DNA from: Bacillota bacterium
GTDB taxonomy: Bacteria > Bacillota > Limnochordia > Darwinibacteriales > Darwinibacteriaceae
DNA length: 64,000 bases
Direction of reading: 5' to 3'
Assembly (NCBI GenBank): GCA_012837385.1
Contig: DURH01000069.1
Coordinates: 1-64,000 of the forward strand
Made by a program: the position numbers and the translations under genes. Shown here piece by piece: positions 1 through 64,000 of the stretch (the first letter of the stretch is position 1; each line of letters starts with the position of its first letter). Below the pieces are notes generated by a model that had not been told where the DNA came from, made no database searches, and worked only from the letters and a program-made list of their open reading frames with translations.

Positions 1-66
1 GAAACCGCAATGCACACACCCGACTAAAAGCACTACCATGGACAATAATGGGATCAATCTGCGCAT
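1..66 (-). CDS. Lipoprotein, N-terminal fragment cut by the window edge
   Basis: Only the first 22 codons are in the window. They read as a lipoprotein signal peptide: Met-Arg-Arg, a hydrophobic stretch, then a lipobox LVGC, so the mature protein would be lipid-anchored at the outer face of the membrane. The ATG at 66-64 follows a good Shine-Dalgarno (GAAAGGTG, 8-nt gap). It lies about 115 bases downstream of another secreted peptide gene on the same strand. The function cannot be told from this fragment. Confidence 0.55.
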   Translation of the reverse strand, partial: MRRLIPLLSMVVLLVGCVHCGF

Positions 67-182
67 CCTATCAACACCTTTCTATCGTCAGAGCCAAAAC
101 GCTGTCAATATTCTAGATTGCCGCCATCTCGTTCAACGTCCCTCGCTGAAGTTGTCATGGAACCACAGGCAGCGGCTTTCCC

Positions 183-407
183 TCAACAACACTCAAACGA
201 GGGGGCCACCTTAGCACCGGAGGGCAGGCCTGTGGACATCTGCTGGGCCACAGCCTCCCGAGCCGCGGCGGCCACTCCTGCGAAGCCTGGTGCCTCAACG
301 AGCGCTTCTGCCTGAGCAGTACCGCTGAATACCCCAAGTACCTGGAAACAAACAACAAAAGCCAACACAACCGCCAAACTCGTTTTCCATGCGGGTGTTT
401 TTCTCAT
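183..407 (-). CDS. Small secreted peptide (74 aa) with signal peptide, function unknown
   Basis: Begins with a textbook signal peptide: MRKTPAWK, a hydrophobic core at about residues 9-28, and an AQA|EA signal-peptidase I site near residue 33. About 41 residues of mature peptide remain, ending in Cys-Cys. The start has a strong site (GGAGGAACAGAG-ATG). Either it is a genuine short exported peptide or the front of a longer gene that lost its frame; downstream sequence stays open briefly in another frame (LSVVEGKPLPVVP). I do not recognise a family. Confidence 0.45.
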   Translation of the reverse strand: MRKTPAWKTSLAVVLAFVVCFQVLGVFSGTAQAEALVEAPGFAGVAAAAREAVAQQMSTGLPSGAKVAPSFECC

Positions 408-532
408 CTCTGTTCCTCCTGGGTGGATTGGGGACAGTAGCTCTCGACAACATTGGGGGAAACCCTTAGCCTTCTTTTTCTGCCACTCCTTCCTGCGATC
501 AGTCGTCCGTTAACCGCGCTGCATATTTCCAT
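404..532 (-). CDS. Possible 42-aa peptide coupled to the secreted peptide gene
   Basis: A short basic reading frame begins at an ATG just after GGAGG (gap of only 3 nt). It ends with a TGA that overlaps the ATG of the next gene as ATGA, the arrangement of translational coupling. The peptide is Arg-rich (GRSGRKRRLRV) and has no recognisable domain. The coupling is the only argument for it; the frame could be chance. Confidence 0.2.
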   Translation of the reverse strand: MEICSAVNGRLIAGRSGRKRRLRVSPNVVESYCPQSTQEEQR

Positions 533-582
533 TTTCCTCCTGGAGAAAACTGGAGTCAACGAAAAATATCGCGGAGAAAAAA

Positions 583-617
583 GAAAGCCCCAGAGGGAAT
601 TGATCCCTTCTGGGGCT
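583..617 (-). terminator. Rho-independent terminator
   Basis: Inverted repeat AGCCCCAGA...TCTGGGGCT with an inner GGGA/TCCC pairing, followed on the minus strand by a T-rich run (TTTCTTTTTTC). It lies just past the end of the ORF remnant at 652-915. Confidence 0.7.
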
Positions 618-651
618 TCATGATCTACGCCTTTGCGACCATGTCTGCGCC

Positions 652-915
652 TTAGCACCCAGGTCTTCTGCCGCGCTCACCGTCACGGCGAACAACTATG
701 TTGCTCTTGTCCAGGTCTTTGTTCTTTTCGAACTCCTCGATGAACGTTGAGATCACCTCTTCAGTCGCCTGATCAAATCCACCCCAACCACCTAGGTGGA
801 CCAGATCAAGTTTGAGTCCCGGGGTCTTGGCAATTACCTGAGGTGATAGGTCCTCCGGGTGCTGCCTCGGCCGGCAGACACCTGCAACTCCCGCGGGAAA
901 TGGGCAAAACAACAA
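652..915 (-). pseudogene. Probable 5'-truncated gene remnant (C-terminal piece)
   Basis: The last ~60 codons look like real protein (LKLDLVHLGGWGGFDQ, then an acidic helix EEVISTFIEEFEKNK), and a terminator follows. The upstream ~25 codons read as low-quality sequence, and no start codon with a ribosome-binding site exists before the tRNA-Lys terminator at 914-941. I read it as the tail of a gene whose front has been lost. Family not recognised. Confidence 0.35.
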
Positions 916-941
916 AAAACCGATACCCCTCCGGGTACCGG
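914..941 (-). terminator. Terminator of tRNA-Lys
   Basis: Hairpin CCGGTACCC / GGGTATCGG on the minus strand followed by TTTTTTGTTGTTTT, starting about 30 nt past the CCA end of the tRNA. Confidence 0.75.
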
Positions 942-971
942 CTGCAAACGCACTACTTATTCAATAAAAAA

Positions 972-1047
972 TGGTGGGCCATCGGGGATTCGAACCCAGG
1001 ACGCCCTGATTAAGAGTCAGGTGCTCTACCAACTGAGCTAATGGCCC
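972..1047 (-). tRNA. tRNA-Lys (anticodon CTT)
   Basis: Cloverleaf on the minus strand: acceptor GGGCCAT/ATGGCCC with discriminator A and encoded CCA, D-stem GCTC/GAGC, anticodon stem CCTGA/TCAGG around loop CTCTTAA (anticodon CTT, reads AAG), and T-loop TTCGAAT. The T-stem has one apparent T-C mismatch. It stands alone with its own terminator. Confidence 0.95.
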
Positions 1048-1182
1048 ACACCACAGGATTATTATAGACGGGTTCGGCATCGGTGTCAAGAGAAAAATCC
1101 AGGTTTCCCTGCCGCCCTGGCAGGAAGAAGCGCGCGGAAAAACAAGGTGCGTCAACCTCAATCGCAGCATTTCCGTTAGACA

Positions 1183-1725
1183 TCAAACCCTAAGCAAGCC
1201 CCGGAATCCTCTGGAGGCATAGAATGAACCAGCGCTGTTGTGGTAGAAGAAGGTGCGGCCGTAGCGGTAGTCCCCGAAGATGGCGCCCCCAAGCTTCCTC
1301 AACTGTTCAGGTGTGCGGACCCAACTCGACGTTTTTTGATCGAAGGGGCCCAGCTCCTGCAGGGCGCGGTATTGCTCTTCATCGAGGAGTTCAATGCCCA
1401 TGGCCAGCGCCATTTCCACTGCATTCCCCTGGGGAAAGATACCCTTCTTTTCCCTCTCGTCCTGGCCCTTCTGGTCGTAACAGGTACTGCGCCTTCCCAT
1501 GAGGCTTTCCGGTGAACAATCGCAGAAGATGTACCTGCCCTCGCTGTCTGCGCCAATGACATCTGGTTCTCCACCGGTCTCTTCCATTGCTTTGAGGGAA
1601 CGCAGTCTGTCGTAGTTGGCTTCCAGCCTCTTTTGAACATCATCCCATTCAATGTCCGGGTGGCGGTGCATGTTTTCTTCAAAACGGGTTTTCAGAGTAC
1701 TGATTAGTTCCTCAAACATTATCAT
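1183..1725 (-). CDS. DUF4256 family protein
   Basis: 180 aa, full length for the DUF4256 family, a soluble protein of unknown function in Bacillota. Diagnostic stretches are GNAVEMALAMGIELLDEEQY, the following FDQKTSSWVRTP, LGGAIFGDYRYG and the C-terminal YASRGFRG. The start ATG overlaps the stop of a remnant reading frame upstream; a second ATG at 1719 is possible. No operon partner is apparent. A convergent hairpin is not seen at its 3' end. Confidence 0.85.
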   Translation of the reverse strand: MIMFEELISTLKTRFEENMHRHPDIEWDDVQKRLEANYDRLRSLKAMEETGGEPDVIGADSEGRYIFCDCSPESLMGRRSTCYDQKGQDEREKKGIFPQGNAVEMALAMGIELLDEEQYRALQELGPFDQKTSSWVRTPEQLRKLGGAIFGDYRYGRTFFYHNSAGSFYASRGFRGLLRV

Positions 1726-1857
1726 TCCCCCGTTTGCTCAATAATTTGCCTGACTGTTTCCTGCGGAGTCTGACCGCTGTTATCGATCCACAGTTTCCTG
1801 ATACCCATAGGGACCGCTGGAATCACCAATGGACTGATGGGGTACAGGAAAAACACA
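1724..1857 (-). pseudogene. Possible C-terminal remnant of a P-loop kinase-like gene
   Basis: An open frame without a convincing start ends in RKLWIDNSGQTPQETVRQII and a stop overlapping the start of the DUF4256 gene. The ending resembles the C-termini of shikimate-kinase-like P-loop kinases, with a polar helix after LWIDNS. No Walker A is present upstream, so at most a tail remains. This is an inference from a short stretch. Confidence 0.3.
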
Positions 1858-1907
1858 GCAGGAGCACGAAGAGTTCTTCCACTACAATCAGAAACGGAGA
1901 CAGCTAA

Positions 1908-2561
1908 ATGGAACCCAAGCGGTACTTCCCCTATGGAAATGAAGAGATTGCGTATCTAGCCCAGAAAGACGCTAAACTAGGCTGGGCCATCTCTAGAATC
2001 GGCCTGATTCAAAGGCCTGTGGAGCCCAATCTGTTTGAGGCAGTAGTGAGCTCCATTGCGGGCCAGCAGATTTCCGGGAAAGCTCTGGCCACCATTTGGG
2101 GGCGAATCCAGAAACGCTTTGTGCCCCTGACACCGGAAACATTGGCCGCCGCGCCCCTGGAAGAGCTGCAGCAGTGCGGCATGCCCCTGCGCAAGGCCAG
2201 CTGCATCCAAGGAATGGCCCAGGCCGTGCTCCAAGGTGAGCTGGCTCTAGATAGTCTTCAAGTACTTCCCGATGCGGAAGTACAGAACCAGCTCACCAGA
2301 CTGAAAGGTATAGGGCCCTGGACTGCGGAAATGCTCCTCATCTTCTCTTTAGAACGACAGGATGTGGTGAGTTTCGGCGATCTAGCCATCCAGCGGGGGA
2401 TGCGCATGCTCTACCGCCACCGAAAAATCACCCCTAAGCTGTTCGACAAATACCGCAGGCGCTATTCCCCCTATGGTTCCGTGGCCAGCCTGTATCTTTG
2501 GGCCATCGCGGGAGGAGCCATCCCGGAGCTTACTGATCCCGCTTGGTCCAAAACCAAATGA
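1908..2561 (+). CDS. DNA-3-methyladenine glycosylase II-type (AlkA-like, HhH-GPD)
   Basis: 217 aa base-excision repair glycosylase removing alkylated purines from DNA. The helix-hairpin-helix is LKGIGPWTAEM (about residues 132-142), followed by the catalytic aspartate in FGDLAIQRG (Asp158). The N-terminal part has FEAVVSSIAGQQIS, as in compact AlkA/Mag1-type enzymes that lack the extra N-terminal domain of E. coli AlkA. Preceded by GGAGACAGCTAA. Single gene, convergent with the 5'-nucleotidase. Confidence 0.88.
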   Translation: MEPKRYFPYGNEEIAYLAQKDAKLGWAISRIGLIQRPVEPNLFEAVVSSIAGQQISGKALATIWGRIQKRFVPLTPETLAAAPLEELQQCGMPLRKASCIQGMAQAVLQGELALDSLQVLPDAEVQNQLTRLKGIGPWTAEMLLIFSLERQDVVSFGDLAIQRGMRMLYRHRKITPKLFDKYRRRYSPYGSVASLYLWAIAGGAIPELTDPAWSKTK

Positions 2562-2578
2562 CGAAGTGTGGGGCGGTA

Positions 2579-2613
2579 CGAAAAAGGGTCGCCCTAAGGC
2601 AACCCCTTTTGGT
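2579..2613. terminator. Bidirectional terminator between alkA-like gene and 5'-nucleotidase
   Basis: Hairpin AAAAAGGGT-GCC / GGC-ACCCCTTTT with A-rich and T-rich flanks on both sides, placed between two convergent stop codons. Confidence 0.75.
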
Positions 2614-2622
2614 TTAACAAAC

Positions 2623-4128
2623 CTACTCCAGAATAATAATCCTGCCGCCCTCCGGCTCGGTCACTGTTGGATTGGCCAGGAAGTAGTCTACCACCACATC
2701 CCTGAGCATAATACCGGTTTCCGCGACCAGTTTGGCGTTGTTGAAGGTCTCGTAGCCGTCACCGCCGGCTGCCAAGAAGTCGTTGGTGGCCACGGTGTAG
2801 TATTTGCCCATGGAGAGTTTCTCGCCATTTACCTTGACATTCACCACTCTGCCGCCAGGCAGGGCATTGGGATCTACCTCAAAGGTGAGGCCAGAAACCT
2901 GGAGGAATCCGCCGTTTTGCTCTGGATAGACGCGTACCGAATGCTCCAGGGCTTCGATGATATCCATACCCAGCATCTCTACTACAACCAGAGTGTTGTC
3001 AAAGGGAAGGACGTTGTAAATGTCAGCAACCCTGATCTCACCTGGGTGGATGCTGGCCCTAATACCTCCGCCGTTGGTTACAGCAATGTCGCTGCCCACT
3101 GCGGCACGGATCACATCGGCAACCAAGTTGCCCAGGTTGGTCTCGGAAGTGCGGACATTTGCCCGTTCACCATCCCAGCTCACATCGCTGCGACCCACAA
3201 CTGCGCTCAAGCGCTGCTGCACTTCTTCGTTCCAGTAATCGATAATGGCCCGAACTTCCGGCTGCTCGGGAACATCGGCAGTTACCGGGATCAGGAAGCC
3301 GTTGTAGTCTTCGATCTTGCCGTCTTCCACCTCTAAGTAGAGGAAGCCGAGGTTGTTGGCATACTCGTGGGCTTGGACGATGATCACGCCATTGACTTCT
3401 TGAGGTACAGCAAGCTCGGTATGGCTGTGCCCGCCGACGATTACATCCAGCTCAGGAACGGCCTTGGCCAGTTCCACATCTACACTGTAGCCAAGATGGC
3501 TCAGGGCAATCAACACATCTACCTGGGGACGCAGTTTCGCGGCCACCTGCTTAGCAATGGCGATGGGTTCATGGAACACTAAGCCTTCCACATTCTTGGG
3601 ATGGGTGACAATGGGAGTCTCTTCAGCCGCTAAGCCGATGATACCGACTTTGATGCCGTTGAACTCCTGTACCAGGGCACTGGCACCAGTAAAGAGGGAG
3701 CCGTCCGCTCTGGTTACGTTGGCAGCCAAGACGGGGAAGTTGGCGTCCTGGACACGCTCAGCTAGTACTTCCTGCCCATAGTTGAACTCGTGGTTGCCAG
3801 GAACAAAGGCGGTGTAGCCCATGGCATTCATCACTTCGATTGTGGGCAGGCCGCCGAAAAGGTTGTCGATGTTCATGCCGTGCATGGCGTCGCCAGCATC
3901 AAGCAGGATAACCTTTTCTTCGCCGAACAGCGCCCGAATCTCGTCCACGATGGTAGCCAGGCGCACCCTGCCGCCCTGTACTTCCTCAGCTCCTTCAGGA
4001 AGATGGGATTCCAGACGTGAGTGGACGTCATTGTTGTGCAGAATGATCAGATCTGCAGCCCACGCCGGCAGACTCAGCGACAACAACGCAGCCAATACTA
4101 AAGCAAGCACAAGCCTTTTGCTCCTCAA
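2623..4128 (-). CDS. Secreted 5'-nucleotidase / 2',3'-cyclic phosphodiesterase (UshA/YfkN family)
   Basis: 501 aa. The signal peptide ends AWA|AD at about residue 24. The metallophosphatase domain shows all metal motifs: NNDVHS (Asp34, His36), LDAGDAMHG (Asp80), GNHEF (111-115) and GGHSH (232-236). The C-terminal 5'-nucleotidase domain has NGGGIR near 350 and GGDGYETF near 455 for nucleotide binding. It would dephosphorylate extracellular nucleotides for phosphate and nucleoside uptake. No S-layer or sortase anchor is visible. The start is TTG, preceded by GGGAGGAGATAGTA. Confidence 0.9.
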   Translation of the reverse strand: MRSKRLVLALVLAALLSLSLPAWAADLIILHNNDVHSRLESHLPEGAEEVQGGRVRLATIVDEIRALFGEEKVILLDAGDAMHGMNIDNLFGGLPTIEVMNAMGYTAFVPGNHEFNYGQEVLAERVQDANFPVLAANVTRADGSLFTGASALVQEFNGIKVGIIGLAAEETPIVTHPKNVEGLVFHEPIAIAKQVAAKLRPQVDVLIALSHLGYSVDVELAKAVPELDVIVGGHSHTELAVPQEVNGVIIVQAHEYANNLGFLYLEVEDGKIEDYNGFLIPVTADVPEQPEVRAIIDYWNEEVQQRLSAVVGRSDVSWDGERANVRTSETNLGNLVADVIRAAVGSDIAVTNGGGIRASIHPGEIRVADIYNVLPFDNTLVVVEMLGMDIIEALEHSVRVYPEQNGGFLQVSGLTFEVDPNALPGGRVVNVKVNGEKLSMGKYYTVATNDFLAAGGDGYETFNNAKLVAETGIMLRDVVVDYFLANPTVTEPEGGRIIILE

Positions 4129-4291
4129 TACTATCTCCTCCCAAAGATAATTTGTGCAAATGTTATTCTACACTTGTCCATATAACCCTCCATATTAGGA
4201 AAACTTAGCCCAAAAATCCCCAAGCGTGAGAGGACAATGCCGCCTTTTATGGAAATTACTGACTGAGTCTCCACAGAAAGGATGGAGGTAG

Positions 4292-5170
4292 ATGCGGAAG
4301 TTCGGCATTGTCGTTACTGCGATCCTGCTCGTTGTTGTGCTGGGGGTGATGCTGGTCAGTGTGGGGGTGATACCCATAGCTTCCCACCGCCAGCCCAGGC
4401 CGCGGATCGCTTCCCTGCCCCATTTTTCCCATAGGTTGGAGAGGAGCTCGGAACATACAGCGGAAATCAGGCCTAAGCTCTCCGTCAGCACCCCCCACGG
4501 GAGAATCGAGATCACAGGGGCTGAGGTTGAGCAGATTGAGATCACCATGTTAGTGGAAACCAGCGCCAGTACTCTCGAGCGCACCCAAGAGCTGCTGGAT
4601 CAAGTTGCCTTGGACATTGCCACTGGAAGTAGGCAGACCCTCCTCACCGTCAAGGTTCCCCGGCTGGCCAGCAATGAGATGGCCAGGGCGGACTTGATTA
4701 TCCTGGTTCCCCAGGAAATGGAGCTGGATTTGGATACTTCCCTCGGTGATGTGCAGGTCACCGACATCCACGGCAGTTTGAAGGTGCATACCAGCTTAGG
4801 CACCATCTTGGTCCGGGATCACCAAGGCAGTGCTGCCAATTTGAGGAGTTCTTTGGGTAGTGTGGAGGTGGTTTCCTCGGCCTTTGCGGAGAGGTTCACG
4901 GCTGTTTCCGATTTGGGAGATGTAAGCGTCTCAGGCAGTCTAGCCCAGCACACCGTACTCAAGGCTAGTTTGGGCGATGTGCGGGTTCATCTTCCCGCGG
5001 GAGAGTCATATGTATTAGACGGAAGAGTGCATTTGGGAAGCATTTATGTGGGAGTGCCCTTTACTGGGCAGCAGACCGATAAGCGCATTACGGGAACCAT
5101 TGGCGAAGGTGAACAGCGCGGCACTATCTCGGCAGACGTATCACTTGGCTCATTGAGACTATCAAATTAA
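4292..5170 (+). CDS. Membrane-anchored DUF4097-like beta-repeat protein
   Basis: 292 aa with one N-terminal membrane segment (about residues 5-27) and the rest outside. The body carries repeats of the form SLGDVxV / TSLGTIxV / SSLGSVEV / SLGDVRV, the parallel beta-solenoid pattern of DUF4097 'putative adhesin' proteins. Such proteins are often linked to envelope-stress modules, but no function is established here. RBS is GGATGGAGGTAG. It is followed within 20 bases by a small membrane protein and shares its terminator. Confidence 0.75.
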   Translation: MRKFGIVVTAILLVVVLGVMLVSVGVIPIASHRQPRPRIASLPHFSHRLERSSEHTAEIRPKLSVSTPHGRIEITGAEVEQIEITMLVETSASTLERTQELLDQVALDIATGSRQTLLTVKVPRLASNEMARADLIILVPQEMELDLDTSLGDVQVTDIHGSLKVHTSLGTILVRDHQGSAANLRSSLGSVEVVSSAFAERFTAVSDLGDVSVSGSLAQHTVLKASLGDVRVHLPAGESYVLDGRVHLGSIYVGVPFTGQQTDKRITGTIGEGEQRGTISADVSLGSLRLSN

Positions 5171-5188
5171 AGGATGGGAGTGATTGCT

Positions 5189-5677
5189 GTGACTCGTTTC
5201 GGTTATTTCTCCATGTGGGTACCCATTATCCTCACAGCATTGGGGGTAATCCTGGTCATTACCCTGCGCTGGTTCAGCTACAAGGAGCGCATGGCTTTAA
5301 TAGCCCAGGGGCTTACGCCTCAGCAGAAGAAGAGTGCCGAAGAGAAAGGTAAACTCCTTTTGGCTGCCGGTTTAATCCTGGGTTTAGTGGGCTTAGCCAT
5401 CACCATCGGACTGATGACCATAGGCGTTGGGCCCTGGCTCCTTATAGGGCTGCTCCCTCTGTTCATCGGCTTAGCCCTGGTTCTGGCTGCTTTAGTGCTG
5501 CGCCCGGAGAAAGCTAAGGCCGACCCCAAGACTAAAGAGGAAGCACCGACGCCGCAGCCGGTGGCCTGGAGCCAGGAAGCCGTGGTTACCGAGGATGAAC
5601 AGGAAGCAGAAAGCGAAGTGGAAGTGATTGAGGATGTGGAGGAAGAGGAAAAACAGGAAGAAGACCTCCCCTTCTAA
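5189..5677 (+). CDS. Small membrane protein with acidic tail (DUF6249-like)
   Basis: 162 aa from GTG 5189, chosen because GGGAG sits 8 nt upstream; the ATG at 5174 has no room for a ribosome site. One N-terminal membrane helix, a short YKERMALIAQGLTP segment typical of DUF6249-type proteins, two more helices (about residues 50-100), then a Glu-rich cytoplasmic tail. It is the second gene of a two-gene unit with the DUF4097 protein, which suggests the two act together at the membrane. Role unknown. Confidence 0.65.
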   Translation: MTRFGYFSMWVPIILTALGVILVITLRWFSYKERMALIAQGLTPQQKKSAEEKGKLLLAAGLILGLVGLAITIGLMTIGVGPWLLIGLLPLFIGLALVLAALVLRPEKAKADPKTKEEAPTPQPVAWSQEAVVTEDEQEAESEVEVIEDVEEEEKQEEDLPF

Positions 5678-5682
5678 CACTA

Positions 5683-5714
5683 AAGGAGGTTCAGCCGTGG
5701 GCTGGACCTCCTTC
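5683..5714. terminator. Bidirectional terminator
   Basis: AAGGAGGT-CAGCC / GGCTG-ACCTCCTT hairpin followed by TCTTATTT on the plus strand, between convergent genes. Confidence 0.8.
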
Positions 5715-5725
5715 TTATTTCCCAT

Positions 5726-6118
5726 CTATCTCTTCTTCGGGCCTTCTGCGTAAAGCTCTGCAACATCTACGGCATCAGCCGCCACCAAGGCCACCGCCAC
5801 ATCGCCTACGAAGTCGGGATTGGACACAATGGTGAAATCCAAGTTGCGCCGGCGGGACTCCACAATTAAGGGCATGGCTGCGCCCCTAGCTTCCTGGTGG
5901 ATAAGCAGTTCCACAGCCCGGGGATCTTTCAAGGCTTCTGCCATCACCTTGATCCCTTCTTTAGTGCGCAGCTGGCTGAAACTCACCGCCTGAATCACTC
6001 TCTCCCTGAAGGAACCAAGGTAGCGCCGTTTCTCATCAGGCTTAAGCTCAGGGGTTCCGTGAATCCCTGCAGCTAGAGTTTTCTCAAGCTCGCTCTTTTT
6101 ACTCAAACGTGCCACCAT
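5726..6118 (-). CDS. yueI: YueI family protein (DUF1694)
   Basis: 130 aa, normal length for YueI/DUF1694, a conserved Bacillota protein of unknown biochemical role. The signature is KRRYLGSFRERVIQAVSFSQL near the N-terminus, then an alpha/beta domain (FTIVSNPDFVGDVAVALV) resembling the eL30/L7Ae-like fold described for the family. RBS GGAGGGGTAG precedes the ATG. It lies just downstream of tRNA-Leu, separated by that tRNA's terminator. Confidence 0.85.
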   Translation of the reverse strand: MVARLSKKSELEKTLAAGIHGTPELKPDEKRRYLGSFRERVIQAVSFSQLRTKEGIKVMAEALKDPRAVELLIHQEARGAAMPLIVESRRRNLDFTIVSNPDFVGDVAVALVAADAVDVAELYAEGPKKR

Positions 6119-6133
6119 CTACCCCTCCAGAGT

Positions 6134-6157
6134 AAAAAGACACCTCACCTGGGTGCC
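6134..6157 (-). terminator. Terminator of tRNA-Leu
   Basis: Minus-strand hairpin GGCACC/GGTGTC followed by TTTTTAC, about 14 nt after the tRNA CCA end. Confidence 0.6.
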
Positions 6158-6170
6158 TGCAATCATGCTA

Positions 6171-6257
6171 TGGTGCCGGGGGAGGGACTCGAACCCTCAC
6201 GGGCGCGTAGCCCAACGGATTTTAAGTCCGTAGCGTCTGCCATTCCGCCACCCCGGC
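6171..6257 (-). tRNA. tRNA-Leu (anticodon TAA)
   Basis: Class II tRNA with a long variable arm: acceptor GCCGGGG/CCCCGGC, encoded CCA, anticodon stem ACGGA/TCCGT around CTTAAAA (anticodon TAA, reads UUA/UUG), variable arm TGGGCTACGCGCCC, T-loop TTCGAGT. 87 nt. Confidence 0.95.
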
Positions 6258-6284
6258 GCATTCACAGGAATCATTATAGACTAT

Positions 6285-7208
6285 TTAGAAGCCCCAGTCA
6301 ACCGCTATTACCAGCCTGCCGTGGAGCAGATCCCAGGCGCTGGCATACAGTTTTTGGAAGCCCAGCAGCTCCGCGGCCTTGATCAAAACAGCGGCCCCGC
6401 ACACGATCACATCTTCCCTGCCTGCCTGCAGGGCGGGGATTCTGCTTCGCTCCTCCAGAGTTAATGTGCCCAGTTTTTCATAAATCCTCTGCAGCTCTAT
6501 CAGGGAAAAGGCGAAACCAGTCACTTTCTCATCGCTGTACTCTGCCAAATCCTGTATTACAGCAGCTAGGGTGGTGGCAGTTCCTCCCACAGCGATCAGA
6601 GTCTTGGGTCCATAGGCTCTATTCTGCTCCGCCACCGGCGTTAAGATGCGCTCAATTTCCCCCTCCATAGCCAGCTTCTCTTCTTTTCGCAGGGGGTGAG
6701 CGGTGATTAAGCGCTCCAGCATGCGCACAGCCCCCACCTGGCTGCTGCCGCCGCCGAGCAGCTCCCCTGTGGCCAAGCCTGTGTAGATCTCGGTGCTTCC
6801 TCCCCCCACATCCACCACAGTGATGGGTTCAGGCAGATTTAGGGCGCGCAAAGAGAGAACCGCCCCAGCAAAGGACAGCTCCGCTTCCCTAGCTCCAGAC
6901 AGAATTTCCAAGGGGATCCCCAAACGCTCCTCAAAGAGCTGGGCAAACTCCTGCCCATTGGCGGCATCCCGCACCGCACTGGTGGCCATGCCCACTACCG
7001 GCACACCAGGGGGGATTTTTCCCGCCAATTCCTCCAGGGCGTCCAAGGTGCGCTCCATCGCGGCAGCACTGAGCCGCCCGGCAGCATCCACCCCCTGGCC
7101 TAGGCGCACCACCTGGGCTTCTTTGAGGACCGGCTCCAGGCCTTGGGGCGATACCTTCGCCACCAAGATGCGCACAGAGTTGGTGCCAACGTCGATAGCC
7201 GCCCTCAT
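6285..7208 (-). CDS. Ppx/GppA family phosphatase (exopolyphosphatase-like)
   Basis: 307 aa, the short two-domain form. The actin-fold phosphate loops are visible: AIDVGTNSVRIL at 4-14 and VVDVGGGSTEIY from residue 131. The ribonuclease/acid region SGAREAELSF is near 105. It would hydrolyse polyphosphate or pppGpp; the short form lacks the C-terminal HD domain of long Ppx. The start ATG overlaps the DUF501 stop as ATGA, so the two are translationally coupled. Both neighbours are core genes. Confidence 0.9.
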   Translation of the reverse strand: MRAAIDVGTNSVRILVAKVSPQGLEPVLKEAQVVRLGQGVDAAGRLSAAAMERTLDALEELAGKIPPGVPVVGMATSAVRDAANGQEFAQLFEERLGIPLEILSGAREAELSFAGAVLSLRALNLPEPITVVDVGGGSTEIYTGLATGELLGGGSSQVGAVRMLERLITAHPLRKEEKLAMEGEIERILTPVAEQNRAYGPKTLIAVGGTATTLAAVIQDLAEYSDEKVTGFAFSLIELQRIYEKLGTLTLEERSRIPALQAGREDVIVCGAAVLIKAAELLGFQKLYASAWDLLHGRLVIAVDWGF

Positions 7209-7765
7209 TGATCATACTCCCGACATTCTGCCTCAGGGCAGAACCAGGGTTTATCCAAAACCTTAAGGGTTTCCTCGCCAATGATGTTCTTTCCCCTGGC
7301 CAAGAAGTCTGCCACATGGGTATGCAGGCACTTCACTCCCTGGGGATTGCGGATGCCCCCTACCCCGCTTTCCGCGAGGACCTGGTAGCGTTCGGGGTAC
7401 TCCTGCTGCAGGCGCTTCTGCACATCGCGGTGAACCAAAGCCAGCCGCTCCTTGGCGTAGGCTTCGTGGTCCTCCTCCACCAGGGAGGCAAACTCTGGAT
7501 CCTCGGCGATGCGCGCTTCAAACTGTGCAATTAATCCTTCACTTTCCAGGGCGGCGATCTCCCGGCAGAGATAGGGGCAGGTGAGCCAGTACAGAGTTGG
7601 GAAGATCTCCAGGTCGGAGACAAGGGCTGAAACAGGCCTGTTCACGATCACCTGGGGATACCCCCACTGGCAGGACTTCTTGATCTCAAGTACACCCCTG
7701 GGTTCCCTACCGATCTGCTGCTTGATAATGTTTAATTCCGCCTGGCTGGGCTTTGTGTGTCTCAG
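7205..7765 (-). CDS. DUF501 domain protein, probably starting at a CTG codon
   Basis: The DUF501 core is clear: FPTLYWLTCPYL, GVGGIRN, KCLHTHVADFLARG. The best AUG/GUG/UUG start is GTG 7651, but the family's conserved N-terminus lies upstream in frame (GREPRGVLEIKKSCQWGYP), so that start is too late. The only reasonable upstream initiator is CTG at 7765-7763, with GAGGAG exactly 7 nt before it, giving 186 aa. Coupled to ppx. DUF501-ppx pairing is common in Bacillota and Actinobacteria; the function is unknown. Confidence 0.75.
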   Translation of the reverse strand: MRHTKPSQAELNIIKQQIGREPRGVLEIKKSCQWGYPQVIVNRPVSALVSDLEIFPTLYWLTCPYLCREIAALESEGLIAQFEARIAEDPEFASLVEEDHEAYAKERLALVHRDVQKRLQQEYPERYQVLAESGVGGIRNPQGVKCLHTHVADFLARGKNIIGEETLKVLDKPWFCPEAECREYDQ

Positions 7766-7784
7766 AAAATCACTCCTCAGACAA

Positions 7785-7806
7785 AAACACCCCCAAACGG
7801 AGGTGC
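7785..7806 (-). terminator. Terminator after the S1-domain gene
   Basis: CACCTCC/GGGGGTG hairpin followed by TTTTTGTC on the minus strand, ending just before the DUF501 ribosome-binding site. Expression of DUF501-ppx would need read-through or an unseen promoter. Confidence 0.6.
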
Positions 7807-7836
7807 TTATTACAATTTAAGGAGAAAAGCTTGATT

Positions 7837-8226
7837 CTACCTCGCGCCCCTGCCTCCCCGCTTTGAATCTTGACTTTTCTTCAGTGCTGTCAGCCTCTCA
7901 TCACTATCTTTGAGGAACCGCATTAAGCGTTCTTCAAAATCCACTGAGTTATTGGCTCTCCTACGGGGACCGCGACGATCGCGTGATGCTTGCTGAGGAT
8001 TTGCCTGTTTGATGGACAGGCCAATCTTACCTTCGCTCACATTGATGACTTTAACTTTGACAATATCATTCTCGTTAATAAAGTCTTTAATGTCTTTTAC
8101 GTAGGCATCAGCAACTTCAGAAATGTGGATCAAACCGGTTTTTCCATTGGAAAGTTCCACGAAAGCCCCAAAATGGGTTATCCCGGTAACCTTCCCTTCG
8201 ACAATGCTGCCGACATCAATTGACAT
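7837..8226 (-). CDS. S1 RNA-binding domain protein (YabR / GSP13-like)
   Basis: 129 aa. A single S1 domain occupies residues 1-72 (GSIVEGKVTGITHFGAFVEL, GLIHISEVAD, KVINVSEGKIGLSIK). A basic Arg-rich linker and a helical tail follow. The position directly after divIC matches yabR of B. subtilis. It probably binds RNA or the ribosome. RBS GAGGAATTTCTTAACGT precedes the ATG. Confidence 0.9.
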   Translation of the reverse strand: MSIDVGSIVEGKVTGITHFGAFVELSNGKTGLIHISEVADAYVKDIKDFINENDIVKVKVINVSEGKIGLSIKQANPQQASRDRRGPRRRANNSVDFEERLMRFLKDSDERLTALKKSQDSKRGGRGAR

Positions 8227-8362
8227 ACGTTAAGAAATTCCTCCTCTTGGATTTTGCCGCTGCAGGGCACTCGGCTGATTTTCATTATATATTATTGGCA
8301 TTTTTGTGTCAATGAATCTATCGTCCTGTCTGCACAGGCTGGGCAGCAGCAATCCAGAGCGA

Positions 8363-8665
8363 TTAATCAACAGGTTCCGATAACCTGTACACCACTTCCC
8401 CAGGTTTTACCAGCCCCAGCTGTTCCCTGGCCACCTTCTCCACATTCTCAGGGGAAAGCCACTCCTCAATCTCCCGCTCCAGATCTTCCCTGCGCATCTC
8501 CAGTACGGCGATGCGCTTTTCTAAAGCCTCGATCTCCCGCCTCAGCTTGTAGTTGGCTGCGGCGTTACGGGCAAAGGCAAACCCCACCCAGGCGATGAGA
8601 ACCAGAAGCAGAACCCGCCCCAGGTTTATGCGCTTCTTTCCCTGCTGTTTTACTTCACGGGCCAT
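8363..8665 (-). CDS. divIC: Septum formation initiator, DivIC/FtsB family
   Basis: 100 aa bitopic division protein of the DivIC-FtsL-DivIB complex. Basic cytoplasmic end (KQQGKKRINLG), one membrane helix at about residues 17-34, a leucine-rich coiled coil (about 38-70), then the conserved VEKVAREQLGLVKPGEVVYRL. The neighbours yabQ and the S1 gene reproduce the B. subtilis yabP-yabQ-divIC-yabR order. Confidence 0.92.
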   Translation of the reverse strand: MAREVKQQGKKRINLGRVLLLVLIAWVGFAFARNAAANYKLRREIEALEKRIAVLEMRREDLEREIEEWLSPENVEKVAREQLGLVKPGEVVYRLSEPVD

Positions 8666-8727
8666 GCCAACTACCTCCTGAGTACTTCATTCACCCTCCC
8701 GTGAAGTTTTCCTGCCGCCGGCAGTCC

Positions 8728-9207
8728 TCATCTTTTCCAGCTGCGCCAGCGCAGCTTGGGGGAAATGCGCCACATCCTCCTAGGTCGCGCCCTTGCCCTG
8801 GTGCGGTGGTGATAGTGAAAGCGAGCTTCCTGAATAACCCTAACCGGCAGCGAACCCAGCCAGACCACAAAGGTGATCACTAAGTTTAAAAGGCGCCTGA
8901 TCAGATCCACCAGCCAGAGCAGGAAGGAAATGACCAGGCCGCTTAAGAGCAGGTAGTAAAAGCCGAGGCCCAGGGCCAGTCCAATCACAACATAGCCCCG
9001 TAATTCGCCCCAGTTGGCCAGGATAATGTACAGCACCAAGACTGGGGTTACCAGGGCCCAAAACAGCAGATCCAAGAGGGGGGTGCTGATTATGCCGGGG
9101 CGCACCAGCCCCCTGATCACCCGGAATAGATCAAAAAAGATCCCCAAATTCACTCCGGCCAAGAGGACGATACCAAAGGCATAGAGCTGAGTGCCCAGGG
9201 GTTCCAT
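8728..9207 (-). CDS. yabQ: Spore cortex biosynthesis protein YabQ
   Basis: 159 aa with about five predicted membrane helices and a basic C-terminus (RTRARARPRR). YabQ features are the N-terminal LYAFGIVLLAGVNLGIFFDL and FRVIRG. In B. subtilis YabQ is made in the mother cell under sigma-E and is needed for cortex assembly. It lies 18 bases downstream of yabP, so one operon. Confidence 0.88.
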   Translation of the reverse strand: MEPLGTQLYAFGIVLLAGVNLGIFFDLFRVIRGLVRPGIISTPLLDLLFWALVTPVLVLYIILANWGELRGYVVIGLALGLGFYYLLLSGLVISFLLWLVDLIRRLLNLVITFVVWLGSLPVRVIQEARFHYHHRTRARARPRRMWRISPKLRWRSWKR

Positions 9208-9225
9208 GCCTACACCTCCCCGCCG

Positions 9226-9510
9226 TCAGCGAAACAGCCTGGCCAAAAACCCCCGGCTTTTCTTGCCCAGGGAATCCCCTAGGTACTCTACTGATTGGAT
9301 ATAGCCCTGGACTAGGAGATTGCCCTTTTCCAAGTTCAGCTCCTTAATGTGCAGGTCTTCACCTTGCACCACCAAGCCTCCCAGCTCCGTTTCCAGCACT
9401 ATTTCACCGTCGTCAAAGCTCTCCACATGGAGCACTCCATCTAAGGTGAGCTTCTCCCGTTCGGCTAGAATGAGCTGATGGCGTACACTGTTCAGCCTTC
9501 TCTCTTCCAC
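9226..9510 (-). CDS. yabP: Sporulation protein YabP
   Basis: 94 aa from GTG 9510, chosen because GGGGAGGT stands 6-7 nt upstream; an ATG at 9546 has a poor site and adds an unconserved extension. YabP signature: HQLILAEREKLTLDGVLHVE, ETELGGLVVQGEDLHIK, LNLEKGNLLVQG. A small soluble mother-cell protein required for sporulation, partner of YabQ. The usual upstream yabO/rqcP gene is absent here. Confidence 0.9.
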   Translation of the reverse strand: MEERRLNSVRHQLILAEREKLTLDGVLHVESFDDGEIVLETELGGLVVQGEDLHIKELNLEKGNLLVQGYIQSVEYLGDSLGKKSRGFLARLFR

Positions 9511-9585
9511 ATCCCTTACCTCCCCGCAGAGCAGAAGCATCCGCATCTTCCTTGAACATTCTATGCTTGGAGGAGGCAGGATAGA

Positions 9586-10542
9586 CTATTTGTAGATCTG
9601 CCTGATGGTCACCCCATCGAAGAAGGTCTTTACGATCTCTTCGGGACTCTTGCCCTCTTTGGCCAGCATATAGGCGTCCCACTGGCTGAGCCCAACACCG
9701 TGGCCATAACCTGTGCCGCCCATGCGCAGCACGCCGTTTTCAAAGGAGAAATCCTTGACCAAGGTGGATTTCATCTTGGTGGAATCCACTGCCAAACGGA
9801 ACTCAGGGCCGGATATTTCCTGCTCACCCTGGGAACCCCGCACCAGAATCTTAGTAATGCGTTCTGTAGGCCCCCGCTCTGTGATTTCCAAACCGGTGAT
9901 CTCCCCTACATTTACTCCCTTAGCCGCCAAGAGGTTCCTCAGCTCCGAGGCTGTGTATTCCACCTGCCATGCCTTTACATCCTCAGGCACATGCTCGTTA
10001 TCAGGCAGGCGCACGCTTTTAGTAAACGGCGGCTCGTCTTCCTGATAGTCCAGCCCCTCCTTGGCACGGGCGGTGATGCCGCCAGAATAGGCGTGGAACC
10101 AGCCCCGCACATAGCGGTTATCATAGGTCATCACCTCTCCCCGGGTCATCTCCACCCCCCGCTTGATCTCTTCTGTGATCGCTTGGGGGTTGTAGGCCTG
10201 GGTTTCCTCAATAGACGTGGACACATCGGCACCGTACTTATCCTTCACTCCCCCTTGGGAGACGAAGTCCATGGTAAAACTGCGGGCGAAAATGGCCTGG
10301 GCGGCATAGGCTTCCACTGGCCAGTCTGGGAACATCTCGCCTGCCACCACTCCCGCTAGATATTCTTCCAGCTTCATTTCCTTGATTTGGCCCGTTTCAT
10401 TTATATACACAGTGAGGGTGGGCTCGTTTTCCAACTCCCGGACGATGTTGCTGTCATCGCCTGACCAGCTGATTAACAGCACTACGCTGGCGATGGCCAC
10501 CAGAACCAATCCCAGCACCACCACCTGGTTCTTTCTTGCCAT
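9586..10542 (-). CDS. SpoIID/LytB domain protein
   Basis: 318 aa from ATG 10542 (GAAGGAGGATCCCC). One N-terminal membrane anchor (about residues 6-25), then the SpoIID domain: LEEYLAGVVAGEMFPDWPVE, YAAQAIFARSF and the C-terminal YGHGVGLSQWDAYMLAKEG. SpoIID is a lytic transglycosylase that acts on peptidoglycan during engulfment; LytB-type paralogues modify autolysin activity. Location next to yabP suggests a spore role, but this may be a paralogue rather than spoIID itself. Confidence 0.82.
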   Translation of the reverse strand: MARKNQVVVLGLVLVAIASVVLLISWSGDDSNIVRELENEPTLTVYINETGQIKEMKLEEYLAGVVAGEMFPDWPVEAYAAQAIFARSFTMDFVSQGGVKDKYGADVSTSIEETQAYNPQAITEEIKRGVEMTRGEVMTYDNRYVRGWFHAYSGGITARAKEGLDYQEDEPPFTKSVRLPDNEHVPEDVKAWQVEYTASELRNLLAAKGVNVGEITGLEITERGPTERITKILVRGSQGEQEISGPEFRLAVDSTKMKSTLVKDFSFENGVLRMGGTGYGHGVGLSQWDAYMLAKEGKSPEEIVKTFFDGVTIRQIYK

Positions 10543-10711
10543 GGGGATCCTCCTTCGGTTTTTCCTTAGTGTCACCCAAAAAAGGGGCTAAAATCGCTTA
10601 AAATGGGGGGTTAAAGTCAAAGATCATGGGGAAAATATTACCACCGCGGCAGGAGAACCCGAATAATCCTAGAATTAGTGGGTATATTTCCACCCTAAAG
10701 GAGGTCTATTT

Positions 10712-10990
10712 GTGAACAAAGCTGAGTTGATCGCCAGTGTTGCCGATAAATCCGGCATGACGAAAAAGGCAGCAGGTGACGCAGTTGAGGCAGTATTCGC
10801 GGCAATCTCTGAGACCCTAGCTCGTGAAGAGAAAGTTACCATCGTAGGTTTTGGTACCTTTGAAGTAAGAGATCGTCAAGCACGCAAGGGAGTCAATCCC
10901 TCTACGGGAGAAGAGATTATGATTCCAGCCACGAAGGTTCCTGCCTTCAAGCCTGGCAAATCTCTCCGCGAAGCAGTTGCTCCAAAGTAA
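10712..10990 (+). CDS. hup: HU family DNA-binding protein
   Basis: 92 aa histone-like nucleoid protein. MNKAELIASVADKSGMTKK at the N-terminus, beta-arm region (GFGTFEVRDRQARKGVNPST) and C-terminal IPATKVPAFKPGKSLREAV are all intact. Start is GTG with a near-perfect AAAGGAGGTC 5 nt upstream. In B. subtilis hbs lies elsewhere; HU beside mazG is common in clostridia. Followed by its own terminator. Confidence 0.95.
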   Translation: MNKAELIASVADKSGMTKKAAGDAVEAVFAAISETLAREEKVTIVGFGTFEVRDRQARKGVNPSTGEEIMIPATKVPAFKPGKSLREAVAPK

Positions 10991-11003
10991 GAGAAATTGT
11001 TTT

Positions 11004-11038
11004 CCCCCTAGGTGGGAGATCCCCCTTAGGGGGTTTTC
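11004..11038 (+). terminator. Terminator of hup
   Basis: CCCCCTA...TAGGGGG stem with an inner GGG/CCC pairing, followed by TTTTCTCTATTT. Confidence 0.75.
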
Positions 11039-11064
11039 TCTATTTATCGGAAAGGAGTTCGTCC

Positions 11065-11853
11065 ATGTCCTGGTCCAACTTAGTCAGCATAATAGCCAAA
11101 CTGCGCTCTCCAGAAGGGTGTCCCTGGGATCGGGCCCAAACCCACGAGAGCTTGAAGCGCTTTCTACTGGAAGAAACCTACGAGCTTTTTGAAGCCATCG
11201 ATGCAGCCAATCCCCAAGCCATCAAAGACGAACTCGGAGATGTGCTGCTGCAGGTACTGCTCCACGCCCAAATTGCCCAAGAGAAGGGCCATTTCTCCAT
11301 GGAAGACGTAGTTGTCAACCTCAGCGAAAAGCTGGTCCGCCGCCACCCCCATGTGTTCGGTGAGGTTTCCGCGGACACCCCAGAAGAAGTGATGGTGAAC
11401 TGGGATGCCATCAAAAAGCGGGAAAAGACTGGGCAGGAACGCAAGTCGGTCTTGGACGGTGTGCCCAAGGAGTTCCCTGCCTTGATGCGGGCGGAAAAAA
11501 TCCAGAAAAAAGCAGCTAAAGTGGGCTTTGATTGGGACCACACCCATGAAGTGGTGGAGAAAGTAAAAGAGGAATTTCGCGAACTGGAAGAGGCAGCTGC
11601 TGCTGGCAGCCAGGAACAGCTCGAAGAGGAGCTGGGCGATCTGCTCTTTGCCATCGTCAACCTCTCCCGCTTTATCAAGGTAGACCCAGAGTTCGCCCTG
11701 CAAAAGGCCACCGCCAAGTTCACCAAGCGTTTTCAACTCTTGGAGGGCTATGCCAGGGAGGAGAACCTGGACTTAGCGGAATTGAGCCTGGATGATCTGA
11801 ACCTGCTCTGGGACAGGGCTAAGGATCATCTGCGCAAAAAGCCCCAAGCCTGA
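11065..11853 (+). CDS. mazG: Nucleoside triphosphate pyrophosphohydrolase MazG
   Basis: 262 aa with two MazG modules. The first has GCPWDRAQTHESLKRFLLEE, EETYELFEAID and ELGDVLLQVLLHAQ (metal-binding EExxE/ExxD). The second has EEFRELEEA and EELGDLLFAIVNL. It hydrolyses NTPs/dNTPs to monophosphates, a housecleaning role. It lacks the N-terminal methylase-like domain of B. subtilis YabN. Start ATG with AAAGGAG 8 nt upstream. Its end overlaps the convergent spoVB-like gene by 28 bases. Confidence 0.93.
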   Translation: MSWSNLVSIIAKLRSPEGCPWDRAQTHESLKRFLLEETYELFEAIDAANPQAIKDELGDVLLQVLLHAQIAQEKGHFSMEDVVVNLSEKLVRRHPHVFGEVSADTPEEVMVNWDAIKKREKTGQERKSVLDGVPKEFPALMRAEKIQKKAAKVGFDWDHTHEVVEKVKEEFRELEEAAAAGSQEQLEEELGDLLFAIVNLSRFIKVDPEFALQKATAKFTKRFQLLEGYAREENLDLAELSLDDLNLLWDRAKDHLRKKPQA

Positions 11854-13421
11854 AGGCGCTCACCCAGAGCGGCCCCAATCCCTGGAAGCAGGGCCACATC
11901 ACGGCGGGTGAGGCTGCCCCAGATCATCAAGATCAAGAAGTAGAGGACAAAGCAGAAAACAAGAGGGCCCAAGGTTGCCGCGGCTGCCGGCAGAAAATGG
12001 GCTAGAGTGTCTTGGAGTAGGTAAAGCAAGGCGGCAGTCCCCCCTGAGGCCAGTACCGGATAAACCACCGCGCTGCGCCAGTTGATCACGTTTCCCACCC
12101 TGCGCCAGACGGAAACAAGGTTGAGGACCGCGATCAGCGCCCAGCTTAAGGTGGTGCTCCAGGCCGCCCCTAAAATGCCTAGACTAGGTTCGGCCACCAG
12201 GAGGTAGTTGAGGGCAAACTTGAGAAGCACCCCCAAACCGAGGTTGCGCACAGGGAGGGACATGACGCCTAGGCCCTGGAGAACCCCTGTGCTTGCCTGA
12301 ATTGCTCCCAGGGTAACTGTGCCCACAGCCAGGATGCGCAGGGGAGATGCTACCTGGCTGTAGCCGAAGAGCACCTGGCCCAAAGGCTCCGCCAGGACCC
12401 AGAGGGCGGCACAAGAGGGAATGCCAAAGATCAAGGCGATGCGCAGCGCCTCTTCTGCCCGGTGTTTGATCAGCCTATCCTTTTTCAACGCCCAAGCCTC
12501 TGAGATAGCCGGCACCAAACTAGTTGCCAGGGCCACAGTGACAATATTGGGGAACTGGGCGAGGGTGAGGGCCATACCCAAGTGCCCTAAACCTTCCCGC
12601 ACTTCTGCCCCGCCGAAGCCAGCGGCCTGCAGGCGCAGGGGTATCAGCCAGCTGTCTGCCAGCTGCATAATGGGCCAGAGAATTGTGGCCACCACCGCAG
12701 GGGCCGCCAGGGAAAGAAGGCGTCTGGCTAGGCTTCCCACTGGTTCCGGCTCCACAGGGCGGAGAGGATGGATCTCTTTAAGAAGCTGCCTGTGTTTGAG
12801 GAGGTAGGCTGCTGCCAGCATAAGCCAGCCAGCAAACTCTCCGAAAATGAAGGAGGCGGTAACACCTGTTACAGCGAGCTCTAGGCTTTTCGTCCTCAGG
12901 TACATACTCAAAGCGATGGTGGCTATTACCCGCACCACCTGATCCAGCACCTGGGATACCGCGGTGGGCGTCATATACTGCAGTCCCTGGAAAAAACCGC
13001 GGAAACCAGCACTGAGGGCTAAAAAGAAGCAAGCAGGCCCTAAGGCAGCCAAAGGGGCGGTGATGCCTGCATCCTTGGCAAAGGTGGCAGCCAGCCACGG
13101 GGCACCCATGGCCAGTACCAAGCCCACAGAGCCTCCCGTGATAAGCAGGAGGAGCAGTCCGGTGCGGAACACCCTCCGCACTTCTTCCACGGAACCTAGG
13201 GCGGCTTTCTCCGCGATCAATTTGGAGATGGCCACTGGCAGTCCCCCAATGGCCACCACCGCCGCAAAGTAATGAATGGGTTTGACCAGCTGGTACAAGC
13301 CCATCCCTTCATCGAAAATCAAACGCGGCAGCACGATCATGTAAATGAGGCCGATTAGGCGGTTCGCTGCACTGGCTGCCGCTAAGACTGCCGCTCCGCG
13401 CAAAAAAGACTCCTTGGTCAT
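11826..13421 (-). CDS. spoVB: SpoVB-type MOP-family flippase
   Basis: 531 aa with about 14 membrane helices. Start at ATG 13421 (GGGAAGTAGGGCCT), not the upstream ATG 13445, which has no ribosome site. N-terminus SFLRGAAVLAAASAANRLIGLIYMI and the first-helix pair FDEGMGLYQLVKPIHYF are typical of the SpoVB/MurJ-like oligosaccharidyl-lipid flippases. In spore formers it supports cortex synthesis, probably with SpoVD/SpoVE. It sits between spoVT and mazG as in B. subtilis (spoVT-spoVB-yabN). Confidence 0.85.
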   Translation of the reverse strand: MTKESFLRGAAVLAAASAANRLIGLIYMIVLPRLIFDEGMGLYQLVKPIHYFAAVVAIGGLPVAISKLIAEKAALGSVEEVRRVFRTGLLLLLITGGSVGLVLAMGAPWLAATFAKDAGITAPLAALGPACFFLALSAGFRGFFQGLQYMTPTAVSQVLDQVVRVIATIALSMYLRTKSLELAVTGVTASFIFGEFAGWLMLAAAYLLKHRQLLKEIHPLRPVEPEPVGSLARRLLSLAAPAVVATILWPIMQLADSWLIPLRLQAAGFGGAEVREGLGHLGMALTLAQFPNIVTVALATSLVPAISEAWALKKDRLIKHRAEEALRIALIFGIPSCAALWVLAEPLGQVLFGYSQVASPLRILAVGTVTLGAIQASTGVLQGLGVMSLPVRNLGLGVLLKFALNYLLVAEPSLGILGAAWSTTLSWALIAVLNLVSVWRRVGNVINWRSAVVYPVLASGGTAALLYLLQDTLAHFLPAAAATLGPLVFCFVLYFLILMIWGSLTRRDVALLPGIGAALGERLQAWGFLRR

Positions 13422-13497
13422 AGGCCCTACTTCCCTTCTACTCATGCTTACGCAGGGAAGGTACAGCTTATGAGGAGTCCTCCGCCTTTCTTCTTTA

Positions 13498-14037
13498 TTA
13501 CTGCTCCATCTGTTTTGCTAAAAAGCCGGCTGCTGTCTCACAAAGTTTCAGTTCAAGCTCGCCCATCTGGCGGTTAGCTTCGTTAGTACCTAGGATAACT
13601 GCCCCAATCGGATCTCCCTCTGATATGATGGGAGCGATAACCTGCATGGCGAAATCCCACATCTCATCCTCAGGATGCTCTCCCTTTTTCGTGGTAATAC
13701 TGCGTCTGGATTCCATGGCCTGCTCCACCAGGGCAACCACAGGGCGATCAATCCACTGCTTTTTTGGCCCACCAGATACAGCCACCACTGCGTCCCGATC
13801 TGTAATGATGGCTACATGGCCTGTGGTTTCATACAGGGAGTCGGAGTACTCCTGAGCAAAATCTCCCAGTTCACCAATGGGAGAATACTTCTTGAGGATA
13901 ACTTCTCCGTCTCTATCTACAAAGATCTCCAAGGGATCTCCTTCGCGAATGCGCAGAGTGCGCCTGATTTCTTTGGGGATGACTACACGGCCCAGATCGT
14001 CGATGCGTCGTACTATTCCAGTTGCTTTCACTGTCAC
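13498..14037 (-). CDS. spoVT: Stage V sporulation protein T, forespore transcription regulator
   Basis: 179 aa. An AbrB-like swapped-hairpin DNA-binding domain at residues 1-50 (TGIVRRIDDLGRVVIPKEIR, LEIFVDRDGEVILKKY) precedes a GAF-like domain. Full length for SpoVT, which tunes sigma-G-dependent genes in the forespore. A sigma-G-like promoter lies directly upstream at 14066-14095. Next gene downstream is spoVB, as in B. subtilis. Confidence 0.95.
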   Translation of the reverse strand: MTVKATGIVRRIDDLGRVVIPKEIRRTLRIREGDPLEIFVDRDGEVILKKYSPIGELGDFAQEYSDSLYETTGHVAIITDRDAVVAVSGGPKKQWIDRPVVALVEQAMESRRSITTKKGEHPEDEMWDFAMQVIAPIISEGDPIGAVILGTNEANRQMGELELKLCETAAGFLAKQMEQ

Positions 14038-14065
14038 ACCCCTCTTTTCAAAGTCAGCTTGGGGT

Positions 14066-14095
14066 TAGTATAAGCGCAGGTTACCACTTTTATTC
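14066..14095 (-). promoter_or_regulatory. Sigma-G-like promoter of spoVT
   Basis: Minus strand GAATA (14095-14091), 18-nt spacer, TATACTA (14072-14066). This fits the remembered sigma-G consensus GHATR-N17/18-CATNHTA except for one base of the -10. It overlaps the end of mfd and is placed for spoVT, a known sigma-G gene in B. subtilis. Confidence 0.55.
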
Positions 14096-17000
14096 ATTGG
14101 CCATCTCAGCCACAACCTCAGCTAACAGTGTTAATGCCTGGTGGTCCGCCTTCAGCTTTTCCACTAAGAGCTGGCCGCCGCGACCGTGGCGGTAGGAGAT
14201 CTTCCCCTGGTACTTCTGGTGCAGTGCCGCGTACTTGTGCACGTCAACCCCGTATCCTTCTAGGAAGCGAAGCTCGTATTTGCTCTTGCGCACCGTAATG
14301 CTCTCCACGCCAATCTGGCGGGCCAGAATCTTCACGCGCATGCTCTGCACCAAGTTCCGGGCGGGATCAGGCAGATCGCCAAAGCGGTCCTGAATCTCAT
14401 CCTCCAAATCATCGCAGGCTTCCAGAGACGACAGGTTGGCGATGCGCTGATAGAGTTCCACCTTCTGGGCAGAGTCCGGCACATACTCATCAGGCAGGTA
14501 GGCGTCCACTTTTAGGTCTAGGGAAGGATCTGGCAGGGCAGGCTTTTCCTGTCCTTTTAGTTCCTGAATGGCTTCCTCTAACAGCCGGCAGTAGAGCTCA
14601 AAACCTACGGAAGCGATAAAGCCGTGCTGCTCTGGGCCTAGGAGGTTGCCTGCGCCGCGGATCTCCAAGTCCCGCATGGCGATGCGGATCCCCGAACCCA
14701 GCTCGGTAAACTCCTTAATGGCAGAAAGCCTCTTCTCCGCATCCTCCGAGAGCACCTTATCCTTGCGATGGGTGAAATAGGCGTAGGCCACCCTGTTGGT
14801 ACGGCCCACCCTTCCCCGCAGCTGGTAAAGCTGGGCTAAGCCCAAATAGTCGGCGTCATCTACAATAAGGGTGTTCACATTGCCGATATCCATACCCGTT
14901 TCAATAATGGTGGTGCAGAGTAAGATGTCGAACTCCCCGTTGTAGAAGTCCAGCATCACCCTCTCCAGCACAGTCTCATCCATCTGGCCGTGCGCGATAG
15001 CGATCCTGGCTTCCGGCACCAGCTTCTGCAGTTCTGCATAGACATGCTCAATGGACTGCACCCTGTTGTGCACAAAGTACACCTGGCCCTGCCTGGCTAG
15101 TTCCCTAAGAATAGCCTGGCGGATCACCTGATCATCGTATTCCACCACATAGGTGCGCACTGGATAGCGGTCTTCGGGAGGGGTCTCAATTACGCTCATA
15201 TCCCGTACACCCACCATGGCCATATGCAGGGTGCGGGGGATGGGTGTCGCTGAAAGGGTGAGTACATCCACATTGGTGGTGAGCTCCTTCAGTCTTTCCT
15301 TTTGAGCCACCCCAAAACGCTGTTCCTCGTCGACGATAACCAATCCCAAATCTTTAAATACCACATCCTTAGAAAGCAGGCGGTGCGTTCCGATCACCAC
15401 ATCTACAGACCCAGATTTCACACCCTGCAGCACTTTAGAGATTTCCTTTTGGGTTTGAAAGCGGCTGATCACAGCCACATTGAGGGGGAAGCCTTCAAAG
15501 CGCTCCACAAAAGTGCGGTGATGCTGCTGGGCTAAGATGGTGGTTGGCACCAGCACTGCCACCTGCTTGCCCCCAGCTATGGCTTTGAAGGCGGCCCGAA
15601 TTGCCACTTCCGTCTTGCCGTAACCCACGTCACCGCAGAGCAGTCGGTCCATGGGCCGGCTCTTTTCCATATCCCGCTTCACCGCTTCAATGGCTTGAAT
15701 CTGATCAGGAGTCTCCTGGTAAGGGAAAGCATTTTCTAAGTCCTGCTGCCAGGGAGTATCTGGGGGAAACGCAAACCCCGGAGCTGCTTCCCGTTCAGCA
15801 TAGAGCTTAAGCAGGCCTTCCGCCATCTCCTGCACCGATTCTTTAGCGCGCTTCTTCACCCGGCTCCATTCGCTGCCGCCCAATTTGGAAAGGCGGGGTG
15901 ATCCTTCATCCAGGCCCACATACCTCTGGAGCAGGTGGATCTGATCAATGGGTACATAGAGCCGGTCCTGCCCGGCATAGCGGATCTGCAGGTAGTCTTT
16001 GCGCAGCCCGTCTACTTCCAGCTGTTCAATACCTATGTACTGGCCGATGCCGTGATTGATATGCACCACATAATCACCCTGGCGCAGTTCATGGGGGGCA
16101 ATGCGCAGCCCCTCTTCCACCTTAGGCGCCCGAGCCTTCTTTCTAGGACGGCCGTAGAGCTCCAGTTCCGTGAAAACGCTGAGCTTAAAGGCGGGGTGCT
16201 CGAAACCTGTTTCCAAACTCCCAGTTGTGATTACGCAGTTCCCCACCTGCAATTCCTTACCCAGCTCATCTATGTACACAGCAGGTACATCATCATCCCG
16301 AAGCAGCTCCACAAGGCGCTCGCCCCGCTCTTTGGTGGAAACCAAGATCAAGATGCGGTAGTGGTCTTTGCGCAGCTGCTTAACACGGCGCAGCATGCGC
16401 TCAATCTTGCCGCCAAAGTGCTCTGGCATGCGCAGACCTAAGGAAGTGCTGGAAAGGGTCTCCATGCCTGCCACCCTTTTGCCTAACACTGAAAGGTAAA
16501 CGGGGGAATACGCCTGGAACTTGCTCCACAAAGAGCCCCAGTCCCAAAAGAGCTCCGAGAGGTTGCTGAGAATTCTACCCCGCTTCAGCAGCAGGCTGAA
16601 GTTCTCTCCGATTTCCATAGACGCATTTACCGCGGCCTCCTTGAGGCGCACTGGCTCATCCAAGACCAGCAGGGTGTCTTGGGGCAGGTATTCCAAAAGG
16701 GAGACGATCTCGCCAAAGAACACTTTGTACTGATCCATGCCGGGGAAATAGCGCTGCTGGTCAAAAGCTTCAAGATGGCGAGCAGTCTGCTCCAACAGGG
16801 CATCTGCTTCTTCCATCAGTTTCAGCCTGTACAGACGCTCACTCTGATTCTGAGCCACTTCCCAGATGCGCTCTTTGATGCGGTCCAGATCGTCGAAGTT
16901 GTACAGGGTCTCCCTGGCCGCACCAATGGTCACCTCCGTGAGGTTCTCCAACGACCTCTGGCTGGCAAAATCAAAACTGCGCAGGGAATCTACTTCATCT

Positions 17001-17596
17001 CCAAAAAGTTCGATGCGCACCGGCTGAGGCAGGTTAAAAGGAGAGATATCGAGGATGCCGCCGCGGATGCTGAACTGGCCCCAGTTTTCCACTACAGAGA
17101 CGCGTTCATAACCAAGGTACACCAGATCCTCTGCCACCTGCTCCAGATCCAGACGCGTACCCCATTTAAGTGAAAATTCTGAATCTCGTAGGCGTTCCGG
17201 AGCAGTCAGCCCCTCTAGTAAGGCTGCTATGGATGTGAGGATTATGGTTCCCGGTTTGTTTCCTTCCTGCAAGACCGCTAGTCTTGCTGCCCGCAGGTCC
17301 AGAGCAGTGAGAGCCTCTTCGTGGGGCATGAGCTCGTTGGCTTCCCAAATCAATGTCCTGCTGTGGGGCAGGAAGGTTTGGAGATCCTGGGCCAATTTTT
17401 CCGCATGGCTCTGGTTTGCCGTCACCACCAGCATCACCCTCTGGGGGTCGTAGATGGTGCTCAGGAAAGCAGAGCGCTGGCTGCCTGATAGGCCGGTTAC
17501 AATCTGGCCCCGCTTTGGTTCATACTTAATGCTCTGACCAACGAGGCTCAGCTCTCTGCTCTGGCGCAGGAGTTCCACTAAACTCTGCAGCGACAA
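14090..17596 (-). CDS. mfd: Transcription-repair coupling factor Mfd
   Basis: 1168 aa, full length. It displaces stalled RNA polymerase and recruits UvrA. UvrB-like N-terminal modules come first ([20 protein letters not shown]), then the CarD-like polymerase-interacting domain ([20 protein letters not shown]). The RecG-like translocase has Walker [15 protein letters not shown], motif [13 protein letters not shown] and motif [13 protein letters not shown], followed by the TRCF C-terminal domain. Start TTG with GAGGGGGAAGCACC. Fin (anti-sigma-F), often between pth and mfd, is not present. Confidence 0.98.
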
Positions 17597-17615
17597 GGTG
17601 CTTCCCCCTCTTCGG

Positions 17616-18194
17616 TCATATGCCGTTAGACTGCCTTTGATTGAATTGATTCATTGCCGCCAAGACATCTTCTTTCAACCACAGTTCCACCGCATCGGCC
17701 GCCCTGTGGCAGGCCTCTTCCAGTATCTTAGTGTCTGCTTCCCCTATCCCCTGCAATACATAATCCGCGGCCCCTAAAGGCTCAGGTGGCGCGCCAATGC
17801 CGATGCGTACCCTGGGAAACTCATTGGACTTAAGGTGGCCAATGATATCCGCCATCCCCTTATGCCCTCCCGCGCTGCCAGAGGCCCGCACCCTGATCAG
17901 GCCCGGGGCCAGGTCCAGATCATCATATACTACGATTAGGTCGGTGAGATCCAGCTGATAAAAGTTGACCAAATCAGCCACCGCGGCACCGCTTCTGTTC
18001 ATAAAGGTTTGGGGTTTAAGGAGCACCACCTGCTCCGCAAAAACGCGGCCATCCCCCATTTTGGACGCGAATTTATGCCTGCTGAGGGGAATACCCCAGC
18101 GGCGGCTTAAAAGATCCACAACCCAGAAGCCCAAATTATGCCTGGTGTTGGCATAGCGCAGGCCTGGGTTGCCTAAACCCACTACTGCCTTCAA
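17616..18194 (-). CDS. pth: Peptidyl-tRNA hydrolase
   Basis: 192 aa. Releases tRNA from prematurely dropped peptidyl-tRNA. All signature stretches are present: GLGNPGLRYANTRHNLGF (catalytic His), KPQTFMNRSG and YDDLDLAPGLIRVRASGSAG. Start TTG with AAGGGGG 7 nt upstream. It is 20 bases upstream of mfd and just downstream of the ctc gene, the usual order. Confidence 0.97.
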   Translation of the reverse strand: MKAVVGLGNPGLRYANTRHNLGFWVVDLLSRRWGIPLSRHKFASKMGDGRVFAEQVVLLKPQTFMNRSGAAVADLVNFYQLDLTDLIVVYDDLDLAPGLIRVRASGSAGGHKGMADIIGHLKSNEFPRVRIGIGAPPEPLGAADYVLQGIGEADTKILEEACHRAADAVELWLKEDVLAAMNQFNQRQSNGI

Positions 18195-18245
18195 ATCTCT
18201 ACCCCCTTGCTGCCCCCCTAATTGCTAAAGGAAGGATCACAAGAA

Positions 18246-18273
18246 ACGCACAGTGGCGGATTGCACTGTGCGT
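18246..18273 (-). terminator. Probable terminator after ctc
   Basis: Ten-bp perfect stem ACGCACAGTG/CACTGTGCGT with an 8-nt loop, followed on the minus strand by TTCTTGTG. The T-run is weak, so it may be only partly efficient and allow read-through to pth. Confidence 0.5.
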
Positions 18274-18297
18274 ATCCCTCGTGTTTGGCGTTGGAAA

Positions 18298-18918
18298 TTA
18301 CTCCGCTTCGCCTTCTTCAGCTGCTTGCTCTCCCTGTTCCTCGTCGGCTTCCTCTGCGGTATCAGCCGCTGCCTGCGTAGGTAGAGCGATCTTAACAACC
18401 ATTTCCTCAGGATCGCCTAAAGCTTCCACGCCTTCAGGAAGCTGGAGCTGACCGATGGTAAGGAATTCGTCCACCGCCAGGGAGCTGACATCAACGTCAA
18501 TTGATGCGGGAATGTCCGTGGGCAGGCACAGTACCTGCAGTTCCCACAGGTGGGTCTGAACTACGCCGCCATCGCTTTCCCGTTCATCCTCGCCTACAAT
18601 GCGGAGGGGCACAGTAACCTCAAGCTTCTTGGTTAGATCGACTTCGTGGAAATCAACATGCCACAGCTGACCTTTTACAGGATCGCGGTGCACATCCTTG
18701 ACGATCACAGTCTTTTTCCCATCTGCAAACTTCAGATCGATCAAGCTGCCGGTGGATGCAATTGCCCTCTCCACTTCGCGGGTTTCCGCTTCGATTTGGG
18801 TAGCGCTTTGACCATAACCATAGACTACCCCAGGCGTTTTGCCAGCAGCTCTGAGTTTGCGTGCATAGCTCTTACCTGTCTGGGTTCGTTCCTCCACGGT
18901 TAATTGGTAATTTGCCAT
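18298..18918 (-). CDS. rplY: 50S ribosomal protein L25 / general stress protein Ctc
   Basis: 206 aa from ATG 18918 (AAAGGAGGCAGCAAT). The N-terminal L25 domain binds 5S rRNA (ERTQTGKSYARKLRAAGKTP, WHVDFHEVDL). The longer TL5/Ctc C-terminal domain follows, and the tail is very acidic (EEADEEQGEQAAEEGEAE). The upstream ATG at 18972 was rejected for lack of a ribosome site. Neighbours prs and pth match B. subtilis. Confidence 0.95.
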   Translation of the reverse strand: MANYQLTVEERTQTGKSYARKLRAAGKTPGVVYGYGQSATQIEAETREVERAIASTGSLIDLKFADGKKTVIVKDVHRDPVKGQLWHVDFHEVDLTKKLEVTVPLRIVGEDERESDGGVVQTHLWELQVLCLPTDIPASIDVDVSSLAVDEFLTIGQLQLPEGVEALGDPEEMVVKIALPTQAAADTAEEADEEQGEQAAEEGEAE

Positions 18919-18964
18919 ATTGCTGCCTCCTTTACACCGCTTAATAATACCATTCTTGTCAGTC

Positions 18965-19912
18965 CTAGTCAAACAGCTTGCTCACGGGCCGTTCCTCGAA
19001 GATTCTGCGAATGGCTTCAGCAAAGAGCGGGGCTACAGAAAGGACGGTTAGTTTGGGGATCTGCTTCTCCGGCGGCAGGTGAATGCTGTCGGTAACTACG
19101 ATTTCCTTCAAGGGGCTGTCCTGCAGGATCTCCACAGCAGGATGCGAGAATACAGCGTGGCTGCAGCAGGCGTACACTTCCACCGCTCCCTTTTCGATCA
19201 GGGCCTTGGCTGCATTTACTATCGTTCCCCCGGTATCGATCATATCATCTACCAAAATCGCGGTTTTGCCAGAGACTTCACCGATGATATTCATCACTTC
19301 CGCGAAATTGGGTCTGGGCCTGCGTTTATCCACGATGGCAATCTGGCAGTTCAAGCGGTCTGCAAGCTCCCTAGCCCGCACTACGCCGCCTACATCAGGG
19401 GAGACCACGATAACGTTCTCCAGTTTCTTCTTGAGCAGGTACTCAGTGATAATGGGGATGCCCTTCAGATTGTCCACAGGAATATCGAAGAAGCCCTGGA
19501 TCTGCCCGGCGTGCAGGTCGAGGGTGACCACTCGATCCGCCCCTGCCGCGGTGATCAAATTGGCCAGGAGCTTGGCGGCAATGGGATCGCGGGGTTGAGT
19601 CTTGCGATCCTGGCGTGCATAGGCATAGTACGGAATAACCGCACAAACCTCTTTCGCCGACGCCCGCTTCATGGCGTCAATCATAATTAAGAGCTCCATA
19701 ATATGCTCTGCCGAGGGATAGTTCAGAGGTTGAATCAGAAAGACCTCCATCCCCCGCACTGTTTCCATGTTTCTAGCTCGGATTTCTCCATCCTGAAAAC
19801 GCAGCAGCTCTGCCTGGCCCAACTCAATTCCTAAACAGCGGCAGATATCCTGGGCCAACTCCTTGTTGGCATTTCCAGAAAATACTTTTAATCTCTTCCC
19901 TAGTACGCTCAC
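18965..19912 (-). CDS. prs: Ribose-phosphate pyrophosphokinase
   Basis: 315 aa from GTG 19912, preceded by GGGGGG 7 nt away; an in-frame GTG at 19927 would add five residues. Makes PRPP from ribose 5-phosphate and ATP for nucleotide, His and Trp synthesis. Conserved blocks: SAEHIMELLIMIDAMKRASA, YYAYARQDRK, DLHAGQIQGFF and the PRPP loop DDMIDTGGT. Directly downstream of the truncated glmU. Confidence 0.96.
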   Translation of the reverse strand: MSVLGKRLKVFSGNANKELAQDICRCLGIELGQAELLRFQDGEIRARNMETVRGMEVFLIQPLNYPSAEHIMELLIMIDAMKRASAKEVCAVIPYYAYARQDRKTQPRDPIAAKLLANLITAAGADRVVTLDLHAGQIQGFFDIPVDNLKGIPIITEYLLKKKLENVIVVSPDVGGVVRARELADRLNCQIAIVDKRRPRPNFAEVMNIIGEVSGKTAILVDDMIDTGGTIVNAAKALIEKGAVEVYACCSHAVFSHPAVEILQDSPLKEIVVTDSIHLPPEKQIPKLTVLSVAPLFAEAIRRIFEERPVSKLFD

Positions 19913-19932
19913 TTTGCAGCCCCCCACAGGTT

Positions 19933-20934
19933 TTACTTTGACAAGAATGAAAACGGCAGGATTCCGTCGGCTTTGCCCACGGACCTGTCCACAACAACCA
20001 CATGCTCAAGGGTAGTACCGCTTTTGACTTCCGCCCCAGACAAACGGCAGTTGGGGCCTATCACACAGTCTTCCCCAATTTTGGTGCCTTTTTGGATCAG
20101 GCACCCTGGATAGATTACCGTATCTCGACCGATTTCGCAATCCCATTCAATCCAAGTAGAAGGGGGATCAACTATGGTAACTCCCTGCTCCTGCCAATGG
20201 CGGCAGATACGGTCCCGCAGGATGGCTTCTGCCTGCGCCAGCTGAATGCGATCGTTCACGCCCATACTCTCTGCGGCGTCCTCCAGGACATATCCAGCCA
20301 CCCGGTGCCCATCGGCAATCATCAGCGGCAGCACATCGGGGAGGTAGTATTCAGCTTGAGCATTTTGGGGAGTGATCTGGGTCAAGTAGTGGAAGAGCAG
20401 CTGGCCGTGGAACATATAGGTTCCGGTGTTGATTTCCTTAATCAGGCGCTGTTCAGGGGCTGCATCTTTGTGTTCAACCACACCCAGTACTTCATTATTG
20501 TCATCCCTGAGGATGCGCCCGTAGCCAGTGGGATCAGCAAAATGAGCGGTCACAATGGTGGCAGCCGCCTGCTGCTCTTGATGGTAGGATAGGAGCTGCT
20601 GAAAGGTTTCACTTCTAAAGAGGGGAGTATCTCCATAGGTGACCAAGACGGGTCCGTCAAAATCCCGCAGCAGATCCCGACACTGATCAACCGCGTGGCC
20701 GGTGCCCAGCTGCTCCCGCTGTTCAGCCACCTTGACCCCCTCCAGCACAGCCTGCACTTTTTCTCCTTGGTAACCAATAACTACAATGATTTCGTCAAAC
20801 CCAGCCAAGCGGACACTGCGCACTGCATGATTCACCATTTCCAGGCCTGCCAGGGGATGCAGCACCTTGGCCAGCTTGGAGCGCATTCTCGAGCCCTGGC
20901 CCGCCGCAAGAATGACTGCCGCTGATTTCGACAT
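19933..20934 (-). CDS. glmU: GlmU uridyltransferase, lacking most of the acetyltransferase half
   Basis: 333 aa from ATG 20934 (GGAGGGTTACC), against about 450 for bifunctional GlmU. The N-terminal pyrophosphorylase is complete: ILAAGQGSRMRSKLAKVLHP, GTGHAVDQ and VTYGDTPLF. It makes UDP-GlcNAc from UTP and GlcNAc-1-P. The left-handed beta-helix begins (IGRDTVIYPGCLIQ, IGEDCVIGPNC) but ends after about three coils, before the region holding the acetyltransferase active site. The next 6 bases lead into prs, so the missing part is not in another frame. GlcN-1-P acetylation must be done elsewhere. Confidence 0.9.
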   Translation of the reverse strand: MSKSAAVILAAGQGSRMRSKLAKVLHPLAGLEMVNHAVRSVRLAGFDEIIVVIGYQGEKVQAVLEGVKVAEQREQLGTGHAVDQCRDLLRDFDGPVLVTYGDTPLFRSETFQQLLSYHQEQQAAATIVTAHFADPTGYGRILRDDNNEVLGVVEHKDAAPEQRLIKEINTGTYMFHGQLLFHYLTQITPQNAQAEYYLPDVLPLMIADGHRVAGYVLEDAAESMGVNDRIQLAQAEAILRDRICRHWQEQGVTIVDPPSTWIEWDCEIGRDTVIYPGCLIQKGTKIGEDCVIGPNCRLSGAEVKSGTTLEHVVVVDRSVGKADGILPFSFLSK

Positions 20935-20948
20935 GGTAACCCTCCAGT

Positions 20949-21725
20949 TCACTTGATCTGAGGAAGCCCGGATCCCACCGGGGAAAGCTCCTGCTTCGCC
21001 AATTCCAAATCACTGGGTTTATCCACATCGGTGCCCAGCTCAGGGTAGGGCGTAATAATGAAAACCCCTTTATAGCCAAGGATGGAACTGGCCCGTTTCT
21101 CCAGTTCACCCATGGAAAGCCGCTTGCTGAGAAACTTAAGGATGAAGACGAAACCAAGCATGCGCACGAGCTTCCAGGGTTTTTTCCGCTGCGAGAATAC
21201 CTCGTTCATCATCCAGCGCGAGTTATTGATAGCTTCAGGGCTGGCCAAAATCAAGTTTCCACCGGTAAAACAGCCCTCTTTGAGGGTGAAATAAGTGCGC
21301 CGGGACTCTGGGTACATCTGCTCATTGGCTTCTTTGGAGATGAGGGGGTAGTATACATCCCCTGACAGCTCCGCACAGCGCTCCAGGAAGTCGTCAATGG
21401 CTTCTGGGTGCACCATGGGAATATCCGAGGTGACCAGGAGCACGTTGTTCTTCTGTTCCAGATGATCCAGGGCCAAAAAGACGTTTTCCTGCAGGCTGCT
21501 TCCGCTCTCGACAAACGTGGCCTGAGGGGGCAGCTCTGCCTGAATTTCTGCCGGGCCTACCACGACCACTCTAGCCACATGTGAGGAGTTCTGCAGAGCC
21601 TCAATCACATAATTGACCATCAACTTACCGTGGATGGGAATGGCCGCTTCCCACTTGGCAGCATCAGCCTCCTGCAGCTGACCGGTATTGGGAGCTCCTG
21701 CTAAGACTACGGCATCAACTTTCAT
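20949..21725 (-). CDS. MobA-like nucleotidyltransferase family protein
   Basis: About 259 aa. N-terminal nucleotide-binding fold (VVLAGAPNTG) with a modified G-rich loop, then VLLVTSDIPMVHPEAIDDFL as the metal-binding Asp segment. The middle carries TGGNLILASP and a hydrophobic region FVFILKFLSKRLSMGELE. It resembles the nucleotidyltransferases often found beside ispE or glmU in clostridia. The substrate is unknown. It occupies the place of purR-spoVG in B. subtilis and overlaps the ispE stop. Confidence 0.75.
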   Translation of the reverse strand: MKVDAVVLAGAPNTGQLQEADAAKWEAAIPIHGKLMVNYVIEALQNSSHVARVVVVGPAEIQAELPPQATFVESGSSLQENVFLALDHLEQKNNVLLVTSDIPMVHPEAIDDFLERCAELSGDVYYPLISKEANEQMYPESRRTYFTLKEGCFTGGNLILASPEAINNSRWMMNEVFSQRKKPWKLVRMLGFVFILKFLSKRLSMGELEKRASSILGYKGVFIITPYPELGTDVDKPSDLELAKQELSPVGSGLPQIK

Positions 21726-21727
21726 CA

Positions 21728-22612
21728 CTATCGGTCTCCTCCGTCCATTTCCTCCACACCCACATCTGCCAACTCCACCACAAAGATTTGAGCTTGATCT
21801 TGATAACAGCTCTGAAAATCCCGGGCCCTGCCCTGATCAGTAAACAGCCCTACCACTGTGGGCCCGCTCCCGCTCATAAGCGCCCCGTGGGCACCACGGG
21901 CCAGGAGCCGCTCCTTCCAGAGGGCTGTCTCAGGCACCAATTCCGCAGTTACTGTCTCCAAGGCGTTGCCTAGAGCGCCGGCTATGTCCTGTACTTCCCG
22001 GCCCTCTGCAATCAGTTCCTGCACCTGGGCAGTGTAGGTGGTGCCATGGGCGCTGGGCTTCAGTCTGCTGTACACTTGGGCCGTGAATACCGCCGCTTCC
22101 GGCTTCACAAGCACTAAACTGACACGCGGAAAAGCGGCCGCAGCACTGACCACTTCCCCAATGCCCTGCACTAGACAAGTTCCGCCCTGCAGGCAGAAGG
22201 GAACGTCGGCACCCACGCTCAAGCCCAGCTCCTGCAGTTCAGCTGTGCTCAACTTTGTTCCATACAGCTTATTCAGCCCATGCAGAACTGCCGCAGCATC
22301 TGCACTAGCTCCACCCAGACCTGCGGCCATGGGTATGCTCTTAGTGATGTAAACTTCGACACCGCCCTCCAGCTTGGTAAAGCCTGTAAAGGCGGTGAAA
22401 GCACGCCAGCATGTATTGGTCTCATCCAGGGGCAGCTGAGGATGATCGCTGTGGATTACAATTCCCTTAGGCCTTTTGCTGAGGGTAACAACATCCGCTA
22501 GGGAAACAGACTGCATTATGCTGTTCAAAAGGTGATAGCCGTCACTGCGGCGCCCCACTATATCTAAAGTAAGGTTCACTTTAGCATAGGCCTTAAGGGA
22601 AATCTCGTCCAT
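21728..22612 (-). CDS. ispE: 4-diphosphocytidyl-2-C-methyl-D-erythritol kinase
   Basis: 294 aa GHMP kinase of the MEP isoprenoid pathway. KAYAKVNLTLDIVGRRSDGY at the N-terminus, GHMP ATP loop PMAAGLGGASADAAAVL, and C-terminal LMSGSGPTVVGLF. Start ATG with GGAGGCACATC. Its presence shows that isoprenoid (hence undecaprenyl carrier) synthesis uses the MEP route. Confidence 0.96.
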   Translation of the reverse strand: MDEISLKAYAKVNLTLDIVGRRSDGYHLLNSIMQSVSLADVVTLSKRPKGIVIHSDHPQLPLDETNTCWRAFTAFTGFTKLEGGVEVYITKSIPMAAGLGGASADAAAVLHGLNKLYGTKLSTAELQELGLSVGADVPFCLQGGTCLVQGIGEVVSAAAAFPRVSLVLVKPEAAVFTAQVYSRLKPSAHGTTYTAQVQELIAEGREVQDIAGALGNALETVTAELVPETALWKERLLARGAHGALMSGSGPTVVGLFTDQGRARDFQSCYQDQAQIFVVELADVGVEEMDGGDR

Positions 22613-22667
22613 GATGTGCCTCCTGTCTAAGCTTTATTTCCGCACTGAGCGGAAAATTCCTCCTGTC

Positions 22668-23099
22668 TCAGCGGGACAATAACAGCCACGCGCCTCCCGC
22701 CATGAGCAGGATGCCCAGCCCTTTCCAGAGGCTGAAAGGGACAGGTTCCACCGTGAACCAGCCAAAATAATCCACTATGGCAGCGGTGATCACCTGCCCC
22801 AAAATGATGGCGGTTGTAGCTGAAGCCACTCCCACCTTGGAGATGGAAGAAGCCACTAAGTAGACGATGGCTACGCCGAGCAGGCCGCCTAGGTAGGTGT
22901 ACCAAGGGGCCTCCCGGAACTTGGCGAAGCTGCCCTCGCCTAAGCCAGCCAGGAGCAGCCCTAAGCCTGTAATGGATCCCACCACTTGGACGATAAACGT
23001 GGCCTCCAGTAAACCCACAGCCTTACTTAGTGCTGAGTTTAAAGACCCCTGCAGGGCCATGAGCAAACCAGAAAGGGCAGCCATAAGCAGTGCCAGCAC
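22668..23099 (-). CDS. DMT-family membrane protein (DUF606/YdcZ)
   Basis: 143 aa with five predicted membrane helices, the half-size unit of the EamA/DMT transporter fold. Typical features are ALSGLLMALQGSLNSALSK near the N-terminus and GQVITAAIVDYFGWF. YdcZ-type proteins usually work as dimers or pairs; substrate unknown. Start GTG with AGGGGGGATTTCTA. It is separated from the upstream DUF3794 gene by a terminator-like hairpin. Confidence 0.82.
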   Translation of the reverse strand: MLALLMAALSGLLMALQGSLNSALSKAVGLLEATFIVQVVGSITGLGLLLAGLGEGSFAKFREAPWYTYLGGLLGVAIVYLVASSISKVGVASATTAIILGQVITAAIVDYFGWFTVEPVPFSLWKGLGILLMAGGAWLLLSR

Positions 23100-23149
23100 T
23101 AGAAATCCCCCCTGCCAAAAGCTTAGGGGTAGTATGCCCGGGAAAAAGG

Positions 23150-23171
23150 AAATGGACCCCAGAGAGGTCCA
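23150..23171 (-). terminator. Probable terminator after the DUF3794-LysM gene
   Basis: ATGGACC/GGTCCAT stem, followed on the minus strand by TTTCCTTTTTCCC. The sequence ATGGACCTCA is also repeated in tandem just before the stem. Confidence 0.5.
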
Positions 23172-23200
23172 TTGAGGTCCATTTGCACTGGTTTCCCCGC

Positions 23201-24778
23201 CTAACGAGGAATGCAGATATGGTCGCCGGGCTTGAGGGCCCCGGCCTCATCCTGCAGGCTGGGATTAGCCTGGAGGATGGCTTCTTCAGTGGTGTGATAG
23301 CGTTTGGCAAGCTTCCAAACGGTATCCCCACCTTGGGTGAACACAAAGGTGAGGGTGGGGGGATCCTCAGGAGCAGGCTCCACATCCACTGCCTCCACCA
23401 CTGCTTCCACTTCCAGGTACTCCACTACATCCACCTTGTAGCGCAATGTGATGGCGGCTTCCATGGTCTCCCGGTTGATAAGATCAGGCCTCACCGCCAC
23501 ACATTTCAAGTCGATCCGGGGCTGCATACCCAGCTCCAAGCCTGGAATGGCCAAGGTCTGGCTGAACGGGATTGCTTCTGGGAAGTACCCTCTAAACAGA
23601 GGCTTGGTGTCTTCCTCTGAATGGGCTAGGTAGAAGATCTCCAGGTCCACTACCCCTTCCACTGTCAGCTTATCCTCTTCCACCTCAAAGTCGGTGACAT
23701 GGGGCTGAGCTCTGCTCTTTAGGATCTCCCTGATGGGAGGCAGCCCTTCTGTGAGTTCAATCAAACCCCTCACCACTGCCTGCTGGTCCTTTTGGCTCAC
23801 CGCGCTGTCCACAGCCAGCAGTTCTTTTCTGGTTTCCACCAAACCTCCCGGCGCCGAGATGTCTGTGAGCACCTGTATGGGCTGAGCTGCTGTGGCCAGG
23901 AGGGCACCACCGATGCTCAGCTCCACCCTAATGCTGCGTCCATCGTTTACCACAAAGCCTTCGCAGGACTTCTGCAAACCGCATTTTAAAGCCATGCCGG
24001 GCTGGATGCCCTCCTGCTGGAAGCTGAGGTCAAAGGTCAGTGCCTGGGCGAACTGCCGGTACTTGACGGTGAGGTCCTCAGCTTCATAGAGCAGATCAAG
24101 GGAAGCCCAAGCCCTCACCTCCAGCGTGCCCTCGCTGAAGACTGCTTCCTCCAATTTGATCTCGGCTTCCAGATCCAATATAGTGCGGACTAATCCATCT
24201 TCCTCAGCGAAGTCCAGCATCCCTGTAACCTGCTTTGCCACCTTGAGCTCAAGTGGCGGCGGCAGGGGATTCAGCACCACTCCATCGGTGGTCAGCTTCA
24301 CCGGCTTGGCAAGGTTGGCTCCACTCACTGCTGTGAATTCCCGCACCTGATCCACTGCAGCGTCCACTGCCAGGATAATGTCCACATCCAGGGCAAACTG
24401 GCCCGCCGCCAGATCCCATTCACAGGCGAGGATGGTCAAATCCACACTGGCCAGGGCATCTGGATCGGCCCCTAGTACTTCCACATAAGTATCAAAGGGG
24501 AGGGCACTAGGCCATTCCACCCGGCTCAGCCCCGCCGGTTCATCTCCCAGCGTTTCAGGCACGTAGACCATGGCCAGGTCCACTGCTCCCTGCACGTAGA
24601 CGCGATCCTGGTCAACGGTGAAAGAATCCACCACAGGATCGCCCTTCACCCACACGATTCTTCCTATGGGAGCTGCGGTGCTCGGCAGTTCAACCTTGCC
24701 CTGGAGGACTGTCTGCAGCGAGTTTTCCCCCACTCGGTTTACCGCAACAATGCGGTTTTCTTGCACACTTAGGCTCAT
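23201..24778 (-). CDS. DUF3794-LysM spore envelope protein (SipL-like)
   Basis: 525 aa from ATG 24778 (GGGGGAGAGAG). Three DUF3794 units are recognisable by repeated signatures such as KVTGMLDFAEEDGLVRTI and RGLIELTEGLPPIREILKS. A LysM domain closes the protein (about residues 476-525: TQGGDTVWKLAKRYHTTEEA...KPGDHICIPR). This architecture is that of SipL, which in Clostridioides difficile binds SpoIVA and ties the coat to the forespore. No signal peptide, consistent with mother-cell cytoplasmic action. Confidence 0.85.
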   Translation of the reverse strand: MSLSVQENRIVAVNRVGENSLQTVLQGKVELPSTAAPIGRIVWVKGDPVVDSFTVDQDRVYVQGAVDLAMVYVPETLGDEPAGLSRVEWPSALPFDTYVEVLGADPDALASVDLTILACEWDLAAGQFALDVDIILAVDAAVDQVREFTAVSGANLAKPVKLTTDGVVLNPLPPPLELKVAKQVTGMLDFAEEDGLVRTILDLEAEIKLEEAVFSEGTLEVRAWASLDLLYEAEDLTVKYRQFAQALTFDLSFQQEGIQPGMALKCGLQKSCEGFVVNDGRSIRVELSIGGALLATAAQPIQVLTDISAPGGLVETRKELLAVDSAVSQKDQQAVVRGLIELTEGLPPIREILKSRAQPHVTDFEVEEDKLTVEGVVDLEIFYLAHSEEDTKPLFRGYFPEAIPFSQTLAIPGLELGMQPRIDLKCVAVRPDLINRETMEAAITLRYKVDVVEYLEVEAVVEAVDVEPAPEDPPTLTFVFTQGGDTVWKLAKRYHTTEEAILQANPSLQDEAGALKPGDHICIPR

Positions 24779-24873
24779 CTCTCTCCCCCTTTTTAGCCAT
24801 AGACTAGTCGGCGGTTGATTCCAGGACCCGCCAACTTTCCTTAATATGTATGAGAGCAGCCCGCCAAACATGT

Positions 24874-26142
24874 CTATTGCCCAGAAATATTCAAACTAGC
24901 GGTACGGAAATGGGCCCGCAGGGCTTGCCAAATTCTCGGGTCTTCCATACCCAGCCAGTCCAGAATCACCCCTGCTAAGTTGTAACGGTTGGCTAAGGAA
25001 AAGGCGTCCCCTAAAGCGCTGTGGTGCGGAATATGGATCTCGTACTGCACACCCCTGCTGTGATACTGATAAAAATACTCCCCCTGCTCGCCCTGCCTGA
25101 GGCGGGCTCCCCTGCGGTAGGCCTTGGAGAGGGCTGTTTGATAGGAAATGGGTGTACCCTGGATGCCCTCTGGCCCGAACTCCCACTCCAGGGCGTACAC
25201 CGGGATGTGCAGAAGGATTTTCCAGGAATGGACATACCTGAGCAAAGACTGCAGACACTCCTGCAGAGGTTGGCGGGCCAGAAGGGGCCCAGGAGCATCT
25301 GGCTGGGGTACCTGGAGCACCACCCGATCCACCAGATCCGTTACTTTGCGATAATCCACCCCTCCCCAGATCTTCCATGGAGGGACACCGGGGCCAAGCT
25401 CCACCCAGAGCATATCCTTATCTGTCAGCACCCTGCGCAGCAGCCTGAGCAGCTTCACGTAGCGCACACCGTCCAGCTGCGCCACTTCCCTCCAGGGCAC
25501 ATACAGGCCACAGCTTCCCGGCGCATCAGCCAGGGAGGCTGAAAGGCGCTGTGCCGTTTTCCTGCGGCGCCTGGGAGACTTCAGAGAGCTGTGCATGGCC
25601 AGGACATCCCATCCCGCCTCTTCTGCAGGACGTATCATGGAGGGAAGCTCCTTTGGGGCAGCTTCGGCACTGGAACAGATCACGCCTGTGAGGGCATCCT
25701 GGGGCAGGCCGGGTTTCAAACCGTTTCTGCAGATGCCCCACACCTCACGATCAAAAAAGACTAAGCGCTGGCCAGGGTACACCCCTGCCCCGCGGCGCAG
25801 CCGAAAGGCCTCTGTCCCCAAGCCGTACTTAGCGGCGATCTCTTCCAGTGTCTCTTGGGGCTGCACCAAGTGCACCCGGCGGCGGATGGGCAAGTCTTCT
25901 TTCAACACTAAGGCAAAAAAACGCTTGCCTGCAATTCCATCCGCGACCAAACCATGGTCACGCTGGAACTGCCGCACCGCGTCTTTGGTCAAATAACCGT
26001 AGTGCTCTTCTTCCCCCAAGTCATAACCCTGGAGGCGCAGAAAAGCGTGAAGCTGTTTCACATCTGGGCCCCTGTCTCCGAAGCGCAGCGTGCGGGCCCC
26101 CAGCTTTCTTCCCAGCCGCACCTCCATCACCCCTTCTGTCAT
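24874..26142 (-). CDS. Peptidoglycan-binding, LysM and degenerate GH18-like protein
   Basis: Up to 422 aa. A PG_binding_1 domain comes first (about residues 20-75: LRFGDRGPDVKQLHAFLRLQ, YGYLTKDAVRQFQRDHGLV). A LysM-like segment follows (HLVQPQETLEEIAAKYGLGTE), then a TIM-barrel-like region resembling YaaH/CwlE-type spore hydrolases. The GH18 acid motif DxxDxDxE is not visible, so it may bind rather than cut. The start is uncertain: ATG 26142, ATG 26127 or GTG 26121. It lies between veg and the SipL-like gene. No signal peptide. Confidence 0.65.
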   Translation of the reverse strand: MTEGVMEVRLGRKLGARTLRFGDRGPDVKQLHAFLRLQGYDLGEEEHYGYLTKDAVRQFQRDHGLVADGIAGKRFFALVLKEDLPIRRRVHLVQPQETLEEIAAKYGLGTEAFRLRRGAGVYPGQRLVFFDREVWGICRNGLKPGLPQDALTGVICSSAEAAPKELPSMIRPAEEAGWDVLAMHSSLKSPRRRRKTAQRLSASLADAPGSCGLYVPWREVAQLDGVRYVKLLRLLRRVLTDKDMLWVELGPGVPPWKIWGGVDYRKVTDLVDRVVLQVPQPDAPGPLLARQPLQECLQSLLRYVHSWKILLHIPVYALEWEFGPEGIQGTPISYQTALSKAYRRGARLRQGEQGEYFYQYHSRGVQYEIHIPHHSALGDAFSLANRYNLAGVILDWLGMEDPRIWQALRAHFRTASLNISGQ

Positions 26143-26161
26143 TTCTATGAAGGAGGGAAAG

Positions 26162-26183
26162 AAAAAAGCACCGGAACCGGTGC
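26162..26183 (-). terminator. Terminator of veg
   Basis: Perfect 8-bp stem GCACCGGT/CCGGTGC-type palindrome followed by TTTTTTC on the minus strand, 14 nt past the veg stop. Confidence 0.85.
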
Positions 26184-26196
26184 CCTTGACTGTTTT

Positions 26197-26460
26197 CTAT
26201 GCATTGGCGGCTGAGCTTTCTCCTATTATGCAATCATCAACAGTCACTTCCACTGTCTTGGTGAGGACGTCTGCGTAGGTGTAGGACAAACGTTCAATGG
26301 AGTGGGATTCATCAAGCTTCACAACGAAGAGCTTGGGATAGGTGTTCTCAATCACGCCTTCTGCCTCAACAATCTTCTTACGCCCACGGTTGGCGCGCAG
26401 CTTAACGCGTTTGCCCACACAGGACTCTAAGTCCAGCCGGATCTGCTGGATACTGTTCAC
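26197..26460 (-). CDS. veg: Veg protein (DUF1021)
   Basis: 87 aa from GTG 26460, preceded by AAAGGTGG 8 nt away. Family signature: CVGKRVKLRANRGRKK followed by AEGVIENTYPKLFVVKLDE. Small Sm-like-fold protein, in B. subtilis very highly expressed and linked to biofilm gene control. It has two strong promoters and its own terminator, so it is an independent unit. Position between ksgA and ispE is conserved. Confidence 0.92.
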   Translation of the reverse strand: MNSIQQIRLDLESCVGKRVKLRANRGRKKIVEAEGVIENTYPKLFVVKLDESHSIERLSYTYADVLTKTVEVTVDDCIIGESSAANA

Positions 26461-26506
26461 TCCCACAGCCACCTTTGTCACCGCCTTATCAGATTTTGTC
26501 GAATTT

Positions 26507-26535
26507 ATTCTAACACAGATCAAGGCGGTTGTCAA
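26507..26535 (-). promoter_or_regulatory. Sigma-A promoter P1 of veg
   Basis: TTGACA (26535-26530), 17-nt spacer, TAGAAT (26512-26507) on the minus strand, about 40 bases before the veg start. Confidence 0.85.
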
Positions 26536-26545
26536 ATAAACTAGT

Positions 26546-26574
26546 ATTGTACCAAGGCGCCGCGCGCCTGTCAA
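26546..26574 (-). promoter_or_regulatory. Sigma-A promoter P2 of veg
   Basis: TTGACA (26574-26569), 17-nt spacer, TACAAT (26551-26546), 39 bases upstream of P1 and in the same orientation. Confidence 0.8.
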
Positions 26575-26583
26575 GCCCGAACG

Positions 26584-27051
26584 TTATTTCGTATAGCGAT
26601 CTGCCACTGAGGAAGCGCCGTAGGACTCGGGCTTGATCCGGCACAAAAACCCAGAACCGTTCACCATGCCCACCACTTCCTTCACCAAGCTCTTGGTGGC
26701 GCCGTTGGTGCCCACGTCGAGGTGGATCTCCATATCCAGCTCATGGCCTGACTCTGAGAGCTTTTCCGCCAGTCGGGAAGCTACGCTCAAACTTAAGGAT
26801 GCTTCATAAAAGATCCTCTGCCTCAACGACCGCACATGGTCCTCATAGCAGCGAGTGTAGAAAAACCGCCCTCCTTTGCCCTTACGGTGCACAATGAGCG
26901 CGGTGACAAAACAGGTACCATCCCTGATTTGGGAGTCAGTCCCCACAATGAGCCTGTAGCTCTCCTCTGGCTTCTCTGAAGCATACTCCATCACATCTGC
27001 AAAGACCTCGTCAAAAGTGAGGCGTCCCTTAGTGGGGCTGATAAACTCCAT
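26584..27051 (-). CDS. YkuK family RNase H-like protein (DUF458)
   Basis: 155 aa, usual length. RNase H-like fold with first strand IVGTDSQIRDGTCFVTALIVHRK and an EIHLDVGTNG segment carrying acidic residues. It is conserved in spore formers, with biochemical role unproven. Its ATG begins 4 bases after the ksgA stop, so the two are co-transcribed. Confidence 0.85.
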   Translation of the reverse strand: MEFISPTKGRLTFDEVFADVMEYASEKPEESYRLIVGTDSQIRDGTCFVTALIVHRKGKGGRFFYTRCYEDHVRSLRQRIFYEASLSLSVASRLAEKLSESGHELDMEIHLDVGTNGATKSLVKEVVGMVNGSGFLCRIKPESYGASSVADRYTK

Positions 27052-27055
27052 GCAT

Positions 27056-27919
27056 CTACACTCCTTTCAGCAGTTCTTCTGTGAGTTTACTGTATTGCTC
27101 CAAGGACAGGCGCTCGCCCCGCAAACTCGGCTCGATGCCGCAGTTGGCCAGGGCTTGATCCAGCTCCTCTAGGGTGAGGCCCCATTCTTCCACCAGCGAT
27201 TTTAAGGCATTACGCAGGGTTTTGCGGCGCTGCTGGAAGGCGGCTCTGATCACTTGAAAGAGCTGATCCCTCGGTGCACTGACCTGAGGCAGCCTGGGAA
27301 CGAGCTTCACCACTGCCGAATCTACTGCTGGGGCCGGGATAAACACCGTCCTGGGTACTTTGAGCACCAAAGATCCCTCGGCGTAATACTGGACAGCCAG
27401 GGAAAGCACTCCGCAGTCCTTGCTTCCAGGAGGGGCCAGCATACGGTCGGCCACCTCCTTTTGCACCATTACCAAGACTGCCGCGAAAGGGAGGCCACTT
27501 TCCAAAGCCTTCATAATCAGCGGGGTGGTGATGTAGTAGGGCAAGTTGGCCACTAGGCTCAGCGGTTCACCGCGCCAGCCCCTCTCCTCGAGAACAGCAC
27601 GCCAATCCAGCTCCAAGGCATCCCCTTCCACAATGCTGATCTTAGGGTGGGCTAGAGCCTCCTGCAGAATGGCCACCAGTTCTCTGTCGATCTCCATGGC
27701 CACCACCTGGGCCGCTGCTTCCGCCATGGGCGCGGTAAGCGCGCCTAAGCCTGGGCCGATTTCCACCACCCAGTGTTCTCCTTGCAGATCCGCGCTTTCC
27801 ACAATGCGCCTAACGATGTTCTGGTCAATGAGGAAATTTTGGCCCAGGCTCTTCTTGGCACTGATGCCTTTTTCCTTCATCACCCTGGCCACATGGGATG
27901 GATTGATTACGTGAGACAC
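27056..27919 (-). CDS. rsmA: 16S rRNA adenine-N6,N6 dimethyltransferase
   Basis: 287 aa KsgA. Dimethylates A1518/A1519 in helix 45 during 30S maturation. SAM site VVEIGPGLGALTAPM, acidic loop AMEIDRELV, and catalytic NLPYYITTP. N-terminus KKSLGQNFLIDQNIVRRIV is standard. Start GTG with GAGGTGAAGCC. Usual place between dnaB-side genes and veg. Confidence 0.97.
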   Translation of the reverse strand: MSHVINPSHVARVMKEKGISAKKSLGQNFLIDQNIVRRIVESADLQGEHWVVEIGPGLGALTAPMAEAAAQVVAMEIDRELVAILQEALAHPKISIVEGDALELDWRAVLEERGWRGEPLSLVANLPYYITTPLIMKALESGLPFAAVLVMVQKEVADRMLAPPGSKDCGVLSLAVQYYAEGSLVLKVPRTVFIPAPAVDSAVVKLVPRLPQVSAPRDQLFQVIRAAFQQRRKTLRNALKSLVEEWGLTLEELDQALANCGIEPSLRGERLSLEQYSKLTEELLKGV

Positions 27920-27929
27920 GGCTTCACCT

Positions 27930-28130
27930 CTAGCTGATAAGATCGCTTAAACCCCTGCTGACTCTGCGCAGCTCCTGCTCAAATTGTTCCCTACTCAGCC
28001 CATCCAGGCGGTCTAGCAGATCGCATATTCCCATGTACTCTTCCTGGCTCAGCTCTCCTAGTTCCATCAAGTTGCGGCAGGCATCCAGGAAGAGCAGCTT
28101 TGTTTTATCCAACTCTTTATCAAGAACCAT
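27930..28130 (-). CDS. Small helical protein (66 aa) in the replication operon, unknown
   Basis: 66 aa, strongly charged and predicted all-helical (LDKTKLLFLDACRNLMELG, YMGICDLLDRLDGLSREQF). It has a very good ribosome site (GGAGGTAAATC-ATG). The start overlaps the end of dnaB by 11 bases and the stop is 10 bases before ksgA, so it is translationally linked to dnaB. I do not recognise a family. Could be a replication or ribosome accessory peptide; nothing in the sequence decides. Confidence 0.65.
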   Translation of the reverse strand: MVLDKELDKTKLLFLDACRNLMELGELSQEEYMGICDLLDRLDGLSREQFEQELRRVSRGLSDLIS

Positions 28131-29517
28131 GATTTACCTCCACCGGTCTTCTTGTTTCCTCAATGAACCGGGTGTATTCCCTGATAAATCTCAAATAGAC
28201 CACACCTGTAGCCCCTTTGCGCTGCTTGGCAAAAATTACCTCAGCAATACCCTCTGTTCCCTTCTCTTTAGCAAGATCAGGATTATAATAGTCGTCGCGG
28301 TAGAGAAACATGACCACATCGGCGAATTCCTCGATGTTTCCTGAGTCACGCAAGTCGCTCATCATGGGCCGCTTATTGTCTCTGCTTTCTACACCCCGGT
28401 TGAGCTGGGAGCAGAGGATCAGGGGCACATCCAGTTCCCCCGCGAGATCCCGCAGTTCCCGCACGATCTCTCCGACAATTAGGGCCCAGCTGCGGTTAGA
28501 TTGGGCGGGAGGCTTGATCAACTGCAGATAGTCAATGACAATCAGCCCCAAATTGGGGTTCTCCGCCTTGAACCTTCTGGCTTTGGCTCTGATCTCAGCA
28601 ACGGTTAAGCCCCGTTTGTCCACAATAGAGATGGGTAGATCATAAAGATCGTTGAAGGCCTGTTGAGTTACTTGGAACTGCTCGTCGCTGAGCTTGGTTT
28701 GATACTCGTGGGAAGTGACCACCTGCCGCCCTTCCTGCTTGTAGGTGAAAAGTTCAGACAGGACGATGCGGTCACCCAGCTGCTCCGCGTCCATCTCTAA
28801 GCTGAAGAAGAGCACGGGAATATCGCGCTTAGCTACGTTAGTCACCATATTCAAGAGTAGGGCGGTCTTCCCCATACTGGGGCGGGCTGCGAGGATAATC
28901 AGGTCCTTCTTCTTGAAGCCTGTGGTCATACCGTCAATGGAGGGGAAACGTACGGATAGTCCGTAAGCGTCTTCCAAGCCCTCTTTGCGGTTAAGCAGGT
29001 TCATATAGCAGGTACTCAGCACTTCCAACAGGTTCTTTATCTCATTTTCCGGTCCTCCATCACCCTGGGTGGCATTGAAGATGATCTCCTGGGCCTGGGC
29101 CTGAATGTCCGCCAGATCCTCTGCTTTGGGATCCATGGCCAGTGTTTTTATGCTTTCACAGGCTTTAACCAAGCGCCTCACGCCCTCGCTGCGGCGCAGA
29201 ATCTCCACGCAGGGCTCCAGTTCAGTAACGGATACAAAAGACTCTGTGAGGGCAATCAGGAGCTCTGCCGGGGACTCAATGGACTCGTTGAGTAGGCGGT
29301 TGTACACCTGGGTATAAGAGATCCGCCCCTGTTTGTGATAGAGTTCTAAGATTATTTCATAAATGCGCCGGTGAGCCAGATCCACAAAATGGGAGGGGCG
29401 CAGGCGGTCAATCACCCGGTCCACCTGGGTAGGATGTTTAATTAGAATGCCCAAAACCTGTCTTTCGGCAGTCAGATCCATGGGCAGTTCCGTACCTTGC
29501 ACGTCAATCAAGCTCAT
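28120..29517 (-). CDS. dnaB: Replicative DNA helicase DnaB (DnaC)
   Basis: 465 aa. N-terminal primase-interacting helices at 15-110 (TAERQVLGILIKHPTQV), then the RecA-like helicase core. Walker A ILAARPSMGKTALLLNM, Walker B LIVIDYLQLI, and motif SQLNRGVESRDNKRPMMSDL with arginine finger region. The usual SRxVExR wording of the family is altered to NRGVESRDN. It lies directly downstream of a DnaD-type gene whose end it overlaps by 14 bases, a helicase-loader/helicase pair. Confidence 0.94.
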   Translation of the reverse strand: MSLIDVQGTELPMDLTAERQVLGILIKHPTQVDRVIDRLRPSHFVDLAHRRIYEIILELYHKQGRISYTQVYNRLLNESIESPAELLIALTESFVSVTELEPCVEILRRSEGVRRLVKACESIKTLAMDPKAEDLADIQAQAQEIIFNATQGDGGPENEIKNLLEVLSTCYMNLLNRKEGLEDAYGLSVRFPSIDGMTTGFKKKDLIILAARPSMGKTALLLNMVTNVAKRDIPVLFFSLEMDAEQLGDRIVLSELFTYKQEGRQVVTSHEYQTKLSDEQFQVTQQAFNDLYDLPISIVDKRGLTVAEIRAKARRFKAENPNLGLIVIDYLQLIKPPAQSNRSWALIVGEIVRELRDLAGELDVPLILCSQLNRGVESRDNKRPMMSDLRDSGNIEEFADVVMFLYRDDYYNPDLAKEKGTEGIAEVIFAKQRKGATGVVYLRFIREYTRFIEETRRPVEVNHGS

Positions 29518-30178
29518 CGGGGAATACCTCTTTCCATTTTTGTTCTGCCGGGCTCAGCTCCCTGCGGCCAGCGATGGGCCCCAGTACTTTCGTGAGGTGA
29601 GAATTCTCCAAAAGGTCATTGTAGGTGCGGATACCAACCGCGTGCCAGTTGCGCAGAATGCCTTCTAGGTAAGCAAAACTGGGGTGGGCTGCGGAGACTA
29701 TCATCTCTTCGATGGCAACTGCAATTACCTCATGGGAAAGGGCCTTGGCTTCCATCCAATACAGGAGCTTACGCATCTCTTCTGGAGAGGCCATGGCCAC
29801 CCGGGCAGAATAGTAGCTGACCAGCCACTCAAAGGCTTCTGGCTCCGCCTCCGCCGGCTCTTCGCTGACAGCTGCGGTTTCCAGATGTCCGGGAACGGTG
29901 AGCTGAATCTCCAGCCCTTCGTCATTGATCCACCCCTGGTCAGCTAAAAGGGCTAAAGCCTTGCTGATCTCCAGCTTGTCCAACCCCATTTTCTCCGTTA
30001 AGTGATCGATTTTCAGCGGCCGGCCTAACTGCGATAGGGCCAGCATATTAATCCAGACCAAAGTGGCGGTGGGGCCCAGCTGCGCTTGGCAGTGCAGCAG
30101 CTCCTGGGGCACCTGGATGGGTAATCCGGCTACCCCCCTGAGCAGCACCCCTTGTGTTCTTTGGCCAGGCATAGTCAT
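29504..30178 (-). CDS. DnaD-domain protein, probable helicase loader/primosome protein
   Basis: 224 aa from ATG 30178 (GGAGGAGGA). The N-terminal winged-helix-like part (LGPTATLVWINMLALSQLGRP) is followed by a DnaD/DnaB_2 domain at about 120-215, ending in the diagnostic YLEGILRNWHAVGIRTYND. It would act in helicase loading at oriC or restart. The start overlaps the stop of the ABC-F gene as in a coupled operon, and dnaB follows immediately. Confidence 0.88.
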   Translation of the reverse strand: MTMPGQRTQGVLLRGVAGLPIQVPQELLHCQAQLGPTATLVWINMLALSQLGRPLKIDHLTEKMGLDKLEISKALALLADQGWINDEGLEIQLTVPGHLETAAVSEEPAEAEPEAFEWLVSYYSARVAMASPEEMRKLLYWMEAKALSHEVIAVAIEEMIVSAAHPSFAYLEGILRNWHAVGIRTYNDLLENSHLTKVLGPIAGRRELSPAEQKWKEVFPDELD

Positions 30179-32034
30179 TCCTCCTCCTGTGCTTCTGCTA
30201 GGCACTCCCAGGCCTCGTACTTCTCTTCCAGCTGAGCTTGGATCTCCTGGTATTCCTGGATCACAGGCACGCTCTGGCTTTCATCCGCATAGAGTTCAGG
30301 CGAAGCTAAAACTGCCTCAAGTTCTGCCAGGCGCTCTTCCAAGAGGACGATTTCCTCTTCCAGGCGCTTCAGCTCCTCCCTGCTGCGGCGTCCACTCCGC
30401 CGCGGCTTGGCCGCGGAGCGCTTAGCTGCAGCGGCCTGCACCTGCCGGGCAGCCAGTTCTGCCCGGGCCTGCTCGTAAGCCCGGTAGCCGCCTACATACT
30501 GGTGCACCAGTCCGCCTTCTAGGGCCCAGATCTTGGTGGCCAGTTTGTCGATGAAGTAGCGGTCATGGGAAACGAAGATAATGGTGCCGCTGAACTCAGC
30601 CAGCGCCTGCTCCAAAGCCTCCCTGGCGAAGATGTCTAAATGGTTGGTAGGCTCGTCCAACAGCAGAACATTGGGGCGGTGCAGAAGCAGCTTGGCCAGG
30701 GCCAGGCGGTTGCGTTCGCCCCCACTGAGCACCGTTGTCTGCTTGAACACATCCTCGCCCTGGAAGAGAAAGCGGGCTAACACAGAGCGCAGCACCCCCA
30801 GCTCCAGCCTATGTTCGGCATAGAGCTCTTCCAGTACCGTGTTTTCCGGATCGAAAGTGATCTGCTGGGAGAAGTAACCTACATCCACACCCACACCCCA
30901 CTTCAGGGTTCCAGTGTGGTCCAGCCTGCCCGCGAGGATCTTCAAGAGCGTACTCTTGCCGCTCCCGTTGGGTCCCAGTAGAGCTATGCGTTCTCCCCTC
31001 TTCACTTCAGCGCTGATGCCCCTGAGCACCTGTTTGGCTCCGAAGAATTTAGAGATCTGCTCCAACAGCACTACGTTGTTCCCTGACCTGCGTTTGGGTT
31101 CAAAGCGAATGGCCATGCTGGGATCATCCAGTACGCGCTCAATGTCTGGCATCTTGGCCAGCTTCTTTTCCATGCTCTTCGCCTGGCGGGACCGGGTGCC
31201 AGCTTTGAACTTGTCAATGAAGGCCTGCATGCGGGCCTTTTCCTGCAGCTGGCGCTCTAGGCTTTCCTCCAGCTGAGCCTGGCGCAGTTCCCGTTGGGGC
31301 AGGTACTGGGAATAGTTCCCCTTGTATTGATAGAGCTTATGCCCCTGCAGCTCCCAGATCTGATCCGCAATCCTGTCCAGGAAATAGCGGTCATGGGAAA
31401 CCACAATCAAAGCCCGGGGATAACCAGCTAGAAAATCCTCCAGCCAGCGGGTGGCTTCTAAGTCTAAATGGTTGGTGGGCTCGTCCAACATTAAAAGAGA
31501 GGGGCGATCCAAAAGCAGGCGGGCCAGGCTGATGCGCATCTGTTCTCCGCCGCTGAAGGTGGTAATCAAGCGGGGTAGGTCTTCCTGGGCAAACCCCAAT
31601 CCAGCTAAGACATGGTTGATCTGCACCAAGTAATCGTAGCCGCCGCCGTGCTCAAAACGGTCCCGCAGTCGGGCGTAGCGTTCCAAGGCCTGGTCCTGCT
31701 CGGGGCCGGGCTGCAGAGAGGCGAGCTCCTGTTCCAGCTGGCGCAGGCTCTCCTCCAGCTGGATCTGCTCAGCAAAGGGCTCCTTCAGGAACTCTTCCAG
31801 TGTCTTCTCTTCTACATGGGTCATCTGCTCCAGCCAGCCCACGGTGAAGCCGCCAGGGCAGGTGACCGTGCCCCGATCTGGACTTAATTCCCCCACCAGC
31901 GTTTTTAAGAAGGTGGTTTTGCCCACTCCATTGGCCCCCACTAAGCCGATGCGATCCCTAGGGCCTATCGTAGCTGTAACCTCTTGAAAGACTAATTCAT
32001 CTCCGTAATATTTCCATAAGTCCTCGATGATCAT
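30175..32034 (-). CDS. ABC-F family ribosome-associated ATPase
   Basis: 619 aa with two ABC domains and no membrane part. Walker A: LVGANGVGKTTFLKTLV and LLGPNGSGKSTLLKILAG. Signatures: TFSGGEQMRISLARLL and LSGGERNRLALAKLL. An inter-domain linker of helical, basic sequence (about 235-310) would reach the peptidyl-transferase region, and a C-terminal coiled coil (about 555-610) follows. ABC-F proteins rescue stalled ribosomes. It looks like the YdiF/YfmR housekeeping groups rather than a clear antibiotic-resistance type, but I cannot separate them by eye. Confidence 0.9.
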   Translation of the reverse strand: MIIEDLWKYYGDELVFQEVTATIGPRDRIGLVGANGVGKTTFLKTLVGELSPDRGTVTCPGGFTVGWLEQMTHVEEKTLEEFLKEPFAEQIQLEESLRQLEQELASLQPGPEQDQALERYARLRDRFEHGGGYDYLVQINHVLAGLGFAQEDLPRLITTFSGGEQMRISLARLLLDRPSLLMLDEPTNHLDLEATRWLEDFLAGYPRALIVVSHDRYFLDRIADQIWELQGHKLYQYKGNYSQYLPQRELRQAQLEESLERQLQEKARMQAFIDKFKAGTRSRQAKSMEKKLAKMPDIERVLDDPSMAIRFEPKRRSGNNVVLLEQISKFFGAKQVLRGISAEVKRGERIALLGPNGSGKSTLLKILAGRLDHTGTLKWGVGVDVGYFSQQITFDPENTVLEELYAEHRLELGVLRSVLARFLFQGEDVFKQTTVLSGGERNRLALAKLLLHRPNVLLLDEPTNHLDIFAREALEQALAEFSGTIIFVSHDRYFIDKLATKIWALEGGLVHQYVGGYRAYEQARAELAARQVQAAAAKRSAAKPRRSGRRSREELKRLEEEIVLLEERLAELEAVLASPELYADESQSVPVIQEYQEIQAQLEEKYEAWECLAEAQEEE

Positions 32035-32055
32035 GGAGGGCTTCCATCACCTACC

Positions 32056-33057
32056 TCAATAAATGCTGGTGCGCAGAGCTTGGCGCTCGCGGTGCTTTTC
32101 CAACGCCAGTTCAATCAGGCGATCCAGGAGCGCGGAGTAAGGCAGGCCTGAGTACTCCCACAGCTTGGGGTACATGCTGATCTTGGTGAAGCCTGGGATG
32201 GTGTTGATCTCGTTGACGATGATGGTTCCCTGTTGATCCAGGAAAAAGTCAACCCGCCCCATTCCCGAGCAGTCCACAGCCTTAAACACTCGGCAGGCGT
32301 ACTCCTGGATGGTCTGCGTCTGTTCCTCGTTTAAAGGAGCAGGAATAATCAAAAGGGAATCCTCGCTGTTGTACTTGGCGTCGTAATCGTAAAACTCATG
32401 GGCGGGCACGATTTCGCCCACGATGGAGGCCTGGGGGTGGGTGTGCCCCAGCACACTGCATTCAAACTCCCGGGCACCCTCCAAGCCCTTCTCCACCACG
32501 GCCTTGCGGTCATAGCTCAAGGCCAGATCCAGGGCAGGGGCCAGTTCTTCTGGCCGCTTCACTTTACTTACACCCACGCTGGAACCTAGATTGGCAGGTT
32601 TCACAAACATGGGATAGCCCAGGGACTCCTCCAAGCGCTGCACAACTTGGGCAGGTTCGTCCCGCCACTCGTAATTGAAAACTACTTCCCAAGGGAGGAC
32701 GGGCAGGCCATCCTGGAGAAAGAGAGTACGCATCATGGCTTTGTCCATGGAAACCGCAGAAGACGCTACGCCTGCTCCCACATAGGGGAGATTAGCCAGC
32801 TCCAACAGGCCCTGCACGATCCCGTCCTCGCCGTAGGTTCCATGCAGGACGGGGAACACGACATCAAGGCCTGAGCCCCGCGTGGGGTCAGGCTGGATGA
32901 TCTGGTCCGGCCACCGGCCATCTTTATCGATTTTTATGGGGATTACTTCGTATTTTTCCTTATCTAGTGCGTCAATTACGGACTGAGCTGACATTAACGA
33001 TACTTCATGTTCGCCTGAGCGGCCTCCATAAAGTACGCCCACCTTCAATTTGGGCAT
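32056..33057 (-). CDS. ddl: D-alanine--D-alanine ligase
   Basis: 333 aa ATP-grasp ligase joining two D-Ala for the peptidoglycan stem. VLYGGRSGEHEVSLMSAQSV at the N-terminus, VHGT-type HGTYGEDGIVQGLLEL, FVKPANLGSSVGVSKV, and VNEINTIPGFTKISMYPKL are all present. The tyrosine of the YYDYDAKY omega-loop (FYDYDAKY) suggests a D-Ala-D-Ala rather than D-Ala-D-Lac enzyme. Begins a minus-strand run into the ABC-F and replication genes. Confidence 0.97.
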   Translation of the reverse strand: MPKLKVGVLYGGRSGEHEVSLMSAQSVIDALDKEKYEVIPIKIDKDGRWPDQIIQPDPTRGSGLDVVFPVLHGTYGEDGIVQGLLELANLPYVGAGVASSAVSMDKAMMRTLFLQDGLPVLPWEVVFNYEWRDEPAQVVQRLEESLGYPMFVKPANLGSSVGVSKVKRPEELAPALDLALSYDRKAVVEKGLEGAREFECSVLGHTHPQASIVGEIVPAHEFYDYDAKYNSEDSLLIIPAPLNEEQTQTIQEYACRVFKAVDCSGMGRVDFFLDQQGTIIVNEINTIPGFTKISMYPKLWEYSGLPYSALLDRLIELALEKHRERQALRTSIY

Positions 33058-33079
33058 GACGTTTCCTCCCTTGATTCAC

Positions 33080-33463
33080 CTAATCTTCACATAAGCAGAT
33101 AGCGTCCATCTCCACAGCTACTCCCTTGGGCAGGGCGCCCACTTCCACACACACCCGAGCTGGCGGATTTTCTGGGAAGAAGGTGGCATACACTTCGTTC
33201 ATCTTCTGAAAATCGCCCATATTGGTGAGATAGACTGTGATCTTCACCGCCTTGGCCAGGCTGGTGCCCCCGGCTTGGGCAATGCTCTCCAGGTTGGTGA
33301 GTACTTGCTTGGTCTGGGTTACCACACAGTCGTAGGCAATCTCTCCTGTGCTCATATCCACTCCCAGCTGGCCAGAGATAAACAGGAAGCCGCCGGCCTT
33401 CACGCCCTGGCTGTAGGGGCCCACAGCCGCCGGAGCCTTTTCGGTGTGCACTATAGTACGCAA
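33080..33463 (-). CDS. ridA: RidA family enamine/imine deaminase
   Basis: 127 aa from TTG 33463, which has GGAGGGG six bases upstream and matches the family N-terminus (RTIVHTEKAPAAVGPYSQ). The in-frame ATG at 33490 adds an unconserved leader. The active-site Arg is in ENPPARVCVEVGALPKGVAV, with VEMDAICL at the end. It hydrolyses reactive 2-aminoacrylate and related imines. Trimer expected. Confidence 0.93.
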   Translation of the reverse strand: MRTIVHTEKAPAAVGPYSQGVKAGGFLFISGQLGVDMSTGEIAYDCVVTQTKQVLTNLESIAQAGGTSLAKAVKITVYLTNMGDFQKMNEVYATFFPENPPARVCVEVGALPKGVAVEMDAICLCED

Positions 33464-33525
33464 TCTGATCCCCTCCGTGTCTAGTTTCATCTCTATACTA
33501 GTTTCCCGATCCACGGGCAATTCCC

Positions 33526-33555
33526 TTGAAATGGGCCCAATCTTTTTTGTACAAT
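33526..33555 (+). promoter_or_regulatory. Sigma-A-type promoter for the 27-aa gene
   Basis: TTGAAA (33526-33531), 18-nt spacer, TACAAT (33550-33555), 25 bases before the start codon of the small gene at 33581. Confidence 0.65.
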
Positions 33556-33580
33556 TGAATGGAAAGCGGGAGGTGGAATC

Positions 33581-33664
33581 ATGAACAAACAGGTTCAGAA
33601 AAAAGAAGACGGCCGCTATATTATCTTTTACACTTTTCCTAAGAAAAAAAGCGAGAAAAAGTGA
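33581..33664 (+). CDS. Very small protein (27 aa), unknown function
   Basis: Complete short gene: ribosome site GGGAGGTGGAATC-ATG, 27 codons, TGA stop. The peptide starts MNKQVQKKEDGRYIIFYTF and ends in a lysine-rich tail; the pattern is basic, then EDGRYIIFYTF, then basic. It has its own promoter. Base composition is more AT-rich than the surroundings. I recall similar EDGRYIIFYTF-type mini-proteins in clostridial genomes but cannot name a family. Confidence 0.7.
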   Translation: MNKQVQKKEDGRYIIFYTFPKKKSEKK

Positions 33665-33850
33665 TTCCGTGCCTGAAGTAGCCAAACGGCGCGGCAGCAG
33701 GTGATCACAGGCCACTGCTAGCGGTTCCCACTATGTATTAGATTTCGAGTGCTGGGAAGATGCGGTGGGGGTGCACATAAGGCGCGGGGACTGCCATTGC
33801 CGAGCCAAGTCCGGAAGTCCAAGCAGCCAAACTGAGGGGAGAGGAATTGA
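33665..33850. other. Intergenic stretch before galK
   Basis: 186 bases without a supported gene. A short reading frame (GTG at about 33669, 11 codons) follows the mini-gene but has no ribosome site. No terminator with a clear T-run and no riboswitch pattern was recognised. Confidence 0.4.
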
Positions 33851-35044
33851 ATGAATGACATGAACACCTTGCCTTTGCTTCAGGAATTCCGGAAACGGTA
33901 CCCAAAATCCGGAACCCCGCAGGCAGCCTGGGCCCCAGGACGTGTCAACCTCCTGGGTGAGCACACCGATTACAACCAGGGCTTTGTCTTTCCCATGGCC
34001 ATTGATGCCGGCATCCAGATTGCCGGAGCTCTAAACGGGACTGAACGGGTGAACCTCTATTCCCTAGACTATGCCGCCCAGGAGAGTTTCTTACTGGAGG
34101 ACATTGTTCCCAGCGTCCAAAACACCTGGGTCAATTACATCAAAGGAGTTTTTGTCGAGTTTCAAAAACTGGGCCTCAAGCCCCAGGGAGTAGATCTGGT
34201 GCTGCAGGGCAATGTCCCCCAGGGAGCGGGGCTTTCCTCCTCAGCAGCCCTGGAAGTGGCAGCAGCACTGCTCCTAAACAGCCTCCACGGCTGGGATACA
34301 GGCGCAGTAGATCTGGTTAAGCTAGCCCAGAAAGCGGAGAATGAATTCGTAGGTGTAGCCTGCGGCATTATGGATCAGTTCGCCTCCATGCTGGGGCAAA
34401 GGGACCACGCCCTGTTTTTGGATTGCCGCAGCCTGGACTATGAAGCGATCCCCCTGCCTTTGGCTCAGCGTAGTTACACAGTGGCTGTGGTAAACAGCGG
34501 AGTGAAGCGGGGCCTCGCCGGCTCTGAGTACAATATCCGCCGCAGCCAATGTGAACAGGCTGTTGAAATGCTGGAACAGCAGCTGCCTGGGATAGGCTCT
34601 CTCCGAGATGTTGGCGAGGAGCACCTGGCTCTGGTCAATGCGCTGCCTGATCCCCTAGCCCGGCGAGCCCGCCATGTGATCACAGAAAATGAGCGGGTGC
34701 TGAAGGGCGTGGCTGCCCTCAAGGCAGGCGACCTAGAAGAGTTTGGCCGGCTTCTCAATGCTTCCCACGCCAGTCTGAGGGATGATTACGAAGTGAGCTG
34801 CCGGGAGCTGGATACCCTGGTGGAGCTGGCTCTAGAAGTTCCAGGAGTATTGGGCTCCAGAATGACAGGGGCAGGCTTCGGCGGATGCACCATCGCTCTA
34901 GTGCCCCAACCCAGCCTGCCCGCCTTCCAAGAGCATATCCATAAACACTACACCGAGCGCACAGGGCTGCAGCCGGAGATCTTTGTGTTCCGTCCCGCAC
35001 CTGGCGCCGGCATCATCACAGGAGCAGGAGCTCCACTATCTTGA
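33851..35044 (+). CDS. galK: Galactokinase
   Basis: 397 aa GHMP kinase phosphorylating galactose at C1. Galactose signature PGRVNLLGEHTDYNQGFVFP, ATP loop PQGAGLSSSAALEVAAAL, and C-terminal GSRMTGAGFGGCTIALV. Catalytic Asp in CGIMDQFASM. No galT, galE or transporter is adjacent, so the rest of the Leloir pathway must be elsewhere. RBS GGGGAGAGG. Its 3' end overlaps the convergent mgtE by 29 bases. Confidence 0.97.
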   Translation: MNDMNTLPLLQEFRKRYPKSGTPQAAWAPGRVNLLGEHTDYNQGFVFPMAIDAGIQIAGALNGTERVNLYSLDYAAQESFLLEDIVPSVQNTWVNYIKGVFVEFQKLGLKPQGVDLVLQGNVPQGAGLSSSAALEVAAALLLNSLHGWDTGAVDLVKLAQKAENEFVGVACGIMDQFASMLGQRDHALFLDCRSLDYEAIPLPLAQRSYTVAVVNSGVKRGLAGSEYNIRRSQCEQAVEMLEQQLPGIGSLRDVGEEHLALVNALPDPLARRARHVITENERVLKGVAALKAGDLEEFGRLLNASHASLRDDYEVSCRELDTLVELALEVPGVLGSRMTGAGFGGCTIALVPQPSLPAFQEHIHKHYTERTGLQPEIFVFRPAPGAGIITGAGAPLS

Positions 35045-36359
35045 AGTAAATAATCAGGGAACAGGCATCCACCAAGGTGGTGACAACGGGCGCAGCCATA
35101 ATGGCTGGGTCCGCTTTTAATGCCCGGGCTGCCAGGGGCAGCATACTGCCGATGGTGGCAGCCAAAATCACGGTGGCAAGCAGCGCCAGGGAAACCGCGA
35201 GGGCTGTGTAATACTCCCCTGGGTACATCAAGATCAGACGCAGGAAATTGGCTGCAGACAGAGCCACACCAACCAGAGCGCCTACCCCCAGCTCTTTGCG
35301 GAGGATGCGCCCCACATCCTTGGTACCCAGTTCATTGAGGGCCATACCGCGGATCACCAAGGTGGAGCTCTGGGAGCCCGCATTGCCCCCTGTATCAGTG
35401 AGCATAGGGATAAAAGTGACTAGGATAGGCAGGGACACAAAGGCCGCCTCATATTTCCCCAAGATGCTGCCGGTAATCATGGCGGAGATCATCAGGATCA
35501 AGAGCCACACGATGCGGTTTTTCGCCAGGGAAAAGATACTGGTTTTCAAATAGGGCTTTTCCGAGGGGGTCATGGCCGCCATCTTTTGAAAGTCTTCCGT
35601 GGCTTCCTGATGGATAACTTCCATCACGTCGTCGAAAGTGACGATGCCCACCAAGCGCTGCTCATCGTCAACCACCGGCAGCGAGATAAAGTTGTACCTG
35701 GAGAGCAGGGCCGCCACTTCCTCCTGGTCGTCGCTGGTGTGGGCGGCGATTACGTTTCTTTCCATGATATCGCCAATCACCGCATCCTCATCGGCCAGGA
35801 ACAGCTCCCGCACGGTGATCACGCCTTCCAAGCGCCGGTTAGCATCGATCACATAGCACGTGTACACAGTTTCCTTGTCCAGGGCAGTGCGCCTAATTCT
35901 CTGAAAAGCCTCGGAAACCAGCATGGTTTTGCGGAGATCCACGAACTCTGCAGTCATAATGCTCCCCGCGGAATGGGGGCGGTACTTCAAGAACTGGTTG
36001 ATCAGCTCTCGCACATCGGGGGACGCATTCTTCAAAACCCTCTTGACAACATTGGCGGGCATTTCTTCCAAGAAGTCGGCCGCGTCGTCCACAAAGAGCT
36101 CATTGACGATGGAGCCCACTTCTTGGTCGGTAATGGCCTGTACAATGTACTGCTGCATATCACTGGAAAGATAAGAGAAGATCTCCGCAGCCCGATCCTT
36201 AGGCAAAGAGCGGAACACCATCACCACATGCTCCCGCTGCAGCTCTTCCATAAATGCTGCGATATCTGCATCCTGCAGCACTGAGATCTCGGCTTTGACG
36301 GACTTAAAATCCCGTTCAGCAATCAAACGTTCCAAATCACGAAGGTCGTTGATAGCCAT
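35016..36359 (-). CDS. mgtE: Magnesium transporter MgtE
   Basis: 447 aa from ATG 36359 (AAAGGAGGATAAAAAC). The N-terminal superhelical domain (EELQREHVVMVFRSLPKDRAA) and two CBS domains (TAEFVDLRKTMLVSEAF; VIDANRRLEGVITVREL) form the cytosolic Mg sensor. Five membrane helices follow, with the pore signature PILVTFIPMLTDTGGNAGSQ. Gating by cytosolic Mg2+ is built into the family. A ~200-nt leader with a large hairpin precedes it. Confidence 0.96.
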   Translation of the reverse strand: MAINDLRDLERLIAERDFKSVKAEISVLQDADIAAFMEELQREHVVMVFRSLPKDRAAEIFSYLSSDMQQYIVQAITDQEVGSIVNELFVDDAADFLEEMPANVVKRVLKNASPDVRELINQFLKYRPHSAGSIMTAEFVDLRKTMLVSEAFQRIRRTALDKETVYTCYVIDANRRLEGVITVRELFLADEDAVIGDIMERNVIAAHTSDDQEEVAALLSRYNFISLPVVDDEQRLVGIVTFDDVMEVIHQEATEDFQKMAAMTPSEKPYLKTSIFSLAKNRIVWLLILMISAMITGSILGKYEAAFVSLPILVTFIPMLTDTGGNAGSQSSTLVIRGMALNELGTKDVGRILRKELGVGALVGVALSAANFLRLILMYPGEYYTALAVSLALLATVILAATIGSMLPLAARALKADPAIMAAPVVTTLVDACSLIIYFKIVELLLL

Positions 36360-36424
36360 GTTTTTATCCTCCTTTCTCAATCCGGAGTATAAAAACGAAC
36401 AACGAGGATTGCCCAATTAAGCAG

Positions 36425-36471
36425 CAAACCGGAGAAATGAGCGCGGGCTCAAATCCGGAGGCTGCCCTTCA
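36425..36471 (-). promoter_or_regulatory. Structured leader hairpin upstream of mgtE
   Basis: On the minus strand GCAGC-CTCCGGA-TTTGAGC pairs with GCTCA-TTTCTCCGG-TTTGCTGC around a CCGC loop. There is no T-run behind it, so it is not a plain terminator. A second copy of CTCCGGATT-GAG occurs just before the mgtE ribosome site, allowing alternative pairing. It does not match the M-box motifs I know. Confidence 0.4.
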
Positions 36472-36545
36472 TGGTCATTGCTCGTTTCCATACTTCGCCA
36501 ACCACTGTCCACTCATCTCTCCCCTTTCGTTTATAGTCTATCCCT

Positions 36546-36574
36546 AGTCTACACCATGACGGTACAGCCTTCAA
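36546..36574 (-). promoter_or_regulatory. Promoter of mgtE
   Basis: TTGAAG (36574-36569), 17-nt spacer, TAGACT (36551-36546) on the minus strand; gives a leader of about 180 nt. Confidence 0.5.
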
Positions 36575-36587
36575 TTCCTGTCCCATA

Positions 36588-36624
36588 AAAAACCCGGCTG
36601 TCCGTAAGGCTCGGCAGCCGGGTT
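36588..36624 (-). terminator. Terminator near the mgtE/lonC junction
   Basis: AACCCGGCTG/CAGCCGGGTT stem followed by TTTTTTATGG on the minus strand, 20-odd bases past the lonC stop. Confidence 0.85.
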
Positions 36625-36643
36625 GAGTCTTAAATGGATAGGT

Positions 36644-38554
36644 TTAGGCAGATGCAGCGGCAAACTCTCCAGGAAAAATCTTGCTCAAAAAGTCCAGTAC
36701 ATGCTCAATGGGGATGATCTCCACTCCCTCCACAAACTGAGGCAGATTATCCAGGTTGTCCTGGGGCACGAAGACCTTCTTAACGCCGCTCTGCTTGGCC
36801 CCGTAAATCTTGGGATGCAGGCCTCCCACCGGTTTCACCTTACCCCGCAGGGAGACTTCACCTGTCACCGCGATATCCTGGGGAATAGGCAGGCCTTTCA
36901 CCGCGCTGATAATGGCCGCCAAAATGGCCACTCCAGCGGAAGGCCCGTCAATATTGCCTCCTCCCACCACATTGATGTGCAGGTCAAAACTGCTCAGTTC
37001 TTCCCCTGTTAGGGCGCGGAACACCGAAGCAGCATTAAACACACTGTCCTTCGCCATGCTGCCTGCTGTATCATTAAAACGCACCTGCCCCTTGCCAGGT
37101 TCTCTGCTGGGGAAAGCCACTGCTTCAATCTCCAAAATAGAGCCCACATAACCGCTCACTCCCAGGCCTAGAATCCGGCCCACTTCCTTTTTGGAGGAAG
37201 CCTTGGTGTGCACATAGGAGCTGAGCCGGGCGGATTGGATAACCTCCTGCATATCCGCCTTGGAAATCACAACATCGCCCTGCTTCCCGCCACCCCTGTA
37301 AAGAGCCACACCTAAAGCGTCGGCCAAGAGCCTGGTGGCTCTGCGGCCTTCTATAGTGTACTCAGCAGCCAGCTCGGCCACTCCAGGGGCCAGCTGCACC
37401 CCTAGACGCTTAGCCGCAGACTGGACTATTTCCACAATGTCCTGGGGCGTGAGGGGATTGAAGAACACTTCCGCGCAGCGAGAGCGCAGGGCCGGGCTGA
37501 TTTCCGACGGATCCCTGGTGGTAGCTCCAATCAGCACAAAATCCGCGGGAGCCCCTTTAGTGAAGATCTGATGAATGTACTTGGGGATTTGGGGATCATG
37601 GGGATCGTAATACGAGGACTCGAACACCACCCTCTTGTCTTCCAGCACCTTGAGCAGTTTGTTCTGGAGTACAGGGTCCATTTCCCCAATCTCATCAATG
37701 AATAGAACGCCGCCGTGGGCATCGGTAACAAGGCCCAGTTTCGGTTCAGGCACCGCTCCGTCGGCTAAGTCCCGCTTGGCGCCTTGATAAATGGGATCAT
37801 GCACTGAGCCCAGAAGGGGGTTGGTGACCTCTCGAGGGTCCCAGCGCAGCGTGGTGCCGTCCACCTCCACAAAGGGAGCTTCCCCATCAAAAGGAGTATA
37901 CTCCTTCTCCTTCGCATACTGCAGAGCTAGGCGGGCGACAGTGGTTTTACCCACACCGGGAGGGCCATAAAGGAGAATGTGCTGCGGGTAGGGGGAGCTC
38001 AACTTGGTGAGCAGGGATTTAATGGCCTCATCCTGACCCACTACCTCTTCCAGGGCCTGGGGGCGCATTAAATCGCTGGTAGCCTTGGACAGGCTGCGGC
38101 TCTCCAAGAGCTCCAGTTCCGCGTACTTCTTCAAGGTCTGGGCATTATCCGGCCCAGCCTCCTCTTTTAAAACCTGCATGCGGATCTCTTTAATATAGTC
38201 GAGATGGCGCTCCTGCAGTTTGGTGTTAATCTTCTGCTCTAGTTCATCTTCCACCGTACGCTTAGCCAGAAGATCAGCTAAATAGTCCTCCAGTTCCTGA
38301 AGGACTTCATCAGCTTCTTCCACTGTACGCTGATCCGTAATAGTGGGATCTTCGTGGACCAAACGTTCCAGAGCGAGAATGCGATCTTCAATTCGATCCG
38401 ACTGCAGCAGCTCCAGGGAATCCAGTTTGCCTGCTTTCAGCACCAACTGGTCTTCTCCGTGTACCTCTGCCAATATGGTCATGAGTGCTGCCACATGTTT
38501 TTCCAGGGACAGATCCCTGTGGGACGATCCGTGTTGCATTTGCTGTGTATCCAA
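36644..38554 (-). CDS. LonC-type ATP-dependent protease (spore Lon family)
   Basis: 636 aa. A helical N-terminal region (about 1-165) replaces the LonA substrate domain. The AAA module follows with Walker A LLYGPPGVGKTTVARLAL and Walker B GVLFIDEIGEMD. The C-terminal Lon protease has the catalytic Ser in GGGNIDGPSAGVAIL and Lys in LRGKVKPVGGLHPKI. Size, N-terminus and position next to rplI match the clostridial spore LonC group rather than LonB (~530 aa). Probably forespore or stress-related proteolysis. Confidence 0.88.
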   Translation of the reverse strand: MDTQQMQHGSSHRDLSLEKHVAALMTILAEVHGEDQLVLKAGKLDSLELLQSDRIEDRILALERLVHEDPTITDQRTVEEADEVLQELEDYLADLLAKRTVEDELEQKINTKLQERHLDYIKEIRMQVLKEEAGPDNAQTLKKYAELELLESRSLSKATSDLMRPQALEEVVGQDEAIKSLLTKLSSPYPQHILLYGPPGVGKTTVARLALQYAKEKEYTPFDGEAPFVEVDGTTLRWDPREVTNPLLGSVHDPIYQGAKRDLADGAVPEPKLGLVTDAHGGVLFIDEIGEMDPVLQNKLLKVLEDKRVVFESSYYDPHDPQIPKYIHQIFTKGAPADFVLIGATTRDPSEISPALRSRCAEVFFNPLTPQDIVEIVQSAAKRLGVQLAPGVAELAAEYTIEGRRATRLLADALGVALYRGGGKQGDVVISKADMQEVIQSARLSSYVHTKASSKKEVGRILGLGVSGYVGSILEIEAVAFPSREPGKGQVRFNDTAGSMAKDSVFNAASVFRALTGEELSSFDLHINVVGGGNIDGPSAGVAILAAIISAVKGLPIPQDIAVTGEVSLRGKVKPVGGLHPKIYGAKQSGVKKVFVPQDNLDNLPQFVEGVEIIPIEHVLDFLSKIFPGEFAAASA

Positions 38555-38587
38555 TGGGGATAACCCTCCAACGATAAGTAATACCGG

Positions 38588-39034
38588 CTAGTCAGCCAGC
38601 ACGTTCACCTGTACTGAGACATGGACTTTCGGGTGAACTTTCACCACCACTGGGTGCGTGCCCAGACTCTTAATTGGCTCCTTGATCTCTATCTTCCTCT
38701 TGTCAATTTCTACCGAGAACTGCTTGCGGAGCTGATCTGCAATTTCCTGGGTGGTGACGGAACCAAAGAGCCGGCCCCCTTCACCCACCTTGGCCTTGAT
38801 CTCCAGCTTCTGGCCTTTAAGCTTGGCGCCGATTTTCTCCGCATCCTTCAGTTCCCGCTCTGCTTTGGCAGATTCCAGCTGTCTCTGCTGGGCAGCGTGG
38901 CGCAGGTTGCCTGCATTAGCCTCCACTGCCAAACCACGAGGAAGGAGGAAATTGCGGCCGTAACCTTCGGCCACCTCTACCACATCGCCCTTTTTGCCGA
39001 TGTTTTTCACGTCTTTCTGCAGTATAACCTTCAT
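38588..39034 (-). CDS. rplI: 50S ribosomal protein L9
   Basis: 148 aa from ATG 39034. Standard L9: [33 protein letters not shown], long connecting helix, and C-terminal domain ([19 protein letters not shown]). Binds 23S rRNA domain V. It directly follows yybS; the c-di-AMP phosphodiesterase gene gdpP, often between them, is absent. Confidence 0.97.
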
Positions 39035-39049
39035 AACCACCCCGCCTTT

Positions 39050-40024
39050 CTATTCTTGTTCATCACTATTTTCCACTACTATCTCTTCTCCTCCCTGCCC
39101 CGCTAACTTGCGCAGGTCGAAGAGGCTGTCCGCTACCGTGATCAGCACCACTGCCATAAGCACGATCTGCACCGTAAACAGCAGAATCACAAACAGCACT
39201 CGCAGAAATGTGGGTGTTCCCCGCTGGTTGAAGTAATACCACGCCAAGCTGATGCCGGTCACTATATAGGCAGATGAGGTGATAAAAAACAAGTTTACAC
39301 CGATAAACTCCAGCCACGGCGGTAGGGTGAGCACCCCTGCCAAAACGGTAATGGTCCAACCGGAAAAGAACAAGATGGAAAAGAAGCCCGGCAGGCGCCA
39401 CTGGGTAAAAGGCTTAATCCAAGCCACAGTATCGCCCATGCGCTTAAGGATCAGGCGCACCACCGCCAAGTTGATAAAGGCCATCCCCACAGAGGAGAGG
39501 AGCAGCATAGCGGGCAAGCCGTTTCTAAACATAAAGGGCACCAACTCCAGCATAACCTGGTAGTTAGCTAAAGCCTCCTCTGGTACCCCCAGGCTCCGGG
39601 AAGTTTCCATGGCCTGCTCAATACTCTGCATAAACATGTTCATCAAGTCGGTGTACATATTGCCGCCGATAATCAGGAAATAGAGCAGCAGATTAAGGCC
39701 GATTACCACTAAGTTGGCGAAAATGCCGACACCCATAAGTTTAGGGAAGGAGAACTTCTCCCTCAGGGCCATGCCCACCGCCACACCGACAAAGCCCCAG
39801 ATGATTATGGACAGGCCGGCAAACACATGTCCTGCCACCATGCCGGTAACCAAAGCAGCCACCACCGCAGTAATAATGCCCCAGCGGAAACCCTGGCGGT
39901 AGACCAAAAGGGTGAGGGGCACAGGCACAATCAAGGCTGGAACCCCCAAATACTCTCCTAAAAGGGTCAATAGTACGGTCAGGGCCCCCAGCATGGCACC
40001 TTCAGTTAAGGAACGCGTTTTCAT
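39050..40024 (-). CDS. yybS: YybS family membrane protein (DUF2232)
   Basis: 324 aa with about eight membrane helices. DUF2232 features: LTEGAMLGALTVLLTLLGEY at the N-terminus and VPVPLTLLVYRQGFRWGI. The function of this family is unknown; it usually sits with rpsR, gdpP and rplI. RBS GAGGGTGAACTC. Between the rpsR terminator and rplI, so it has separate transcription from the rpsF operon. Confidence 0.88.
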   Translation of the reverse strand: MKTRSLTEGAMLGALTVLLTLLGEYLGVPALIVPVPLTLLVYRQGFRWGIITAVVAALVTGMVAGHVFAGLSIIIWGFVGVAVGMALREKFSFPKLMGVGIFANLVVIGLNLLLYFLIIGGNMYTDLMNMFMQSIEQAMETSRSLGVPEEALANYQVMLELVPFMFRNGLPAMLLLSSVGMAFINLAVVRLILKRMGDTVAWIKPFTQWRLPGFFSILFFSGWTITVLAGVLTLPPWLEFIGVNLFFITSSAYIVTGISLAWYYFNQRGTPTFLRVLFVILLFTVQIVLMAVVLITVADSLFDLRKLAGQGGEEIVVENSDEQE

Positions 40025-40049
40025 GAGTTCACCCTCTGCTCTGCATTCT

Positions 40050-40073
40050 AAAAAGGAGCAGCTGCGCTGCTCC
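40050..40073 (-). terminator. Terminator of the rpsF-ssb-rpsR operon
   Basis: GGAGCAGC/GCTGCTCC stem followed by TTTTTAG on the minus strand, a few bases past rpsR. Confidence 0.85.
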
Positions 40074-40080
40074 CTTCAAG

Positions 40081-40311
40081 TTAGTCCAACGTATAAGGCA
40101 TCAAAGCCATAAAACGAGCTCGTTTGATCGCAGTCGTCAGCTGTCTCTGGTGCCTCGCACAGTTGCCAGAAATGCGGCGGGGTAAGATCTTGCCGCGCTC
40201 TGTCACATAACGACGCAGACGGCCAACTTCTTTGTAGTCTATCTGGTCGATCTTATCGACGCAGAAAGAGCATACCTTCCTTCTGCCTCGACGGCCTCTA
40301 TCTCTAGCCAT
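40081..40311 (-). CDS. rpsR: 30S ribosomal protein S18 (zinc-type)
   Basis: 76 aa. KVCSFCVDK plus CARH give the Cys pattern of the zinc-binding (C+) form of S18. The rest is standard ([26 protein letters not shown]). Partner of S6 on the 30S platform. Third gene of the rpsF operon; RBS GGAGGCGAAGAA. Confidence 0.96.
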
Positions 40312-40335
40312 TTCTTCGCCTCCAAACCAATTTGA

Positions 40336-40722
40336 TTAGAACGGAATGTCATCAAACTCAGGTTCGGGCGGTCCTTCTGCTGATACATCATTTCCCATAT
40401 CTCTTGCACGATCGAGGAAGCGTACTTGGTCGGCAACAACCTCTGCTGCCTTCCTTCTGACTCCATTTTGGTCATCGTAGGAACGGATCTGCAGGCGCCC
40501 TTCTATTGCAACGAGGCGGCCTTTCGTCAGATGATTGGCACAGACCTCTGCCTGCTTTCTCCACGTCACGATATCAATGAAATCAGCTTCCCTCTCGCCA
40601 CTTTGGCCTACAAAGGGACGATCCACTGCAAGGGTGAAATTGGTTACCGCAATTCCCGTTTGAGTATAACGGAGTTGTGGATCAGCTACCAGTCGCCCAA
40701 TTAGAATCACTCTGTTCAACAC
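40336..40722 (-). CDS. ssb: Single-stranded DNA-binding protein
   Basis: 128 aa, somewhat short. OB fold with MLNRVILIGRLVADPQLRYT and FIDIVTWRKQAEVCANHLTK. A brief linker leads to the conserved partner-binding tail DDIPF at the C-terminus. GTG start with AAAGGAGTG. It lies between rpsF and rpsR, the standard arrangement. Confidence 0.96.
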   Translation of the reverse strand: MLNRVILIGRLVADPQLRYTQTGIAVTNFTLAVDRPFVGQSGEREADFIDIVTWRKQAEVCANHLTKGRLVAIEGRLQIRSYDDQNGVRRKAAEVVADQVRFLDRARDMGNDVSAEGPPEPEFDDIPF

Positions 40723-40740
40723 CTGACGTCACTCCTTTGC

Positions 40741-41031
40741 TCATTCTTCCTCTCTTCGAACGAGCAGATAACGCACGACTTCATCGGTGATCTTGAGAAT
40801 TCGTTCGACCTCGGAAGTCGCTCCGCTTTCTGCTTTGAAGTCGATCACCACATAGAAGCCTTCGGTGTTATCGTTGATTTCGTAAGCGAACCGGCGTTTA
40901 CCCCACTGATCTACCTTCTCAATTTCGCCGCCTACACCAAGAATAAGATCCTTGGTCTTTTCAATCTGGGCAGCCAACGCTTCTTCGTCAAGCTGTGGGA
41001 CATAGATAACCATTAGCTCATACGCACGCAC
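40741..41031 (-). CDS. rpsF: 30S ribosomal protein S6
   Basis: 96 aa from GTG 41031, which has GGAGGTG 8 nt upstream and matches the family N-terminus (RAYELMVIYVPQLDEEALA). WGKRRFAYEINDNTEGFYVV and RYLLVRREEE complete it. A reading frame extends further upstream but covers the leader and promoter. First gene of rpsF-ssb-rpsR. Confidence 0.96.
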   Translation of the reverse strand: MRAYELMVIYVPQLDEEALAAQIEKTKDLILGVGGEIEKVDQWGKRRFAYEINDNTEGFYVVIDFKAESGATSEVERILKITDEVVRYLLVRREEE

Positions 41032-41049
41032 CGCAGCTTCACCTCCCCT

Positions 41050-41078
41050 CTGGACATATGGCCCTAAGACAGGCTTAG
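41050..41078 (-). promoter_or_regulatory. Hairpin in the rpsF leader (candidate S6:S18 control site)
   Basis: GCCCTAAG/CTTAGGGC stem in the 5' leader between the promoter and rpsF start. In many bacteria S6:S18 binds an rpsF leader hairpin. The position fits, but I cannot confirm the family's CCG bulge motif. Confidence 0.4.
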
Positions 41079-41092
41079 GGCAGGGCAGGTTT

Positions 41093-41121
41093 ATTATATC
41101 ACCGCCCCAAATCGAAGTCAA
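41093..41121 (-). promoter_or_regulatory. Promoter of rpsF-ssb-rpsR
   Basis: TTGACT (41121-41116), 17-nt spacer, TATAAT (41098-41093) on the minus strand; the -35 overlaps the stop of ychF. Confidence 0.85.
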
Positions 41122-42185
41122 ACGTTGAAGCGGAAGAAAATGACATCTCCATCCCGCACTATGTAGTCTTTACCCTCAATGCGCTGCAGCCCCTGTTCCC
41201 GGCAGGCCTGCACAGAACCTTCCTTTACCAAACTTTCCCAAGGGATTACCTCCGCCCTGATAAAGCCCCTTTCCATATCGGAGTGGATGCGCCCCGCGGC
41301 CTGGGGTGCTGTCATTCCCCGGGAAATAATCCACGCTCGGGTCTCCTCGCCCTTGATGGTATAGAAAGTAATCAGATCTAGAAGTCGTACTCCCGCCTCC
41401 ACCAGGCGGTGTAAGGCGGGTTTGTCCATCTTCACGTCGGCCAAAAAGAGCTGCGCCTCATCTGGATCCAGGCGGGTGAGTTCCCGTTCGAAGTCCGCTG
41501 CCATGGTAACCACCTGGGCTCCCTCCTCCGCCGCCCACTGCACAAACTCTGGCGGAGCCTCCTGTTGACCCTCGTTAGTGTTGAGCACATACATAACCGG
41601 TTTGGCAGAGAGCAGCGGCAGATCGGAAAGGGCAGGCAGTGCCGTGCGGCGCAGGGGAATGCCTCGCACCAGGGCATCCTCGTAGGCAGCGAGCAGTTCC
41701 AATTCTTCCTTATATTTGGCTTCCCCCGTCTTCAGCATGCGCTCAGTACGTTCCCGGCGCTTGGCAATGGTCTGCAGATCAGCCATGATTAGTTCCAGAT
41801 CGATAATCTCCACATCCCGGAAGGGATCAACGGCTCCCATGGTGTGCACCACATCTCCGTCTGTAAAGAGGCGCACCACATGGGCCAGGGCATCCACTTC
41901 TCGAATGTGGCCTAGGAACTGATTGCCCAGGCCTTCCCCTCGGCTTGCTCCCTTAACCAGCCCGGCGATATCCACAAATTCAATTGTGGCGCCGGTGAGA
42001 ATCTCAGGCTGGCTCACCTTGGCTACCGCCAGCAGGCGTTCATCGGGGATGAGGACCACGCCCTGGTTTGGTTCGATGGTGCAGAAGGGGTAATTCATGG
42101 CCGGCACATCAAGGCCGGTGAGGGCGTTGAAAACTGTTGACTTTCCCACATTGGGCAGACCAATAATGCCGATCTGCAGCGCCAT
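41118..42185 (-). CDS. ychF: Redox-regulated ATPase/GTPase YchF (OLA1)
   Basis: 355 aa from ATG 42185 (CCGGAGGTGAAATCA). P-loop GIIGLPNVGKSTVFNAL at residue 5, switch region FVDIAGLVKGASRGEGLGNQFL, coiled-coil insertion, and C-terminal TGS domain (ITFYTIKGEETRAWIISRG). Ribosome-associated ATPase. Its coding sequence contains a near-match to a Noc-binding palindrome at 41314. Confidence 0.96.
   Translation of the reverse strand: MALQIGIIGLPNVGKSTVFNALTGLDVPAMNYPFCTIEPNQGVVLIPDERLLAVAKVSQPEILTGATIEFVDIAGLVKGASRGEGLGNQFLGHIREVDALAHVVRLFTDGDVVHTMGAVDPFRDVEIIDLELIMADLQTIAKRRERTERMLKTGEAKYKEELELLAAYEDALVRGIPLRRTALPALSDLPLLSAKPVMYVLNTNEGQQEAPPEFVQWAAEEGAQVVTMAADFERELTRLDPDEAQLFLADVKMDKPALHRLVEAGVRLLDLITFYTIKGEETRAWIISRGMTAPQAAGRIHSDMERGFIRAEVIPWESLVKEGSVQACREQGLQRIEGKDYIVRDGDVIFFRFNV
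41314..41327. promoter_or_regulatory. Candidate Noc-binding site, one mismatch
   Basis: ATTCCCCGGGAAAT, 13 of 14 bases of the remembered Noc site ATTTCCCGGGAAAT, inside ychF. Confidence 0.4.
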
Positions 42186-42254
42186 TGATTTCACCTCCGG
42201 AAAAAGATAAACTAAAGGGCGAACACAGTAACAGTCCAAAAGGAGAGTCCTGCC

Positions 42255-42713
42255 ATGCAGCAGTTAACTCGGGCAGCTATCATTGCAGCAGCCTACATAG
42301 TGTTAGTTTTTGCCTTTCAATTTGCCAGTTTTGGGCCTATTCAGTTTAGAGTGGCGGAGGCCCTCACTTTGCTGCCTGCAATCTATCCCGAGGCCATCGC
42401 CGGCATCTATGTGGGTACACTGCTGGCTAACGTTTTGGGTGGGCACGGTCCTTGGGACGTGTTCGGCGGCAGCCTAGTCAGCCTGTTGGCAGCCTATCTC
42501 ACATACCGCTACCGCGCCCGCCCGTTAATAGCTTATTCCTCCCCCATTTTACTCAATGCCTTCTTGGTTAGCTTGTATCTGCGCTTTATCTTTGATGTTC
42601 CATCTTACTGGCTGTTGGTCCTGACCATTGGTTTTGGCCAGGCCGTGGTGGTGTTGGGCCTGGGTGTCCCCCTGCTCCGTTTTGTCAGGCAGAATCAAGA
42701 TCGGTTCTTATAG
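42255..42713 (+). CDS. queT: QueT family transporter (queuosine precursor ECF-type)
   Basis: 152 aa with five or six membrane helices. QueT features: FASFGPIQFRVAEALTLLPAIYPEAI and GLYVGTLLANVLGG-like GIYVGTLLANVLGGHGPWDVFGG. QueT proteins are S components importing queuosine precursors with a shared ECF module. RBS AAAAGGAGAGTCCTGCC. No preQ1 riboswitch pattern was recognised in the 70-base leader. Its 3' end overlaps the convergent P-loop gene by 19 bases. Confidence 0.88.
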   Translation: MQQLTRAAIIAAAYIVLVFAFQFASFGPIQFRVAEALTLLPAIYPEAIAGIYVGTLLANVLGGHGPWDVFGGSLVSLLAAYLTYRYRARPLIAYSSPILLNAFLVSLYLRFIFDVPSYWLLVLTIGFGQAVVVLGLGVPLLRFVRQNQDRFL

Positions 42714-43750
42714 CTTAAAAGCTCCGCCTCCAGCCCCTGGCGCAGGGCGTCCACCGCCCTAAAATCCATCGCTTCCGTGTAGTACTGCTCGATCTTAACG
42801 TGGGCTTTTTGTGCTCCCTGCAGCTCGGAGATGCCCAGCCCGATCAGTTCGGTAAACAGCTCGTGGTCGCGGCTGTTGGACCAGCCAGCCCCGGAACCGC
42901 AGAAGATGCGCCTGCCCTCCAGGCCCTTTAAGGGTTCCAGCTCTCTGGAAGAGAGCACCGCTAGCTGCAGCTCTGGAAGGAGCAGGTGCATCAGCTTTTC
43001 TGGATTCAGGGGATAGTGAAAAGCTTCGGCCTGAAGTCCAGCCAGCTCAGCGTGGCGCAGAATCACTTCCAGCCACTGGGACTGGCCCGTTCCTGGAGCA
43101 CCCTCTAAGATGTAAACCCTAAAGCCTTGGCTCAGAAACTCGATTTCACTCACATACCCTTCTGGGGTGAGGGCGGACGCAAAAAGATGGCGGGCCGGTT
43201 TAGGAAGAGCCGTATCCTTCCTGGCTTGATGGATCTCCTCCAAGATCTCCTTGATCTCGGCGCTGCAGTCGCGCTTGGTGCTGCTGTTCCGGGCGGCTTC
43301 GTTCTCCTCCAAGGCGTGGGCGGCAGCGAAGTAGCGGAAAGCAGCAGCAAAATGGGCAGCTTTCACCTCTCCCCCAGTTATAATCTCCTCGCGCTTTTCC
43401 TCAAGTTTTTGGGCATCCCAAAAGTCTCCTACGGAAATCAGCTCATCCCGGCAGCCGGGAAAAACAGGGTCTTGGACATGGGGAAAGGTGGCATCGATAA
43501 CAGCCACCCCCAACTCAGGACAAGCAACGGCATCTAAGGACTTGGAATCAGAACTGCAGAAAAAGAGTTCTAGAACGTATCCTTCCCTCTGCAGCTTCTC
43601 CGCCAGGGTCTTCATCAGGCGGGATTTGCCTGTCCCTGGACCACCTTTCAAAAGGTACACCCTGCGGGCCTCAGGCCCGATAATATGCTGAAACAGTGAA
43701 TAGAAACCCTGGGCGCTATTGCTCCCGGCAAAGAGCCTGCGTGTCTGCAC
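42695..43750 (-). CDS. Duplicated P-loop ATPase (PRK06851-like), second P-loop altered
   Basis: 351 aa made of two related halves. The first has a normal Walker A (LLKGGPGTGKSRLMKTL, near residue 34) and the second aligns as ILEGAPGTGQSQWLEVIL (near 217), with Gln where the catalytic Lys should be. FFCSSDSKSLDAVACPELGVAVID and EAFHYPLNPEKLMHLLLPELQLAVL are the paired following segments. It resembles a conserved clostridial ATP-binding family of unknown role. Second half likely does not hydrolyse ATP. Confidence 0.75.
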   Translation of the reverse strand: MQTRRLFAGSNSAQGFYSLFQHIIGPEARRVYLLKGGPGTGKSRLMKTLAEKLQREGYVLELFFCSSDSKSLDAVACPELGVAVIDATFPHVQDPVFPGCRDELISVGDFWDAQKLEEKREEIITGGEVKAAHFAAAFRYFAAAHALEENEAARNSSTKRDCSAEIKEILEEIHQARKDTALPKPARHLFASALTPEGYVSEIEFLSQGFRVYILEGAPGTGQSQWLEVILRHAELAGLQAEAFHYPLNPEKLMHLLLPELQLAVLSSRELEPLKGLEGRRIFCGSGAGWSNSRDHELFTELIGLGISELQGAQKAHVKIEQYYTEAMDFRAVDALRQGLEAELLSYKNRS

Positions 43751-43796
43751 TGCACAGACCTCCTTCAGTGAATTAGAACCGTCTCTAGTATATTCT

Positions 43797-43979
43797 TCAC
43801 TGGGAGGCTGTGCTTTTTCCTTTGATCTGGCGCACCAATTTATCGCGGGGAACCAAGATTACCCTCCCGCAGGTGGTGCATTTCAAGCGCGTATCTACCC
43901 CTGGTTTGAGCACTTCCCAGGTCTGGCCCCCGCAGGGGTGCTTTTTGCGCAGTGTCAGGATATCTCCTACTTCATGCAT
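43797..43979 (-). CDS. DUF951 family small protein
   Basis: 60 aa from ATG 43979 with GGGGG ahead; an in-frame ATG at 44006 has no ribosome site. Core signature: VGDILTLRKKHPCGGQTWEVLKPG, then CTTCGR and VPRDKLVRQIK. Three conserved Cys suggest a small metal site. DUF951 proteins often neighbour parB or ychF/rpsF in clostridia. The longer open frame through 44405 is chance sequence opposite the foldase gene. Confidence 0.88.
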   Translation of the reverse strand: MHEVGDILTLRKKHPCGGQTWEVLKPGVDTRLKCTTCGRVILVPRDKLVRQIKGKSTASQ

Positions 43980-44013
43980 GGAATAACCCCCAAGAATTCC
44001 CTTCATTACAAGT

Positions 44014-44024
44014 ATTATAGCACA
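44014..44024 (-). promoter_or_regulatory. Extended -10 promoter of the DUF951 gene
   Basis: TGCTATAAT on the minus strand (-10 TATAAT at 44019-44014 with the TG extension); the -35 is weak. It is 35 bases before the DUF951 start. Confidence 0.6.
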
Positions 44025-44111
44025 CGTTTTCCCGAATTTATTAGAGGGTATTGTCCCCCTGCGCAGAACTATTGAGCAGGAACCTAATGATAGGATGAAA
44101 GGATGACCTCT

Positions 44112-44984
44112 TTGAAAAGGATTAATGTACTGCTTTTGATTGCTATTCTCGTCATGTCTGTGTTCAGCTCCCCCCTGGCCATGCTGGCCCAGAGCGAGGA
44201 AGTTGTGGCCAAGGTCAACGGGGTTGACATTACCCGCCAGCAGCTCTTGGATCTGCTGGAAGCCGAATACGGCTATTACGCCCTGCAGGATCTGATTCAA
44301 AAGGAACTGGTGCGGCAGAGGGCTGAAGAGCTGCAGGTAAGCGTTGATGAAGACGAGTTCATGGAAACATATGGGCTCATCGTTGCTCAATTTGGCGGGC
44401 CCCAAGCCTTAGCCATGGTGCTTATGCAGAACGGCCTCAGCGAAGGCCAGTTTATCGAACAGCTGAAGTGGAACATGCTGGTTGCTTCCTTGGCTGGTGC
44501 AGAAGTGGAAGTAAACGAAGATGAGCTTAAGCAGTGGTTTGAACAAAACCGCAGCTGGTACGACCAACCCTTTGCTGTAGAAGTCAGCCACATCCTCGTC
44601 GACACCGAAGAGCAGGCCAATGAGATTTTGGCCCAGTTGGAGGGCGGCGCTGATCTGAGCGAATTGGCGGCAGAACACTCCTTGGATCCAGGCACAGCGC
44701 CCATGGGCGGTTACCTGGGACTAGTGACTGAAGGACTTACCGTTCCTGAGTTTGAAGCCGTGGCCTTTGCCTTAGAAGAAGGTCAATTCGGCCTCGCCGA
44801 AAGCGCCTATGGCTGGCACATCATTACCGTGCACTCCAAGCAGGAGGCTGTGGCCGCTGACTATGCTGCCATCGCCCACCTGGTAGAGCAGGATTACCGC
44901 CGGACGAAGGCACTGGATTCCCAGAGCTACCTCTTTAAACTGGAACAAGAGGCTGATCTGGAAGTTCTCTGGCCTGCTCAATAA
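44112..44984 (+). CDS. Secreted PpiC-type peptidyl-prolyl isomerase (PrsA/SurA-like)
   Basis: 290 aa from TTG 44112, placed 8 nt after AAAGGA; ATG 44103 abuts that site. Signal peptide about residues 1-27 ending LAMLAQ with no lipobox Cys, unlike lipoprotein PrsA. SurA-N-like helices follow (VVAKVNGVDITRQQLLDLLE). The parvulin domain is at about 155-250 (VEVSHILVDTEEQANEIL, MGGYLGLVTEG, WHIITVHSKQ). It would help fold exported proteins. Released or held by other means. Confidence 0.85.
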   Translation: MKRINVLLLIAILVMSVFSSPLAMLAQSEEVVAKVNGVDITRQQLLDLLEAEYGYYALQDLIQKELVRQRAEELQVSVDEDEFMETYGLIVAQFGGPQALAMVLMQNGLSEGQFIEQLKWNMLVASLAGAEVEVNEDELKQWFEQNRSWYDQPFAVEVSHILVDTEEQANEILAQLEGGADLSELAAEHSLDPGTAPMGGYLGLVTEGLTVPEFEAVAFALEEGQFGLAESAYGWHIITVHSKQEAVAADYAAIAHLVEQDYRRTKALDSQSYLFKLEQEADLEVLWPAQ

Positions 44985-45007
44985 ACTGTAAAGCAAGCTG
45001 AAAATAA

Positions 45008-45042
45008 AGCGCCCGTTCCCCCACAGGGAACTGGGCGCTTCT
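45008..45042. terminator. Bidirectional terminator, foldase gene / gcv operon
   Basis: AAGCGCCC-GTTCCC / GGGAAC-GGGCGCTT stem, followed by TCTTTGTT on plus and TTATTTTC on minus, between convergent genes. Confidence 0.88.
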
Positions 45043-45045
45043 TTG

Positions 45046-46509
45046 TTACTGCTCTTTCTGCCAGCGCAAAACGGGATGCCTGGCTGCTCTCGCTTCATCA
45101 ACCCGCCTCACCGGCGTATGATGCGGCGCCGTGGTGAGCATCTCCGGATTGTCTTTAGCCTCCTGGGCAATCTGCTTCATCACCTCGATAAACTCATCCA
45201 AGGTGGATTTGGGTTCCGTCTCCGTAGGCTCAATCATGATGGCCTCTTCCACCACTAAGGGGAAGTACACCGTTGGTGCATGGTAGCCGAAATCGGAGAG
45301 CCGTTTGGCCAGATCCAGGGTGCGTACCCCATACTCCTTAAGCCCCGAGCCGGAGAGCACAAACTCATGCATGCAGATGCGATCATAGGGCAGCTCGAAA
45401 ACATCTTTGAGGCGGTTCATCATGTAATTGGCGTGCAGAACCGCGGTTTCACTCACTTCCCTTAGGCCCTTGGGCCCGTGGGACAGAATATAGGCATAGG
45501 CCTTGGCGTAAACCAGGAAGTTCCCATAGAAGGAGCGCAGGCGTCCGATGGAATGCTCAGGCATCACGAAGCGGTACTGATCGCCCTCCTTCTCCACAAC
45601 CGGCCCAGGCAGGAAGGGAGCCAGCTCCTTTGAGACCACAATGGGTCCAGCACCAGGTCCTCCTCCACCATGGGGAGTGGAAAAGGTCTTGTGCAGGTTG
45701 AAGTGGACAACATCAAAACCCGTATCCCCTGGACGCACAATGCCCATAATGGCGTTGGCATTGGCTCCATCGTAGTAGAGCAAGCCGCCAGCCTCATGGA
45801 CAATGTTTGCAATGCGACAGATGTTCTCATCAAAAAGTCCCAGGGTGTTGGGATTGGTGAGCATCAGGCCTGCAGTATTGGGCCCCACCAGCTTCTTCAG
45901 GGCCCCCACATCCACCCCGCCCCGCTCATCGGAGGGCACTTCCACTACTTTGTACCCCACCATGGCACAGCTGGCGGGATTGGTCCCATGGGCGGAATCG
46001 GGCACGATCATCTCAGTACGGTGCCCCTCGCCGCGGTGGTTGTGGTAGCGTTTGATCACCATCAGCCCCGCTAACTCTCCATGGGCTCCCGCGGCTGGCT
46101 GCAGTGATGCCTTGGACAAACCAGAGATAGCTGCTAGGTACTCGCCGAGATTGTACATAAGCTCCAACGCTCCCTGGACAGTCTCTTCCGGCTGGTAAGG
46201 GTGAATGGCCCTGAGTCCAGGCAGGCTCACCACATCTTCATGCACCCTGGGGTTGTACTTCATGGTACAGGAACCCAGGGGATAAAAGCCCACATCCACA
46301 CCGTGATTGAGCCTGGAGAGCTGAGTGTAGTGGCGTACAACCTCCAGTTCGCTTACTTCTGGAAGTTCCGGCGCATCTGTGCGCAGGTATTCTTGGGGAA
46401 TAAGCTCCTCTAGTGGCGTTTCAGGAACATCAAGTTCCGGCAGCCGATAGCCGCGACGGCCAGGCGTAGAACGTTCAAAGATCAAGGGGACAGCTGCACG
46501 CTTAGTCAT
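45046..46509 (-). CDS. gcvPB: Glycine dehydrogenase (decarboxylating) subunit 2
   Basis: 487 aa, the C-terminal half-equivalent of P protein carrying the PLP lysine ([20 protein letters not shown]). N-terminus [19 protein letters not shown] is typical of GcvPB. With GcvPA it decarboxylates glycine and loads the aminomethyl group onto GcvH. Its start overlaps gcvPA by 4 bases (ATGA). Last gene of gcvT-gcvH-gcvPA-gcvPB. Confidence 0.97.
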
Positions 46510-47849
46510 GTGATCAACCCCCTTAGTATGCTGACAAAGGAATCGATTTCTTCCTTGGTCCGTGCTTCAGTCACCGAAAAGAGCACTACATCTGGGAGAT
46601 CAAAGCGGGCTAAGGGCAGTCCGCCGATGAAGCCCTGATCCAAAAGGCGCCGGTTGACTTCTTTCCAGTCCACCGCACCCTTAATGGCAAACTCCCTAAA
46701 GGAAGGTGCGGAAAACGCAGCTGAGAGGCCTGGGATCTCCAGCAGGCGCTGCTTCATGTAGTTAGCTTTCTGCAGAGAGTGATACCCCACTTCCCGGAAG
46801 CCTTGTTTGCCCAGGACGCTCAAATAGATGGTGGCAGCTAAGGCGTTTAGGGCTTGGTTGGAACAGATGTTCGACGTGGCCTTTTCCCGGCGGATGTGCT
46901 GTTCCCTGGTCTGTAAGGTGAGCACAAACGCCCGCCTGCCATCCACATCCACTGTTTCGCCGGCAACCCGGCCAGGCATACGTCGAATCAGCTTGCCTGA
47001 GGTGGCAAAAAAGCCAAAGGCCGGGCCGCCAAAGCCCATGGCTTGGCCTAGACTCTGCCCGTCCCCCACAACTATATCGGCTCCCTGCTCACCAGGGGAT
47101 TTGAGCAGGCTGAGGCTGATGGGATCCACCGCCATAACAAAAAGCCCGCCGTTCCCTTGAATGCGCTCCTTGAGGGCCGAGACGTTTTCCAAGAGCCCAA
47201 AGAAGTTGGGCTGCTGCACCACAACACAGGCGGCTTCTGCCCAGGGCAGACTGTCAAGGCTTTGCAGATCCACGATACCTGTCTGCTCATCGTAGGGCAT
47301 GGTGACAATGGCCACATCTTGATTCTCCAGGTAGAGACGGACCACATCCTGCCACTCAGGATGCAGGGTACTGGGGAGGATAACCAGTTCCCGCCGGGTG
47401 GCTGCGCAGGCCATTAAGCAGGCTTCTGCCAAGGCACTGGCGCCATCGTACATGGAGGCGTTGGAAGCTTCCATGCCTGTGAGCTCACAGATCATGGTCT
47501 GGTACTCAAAGATACTCTGCAGTACGCCTTGGGTAATCTCAGGCTGATAGGGCGTATACGCAGTAAGGAACTCCCCCCGCCCCACAATATGTTTGATCAC
47601 ACTGGGAATGAGATGGTCATAGGCGCCTGCTCCCAAAAAAGAGACATATTCCGTGGCATCGCTGTTCTTGGCGGCCAGCTCTTGAAAGTGGCGGAGCAGC
47701 TCCGCTTCGCTCAAAGGGCCGGGGAGATCCAGATCTCCCTGGAACATGGATTCCTTTGGGATATCTTGAAAGAGCTCCTCCACGGAATTCAGGCCCAAGC
47801 TGGCCAACATCTCTTGTTTTTCATCCTTGGTTAGAGGGAGATAACGCAC
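46506..47849 (-). CDS. gcvPA: Glycine dehydrogenase (decarboxylating) subunit 1
   Basis: 447 aa. [20 protein letters not shown] and [20 protein letters not shown] are classic GcvPA stretches, with [20 protein letters not shown] later. GTG start with GGGGG in the short space after gcvH. Forms the alpha2beta2 P protein with GcvPB; the split form is usual in Bacillota. Confidence 0.97.
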
Positions 47850-47853
47850 TTAG

Positions 47854-48231
47854 CTAAACCCCCTTTAGATACTCTGCATACTCCTGTTCATTCATTAAGT
47901 CTCCAGTTTGGGCCGGTCCATCGATCTCGATTTCTGCAATCCAGCCCTGCTCCAGGGGGGATTCGTTTACCAGTTCGGGACTGTCATCTAAGGCTTCATT
48001 TACTGCCACGATCTTACCGCTCACAGGAGCATAGACATCGGAAACGGCTTTCACCGACTCCAACACTGCAAACCCTTCGCCCTCTTCCACCACATCACCT
48101 ACGGAGGGCAGATCCACAAAGACAATGTCTCCAAGCTCGTTTTGGGCATAGTCGCTGATACCGACGCGGACAATATTGCCCTTCACTAAAACCCACTCGT
48201 GCTCCTTGGTGTACAGCAATTTCTCACTCAT
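47854..48231 (-). CDS. gcvH: Glycine cleavage system H protein
   Basis: 125 aa lipoyl carrier. Lipoylation site Lys in AVLESVKAVSDVYAPVSGKI. N-terminus LLYTKEHEWVLVKGNIVRVGISDYAQ matches the family. RBS GGAGGTTTCAGC. Shuttles the aminomethyl group between P, T and L proteins; no L protein or lipoate ligase gene is in the window. Confidence 0.97.
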   Translation of the reverse strand: MSEKLLYTKEHEWVLVKGNIVRVGISDYAQNELGDIVFVDLPSVGDVVEEGEGFAVLESVKAVSDVYAPVSGKIVAVNEALDDSPELVNESPLEQGWIAEIEIDGPAQTGDLMNEQEYAEYLKGV

Positions 48232-48332
48232 GCTGAAACCTCCTCGTTGTATTCTCTCTATGCAGCCCGACCCAATTCTGGCGGGGTAACACCCTGCTCC
48301 TGCCTGGTGTGATGGGGAACGGGTACTCGTCC

Positions 48333-49406
48333 TTAGGTCAAGAAGCGGCCCTTTATAATCTTTGCTCTTGCCAGTTTTTTCCTGATCTGCACCTGAATCT
48401 CCGTCTCCGGCTTGGCTGAGTCCACTGGAACATAGCCCATACCGATGGGATGATCCAAACTAGGTGAGTGGGTACCGCTGGTCACAGCACCAATTTGCTG
48501 TCCGTCTAGGGTTAAGATCGGGTAGCCCTGACGGGGAATACCCTTGTCAACCATGGTAAAGGCAACCAGCTTCCTCTGCACTCCCTCTTCCTTCTGCTTC
48601 AGCAGCACTTCACGACCGATGAAATCCTTCTGGAGTTTCACAAAACGCCCCAACCCAGCCTCTAAAGGGGTGGTGTCCTCATCAATATCATTGCCGTACA
48701 GGGGCATTCTAGCCTCCAAACGCAGTGTATCCCGGGCTCCAAGGCCGATGGGCTTCACTCCGTACTTCTCGCCCTGGTTTAGAAAGGCATCCCACAGCTC
48801 TTCTGCAAAGGAGTTGGGGAAGTAGAGTTCAAAGCCATCTTCACCGGTGTAGCCTGTGCGGGACAGGAGCACATTGACACCCTTATAGCTAGGTTCCATA
48901 AAGGTGTAGTTCTTCAAGTCGGCCACAGACAGATCCAGCACTTCCTCTACCAAGGCTGCCGACTTGGGCCCCTGAATGGCGATGAGGGTCAGCTCTGGGC
49001 TTCTATCCACCAGCTGTGTGGCGGGCTTGAGGTGCTGCTCAATCCAGGCATAGTCCTTGGCGGTGTTGGCAGCATTGACCACAAGCAGAAAGCCCTGCTC
49101 AGTCCGGTACACCAGAATGTCATCAATAATGCCTCCCCGTTCATTGGTGAGGCAGGTGTACTGGATCTCGCCCACCTGCAGTGTACTGGCGTCATTGCTG
49201 GCCACCATATTAATGGTGTCTAAAGCGCCTGGCCCTGTGAGTTCAAACTCGCCCATATGGGTGAGGTCGAAAATGCCCACCTTAGAGCGCACAGTGAGGT
49301 GCTCATCCACCAGCCCAGAATACTGCACGGGCATTTCGAAACCAGCGTAGTCCACCATCTTAGCGCCCAGGGCGCGGTGCCTGGCGGTAAGCGGCGTTGT
49401 CTTCAA
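48333..49406 (-). CDS. gcvT: Aminomethyltransferase, glycine cleavage T protein
   Basis: 357 aa, folate-dependent. TPLTARHRALGAKMVDYAGFEMPVQY at the N-terminus, FDLTHMGEFELTGP, and SRTGYTGEDGFELYFP in the folate domain. TTG start behind GGAGAGGGG. First gene of the operon; a 101-base gap separates it from gcvH. No glycine riboswitch (paired aptamers) was recognised in the upstream 150 bases. Confidence 0.97.
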   Translation of the reverse strand: MKTTPLTARHRALGAKMVDYAGFEMPVQYSGLVDEHLTVRSKVGIFDLTHMGEFELTGPGALDTINMVASNDASTLQVGEIQYTCLTNERGGIIDDILVYRTEQGFLLVVNAANTAKDYAWIEQHLKPATQLVDRSPELTLIAIQGPKSAALVEEVLDLSVADLKNYTFMEPSYKGVNVLLSRTGYTGEDGFELYFPNSFAEELWDAFLNQGEKYGVKPIGLGARDTLRLEARMPLYGNDIDEDTTPLEAGLGRFVKLQKDFIGREVLLKQKEEGVQRKLVAFTMVDKGIPRQGYPILTLDGQQIGAVTSGTHSPSLDHPIGMGYVPVDSAKPETEIQVQIRKKLARAKIIKGRFLT

Positions 49407-49552
49407 TGGTCCCCTCTCCTTTCCTTTTTTGCCAGTTCTTTTCCAAGATCATATCAGTTGTTCTCCACTAGAAAGTGGTTTCCTCCTGTCACCATTTCTG
49501 AACTTATGGATACTATAAAGGGCTACTACCCGTTCAGATGGGGGGAAACACA

Positions 49553-49639
49553 ATGTACTTACTCAAGAAGGTTATGGATCCCATCTTAAAGGCACGCCGC
49601 AAGACCATGATTCTGATCTGGCGACGGAAACGCCGCTAG
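49553..49639 (+). CDS. Possible very small basic protein (28 aa)
   Basis: An ATG after GGGGGAAACACA opens 28 codons ending TAG. The peptide begins MYLLKKVMDPILKARRKTMI and ends in an Arg-rich tail; as a helix it would be amphipathic and strongly basic, suited to membrane or nucleic-acid contact. A TACTAT -10-like box lies at 49511 without a clear -35. It is divergent from gcvT and directly precedes a DnaA-box cluster. May be chance. Confidence 0.4.
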   Translation: MYLLKKVMDPILKARRKTMILIWRRKRR

Positions 49640-49657
49640 CTGGGTCTTCACTCAAAG

Positions 49658-49702
49658 TTATACACAGTATCCACAACCACCTGTGGACAACTTTGTGGAT
49701 AT
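49658..49702. promoter_or_regulatory. DnaA-box cluster away from oriC
   Basis: Four boxes within 45 bases: TTATACACA (49658-49666) and GTATCCACA (49667-49675) on plus; TGTGGACAA (49682-49690) and TGTGGATAT (49694-49702) as reverse boxes. Each differs by one base from TTATCCACA. They lie in the gap between the 28-aa frame and the TPR gene, 11 kb from dnaA. Confidence 0.75.
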
Positions 49703-50229
49703 TACCTGTTCAAAAGGTATAAAACAACTACTGCAATGACGGCGATCACAATCCACCCGACGCGGACAACCCTGCGGCTCTCTGGGCTGGACTGGATCTC
49801 GCTCCGCATCCGATAACGTTCCGAACGATTAGCCTGCTTAAGCAGGCTCACTCCTTTGGCAATATCTCCGCTTTTCCGGTACAGCACCCCCAAGTTGTGC
49901 GTAGCCGTGGGGTTGCCTGGATCCAAAGCTAACGCCCTCTCATAGCACTCCTTGGCCCGATCATACCAACCTTGCTCCGCGTAGATGTTGCCCAAATTCG
50001 AGTGAGCACTGGCCAGCTGGGGATCAAGGGCAATGGCATCATTGAAGCACATCTCGGCCTGCCTCAGGTCCTGGCGCCTGGCATATACCACACCCAATTT
50101 ATTCACAGCCCGGGCGTGCTCCGGTTCCTCCTCCAGAAGCCGCCTCAGGGTCTCTTCTGCTTCATCCAGTTCCCACTTTTCCAAGTGGTCCAGCGCTTTT
50201 CCGTAGAGATCTTCCCTGTTGGTGGTCAT
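49702..50229 (-). CDS. TPR-repeat protein with C-terminal membrane anchor
   Basis: 175 aa from ATG 50229 (GAAGGAGGTGGGCTT). Three to four tetratricopeptide repeats at about residues 8-130 (KALDHLEKWELDEAEETLRR; AHSNLGNIYAEQGWYDRAKE; THNLGVLYRKSGDIAKGVSL), a basic linker, then one C-terminal membrane helix (VGWIVIAVIAVVVLYLL). Probably a scaffold facing the cytoplasm. The open frame continues far upstream opposite the YkvI-like gene, but that part is not protein-like. Confidence 0.85.
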   Translation of the reverse strand: MTTNREDLYGKALDHLEKWELDEAEETLRRLLEEEPEHARAVNKLGVVYARRQDLRQAEMCFNDAIALDPQLASAHSNLGNIYAEQGWYDRAKECYERALALDPGNPTATHNLGVLYRKSGDIAKGVSLLKQANRSERYRMRSEIQSSPESRRVVRVGWIVIAVIAVVVLYLLNR

Positions 50230-50297
50230 AAGCCCACCTCCTTCGCATATTCCTCCATTTTTTCCATTATACCTAAAACAGGTAACAAAAGCCACAT

Positions 50298-51302
50298 CTA
50301 GCGCAGGGCGTCCCGGAGGAGAAGGGCTAAGAGCCAGAGCCCAGCCAGGCCTAAGATAGGGTAGGCCATTTTGATCAGCCAGGCGAAGCCGAAGTGGGAA
50401 AGGGACAAGCCCAAACCCAGTACCAGGAAGGAAGCCCTCTGCCAGCTCAGCTTGGGTTGTTCGGCCAGCCGGCTGATAAGAGCCAGGGAGTTGGCGGCGG
50501 CTGTGCTGAACATAGCGCTCCAGAGAAGCAGCTGATAGACTCTCGGTCCTAGAATACCCCAACCGCGGACCAGGTGAGCTAAGGGAAAAGGCGTCTCCAG
50601 CTGGGACGAAGGCAGATTTGCTAGGGCCAAATAGAGGAGGACCATGCTGATTCCCAAGGCTGCGCCCCCCAGCAGAGCCAAGGACCAGCGCTCTCTTTTG
50701 GTGTGTAGATAGTGGTGGCTGCTGGCCAAGAACGCCAGGGCAAAACCTAGGTTGTAACAGCCGTAGAGGGTGCCTGCCTCCAATGCCCTCAGTAGGCTGC
50801 CCGGGGTTAACCCGTGTAAACTCCAATTCCAGTTCTGAACCTGAATAAGTGAAAATGCGCACAACATCCCCACCAAGACCGGAGCCAGCCAACCGCTCAC
50901 CTTGAGGATGTCTTCTGTTCCGTCGCGGAGTAAAGCGAACACCAGCGCCCCGGAGCCAAAACGCAGCAGGATACTGCCCACCGGGCTTCGGCCCGCAGCT
51001 GCCAAACCAGAGAACATCACGCTGATGCCCACTAGGAGGAACAGGGCGTAGATGGCGTCTAGAACGAGGCCCCAAGCAGGCCCTAACGAATCAAAGAGCC
51101 CTCGGTACGAAGTCACGCGGTGTTTGGCGCAGGATTCCAGAACCAAACCGGTACCCAGGCAGAGCAGCACTGCGGACCAGAGCACCCCTGCAAGTCCGGC
51201 CTTACCGTAACTCACAAAGAAGACCACCAGTTCCTGCCCAGAGGCGAAACCTGCCCCCACAATCCCAGCCACATACAGCCCTGTCACAGCCAACAACCGC
51301 AC
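50298..51302 (-). CDS. YkvI family membrane protein (APC-superfamily-like transporter)
   Basis: 334 aa with about ten membrane helices. N-terminus GLYVAGIVGAGFASGQELVVFF is the family hallmark, a broken first helix with a GAGFASGQE motif like the substrate site of APC/LeuT-type carriers. Substrate unknown; several relatives are annotated as branched-chain amino acid or spore-germination-like. Ends 68 bases before the TPR gene start. Confidence 0.82.
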   Translation of the reverse strand: MRLLAVTGLYVAGIVGAGFASGQELVVFFVSYGKAGLAGVLWSAVLLCLGTGLVLESCAKHRVTSYRGLFDSLGPAWGLVLDAIYALFLLVGISVMFSGLAAAGRSPVGSILLRFGSGALVFALLRDGTEDILKVSGWLAPVLVGMLCAFSLIQVQNWNWSLHGLTPGSLLRALEAGTLYGCYNLGFALAFLASSHHYLHTKRERWSLALLGGAALGISMVLLYLALANLPSSQLETPFPLAHLVRGWGILGPRVYQLLLWSAMFSTAAANSLALISRLAEQPKLSWQRASFLVLGLGLSLSHFGFAWLIKMAYPILGLAGLWLLALLLRDALR

Positions 51303-51363
51303 AGCACCACCCCCTTCCCAAGCTTATTCCCCTGGGGAAAATTACATGAATGGGGACAAGTAT

Positions 51364-51392
51364 GCATAAATGTGTGAAGGGTACATATACTA
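51364..51392 (+). promoter_or_regulatory. Sigma-G-like promoter of yyaC
   Basis: GCATA (51364-51368), 17-nt spacer, TATACTA (51386-51392); six of seven -10 bases of the remembered sigma-G consensus. It stands 31 bases before the yyaC start. Confidence 0.55.
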
Positions 51393-51422
51393 GGATAAGT
51401 ATCTGGAGCCGGAGGTGGGCTC

Positions 51423-52019
51423 ATGTTCTTGGATTCAGATGTGGTAGCAAGGACTCATTGGAGCGACCCTATGGCAGCTTCCCAATTAGCCGTTACCCTG
51501 GCATCGCTGCCCATCCGTCCCTTTGTCGACATTGTCTGTGTGGGCACCGATCGATCCACCGGGGATTCCTTGGGCCCCTTTGTTGGCTCTGCCTTGGTCA
51601 AACAGCTGGACAGGGGTCTTCTCCCTCCCAATGTGTCCATATACGGGACCATTCATCAACCAGTGCACGCCCTCAATTTGGCGGAAACGCTGGACGAAAT
51701 CAAGAGTCAAAACCGCAAGAGCAGCATAATTGCCATTGACGCCTGTTTGGGCCGGGTAAAGAGTATAGGCTTCATTTCCGTAAAGCGAGGCCCGCTGCAG
51801 CCTGGGACAGGCGTGAACAAGCAGCTGCCGTCTGTCGGCGATTTTCACATCATCGGGGTAGTGAACGCTTCTGGTTTCTTGGAGCACGCTGTACTGCAAA
51901 ACACCAGGTTGAGCCTGGTGCTGAGTATGGCCGAGGTGATTACGGAAGCTCTCGTTCTCTATCTTGGAGACTATTCTTCCAAGGCAGAGATTGCCTTGGG
52001 CCCGTCTTTCGTCATCTAA
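51423..52019 (+). CDS. yyaC: Spore protease YyaC
   Basis: 198 aa, GPR-related fold. Signature FVDIVCVGTDRSTGDSLGPFVG near residue 35, then VYGTIHQPVHALNL-like IYGTIHQPVHALNLAETLDE and IIAIDACLGRVKSIGFI. Full length. In spore formers it is a putative forespore protease; position next to parB is conserved. RBS GGAGGTGGGCTC. Convergent with parB across three parS sites. Confidence 0.92.
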   Translation: MFLDSDVVARTHWSDPMAASQLAVTLASLPIRPFVDIVCVGTDRSTGDSLGPFVGSALVKQLDRGLLPPNVSIYGTIHQPVHALNLAETLDEIKSQNRKSSIIAIDACLGRVKSIGFISVKRGPLQPGTGVNKQLPSVGDFHIIGVVNASGFLEHAVLQNTRLSLVLSMAEVITEALVLYLGDYSSKAEIALGPSFVI

Positions 52020-52025
52020 AGTGAA

Positions 52026-52041
52026 TGTTCCACGTGGAACA
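52026..52041. repeat. parS site 1
   Basis: TGTTCCACGTGGAACA, a perfect 16-bp palindrome; B. subtilis parS is TGTTTCACGTGAAACA-like. Immediately after yyaC. Confidence 0.92.
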
Positions 52042-52060
52042 TCAGCCGCACTCCGAAGAG

Positions 52061-52076
52061 TGTTCCACGTGGAACA
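52061..52076. repeat. parS site 2
   Basis: Same 16-bp palindrome TGTTCCACGTGGAACA, 19 bases after site 1. Confidence 0.92.
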
Positions 52077-52101
52077 TTTCGCGTCCACTTACTCCTAACA
52101 A

Positions 52102-52127
52102 AAAAGTGTTCCACGTGGAACACTTTT
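52102..52127. terminator. parS site 3 inside the parB/yyaC terminator
   Basis: The 16-bp parS (52107-52122) is extended to a perfect 26-bp palindrome with AAAAG arms and CTTTT on the other side. On the minus strand it follows the parB stop and is trailed by TTTGTTAGG, the form of an intrinsic terminator; the plus side could also serve yyaC. Confidence 0.8.
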
Positions 52128-52967
52128 CTAGATCCTGCTCATTAAGTCAAGCAATCTTTCCAGTTCTTCATCTGAATAGTACTCGATAGCGATGCGTCCT
52201 GTACCCTTCCTGTAAGTCACGGAGACCTTAGTGCCAAAGCGGCGCTGCAAATCCTCTTCCAGCTGGATTAGCTCTGGGCTCTTTATCTTCAATGTTCCAC
52301 GTGGAACATTCTTCGGTTTCTTCACCAACTCCTCCAGCTGCCGAACGCTGAGGTCTTCTGCCACAACCCGCTTAGCCAACTCCGTCCGTTTCTTCTTATT
52401 GGACACTCCCAAAAGAACCTTGGCGTGGCCTACAGACAAGAGCCCTTCCTGAACCATCTGCCGTTCCAACTCATCTAGGCTGAGGAGACGAAGGGCATTG
52501 GCCACCGTGGAGCGCTTTTTCCCCACTGCCTCTGCAGCTTGGACTTGGGTAAACCCAAACTCATCGATCAGCCGTTGATAGCCCTCAGCTTCCTCTATGG
52601 GATTCAGGTTTTCCCTCTGCAGGTTTTCAATGAGAGCCACCTGCATCATTTCCAGGTCCTCAAAATCCCTTACTAAGGCGGGGACTTCACTCAAACCAGC
52701 CATTTTGGCCGCCCGTACCCGCCGCTCGCCAGCTACCAATTGAAAAGCTTGACCCAAGGGGCGCACCAACACAGGCTCCAAGAGCCCTAACTCAGCTATG
52801 GACTGGGCCAATTCTTCCAGCTTGTCCTGGTCAAAATGCTGCCTGGGCTGGAAGGGGTTGGGCTCAATCAGGCCAAGATCGATCTGCTGGATCTCGCCGC
52901 TGGATGCTTCTTCTTCCACTTCTGGAATCAACGCCCGTAAACCTCTACCTAATCTCTGCGTACTCAT
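52128..52967 (-). CDS. parB: Chromosome-partitioning protein ParB (Spo0J)
   Basis: 279 aa CTP-dependent DNA clamp that loads at parS. N-terminal LGRGLRALIPE, arginine-rich QPRQHFDQDKLEELAQSI, CTP-binding LVAGERRVRAAKMAGL and ENLQRENLNPIEEAEGYQRL. The helix-turn-helix is at about 140-165 (FTQVQAAEAVGKKRSTVANALR) and a dimerisation domain ends the protein. A parS site lies inside the gene and encodes NVPRGT in a linker. Start overlaps the parA stop (ATGA). Confidence 0.97.
   Translation of the reverse strand: MSTQRLGRGLRALIPEVEEEASSGEIQQIDLGLIEPNPFQPRQHFDQDKLEELAQSIAELGLLEPVLVRPLGQAFQLVAGERRVRAAKMAGLSEVPALVRDFEDLEMMQVALIENLQRENLNPIEEAEGYQRLIDEFGFTQVQAAEAVGKKRSTVANALRLLSLDELERQMVQEGLLSVGHAKVLLGVSNKKKRTELAKRVVAEDLSVRQLEELVKKPKNVPRGTLKIKSPELIQLEEDLQRRFGTKVSVTYRKGTGRIAIEYYSDEELERLLDLMSRI
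52293..52308. repeat. parS site 4, inside parB
   Basis: TGTTCCACGTGGAACA identical to the other sites, in the parB linker codons. Confidence 0.92.
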
Positions 52968-53728
52968 GAACTCAAGACCTCCCGGGCTAAGCTTTCGTAG
53001 GCTTCCGCCCCTTTGCTTTTTGCATCGTAAAGGGCTATGGGCTTGCCAAAACTCGGTGCTTCCCCTAACCGCACATTGCGGGGAATAATGGACTTGTACA
53101 CTTTCACCGTGTTTTGGAAATAGGTCTGCACATCCTCAATAACCTGCTGGGAAAGATTAGTGCGGACATCATACATGGTCATAACCACGCCTTCCCATTC
53201 CAGGGCCGGATTGAGGTGTTCCTGCACCATGGCGATGGTGCTCACCAGCTGACTCAAGCCCTCCAGGGCATAGTACTCACACTGAATAGGCACCAAAACG
53301 GAATCTGCCGCCGTAAGTCCGTTCACTGTCAGTAAACCCAGGGAAGGAGGAGCGTCAATAATGATGAAATCATAGCGATCTCGAACCAATTCCAAGGCTT
53401 TCTTGAGGCGAAACTCCCTGGATAGGGTAGAGACCAATTCGATCTCTGCGCCTGCCAGATCAATTGTGGCGGGGGCCACATGGAAGTTCTCGATAGCGGT
53501 GGGGGCGATAATGCGTTCGATCTTGTCACCATCGATCAAGACCGAGTACATACAGCGGGTGATGCTCCTTTTGTCAATGCCAACTCCGCTGGAAGCGTTG
53601 CCTTGGGGATCGATATCCACCAGGAGCACCCTTTTACCAGCTAAAGCCAAATAGGCACCGAGGTTTACCGCAGTGGTGCTCTTGCCCACGCCGCCTTTTT
53701 GATTGACAATCGCAATCACTTTAGCCAT
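52964..53728 (-). CDS. parA: ParA family ATPase (Soj)
   Basis: 254 aa from ATG 53728 (GGGAGTGAGCGAA); an in-frame GTG at 53737 is the alternative. Deviant Walker A NQKGGVGKSTTAVNLG, Walker B-type DFIIIDAPPSLGLLTVN, and LLVDIDPQGNASSG. Moves ParB-parS complexes and regulates DnaA. Start overlaps the end of noc; stop overlaps parB start, so noc-parA-parB is one operon. Confidence 0.97.
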   Translation of the reverse strand: MAKVIAIVNQKGGVGKSTTAVNLGAYLALAGKRVLLVDIDPQGNASSGVGIDKRSITRCMYSVLIDGDKIERIIAPTAIENFHVAPATIDLAGAEIELVSTLSREFRLKKALELVRDRYDFIIIDAPPSLGLLTVNGLTAADSVLVPIQCEYYALEGLSQLVSTIAMVQEHLNPALEWEGVVMTMYDVRTNLSQQVIEDVQTYFQNTVKVYKSIIPRNVRLGEAPSFGKPIALYDAKSKGAEAYESLAREVLSS

Positions 53729-54605
53729 TTCGCTCACTCCCTTGCCCCTTGTGCACCCTGATTACAACCTCATAAACCTGATCATCTTCCCGTTCGTCCA
53801 CTTTTACCGACAAACCGCTGGACTTGAGGGTGGTCGCCAGCTTATGGACACTATTGGAAAAGATGCGCAGATCCTTGATCACTAATTTCGGCTTGCTCTT
53901 ACTCCGATCCTTCTTTTTCTTCTCACCAGAGGGTGGGGCAGAGACGAGGGAAGTCACCAACTCCTCGGTCTGCTTTACACTCAGCCCCTCCTGGACCACG
54001 CGTTTCACCACATCGAACTGTTGTTCGCTGCCTTGGAGCCGGAGCAGTGCCCGGGCGTGCCTCTCACTGAGCATTTCCCGGGAAATAATCTCGCGTACTT
54101 CTTTAGGAAGTTTAAGCAGCCGGATTTTGTTGGCCACATTGGCCTGGCTCACGCCCAGCCGCTGCGCCAACTGTTCCTGGGTCAAGTTGAACTCGCTAAG
54201 CAGTCGCTCATAGCCCTCGGCAATCTCAAAGACATGGAGATCCGAGCGCTGCAGGTTTTCAATCAGGGCCAACTCTGCGGCTTCCTTATCATCCACATCC
54301 CGTACGATGGCGGGAATGACTTCCCAGCCCAAACTCCTGCAGGCCCGGAGGCGCCGTTCACCCACAATCACTTCATAGCCGATGGGCGCTCTGCGCAGCA
54401 TAATGGGCTGCAGTAAGCCGTGCTCTTTAATGGACTCCGCCAGTTCCTCAAGAGCCAGTTCGTCGAACTCCTGGCGCGGTTGGTACCTGCCGGCCACAAT
54501 GAGATGGACAGGAATGGCCTGGACCTCCTCGGCCCAGCTTTCCACCACTTTTTCCTGGCGTCCTTCACTGCTCTTGCGTTTCAGCAGCACGTCCGTCAGC
54601 TTCAT
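53721..54605 (-). CDS. noc: Nucleoid occlusion protein Noc
   Basis: 294 aa ParB-family CTPase. N-terminal end MKLTDVLLKRKSSEG is followed by HLIVAGRYQPRQEFDELALE, GERRLRACRSLGWEVIP, ENLQRSDLHVFEIAEGYERL and an HTH (LTQEQLAQRLGVSQANVANKIR). Wording and position upstream of soj match Noc, which blocks division over the nucleoid. The B. subtilis membrane-targeting N-terminal helix is only weakly recognisable here. A perfect Noc-type palindrome lies within the gene at 54073. Confidence 0.9.
   Translation of the reverse strand: MKLTDVLLKRKSSEGRQEKVVESWAEEVQAIPVHLIVAGRYQPRQEFDELALEELAESIKEHGLLQPIMLRRAPIGYEVIVGERRLRACRSLGWEVIPAIVRDVDDKEAAELALIENLQRSDLHVFEIAEGYERLLSEFNLTQEQLAQRLGVSQANVANKIRLLKLPKEVREIISREMLSERHARALLRLQGSEQQFDVVKRVVQEGLSVKQTEELVTSLVSAPPSGEKKKKDRSKSKPKLVIKDLRIFSNSVHKLATTLKSSGLSVKVDEREDDQVYEVVIRVHKGQGSERNG
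54073..54086. promoter_or_regulatory. Candidate Noc-binding site (perfect palindrome)
   Basis: ATTTCCCGGGAAAT inside noc, equal to the B. subtilis Noc-site consensus as I remember it. Confidence 0.65.
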
Positions 54606-54682
54606 AGGCTCACCTCGCTGTTAGATACTCTTTACTTCTGTATCGAGAAGTCAGTTCCTTCCACCTATAGGGAGAAAGAAAA

Positions 54683-54708
54683 AAGGCCCTTCTTAAGGGA
54701 AGGACCTT
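54683..54708 (-). terminator. Terminator after rsmG
   Basis: AAGG-CCTTC / GAAGG-CCTT stem starting in the rsmG stop codon and followed by TTTTTTCTTTC on the minus strand. Separates rsmG from noc. Confidence 0.82.
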
Positions 54709-55438
54709 ACTCTAACGGACGTTTGGCAGGAACCCCCGCCTTGCGGGGATAGGAGCGGGGAGTGGGCGCGGGCTTACGGAAAAGGAGAATGTTGCGTTCT
54801 CCCATTTCACCGGGAAGCTCCAAGGGGAACACCCGTTCTAAGCGCACCTGGAGAATGTCCATAGCCGTGGCGGCACTCTCTACTTCCAGCGCGGCTCCGG
54901 CTCCTTTGTAGGCGGCGAACAGTCCACCCTCCTTGACCAGGGGAGTGCACAGCTCCAAAAGAACAGGAAGTGCAGCCACCGCGCGGCTCACCACCAGATC
55001 ATACCCCTGGCGGTGTTCTTTGTGCCGTCCGGCATCTTCAGCCCTGGAATGCAGGATGCTTACATTATCTAAGCTAAGCTCCGCGGCTGCCCCCGCCAGG
55101 AAATCCAGGCGCTTCCGCAGGGAATCCAGGAGAACAACCTCCCAGCCACCCTGAACCATCGCCAGAGGCACCCCGGGAAATCCTGCACCCGTCCCCACAT
55201 CCATGCAGCGCATCTCGGTAGGCCAGGGGAGCTGCAGAATGCTCAGGCTGTCCAAGAAGTTCTTGAGCGCCATCTCCACAGGCTCTACAATACGGGTCAG
55301 GTTAAGCTGCTGGTTAGTGTGCACCACCAGTTCCGCGAAGCGGGCCATCTCCGGCACCTTTGCCGCACAGTGGTCTAAACTCCAGGCCTGCAGGCCATTA
55401 CTTAATGCCTCCTCAAAGAGGTCTCGATCCCAAGTCAT
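54707..55438 (-). CDS. rsmG: 16S rRNA (guanine527-N7)-methyltransferase
   Basis: 243 aa (GidB). SAM motif [31 protein letters not shown] and [15 protein letters not shown]-terminal helix pair [17 protein letters not shown]. Methylates G527 of 16S rRNA; its loss is known to give low-level streptomycin resistance. Its ATG overlaps the mnmG stop by 4 bases. Confidence 0.97.
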
Positions 55439-57303
55439 ACTTCCGCCCTCCGTCTATCCTGCTCCAGGTAGATCATGAGCACACTGATATCGGCTGGAGT
55501 AACCCCGGAAACCCGGGAAGCCTGGCCGATGGAAACGGGGCGCACACTGCTCAGTCGATCCACTGCTTCCTTGGAGAGCCCCTTAACGGCTGAGTAATCG
55601 AGATCATCAGGAAGCAGCTTGCTTTCCATACGCTCAAAACGCTCAATGGCAGCTTCCTGCCTGCTTAGATAGCCCTGGTACTTCACTTGAATCTCCACCT
55701 GCTCCCGCACAGCCTGGGGCAGATCCGGAAGATCCGCAAAATGGCTGAGATCCTCGTACTTGAGCTCAGGCCGCCTCAGCAGATCAGCCAGAGTCACTCC
55801 ATGCCTCAGCGGAGCTGTACCTAATTCCACCAACTTCTCATTGACCTGGGACGTGCCTGGCACTATGGTATTGGCCAGCCGCTCCACTTCCGCGGCCACC
55901 GCCTCCTGCTTGGCCTGGAACGAAGCATAGCGCTCAGGGCTGATCAGCCCTAAGGAATAGCCCAGGGGGGTGAAGCGGGCGTCTGCATTATCCATGCGCA
56001 GAGATAAGCGATATTCAGCCCGGGAGGTCATCATGCGGTAGGGTTCAGTAACTCCTTTGGTAACCAAATCATCGACGAGCACTCCGATATAACCTTGGGA
56101 ACGGGGAATAATCACCGGTGTCTTGCCCTGGAGGAAGCGGGCAGCGTTGATGCCGGCCATAATGCCTTGGGCTGCAGCTTCCTCATAACCCGAGGTACCG
56201 TTGATCTGCCCTGCGCAGAACAGCCCGGAAATATCCTTGGTTTCCAAGGACGGGTGGAGGGCTAGAGGGTCTAAGCAGTCGTATTCAATGGCATAGGCCG
56301 CCCGCATAATCTCCACGTTCTCTAAGCCTGGGATGGTGCGCAGCATTTCCTCCTGCACTGCCATGGGCAGGGAAGTGGAGCAGCCGCTGAGATAACCCTC
56401 ATTCGTCTGCCACCCTTCGGGCTCAATAAAGACCTGGTGGCTTTGGCGGTCCGGGAACTCCACAATCTTGCTTTCAATGGAAGGGCAGTAGCGAGGGCCC
56501 CGCCCAGTAATGGCACCAGAGTACATGGAAGTGCGGTGCAGATTATCCCTGATAATGCGGTGGGTTTCCGGAGTGGTATACGTAACCCAGCAGGGGATCT
56601 GCTCCAGATTCAGCCCTTCTGTTTCAAAGGAAAAGCCGGAGAGGTTGGGATCCCCAGGCAGCAGCTCCAGCTTGGAGTAATCCAGGGAACGGAGGTTCAC
56701 CCTAGGGGGCGTACCGGTCTTAAAGCGCACCACTGGCAGCCACTTGGTGAGCACCTGGGCCAGCTCCACAGCAGTATGCTGGCCTTGGGGCCCCGATTCA
56801 TACTGCAGTTCGCCGATGTGCACCACCGAACGGAGATAGGTTCCTGTTGCCAGGATCACAACGGGGGCAAAAATCCTTACGCCGCCTCGCAGCACTACAC
56901 CTTTTGCCGCACCGTTTTCAACAATCAAGTCTGTAACCAGGCCTTCTCTTAGAAACACCCCTGGAGTGGTCTCCAAAACGTATTTCATCCTCCGTTGGTA
57001 GAGCTTGCGATCGAGCTGTACCCGCAGAGACTGTACAGCAGGGCCCCGCCTGGTGTTGAGCATGCGCATCTGCATCAGCGTGGCATCGCAGTTTCTGCCC
57101 ATCTCACCGCCTAAGGCGTCAATCTCCCGCACTAAGGTAGCCTTGCCTGAACCGCCAATGCTGGGGTTGCAGGGGAGGAGGGCGACATTATCCAAATTGA
57201 GGGTTAACACCAAAACCCGGTGGCCGAGGCGCGCCAGGGCCAGGGCAGCTTCTGATCCCGCGTGTCCAGCACCCACTACTATAGCATCAAAACTTTGAGA
57301 CAT
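55435..57303 (-). CDS. mnmG: tRNA uridine-34 carboxymethylaminomethyl enzyme MnmG
   Basis: 622 aa from ATG 57303, with AAGGG six bases ahead. FAD-binding [20 protein letters not shown] at the start, [20 protein letters not shown], and [19 protein letters not shown]-terminal helical domain ([20 protein letters not shown]) contacts MnmE. Forms the cmnm5U34 modification complex with MnmE. Between rsmG and mnmE, standard order. Confidence 0.98.
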
Positions 57304-57315
57304 ATCCATCCCTTC

Positions 57316-58704
57316 CTACTTGCCGATGCAGAATTCGGCAAAAATGCGATCCAGCACGTTCTCCCGCACCGTTTCCCCTGTCACTTCACCCAAGCTCTCC
57401 AGGGCGTTGTAGAGATCCACAGCAATCAGGTCCAGGGGCAGGCCAGAGCGCAGGGTGTGCAGTGATTCCCCAAGAGCCTTGTGAGCATCCTGCAGGGCCT
57501 GCTTGTGCCGGGCCCTGGTGACCAATGCCCGGGAGCCAGCTGAACTAGTTACTGCTCCCATGCCGATCAGCTCCAAAATCGTCTCACTTAGAGCGGCAAC
57601 AACCTTGGCGGGTTCCTCAACCAAGGAGACCTCTAAGACGGGAGCATTAATCTCCCCCAGATCCTCCAGGTTCCACACAGGGGGCAGGTCCATCTTATTG
57701 ATCAAAACAATCCGCCTGCTCTCTGCGGTTAACCCTAAGATTTGGAAATCCTCCGGTGTAAGCGCTGCACTGCGGTCCAGTACGTGCAGCACCAGATCTG
57801 CTTCACTTAACAGCTCCAGGCTGCGCTCTACACCCAGCCTTTCCACCAAATCGCTGCTCTCCCGGATTCCCGCTGTATCGATCAGGCGCAGGGCAATACC
57901 CCTTAGGTTCACAACTTCTTCGATGGTATCCCTGGTGGTGCCGGGAATGTCCGTAACCAAAGCCCGGTTTTCATCCAAAAGGGTGTTGAGCAGACTGGAT
58001 TTACCCACATTGGGTTTTCCAGTAATCACGGTCTTCAGCCCTTCGCGCAGAATTTTACCATCATCTGCAGTGGCAAGCAAGCTTTCGATCTCCGCCAGGC
58101 TTGCCGCTAGGGCGTCCTCAATATCAGCTAACTCTACATCGGGCACATCGTCCTCAGGGAAATCAATAGCTGCCTCAATCTGCACAGCAGCATCATAGAG
58201 GCTTTCCTGAATATCCTTAATCCTGCGGCTCAGGCTGCCTTCCAATTGATCGACAGCTACTTCCATACCCAATCTGGTCTGGGATTGGATCAGATCGATC
58301 ACAGCTTCCGCCTGGGCTAGATCAAGCCGCCCATTGAGGAAAGCCCGCTTGGTAAACTCTCCAGGTTCAGCTAAACGGGCTCCCAGTTCCAGGGCGAGGG
58401 AGAGGATCTCCCGCACCACCATAACTCCACCGTGGCACTGGATTTCCACCACATCTTCTGCGGTGTAGGAGTGGGGTGCGCGCATCACAACTGCGATGGC
58501 TTCATCCAGTTTGCGGCCGCTTCTAGGATCCACCACTTTCCCATAGCGCAGGGTATAGGTCGGCTGTTCCGCCAGGCTTTTTCCATCTTTTCTTCGAAAC
58601 AGGCCATCAGCAATGGCCACAGCCTCAGGTCCGCTGAGGCGGACAATGCCGATACCCCCTTCGCCAAAAGGGGTGGCCACAGCAGCAATAGTGCGATCTG
58701 TCAT
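57316..58704 (-). CDS. mnmE: tRNA modification GTPase MnmE
   Basis: 462 aa from ATG 58704 (GAGGTG, 6-nt gap). N-terminal THF-binding domain (MTDRTIAAVATPFGEGGIG), helical domain, inserted G domain with TGKPNVGKSSLLNTLL, DIPGTTRDTIEE, NKMDLP, and the terminal FCIGK with its catalytic Cys. Partner of MnmG. A promoter and a terminator lie directly upstream, so it can be transcribed apart from jag. Confidence 0.98.
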   Translation of the reverse strand: MTDRTIAAVATPFGEGGIGIVRLSGPEAVAIADGLFRRKDGKSLAEQPTYTLRYGKVVDPRSGRKLDEAIAVVMRAPHSYTAEDVVEIQCHGGVMVVREILSLALELGARLAEPGEFTKRAFLNGRLDLAQAEAVIDLIQSQTRLGMEVAVDQLEGSLSRRIKDIQESLYDAAVQIEAAIDFPEDDVPDVELADIEDALAASLAEIESLLATADDGKILREGLKTVITGKPNVGKSSLLNTLLDENRALVTDIPGTTRDTIEEVVNLRGIALRLIDTAGIRESSDLVERLGVERSLELLSEADLVLHVLDRSAALTPEDFQILGLTAESRRIVLINKMDLPPVWNLEDLGEINAPVLEVSLVEEPAKVVAALSETILELIGMGAVTSSAGSRALVTRARHKQALQDAHKALGESLHTLRSGLPLDLIAVDLYNALESLGEVTGETVRENVLDRIFAEFCIGK

Positions 58705-58723
58705 CCCCATCACCTCAAATGTT

Positions 58724-58731
58724 ATTCTATC
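58724..58731 (-). promoter_or_regulatory. Extended -10 promoter of mnmE-mnmG-rsmG
   Basis: TGATAGAAT on the minus strand (-10 TAGAAT at 58729-58724); -35 weak. Just after the jag terminator and 20 bases before mnmE. Confidence 0.5.
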
Positions 58732-58744
58732 ACAAAATAAAAAT

Positions 58745-58771
58745 AGGGCGCACCATGGTGAAGTGCACCCT
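58745..58771 (-). terminator. Terminator between jag and mnmE
   Basis: Nine-bp stem AGGGTGCAC/GTGCGCCCT followed by ATTTTTATTTTG on the minus strand, past the jag stop. Confidence 0.75.
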
Positions 58772-58784
58772 GCTTTCTGCTCAC

Positions 58785-59414
58785 TTATTTCGGAAGAATG
58801 ACCACTCGGCGGTAGGGTTCCTGCCCTTCACTCTGGGTAGTGACCCCGCCGAAGGACTGCAGTTCCTGATGGACAATGCGGCGCTCAGCTGCGTTCATGG
58901 CATCTAGGGCTAACCTGCGCCCCGATTCCTCAACTTTCCGGGCCGCTCTCTGAGCCAGGGAGCGCAGTGTCTCTTCCCGCCGGGCTCGGTAGTCGCCGAC
59001 ATCAAGATTGATGCGCATCCACTCGCCGCCTTCACGGTTGACAGCTAAGCCGATGATGTACTGCAGACTGTCCAGGGTCTGTCCACGGCGGCCGATGAGG
59101 ATACCCAGATCGTCGCCGTGTACCTGCAGGTTCACTGCCTCCTCATCTGCTTCTCCCGTAACCTCAGCGAAAACCCCCATGTGGTTCAGCAGCTCGGAGG
59201 TGTACTCGATAGCCCGCTCCAGCTTCAACTCATGGAGAGGCTTCACTTTCTCCACCCGTACCCGGGCCAGCTTACTTCCTAAAATGCCCAAAAAACCTTT
59301 AGTACCTTCTTCTAAGATGGTGATTTCAACTTCATCTCTAGTAGCTTGCAGCTTTTGAAGGGCATCATTTATGGCTTCGTCCACCGTACGAGCTTCCACT
59401 TCAACATATTCCAT
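58785..59414 (-). CDS. jag: RNA-binding protein KhpB (Jag/EloR, SpoIIIJ-associated)
   Basis: 209 aa. Jag-N domain (EVEARTVDEAINDALQKLQA), then KH domain with GDDLGILIGRRGQTLDSLQY and a C-terminal R3H domain (ALDAMNAAERRIVHQELQ). RNA chaperone linked to cell elongation. RBS GAGGAGGCCGGGGCA. Directly follows yidC. Confidence 0.96.
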   Translation of the reverse strand: MEYVEVEARTVDEAINDALQKLQATRDEVEITILEEGTKGFLGILGSKLARVRVEKVKPLHELKLERAIEYTSELLNHMGVFAEVTGEADEEAVNLQVHGDDLGILIGRRGQTLDSLQYIIGLAVNREGGEWMRINLDVGDYRARREETLRSLAQRAARKVEESGRRLALDAMNAAERRIVHQELQSFGGVTTQSEGQEPYRRVVILPK

Positions 59415-59433
59415 TGCCCCGGCCTCCTCTTTG

Positions 59434-60054
59434 TCACTTAACAGGATACAACTTGTTCATCCATGCTTGCTGTACAATGCCGAATACGTTGCTGGTGATC
59501 CAGTAGATGACCATCCCTGAAGGGAAACTTAAACTGAAAATGCCGATCATCACAGGCATGACAAACATCATGGCCTTCTGTGATTGATCGGTCATGGTCA
59601 TTCTGGACTGCAAATAGGTGGTGGCTGCAGATAGTATGGGCAGAATATAGTAGGGATCGGGCTGGCTGAGCACCCACACGCCCAAGAATTTCGCCCCTTC
59701 GTCAAAGGCGGCGTTGTTCAGCACACGGAAAAACGCGAATAAAATGGGCAGCTGTACAAGCATGGGCAGACAACCGCCTAAGGGGTTGATTTTGTGCTCT
59801 TGGTAGAGCTCAACCATCTTCTGTTGGTACTTTTCCTTATCATCCCCGTACTTTTTCTGCAGCTCATCCAACTGCGGCTGCAGTCTGCGCATGGCTACCA
59901 TGCTCTTGGTTTGACTCACCGTCAGGGGGTAGAGCAGTAGACGAACGATGATGGTAGAAAGAATAATACTAAGCCCATAACTTCCGGTTAACTGCACCAA
60001 CTGGTCTAGTACCCAACCCAGTCCCCCGGCTATCCAATCCATAATTGCACCCAA
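59434..60054 (-). CDS. yidC: Membrane protein insertase YidC (Oxa1/SpoIIIJ family)
   Basis: 206 aa from TTG 60054, 8 nt after GGAGG. Five membrane helices; YGLSIILSTIIVRLLLYPLTVSQ carries the conserved Arg of the hydrophilic groove, and NPLGGCLPMLVQLPILFAFF is diagnostic. No lipoprotein signal peptide, unlike B. subtilis SpoIIIJ. Inserts Sec-independent and Sec-dependent membrane proteins, and in spore formers supports SpoIIIA. Confidence 0.95.
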   Translation of the reverse strand: MGAIMDWIAGGLGWVLDQLVQLTGSYGLSIILSTIIVRLLLYPLTVSQTKSMVAMRRLQPQLDELQKKYGDDKEKYQQKMVELYQEHKINPLGGCLPMLVQLPILFAFFRVLNNAAFDEGAKFLGVWVLSQPDPYYILPILSAATTYLQSRMTMTDQSQKAMMFVMPVMIGIFSLSFPSGMVIYWITSNVFGIVQQAWMNKLYPVK

Positions 60055-60073
60055 TGCCAAGTCCTCCAATCAG

Positions 60074-60289
60074 TTAAGGAACGGGATCAATACCTCCCGG
60101 ATGCCAGGGATGGCATCTGCCAATTCTCTTTATGGCTAACCACAAACCCCTCCAGCCGTGTTTGGTTATGGCTTGGCGGGCGTATTCTGAGCATGTGGGA
60201 TAATAGCGGCAGCTCCTGGGCAGCAGCGGTGAAATAAACCTCTGATATCCCCTAATGAGCAGTGTCACCAGCTTAAGCATGCTCTTCAC
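60074..60289 (-). CDS. yidD: Membrane protein insertion efficiency factor YidD
   Basis: 71 aa. [25 protein letters not shown] contains the conserved Cys pair, followed by [21 protein letters not shown]. Amphipathic, membrane-associated. Overlaps the end of rnpA by 17 bases, the usual coupling. Confidence 0.95.
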
Positions 60290-60641
60290 CGCTTCCAGTC
60301 AAATCCGCTGCCTCTTTCCTCCAAACACGGGATTTCCTGAGAGTGCAGCGGAGATCTTCATGCAACTCGGCGAAACTCGCGCCCACTGCGCTGCGTTTCG
60401 CCCCAACTACCACATCATAGCCAGGCGAGAACTGGTTTCGTAGTTCCTGCACAATCGCTCTTAATCGTCTGCGAACCTTGTTGCGGGTCACTGCAGTACC
60501 TAGTTTTTTGCTTACAGCAAAGCCTACCCGGCTCACATCTTTCCCGGTAGGCACCACAGACACCACCACATACCTTCCAAAGGAGGGCGTCCCTTTGCTG
60601 TAAACAAAAGAAAACTCGCGGGGGTTCTTCAAACGCTCCAC
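60273..60641 (-). CDS. rnpA: Ribonuclease P protein component
   Basis: 122 aa. [24 protein letters not shown] at the start and the RNR signature [14 protein letters not shown]. Protein subunit of RNase P for tRNA 5' maturation. GTG start with GGAGGTTTTAGC. Downstream of rpmH. Confidence 0.97.
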
Positions 60642-60669
60642 GCTAAAACCTCCTAAGTACCCGCGCCGC

Positions 60670-60804
60670 TTAAGCAGTTAATACCTTACGCCCCTTGCTC
60701 CGCCGGCGAGCCAAAACTCTGCGGCCTGCGGTAGTCTTCATTCTAGCACGAAAGCCATGCAGGCGCTTCCTCCTGCGGTTCTTAGGCTGAAAAGTCCTTT
60801 TCAC
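60670..60804 (-). CDS. rpmH: 50S ribosomal protein L34
   Basis: 44 aa starting at GTG 60804 with AAGGGAGG 7 nt upstream. The product reads [20 protein letters not shown] then [20 protein letters not shown], a textbook L34. First gene of the rpmH-rnpA-yidD-yidC-jag operon, which starts at the strong promoter 60852-60881 on the edge of oriC. Confidence 0.98.
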
Positions 60805-60851
60805 GCTGCATCCTCCCTTCACAACACCCACATAACATGACATTCAAAGCG

Positions 60852-60881
60852 ATTATATCGTATTCTTTAAAAGCGTGTCAA
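60852..60881 (-). promoter_or_regulatory. Promoter of the rpmH operon
   Basis: TTGACA (60881-60876), 18-nt spacer, TATAAT (60857-60852), consensus hexamers on the minus strand. Confidence 0.9.
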
Positions 60882-60904
60882 TAGCAAGACCCTGTCAAGA
60901 ACTA

Positions 60905-61385
60905 CATGGCGCGCGGTTGTACACAAAATACCACAGAATAATCCACAAACAATCCCCGGGGTGTGGATAACTTGGGTAAACACATGTTCCCGGCACCGAT
61001 CTGCCCACTAAAACAGGGTTTTTTATCCACATCCTGTTGATAACTTGGGGATAACCCCTGTTTCGACACTTGTGGATAACTCGCGTTCCCAGCCTTACGC
61101 TGGGCTTATGAATTCTCCGAACAATTTCGCGATCTTTGCGTAAACGCGGCTGTGGTCAACCTGTGCAAAACTCTGGGGAAAGAAAAACCATTGTCCACAA
61201 ATAGCTCCCTTGACGCGAAATCCGTCGATTCTGTGGATAAGTTGTTGATCTTGTGGATAAACACCTGTATTATTGGTGTGGACAACCTTTGAAACCCCCG
61301 CGAATTGTGCATAAACTGCGCGTAACCTGGGGGTGGGTCCTAAATCCAAAAGCAGGAACCTGTGGATAAATCAAGAACATAAAAC
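60905..61385. other. oriC: oriC, upstream part (DnaA-box cluster between rpmH and dnaA)
   Basis: No gene in about 530 bases. Exact TTATCCACA boxes occur at 60962-60970 (-), 61023-61031 (+), 61071-61079 (-), 61232-61240 (-), 61252-61260 (-) and 61361-61369 (-). One-mismatch boxes occur at 60939, 61035, 61046, 61191, 61277 and 61306. A CCCAGC/GCTGGG hairpin lies at 61088-61103. This corresponds to the incA/incB half of the bipartite B. subtilis origin. Confidence 0.93.
61289..61317 (+). promoter_or_regulatory. Candidate dnaA promoter
   Basis: TTGAAA (61289-61294), 17-nt spacer, TAAACT (61312-61317). DnaA boxes flank and overlap it (61277, 61306, 61361), which would give DnaA autorepression. 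Confidence 0.55.
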
Positions 61386-61414
61386 GGAAGATGCAGTCAT
61401 CGGGAGGGTACATT

Positions 61415-62812
61415 ATGGAACAACTAAACCAATTAATGCTGGTCTGGGAGGAAGTCCTCAATATTATGGCAGCCGATCTGCCGGAGCGGTCTTTTGACGC
61501 TTGGCTAAAAAACAGCCGGCCAGTGTACCTAGATGGCAATACTTTATATGTAGAGTTTCCCAACGAGTTCACTAAGGACTGGGTGGAAGCTCGTTATGTC
61601 AACCCCCTCACCAAGACTCTGAGGCAGGTTACCAACCGCGATTGGGACATAAAATTCACCATTCCCGAAGGCGTCAGATCCCTCTCCCCAGTCAGCGAGA
61701 TTTCAACCAGAACAGTACCCAGCAGGAATGTGCCTCCCCGTGTGGAGGTGGTGGAGTCACCGCCCCCACAGGTGCAGACCCCCGCATCGTCGATCTTGAA
61801 TCCGCGCTACACTTTTGATTCTTTCGTCGTGGGTAATTCCAATCGCTTCGCTCATGCCGCCTCCCTAGCGGTGGCAGAAGGCCCAGCTAAGGCCTATAAC
61901 CCCCTCTTTCTCTATGGAGGGGTGGGCTTGGGCAAGACCCACCTCATGCACGCCATCGGGCACTATGCCTTGGAGCAAAACCCGAATATTTCTGTAGTGT
62001 ATGTTACCTCTGAGACGTTCACCAATGACCTCATTTCCGCCATTGGAAAGAAGTCCATGGTGGATTTCAGGAACAAGTACCGCAACGTGGACATTCTACT
62101 CATTGACGATATTCAGTTCGTAGCTGGCAAAGAGTCGACTCAGGAGGAATTCTTCCATACATTCAACGCGCTGTACGAAGCCAACCGTCAGCTGGTGATC
62201 TCCTCTGACCGGCCTCCCAAAGATATTCCCACTCTAGAAGAAAGGCTGCGCAGCCGTTTTGAGTGGGGCCTCACCGCGGATATTCAGCCGCCTGATTTAG
62301 AGACCCGTACTGCCATTTTGCGCAAGAAAGCCAAGGACGACAACTTGGTCGTGGATCAGGAGATCCTGAGCTACATCGCCACCCACATTCAGTCGAATAT
62401 TCGGGAACTGGAAGGAGCCCTGGTCAGGGTGGTGGCCCATGCCAACCTGCACAACACGCCCCTTACCTTAGAAACGGTGGCAGAGGCATTGAAGGATATC
62501 CTCAAGGCGCCTGCTCACCAGCCTGTTACTATTGACGGGATTATGGAAATCGTGGCTGATTACTACGCCATTAAGGTTTCGGAATTGAAATCGAAGCGGC
62601 GCACCAGGAACATTACCTTTCCAAGGCAGGTGGCTATGTACTTGGCACGGGATTTAACCGAAAGCTCGCTGCCGGAAATCGGCCAAGCCTTTGGCGGCCG
62701 CGACCATTCCACTGTCATCCATGCCGTAGAAAAGATAGAAAGCGAGATCAGGCTGGATCCTTCCCTGCAGAGCACCATCACAGAGTTGATCAGTCTTATC
62801 CGCCGAGCCTGA
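61415..62812 (+). CDS. dnaA: Chromosomal replication initiator DnaA
   Basis: 465 aa from ATG 61415 (CGGGAGGGTACATT). Domain I at 1-80, a short Pro-rich linker, AAA+ domain with Walker [16 protein letters not shown] and Walker [13 protein letters not shown], sensor [12 protein letters not shown], and domain IV signature [19 protein letters not shown]-DnaA binds the boxes on both sides of the gene and opens the origin at the trio region 62966. The in-frame ATG at 61391 is a weaker alternative. Confidence 0.98.
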
Positions 62813-62820
62813 GCATAAGC

Positions 62821-63008
62821 TGTGGAAAAGCCTGGGGACAGTTTTTTTGGGAATTTCGCGTTTGTTAGGGTTGTGGATAAACCGCACCAATCATCAACAA
62901 GTTATAGAATCCCCAAAACACTGTTCTGTCATGCCAAAAACGGTTTTCCACATTTGAACAGGCCCTACTACTACTTCTACTAAAAAAGATCTATATTAAC
63001 TAGGACAG
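62821..63008. other. oriC: oriC, downstream part: DnaA boxes, DnaA-trios and AT-rich unwinding element
   Basis: Between dnaA and dnaN. Boxes TGTGGAAAA (62821-62829), exact TGTGGATAA (62872-62880) and TTTTCCACA (62944-62952). Thirteen bases further lies a run of triplets TAC-TAC-TAC-TTC-TAC-TAA (62966-62983), then AT-rich AAAAGATCTATATTAACT. This is the layout of the B. subtilis incC basal unwinding system. Confidence 0.88.
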
Positions 63009-63044
63009 AGCCGACTTCGCGAGTATTCCACAGGAGGTATATTT

Positions 63045-64000
63045 ATGCGTTTTCAGATCAAGAGTGCCGATCTACTGAGCAGTGTCGCCTTAGCAGAACG
63101 TGCCATATCCACCAATGATCAAACTCCAGCACTTACCGGACTTCACCTCTCCGTTGATCAAAGCCATCTCACGATAACTGCCAATAATCTCCAGATAGCT
63201 GTGCAAACCAAGACACCCTGTGAGGTGTTTGAGCCAGGAGAACATATTGTCAGTGGCCGTCTCTTCTGCGAACTAGTACGCAAACTGCCTAATGAACCAG
63301 TTCTTATTGAATGGAAAGATGGACAGGTCTTAGTGAGCGTGGAAACGATGGAGTTTTCAATTAACACCATTGTAGAAGATGAGTTTCCTCCTTATCCCAC
63401 CTGCAGCGAGAGAGTGATGAGCTTAACCGACTATGAACTAGACCGCTTGATCTCTAGCACTGTTTTCGCTGCTTCAAACGATGAACATAAGCCCATTTTT
63501 ATGGGAGTACTGCTTGAGATCGCGGATGGTAAGATCAACTTCGTGGCCACAGACTCTAACCGCCTTTCCTTCGTACGGGCTCAAACCGGTCAAGCCTATC
63601 TGGAGCAGGGAGAGTTTATTGTTCCCAAAACCAACCTGGTGGAATTAGCCCGCAGCCTGCCTATGACTGAGGCCAAAGTAGAGGTTTTGTACGGTGAAAA
63701 TCAGCTGGCTTTCAAGTTTGAAGATACAATTTTCACTACCCGGCTCATTGATGGCAGATTTCCTAAATATCGTTCTGTTTTGTATACTGAACAAGAGACC
63801 TCCATTGTCATGAAAAGGCAGAAATTCATTCAAGCGCTGGACAGAGCCGCGCTAATCGGCCGCGCCGATGAAGCTCCGGTCTTGATTCAGGTCAACGAAG
63901 GAATACTAGAGATCGCCTCCACCTCCAGATTGGGTAAATCTAAGGAACAGTTCAATGTGGAGCACCAGGGAGCTGCCCAGCAGGCAGCCTATGCTCCGAA
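63045..64000 (+). CDS. dnaN: DNA polymerase III sliding clamp, beta subunit (partial)
   Basis: 318 codons to the window edge; about 50 more are expected. MRFQIKSADLLSSVALAERA at the start; second-domain segment GVLLEIADGKINFVATDSNR and IDGRFPKYRSVLY, both diagnostic of the clamp. ATG with CAGGAGGTATATTT. Ring dimer that tethers the polymerase to DNA. Standard dnaA-dnaN order. Confidence 0.98.
   Translation, partial: MRFQIKSADLLSSVALAERAISTNDQTPALTGLHLSVDQSHLTITANNLQIAVQTKTPCEVFEPGEHIVSGRLFCELVRKLPNEPVLIEWKDGQVLVSVETMEFSINTIVEDEFPPYPTCSERVMSLTDYELDRLISSTVFAASNDEHKPIFMGVLLEIADGKINFVATDSNRLSFVRAQTGQAYLEQGEFIVPKTNLVELARSLPMTEAKVEVLYGENQLAFKFEDTIFTTRLIDGRFPKYRSVLYTEQETSIVMKRQKFIQALDRAALIGRADEAPVLIQVNEGILEIASTSRLGKSKEQFNVEHQGAAQQAAYAP

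Follow-up and report, generated by a model that had tools for sequence, protein, structure and literature searches.

A conserved cluster of four DnaA boxes close to oriC in a Bacillota genome: a candidate DnaA-binding platform with the layout of a DARS core

We analysed a 64,000-nucleotide stretch of DNA from a Bacillota bacterium (contig DURH01000069.1, hereafter the window). A box scan of the window places four DnaA boxes within 45 bp at positions 49658-49702, two in forward and then two in reverse orientation, each differing from TTATCCACA at exactly one base. The cluster occupies the space between a 28-codon open reading frame (hereafter the microORF) and the end of a gene for a TPR-repeat protein, and the last base of box 4 is also the first base of the TPR stop codon (49702-49704). 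A preliminary description made from the sequence had reported two forward and two reverse boxes, each one base off, at the 3' end of the TPR gene and beside the 28-codon frame, and the coordinates confirm both the arrangement and the placement. The distance from the cluster to the boxes of oriC is 11.2 kb. Coordinates of all features are given in Table 1.

Table 1. Features of the cluster locus and of the oriC region, in window coordinates.
Feature	Position	Strand	Basis or remark
gcvT (aminomethyltransferase)	48333..49406	-	Pfam GCV_T, ORFs; starts gcvT-gcvH-gcvPA-gcvPB operon
Promoter-like element before microORF	49490..49517	+	conserved across families
microORF, 28 aa, MYLLKKVMDPILKARRKTMILIWRRKRR	49553..49639	+	ends 18 bp before box 1
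DnaA box 1, TTATACACA	49658..49666	+	box scan of window
DnaA box 2, GTATCCACA	49667..49675	+	abuts box 1 (0 bp); layout counterpart of DARS box I
Spacer, 6 bp, between opposed boxes 2 and 3	49676..49681		
DnaA box 3, TTGTCCACA	49682..49690	-	layout counterpart of DARS box II
Spacer, 3 bp, between tandem boxes 3 and 4	49691..49693		
DnaA box 4, ATATCCACA	49694..49702	-	layout counterpart of DARS box III
TPR-repeat protein, 175 aa, C-terminal hydrophobic segment	49702..50229	-	Pfam TPR, synteny; convergent with microORF
Four parS-like palindromes	52026..52308		in and beside parB
oriC DnaA-box region, upstream of dnaA	60917..61369		
dnaA	61415..62812	+	

The genome to which the window belongs (2,125,523 bp in 71 contigs) contains 614 sites with at most one mismatch to TTATCCACA, against 313 for a reversed-pattern control, and the Poisson expectation for four boxes within 45 bp is about 1e-4 per genome. 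This figure bears out the earlier judgement that a chance origin is unlikely. The preliminary description had also proposed scanning the full genome for similar clusters; among the 99 strict TTRTMCACA sites listed genome-wide, no second equally close pair was found outside oriC. When the same genome was searched with a profile of the array, the only matches were the cluster locus and, as the second locus, oriC. The box variants TTGTCCACA, TTATGCACA and TTATCAACA, which occur in the cluster or its relatives, are present in the oriC of this genome as well.

Conservation in relatives was one of the points on which the preliminary description had made its case depend. The 28-codon frame adjoins gcvT in all 23 genomes of family f1, and the four-box array is kept at the same locus in 22 of them, with box 4 degenerate in some; in the remaining genome (G007) the cluster has been lost and the two stop codons have come to lie near each other. 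In all 22 genomes the array profile gave its top match at the cluster locus, with E from 4e-15 to 8e-8. The opposed pair of boxes occurs once at the cluster locus in each of them, and a reversed-pattern control of this pair gave zero matches across 73 genomes. Mean pairwise identity among the 20 family f1 genomes with a 5-bp gap between boxes 2 and 3 is 0.92 for box 1, 0.92 for box 2, 0.91 for box 3 and 0.69 for box 4; it is 0.50 for the 5-bp spacer and 0.29 to 0.45 for the flanks. Recent common ancestry does not explain the identity of the boxes, since identity at third codon positions in the neighbouring 28-codon gene is only 0.43.

Box 1 follows the stop codon at anything between 0 and 47 bp, but the gaps between the boxes are nearly fixed. 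For the gap between boxes 2 and 3 and the one between boxes 3 and 4, 16 of the 22 genomes have 5 and 3 bp, four have 5 and 2 bp, and two (the window and G010) have 6 and 3 bp. Box 1 of the relatives reads TTATGCACA, TTATTCACA or TTATACACA. Variable sites are position 5 of box 1 (A, G or T), position 1 of boxes 2 and 4, and positions 3 (A or G) and 6 (C or A) of box 3. Set beside the DnaA-box consensus, TT[A/T]TNCACA (PMC8682772), these substitutions fall mainly at positions where DnaA boxes tolerate change. Conservation is very strong and supports the proposal of a candidate extra-oriC DnaA-binding cluster.

Boxes 2 and 3 form an inverted repeat, and the element could instead be an RNA structure or an intrinsic terminator whose likeness to DnaA boxes is incidental. 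Three of the nine pairs of such a stem are broken, in 9, 3 and 2 of 13 sequences respectively, and none of them is repaired on the opposite side; no compensatory change was found in the box 2/3 stem of these sequences. There is no convincing U-tract at the cluster, the terminator scan detected no intrinsic terminator there in the window, and no Rfam family matches at the cluster. With a broken and uncompensated stem and no U-tract, we consider the RNA explanation largely refuted and its being correct extremely improbable. Because the boxes are conserved, their substitutions are of a kind tolerated in DnaA boxes and the possible RNA hairpin is broken, the cluster is very probably a selected DnaA-binding site, similar to the extra-oriC DnaA-box clusters of B. 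subtilis.

Copies of the cluster were also found beyond family f1. Two genomes of family f5 (G026 and G028) carry the quartet beside gcvT with offsets of 9, 14 and 11 and a 2-bp gap between boxes 3 and 4. The microORF was not found in either by a homologue search of the 73 class genomes, and is therefore dispensable for the cluster, the boxes being kept in both. A different gene, which from a reading of its sequence we take to be cation-diffusion transporter-like, sits between the cluster and the TPR gene in these genomes, so that the cluster lies between divergent genes, gcvT and the transporter-like gene. One genome of family f3 (G034) has boxes at the same locus with offsets of 19, 14 and 11. 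In the other f3 genomes no boxes were found at the locus with up to one mismatch, and several of these genomes have a terminator hairpin there. Across families, then, neighbouring genes come and go and the boxes remain. In those f1 members where one contig carries both the cluster and dnaA, and in G026 (15.9 kb), the two are 11.7-15.9 kb apart. Judging from its distribution, the cluster probably predates families f1, f3 and f5, with loss in some lineages. Since one f1 genome has lost it and most f3 genomes are without it, it is not essential throughout the order. The same array was not found across the whole class, and the arrays of other families sit at other loci.

These different contexts bear on whether the cluster acts on transcription. 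Bound DnaA might halt RNA polymerase as it runs out of the microORF and of the TPR gene, comparable to E. coli asnC, and DnaA roadblocking is cited in PMC11317965. In keeping with such a role, the gap between the two stop codons in most f1 genomes holds the boxes and no intrinsic terminator by scan, whereas several box-less f3 genomes have a terminator hairpin at that place. Nevertheless, three genomes (G008, G009 and G015) have a terminator-like hairpin and the cluster together, and although in f1 the cluster stands where a transcription unit ends, its position between divergent genes in f5 speaks against termination or roadblocking as what it does in general. We therefore regard a roadblock as improbable.

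It is similarly improbable, if by a hair less so, that the cluster serves to regulate its neighbours (the microORF, the gcv operon or the f5 transporter gene) and not replication as such. Several B. subtilis DnaA clusters sit in promoter regions (PMC4447404), the f5 copies are upstream of a gene, and an unrelated genome from another class (G239, locus L130) carries a group of three DnaA boxes 33 bp downstream of its microORF. In f1, however, the boxes lie downstream of the two genes that flank them, some 140 bp past the conserved promoter-like element of the microORF. The preliminary description had seen no part in gene regulation for the cluster; this holds in the window, where it is downstream of both neighbours; in f5, where it lies between divergent genes, it may have a regulatory role.

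The study by Okumura (2012) that defined the DnaA-box clusters (DBCs) of B. subtilis has 'oriC-proximal' in its title. The present cluster shows three features of a DBC: its near-consensus boxes are clustered outside oriC beyond chance expectation, it is close to oriC, and its boxes are conserved in relatives. B. subtilis DBCs are likewise near-consensus boxes in intergenic gaps away from the origin, for example where the gcp and ydiF genes meet at their 3' ends (PMC4447404; PMC5295017), and our cluster, like the gcp-ydiF DBC, lies between convergent genes. In contrast, the B. subtilis clusters occupy loci other than gcvT-TPR and have 4-11 sites in six regions, as against four boxes here. No counterpart of the B. 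subtilis jag/trmE cluster was found between the jag and mnmE genes of the window at one mismatch. E. coli datA, which depends on IHF, resembles the cluster in being a non-origin group of DnaA boxes that modulates DnaA, but in MG1655 more than 200 bp of DNA is needed to take in the scattered datA boxes, whereas ours form a compact 45-bp array. The cluster lacks the dispersed layout of a datA site, in which boxes surround an IHF site.

Other Bacillota genomes have arrays of comparable design. The pattern TTATNCACA-NTATCCACA-(4-8)-TGTKGAYA was found in 12 of 399 Bacillota genomes, with 0 for the control. Family f109 (L155, L156 and L163) has two abutting forward boxes and one opposed box just downstream of tsaD/gcp, the TsaD (Gcp) identity of the upstream gene having been tested in one of the three loci; in B. 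subtilis, too, gcp is followed by one of the strongest DnaA sites (PMC4447404). Gaps in other Bacillota arrays with the same arrangement range from 4 to 8 bp, and are 2-3 bp in others. Two further conserved DnaA-box arrays outside oriC were observed in family f12 (L118-L123, L127 and L129), with gaps of 2/3 and 3/2 bp; one is located between an ECF-transporter S component and an MFS transporter, and the second near a GmhB-like phosphatase and a CotS-like protein. No plasmid relatives were found.

Boxes at this position, conserved in several families with near-fixed geometry and a DnaA-type pattern of substitution, lead us to favour, with moderate confidence, the view that the 45-bp element is a selected DnaA platform of the DBC kind, which would be bound cooperatively and would limit the DnaA available for a second initiation. 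Boxes 1 and 2 would be occupied as an abutting tandem and boxes 3 and 4 as a tandem 3 bp apart, the two pairs facing each other across 5-6 bp. E. coli DnaA prefers double boxes with a 2-3 bp gap (PMC11317965), and we count the fit of boxes 3 and 4 to this preference in favour of a DnaA platform. Given its proximity to oriC (about 12 kb), the element would be duplicated just after initiation, which would at once double the non-origin DnaA assemblies and leave less free or active DnaA for a second initiation. Occupancy by DnaA, its cooperativity and the effect on initiation timing, including the sign of that effect, are what we infer. In B. subtilis, a species distant from the window organism, loss of all six clusters leads to early initiation, and single clusters have weak individual effects (PMC5295017). 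Since four boxes hold few DnaA molecules, plain titration would need cooperative spreading or catalysis. Of the possible roles (titration, datA-like or DARS-like), the layout does not favour a datA-like one and matches a DARS core.

To make this last comparison, the DARS1 and DARS2 intervals of MG1655 were taken and the boxes located in them. The core of DARS1 reads TTATCCACT-attcc-TGTGGATAA-cca-TGTGTATTA, with gaps of 5 bp and 3 bp, and a typical f1 member (G017) reads TTATACACA-ATATCCACA-agcgc-TGTGGATAA-cta-TGTGGATAT. The cluster thus contains the three-box core with box I opposed to boxes II and III, and in 16 of the 22 family genomes the order, the orientation and both gaps of boxes 2-4 are exactly those of DARS1. 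DARS2, in which boxes I and III were assigned by spacing and are each two mismatches from the E. coli consensus, has the same spacing and, immediately ahead of box I, a forward box, TTTTTCACA, comparable to box 1 of the cluster. DARS2 also requires IHF and Fis, whose sites are in a regulatory region beside its core. The DARS core has been described as a box I that is opposed to boxes II and III, DARS1 and DARS2 being spaced alike (PMC5742627), and the opposed boxes I and II are reported to be essential for DARS (PMC10380432). The resemblance is one of layout, and any shared function is putative. Under a DARS-like mechanism, opposed boxes 2 and 3 would join two ADP-DnaA molecules head to head, box 4 would stabilise them, and ADP would be released so that DnaA could take up ATP again; such an element would stimulate initiation instead of restraining it.

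Several points weigh against this. The window's own copy has a 6-bp gap, 1 bp off DARS, and in four relatives, as in both f5 copies, boxes 3 and 4 are 2 bp apart. Boxes that face each other across 2-8 bp are seen repeatedly in arrays of other Bacillota and also in the oriC of the window genome. As the arrays of other Bacillota use varied gaps, a chance 5/3 match is possible, and by a rough estimate it is not rare, of the order of 1 in 10; for this reason we treat the DARS-like mechanism, a serious minority reading, as rather unlikely. The host is a Bacillota bacterium and not a proteobacterium, and the cluster lies about 12 kb from oriC whereas the DARS sites of E. coli are far from it. DARS loci have been described as absent from B. 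subtilis (PMC13220808). We would accordingly give only a minor chance to a DARS-type DnaA-reactivating site in Bacillota, in which boxes 2-4 as core would help set the ADP/ATP state of DnaA near oriC; if real, it would be a form of control that is, according to published descriptions, not known from B. subtilis.

Nearly all knowledge of DnaA control in Bacillota comes from B. subtilis. The near-fixed geometry of this short element, retained by several families of one order, allows a DnaA complex to be predicted, and its resemblance to the DARS core opens the way to a direct test of whether DARS is absent, as reported, from B. subtilis and its relatives. The widespread, unannotated microprotein family beside the cluster is a second testable lead.

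Judging by its codon substitutions, the 28-codon frame is a real protein-coding gene, pN being 0.18 against a pS of 0.80 in 23 genomes. Homologues were found in 50 of the 73 class genomes at E 0.1 and in 65 of the 399 Bacillota genomes at E 0.001. The microprotein consensus is xLLKxxLDPxLKxRxKTVILIWRRxR, with a net charge of +10; no Pfam or NCBIfam model matches the microORF, and a literature search on the microprotein gave nothing. Within the class the microORF is oriC-proximal and mostly divergent from gcvT, and at the other loci examined in the phylum gcvT or gcvH is near it in about half. The stretch read around the G239 microORF contains no gcv gene, and the three boxes there may hint at a link between microORF and boxes, or may be due to chance. 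The promoter-like element before the microORF has the form CAC(A/C), about 15-17 bp, (G/C)ATAnnnT(A/G), and by eye resembles a promoter of the sporulation sigma-K type. Elsewhere in the window, four perfect parS-like palindromes, TGTTCCACGTGGAACA, were observed in and beside parB, and two weak Rfam mir-2009 matches (about 52.05-52.13 kb) are explained by their overlap with these palindromes.
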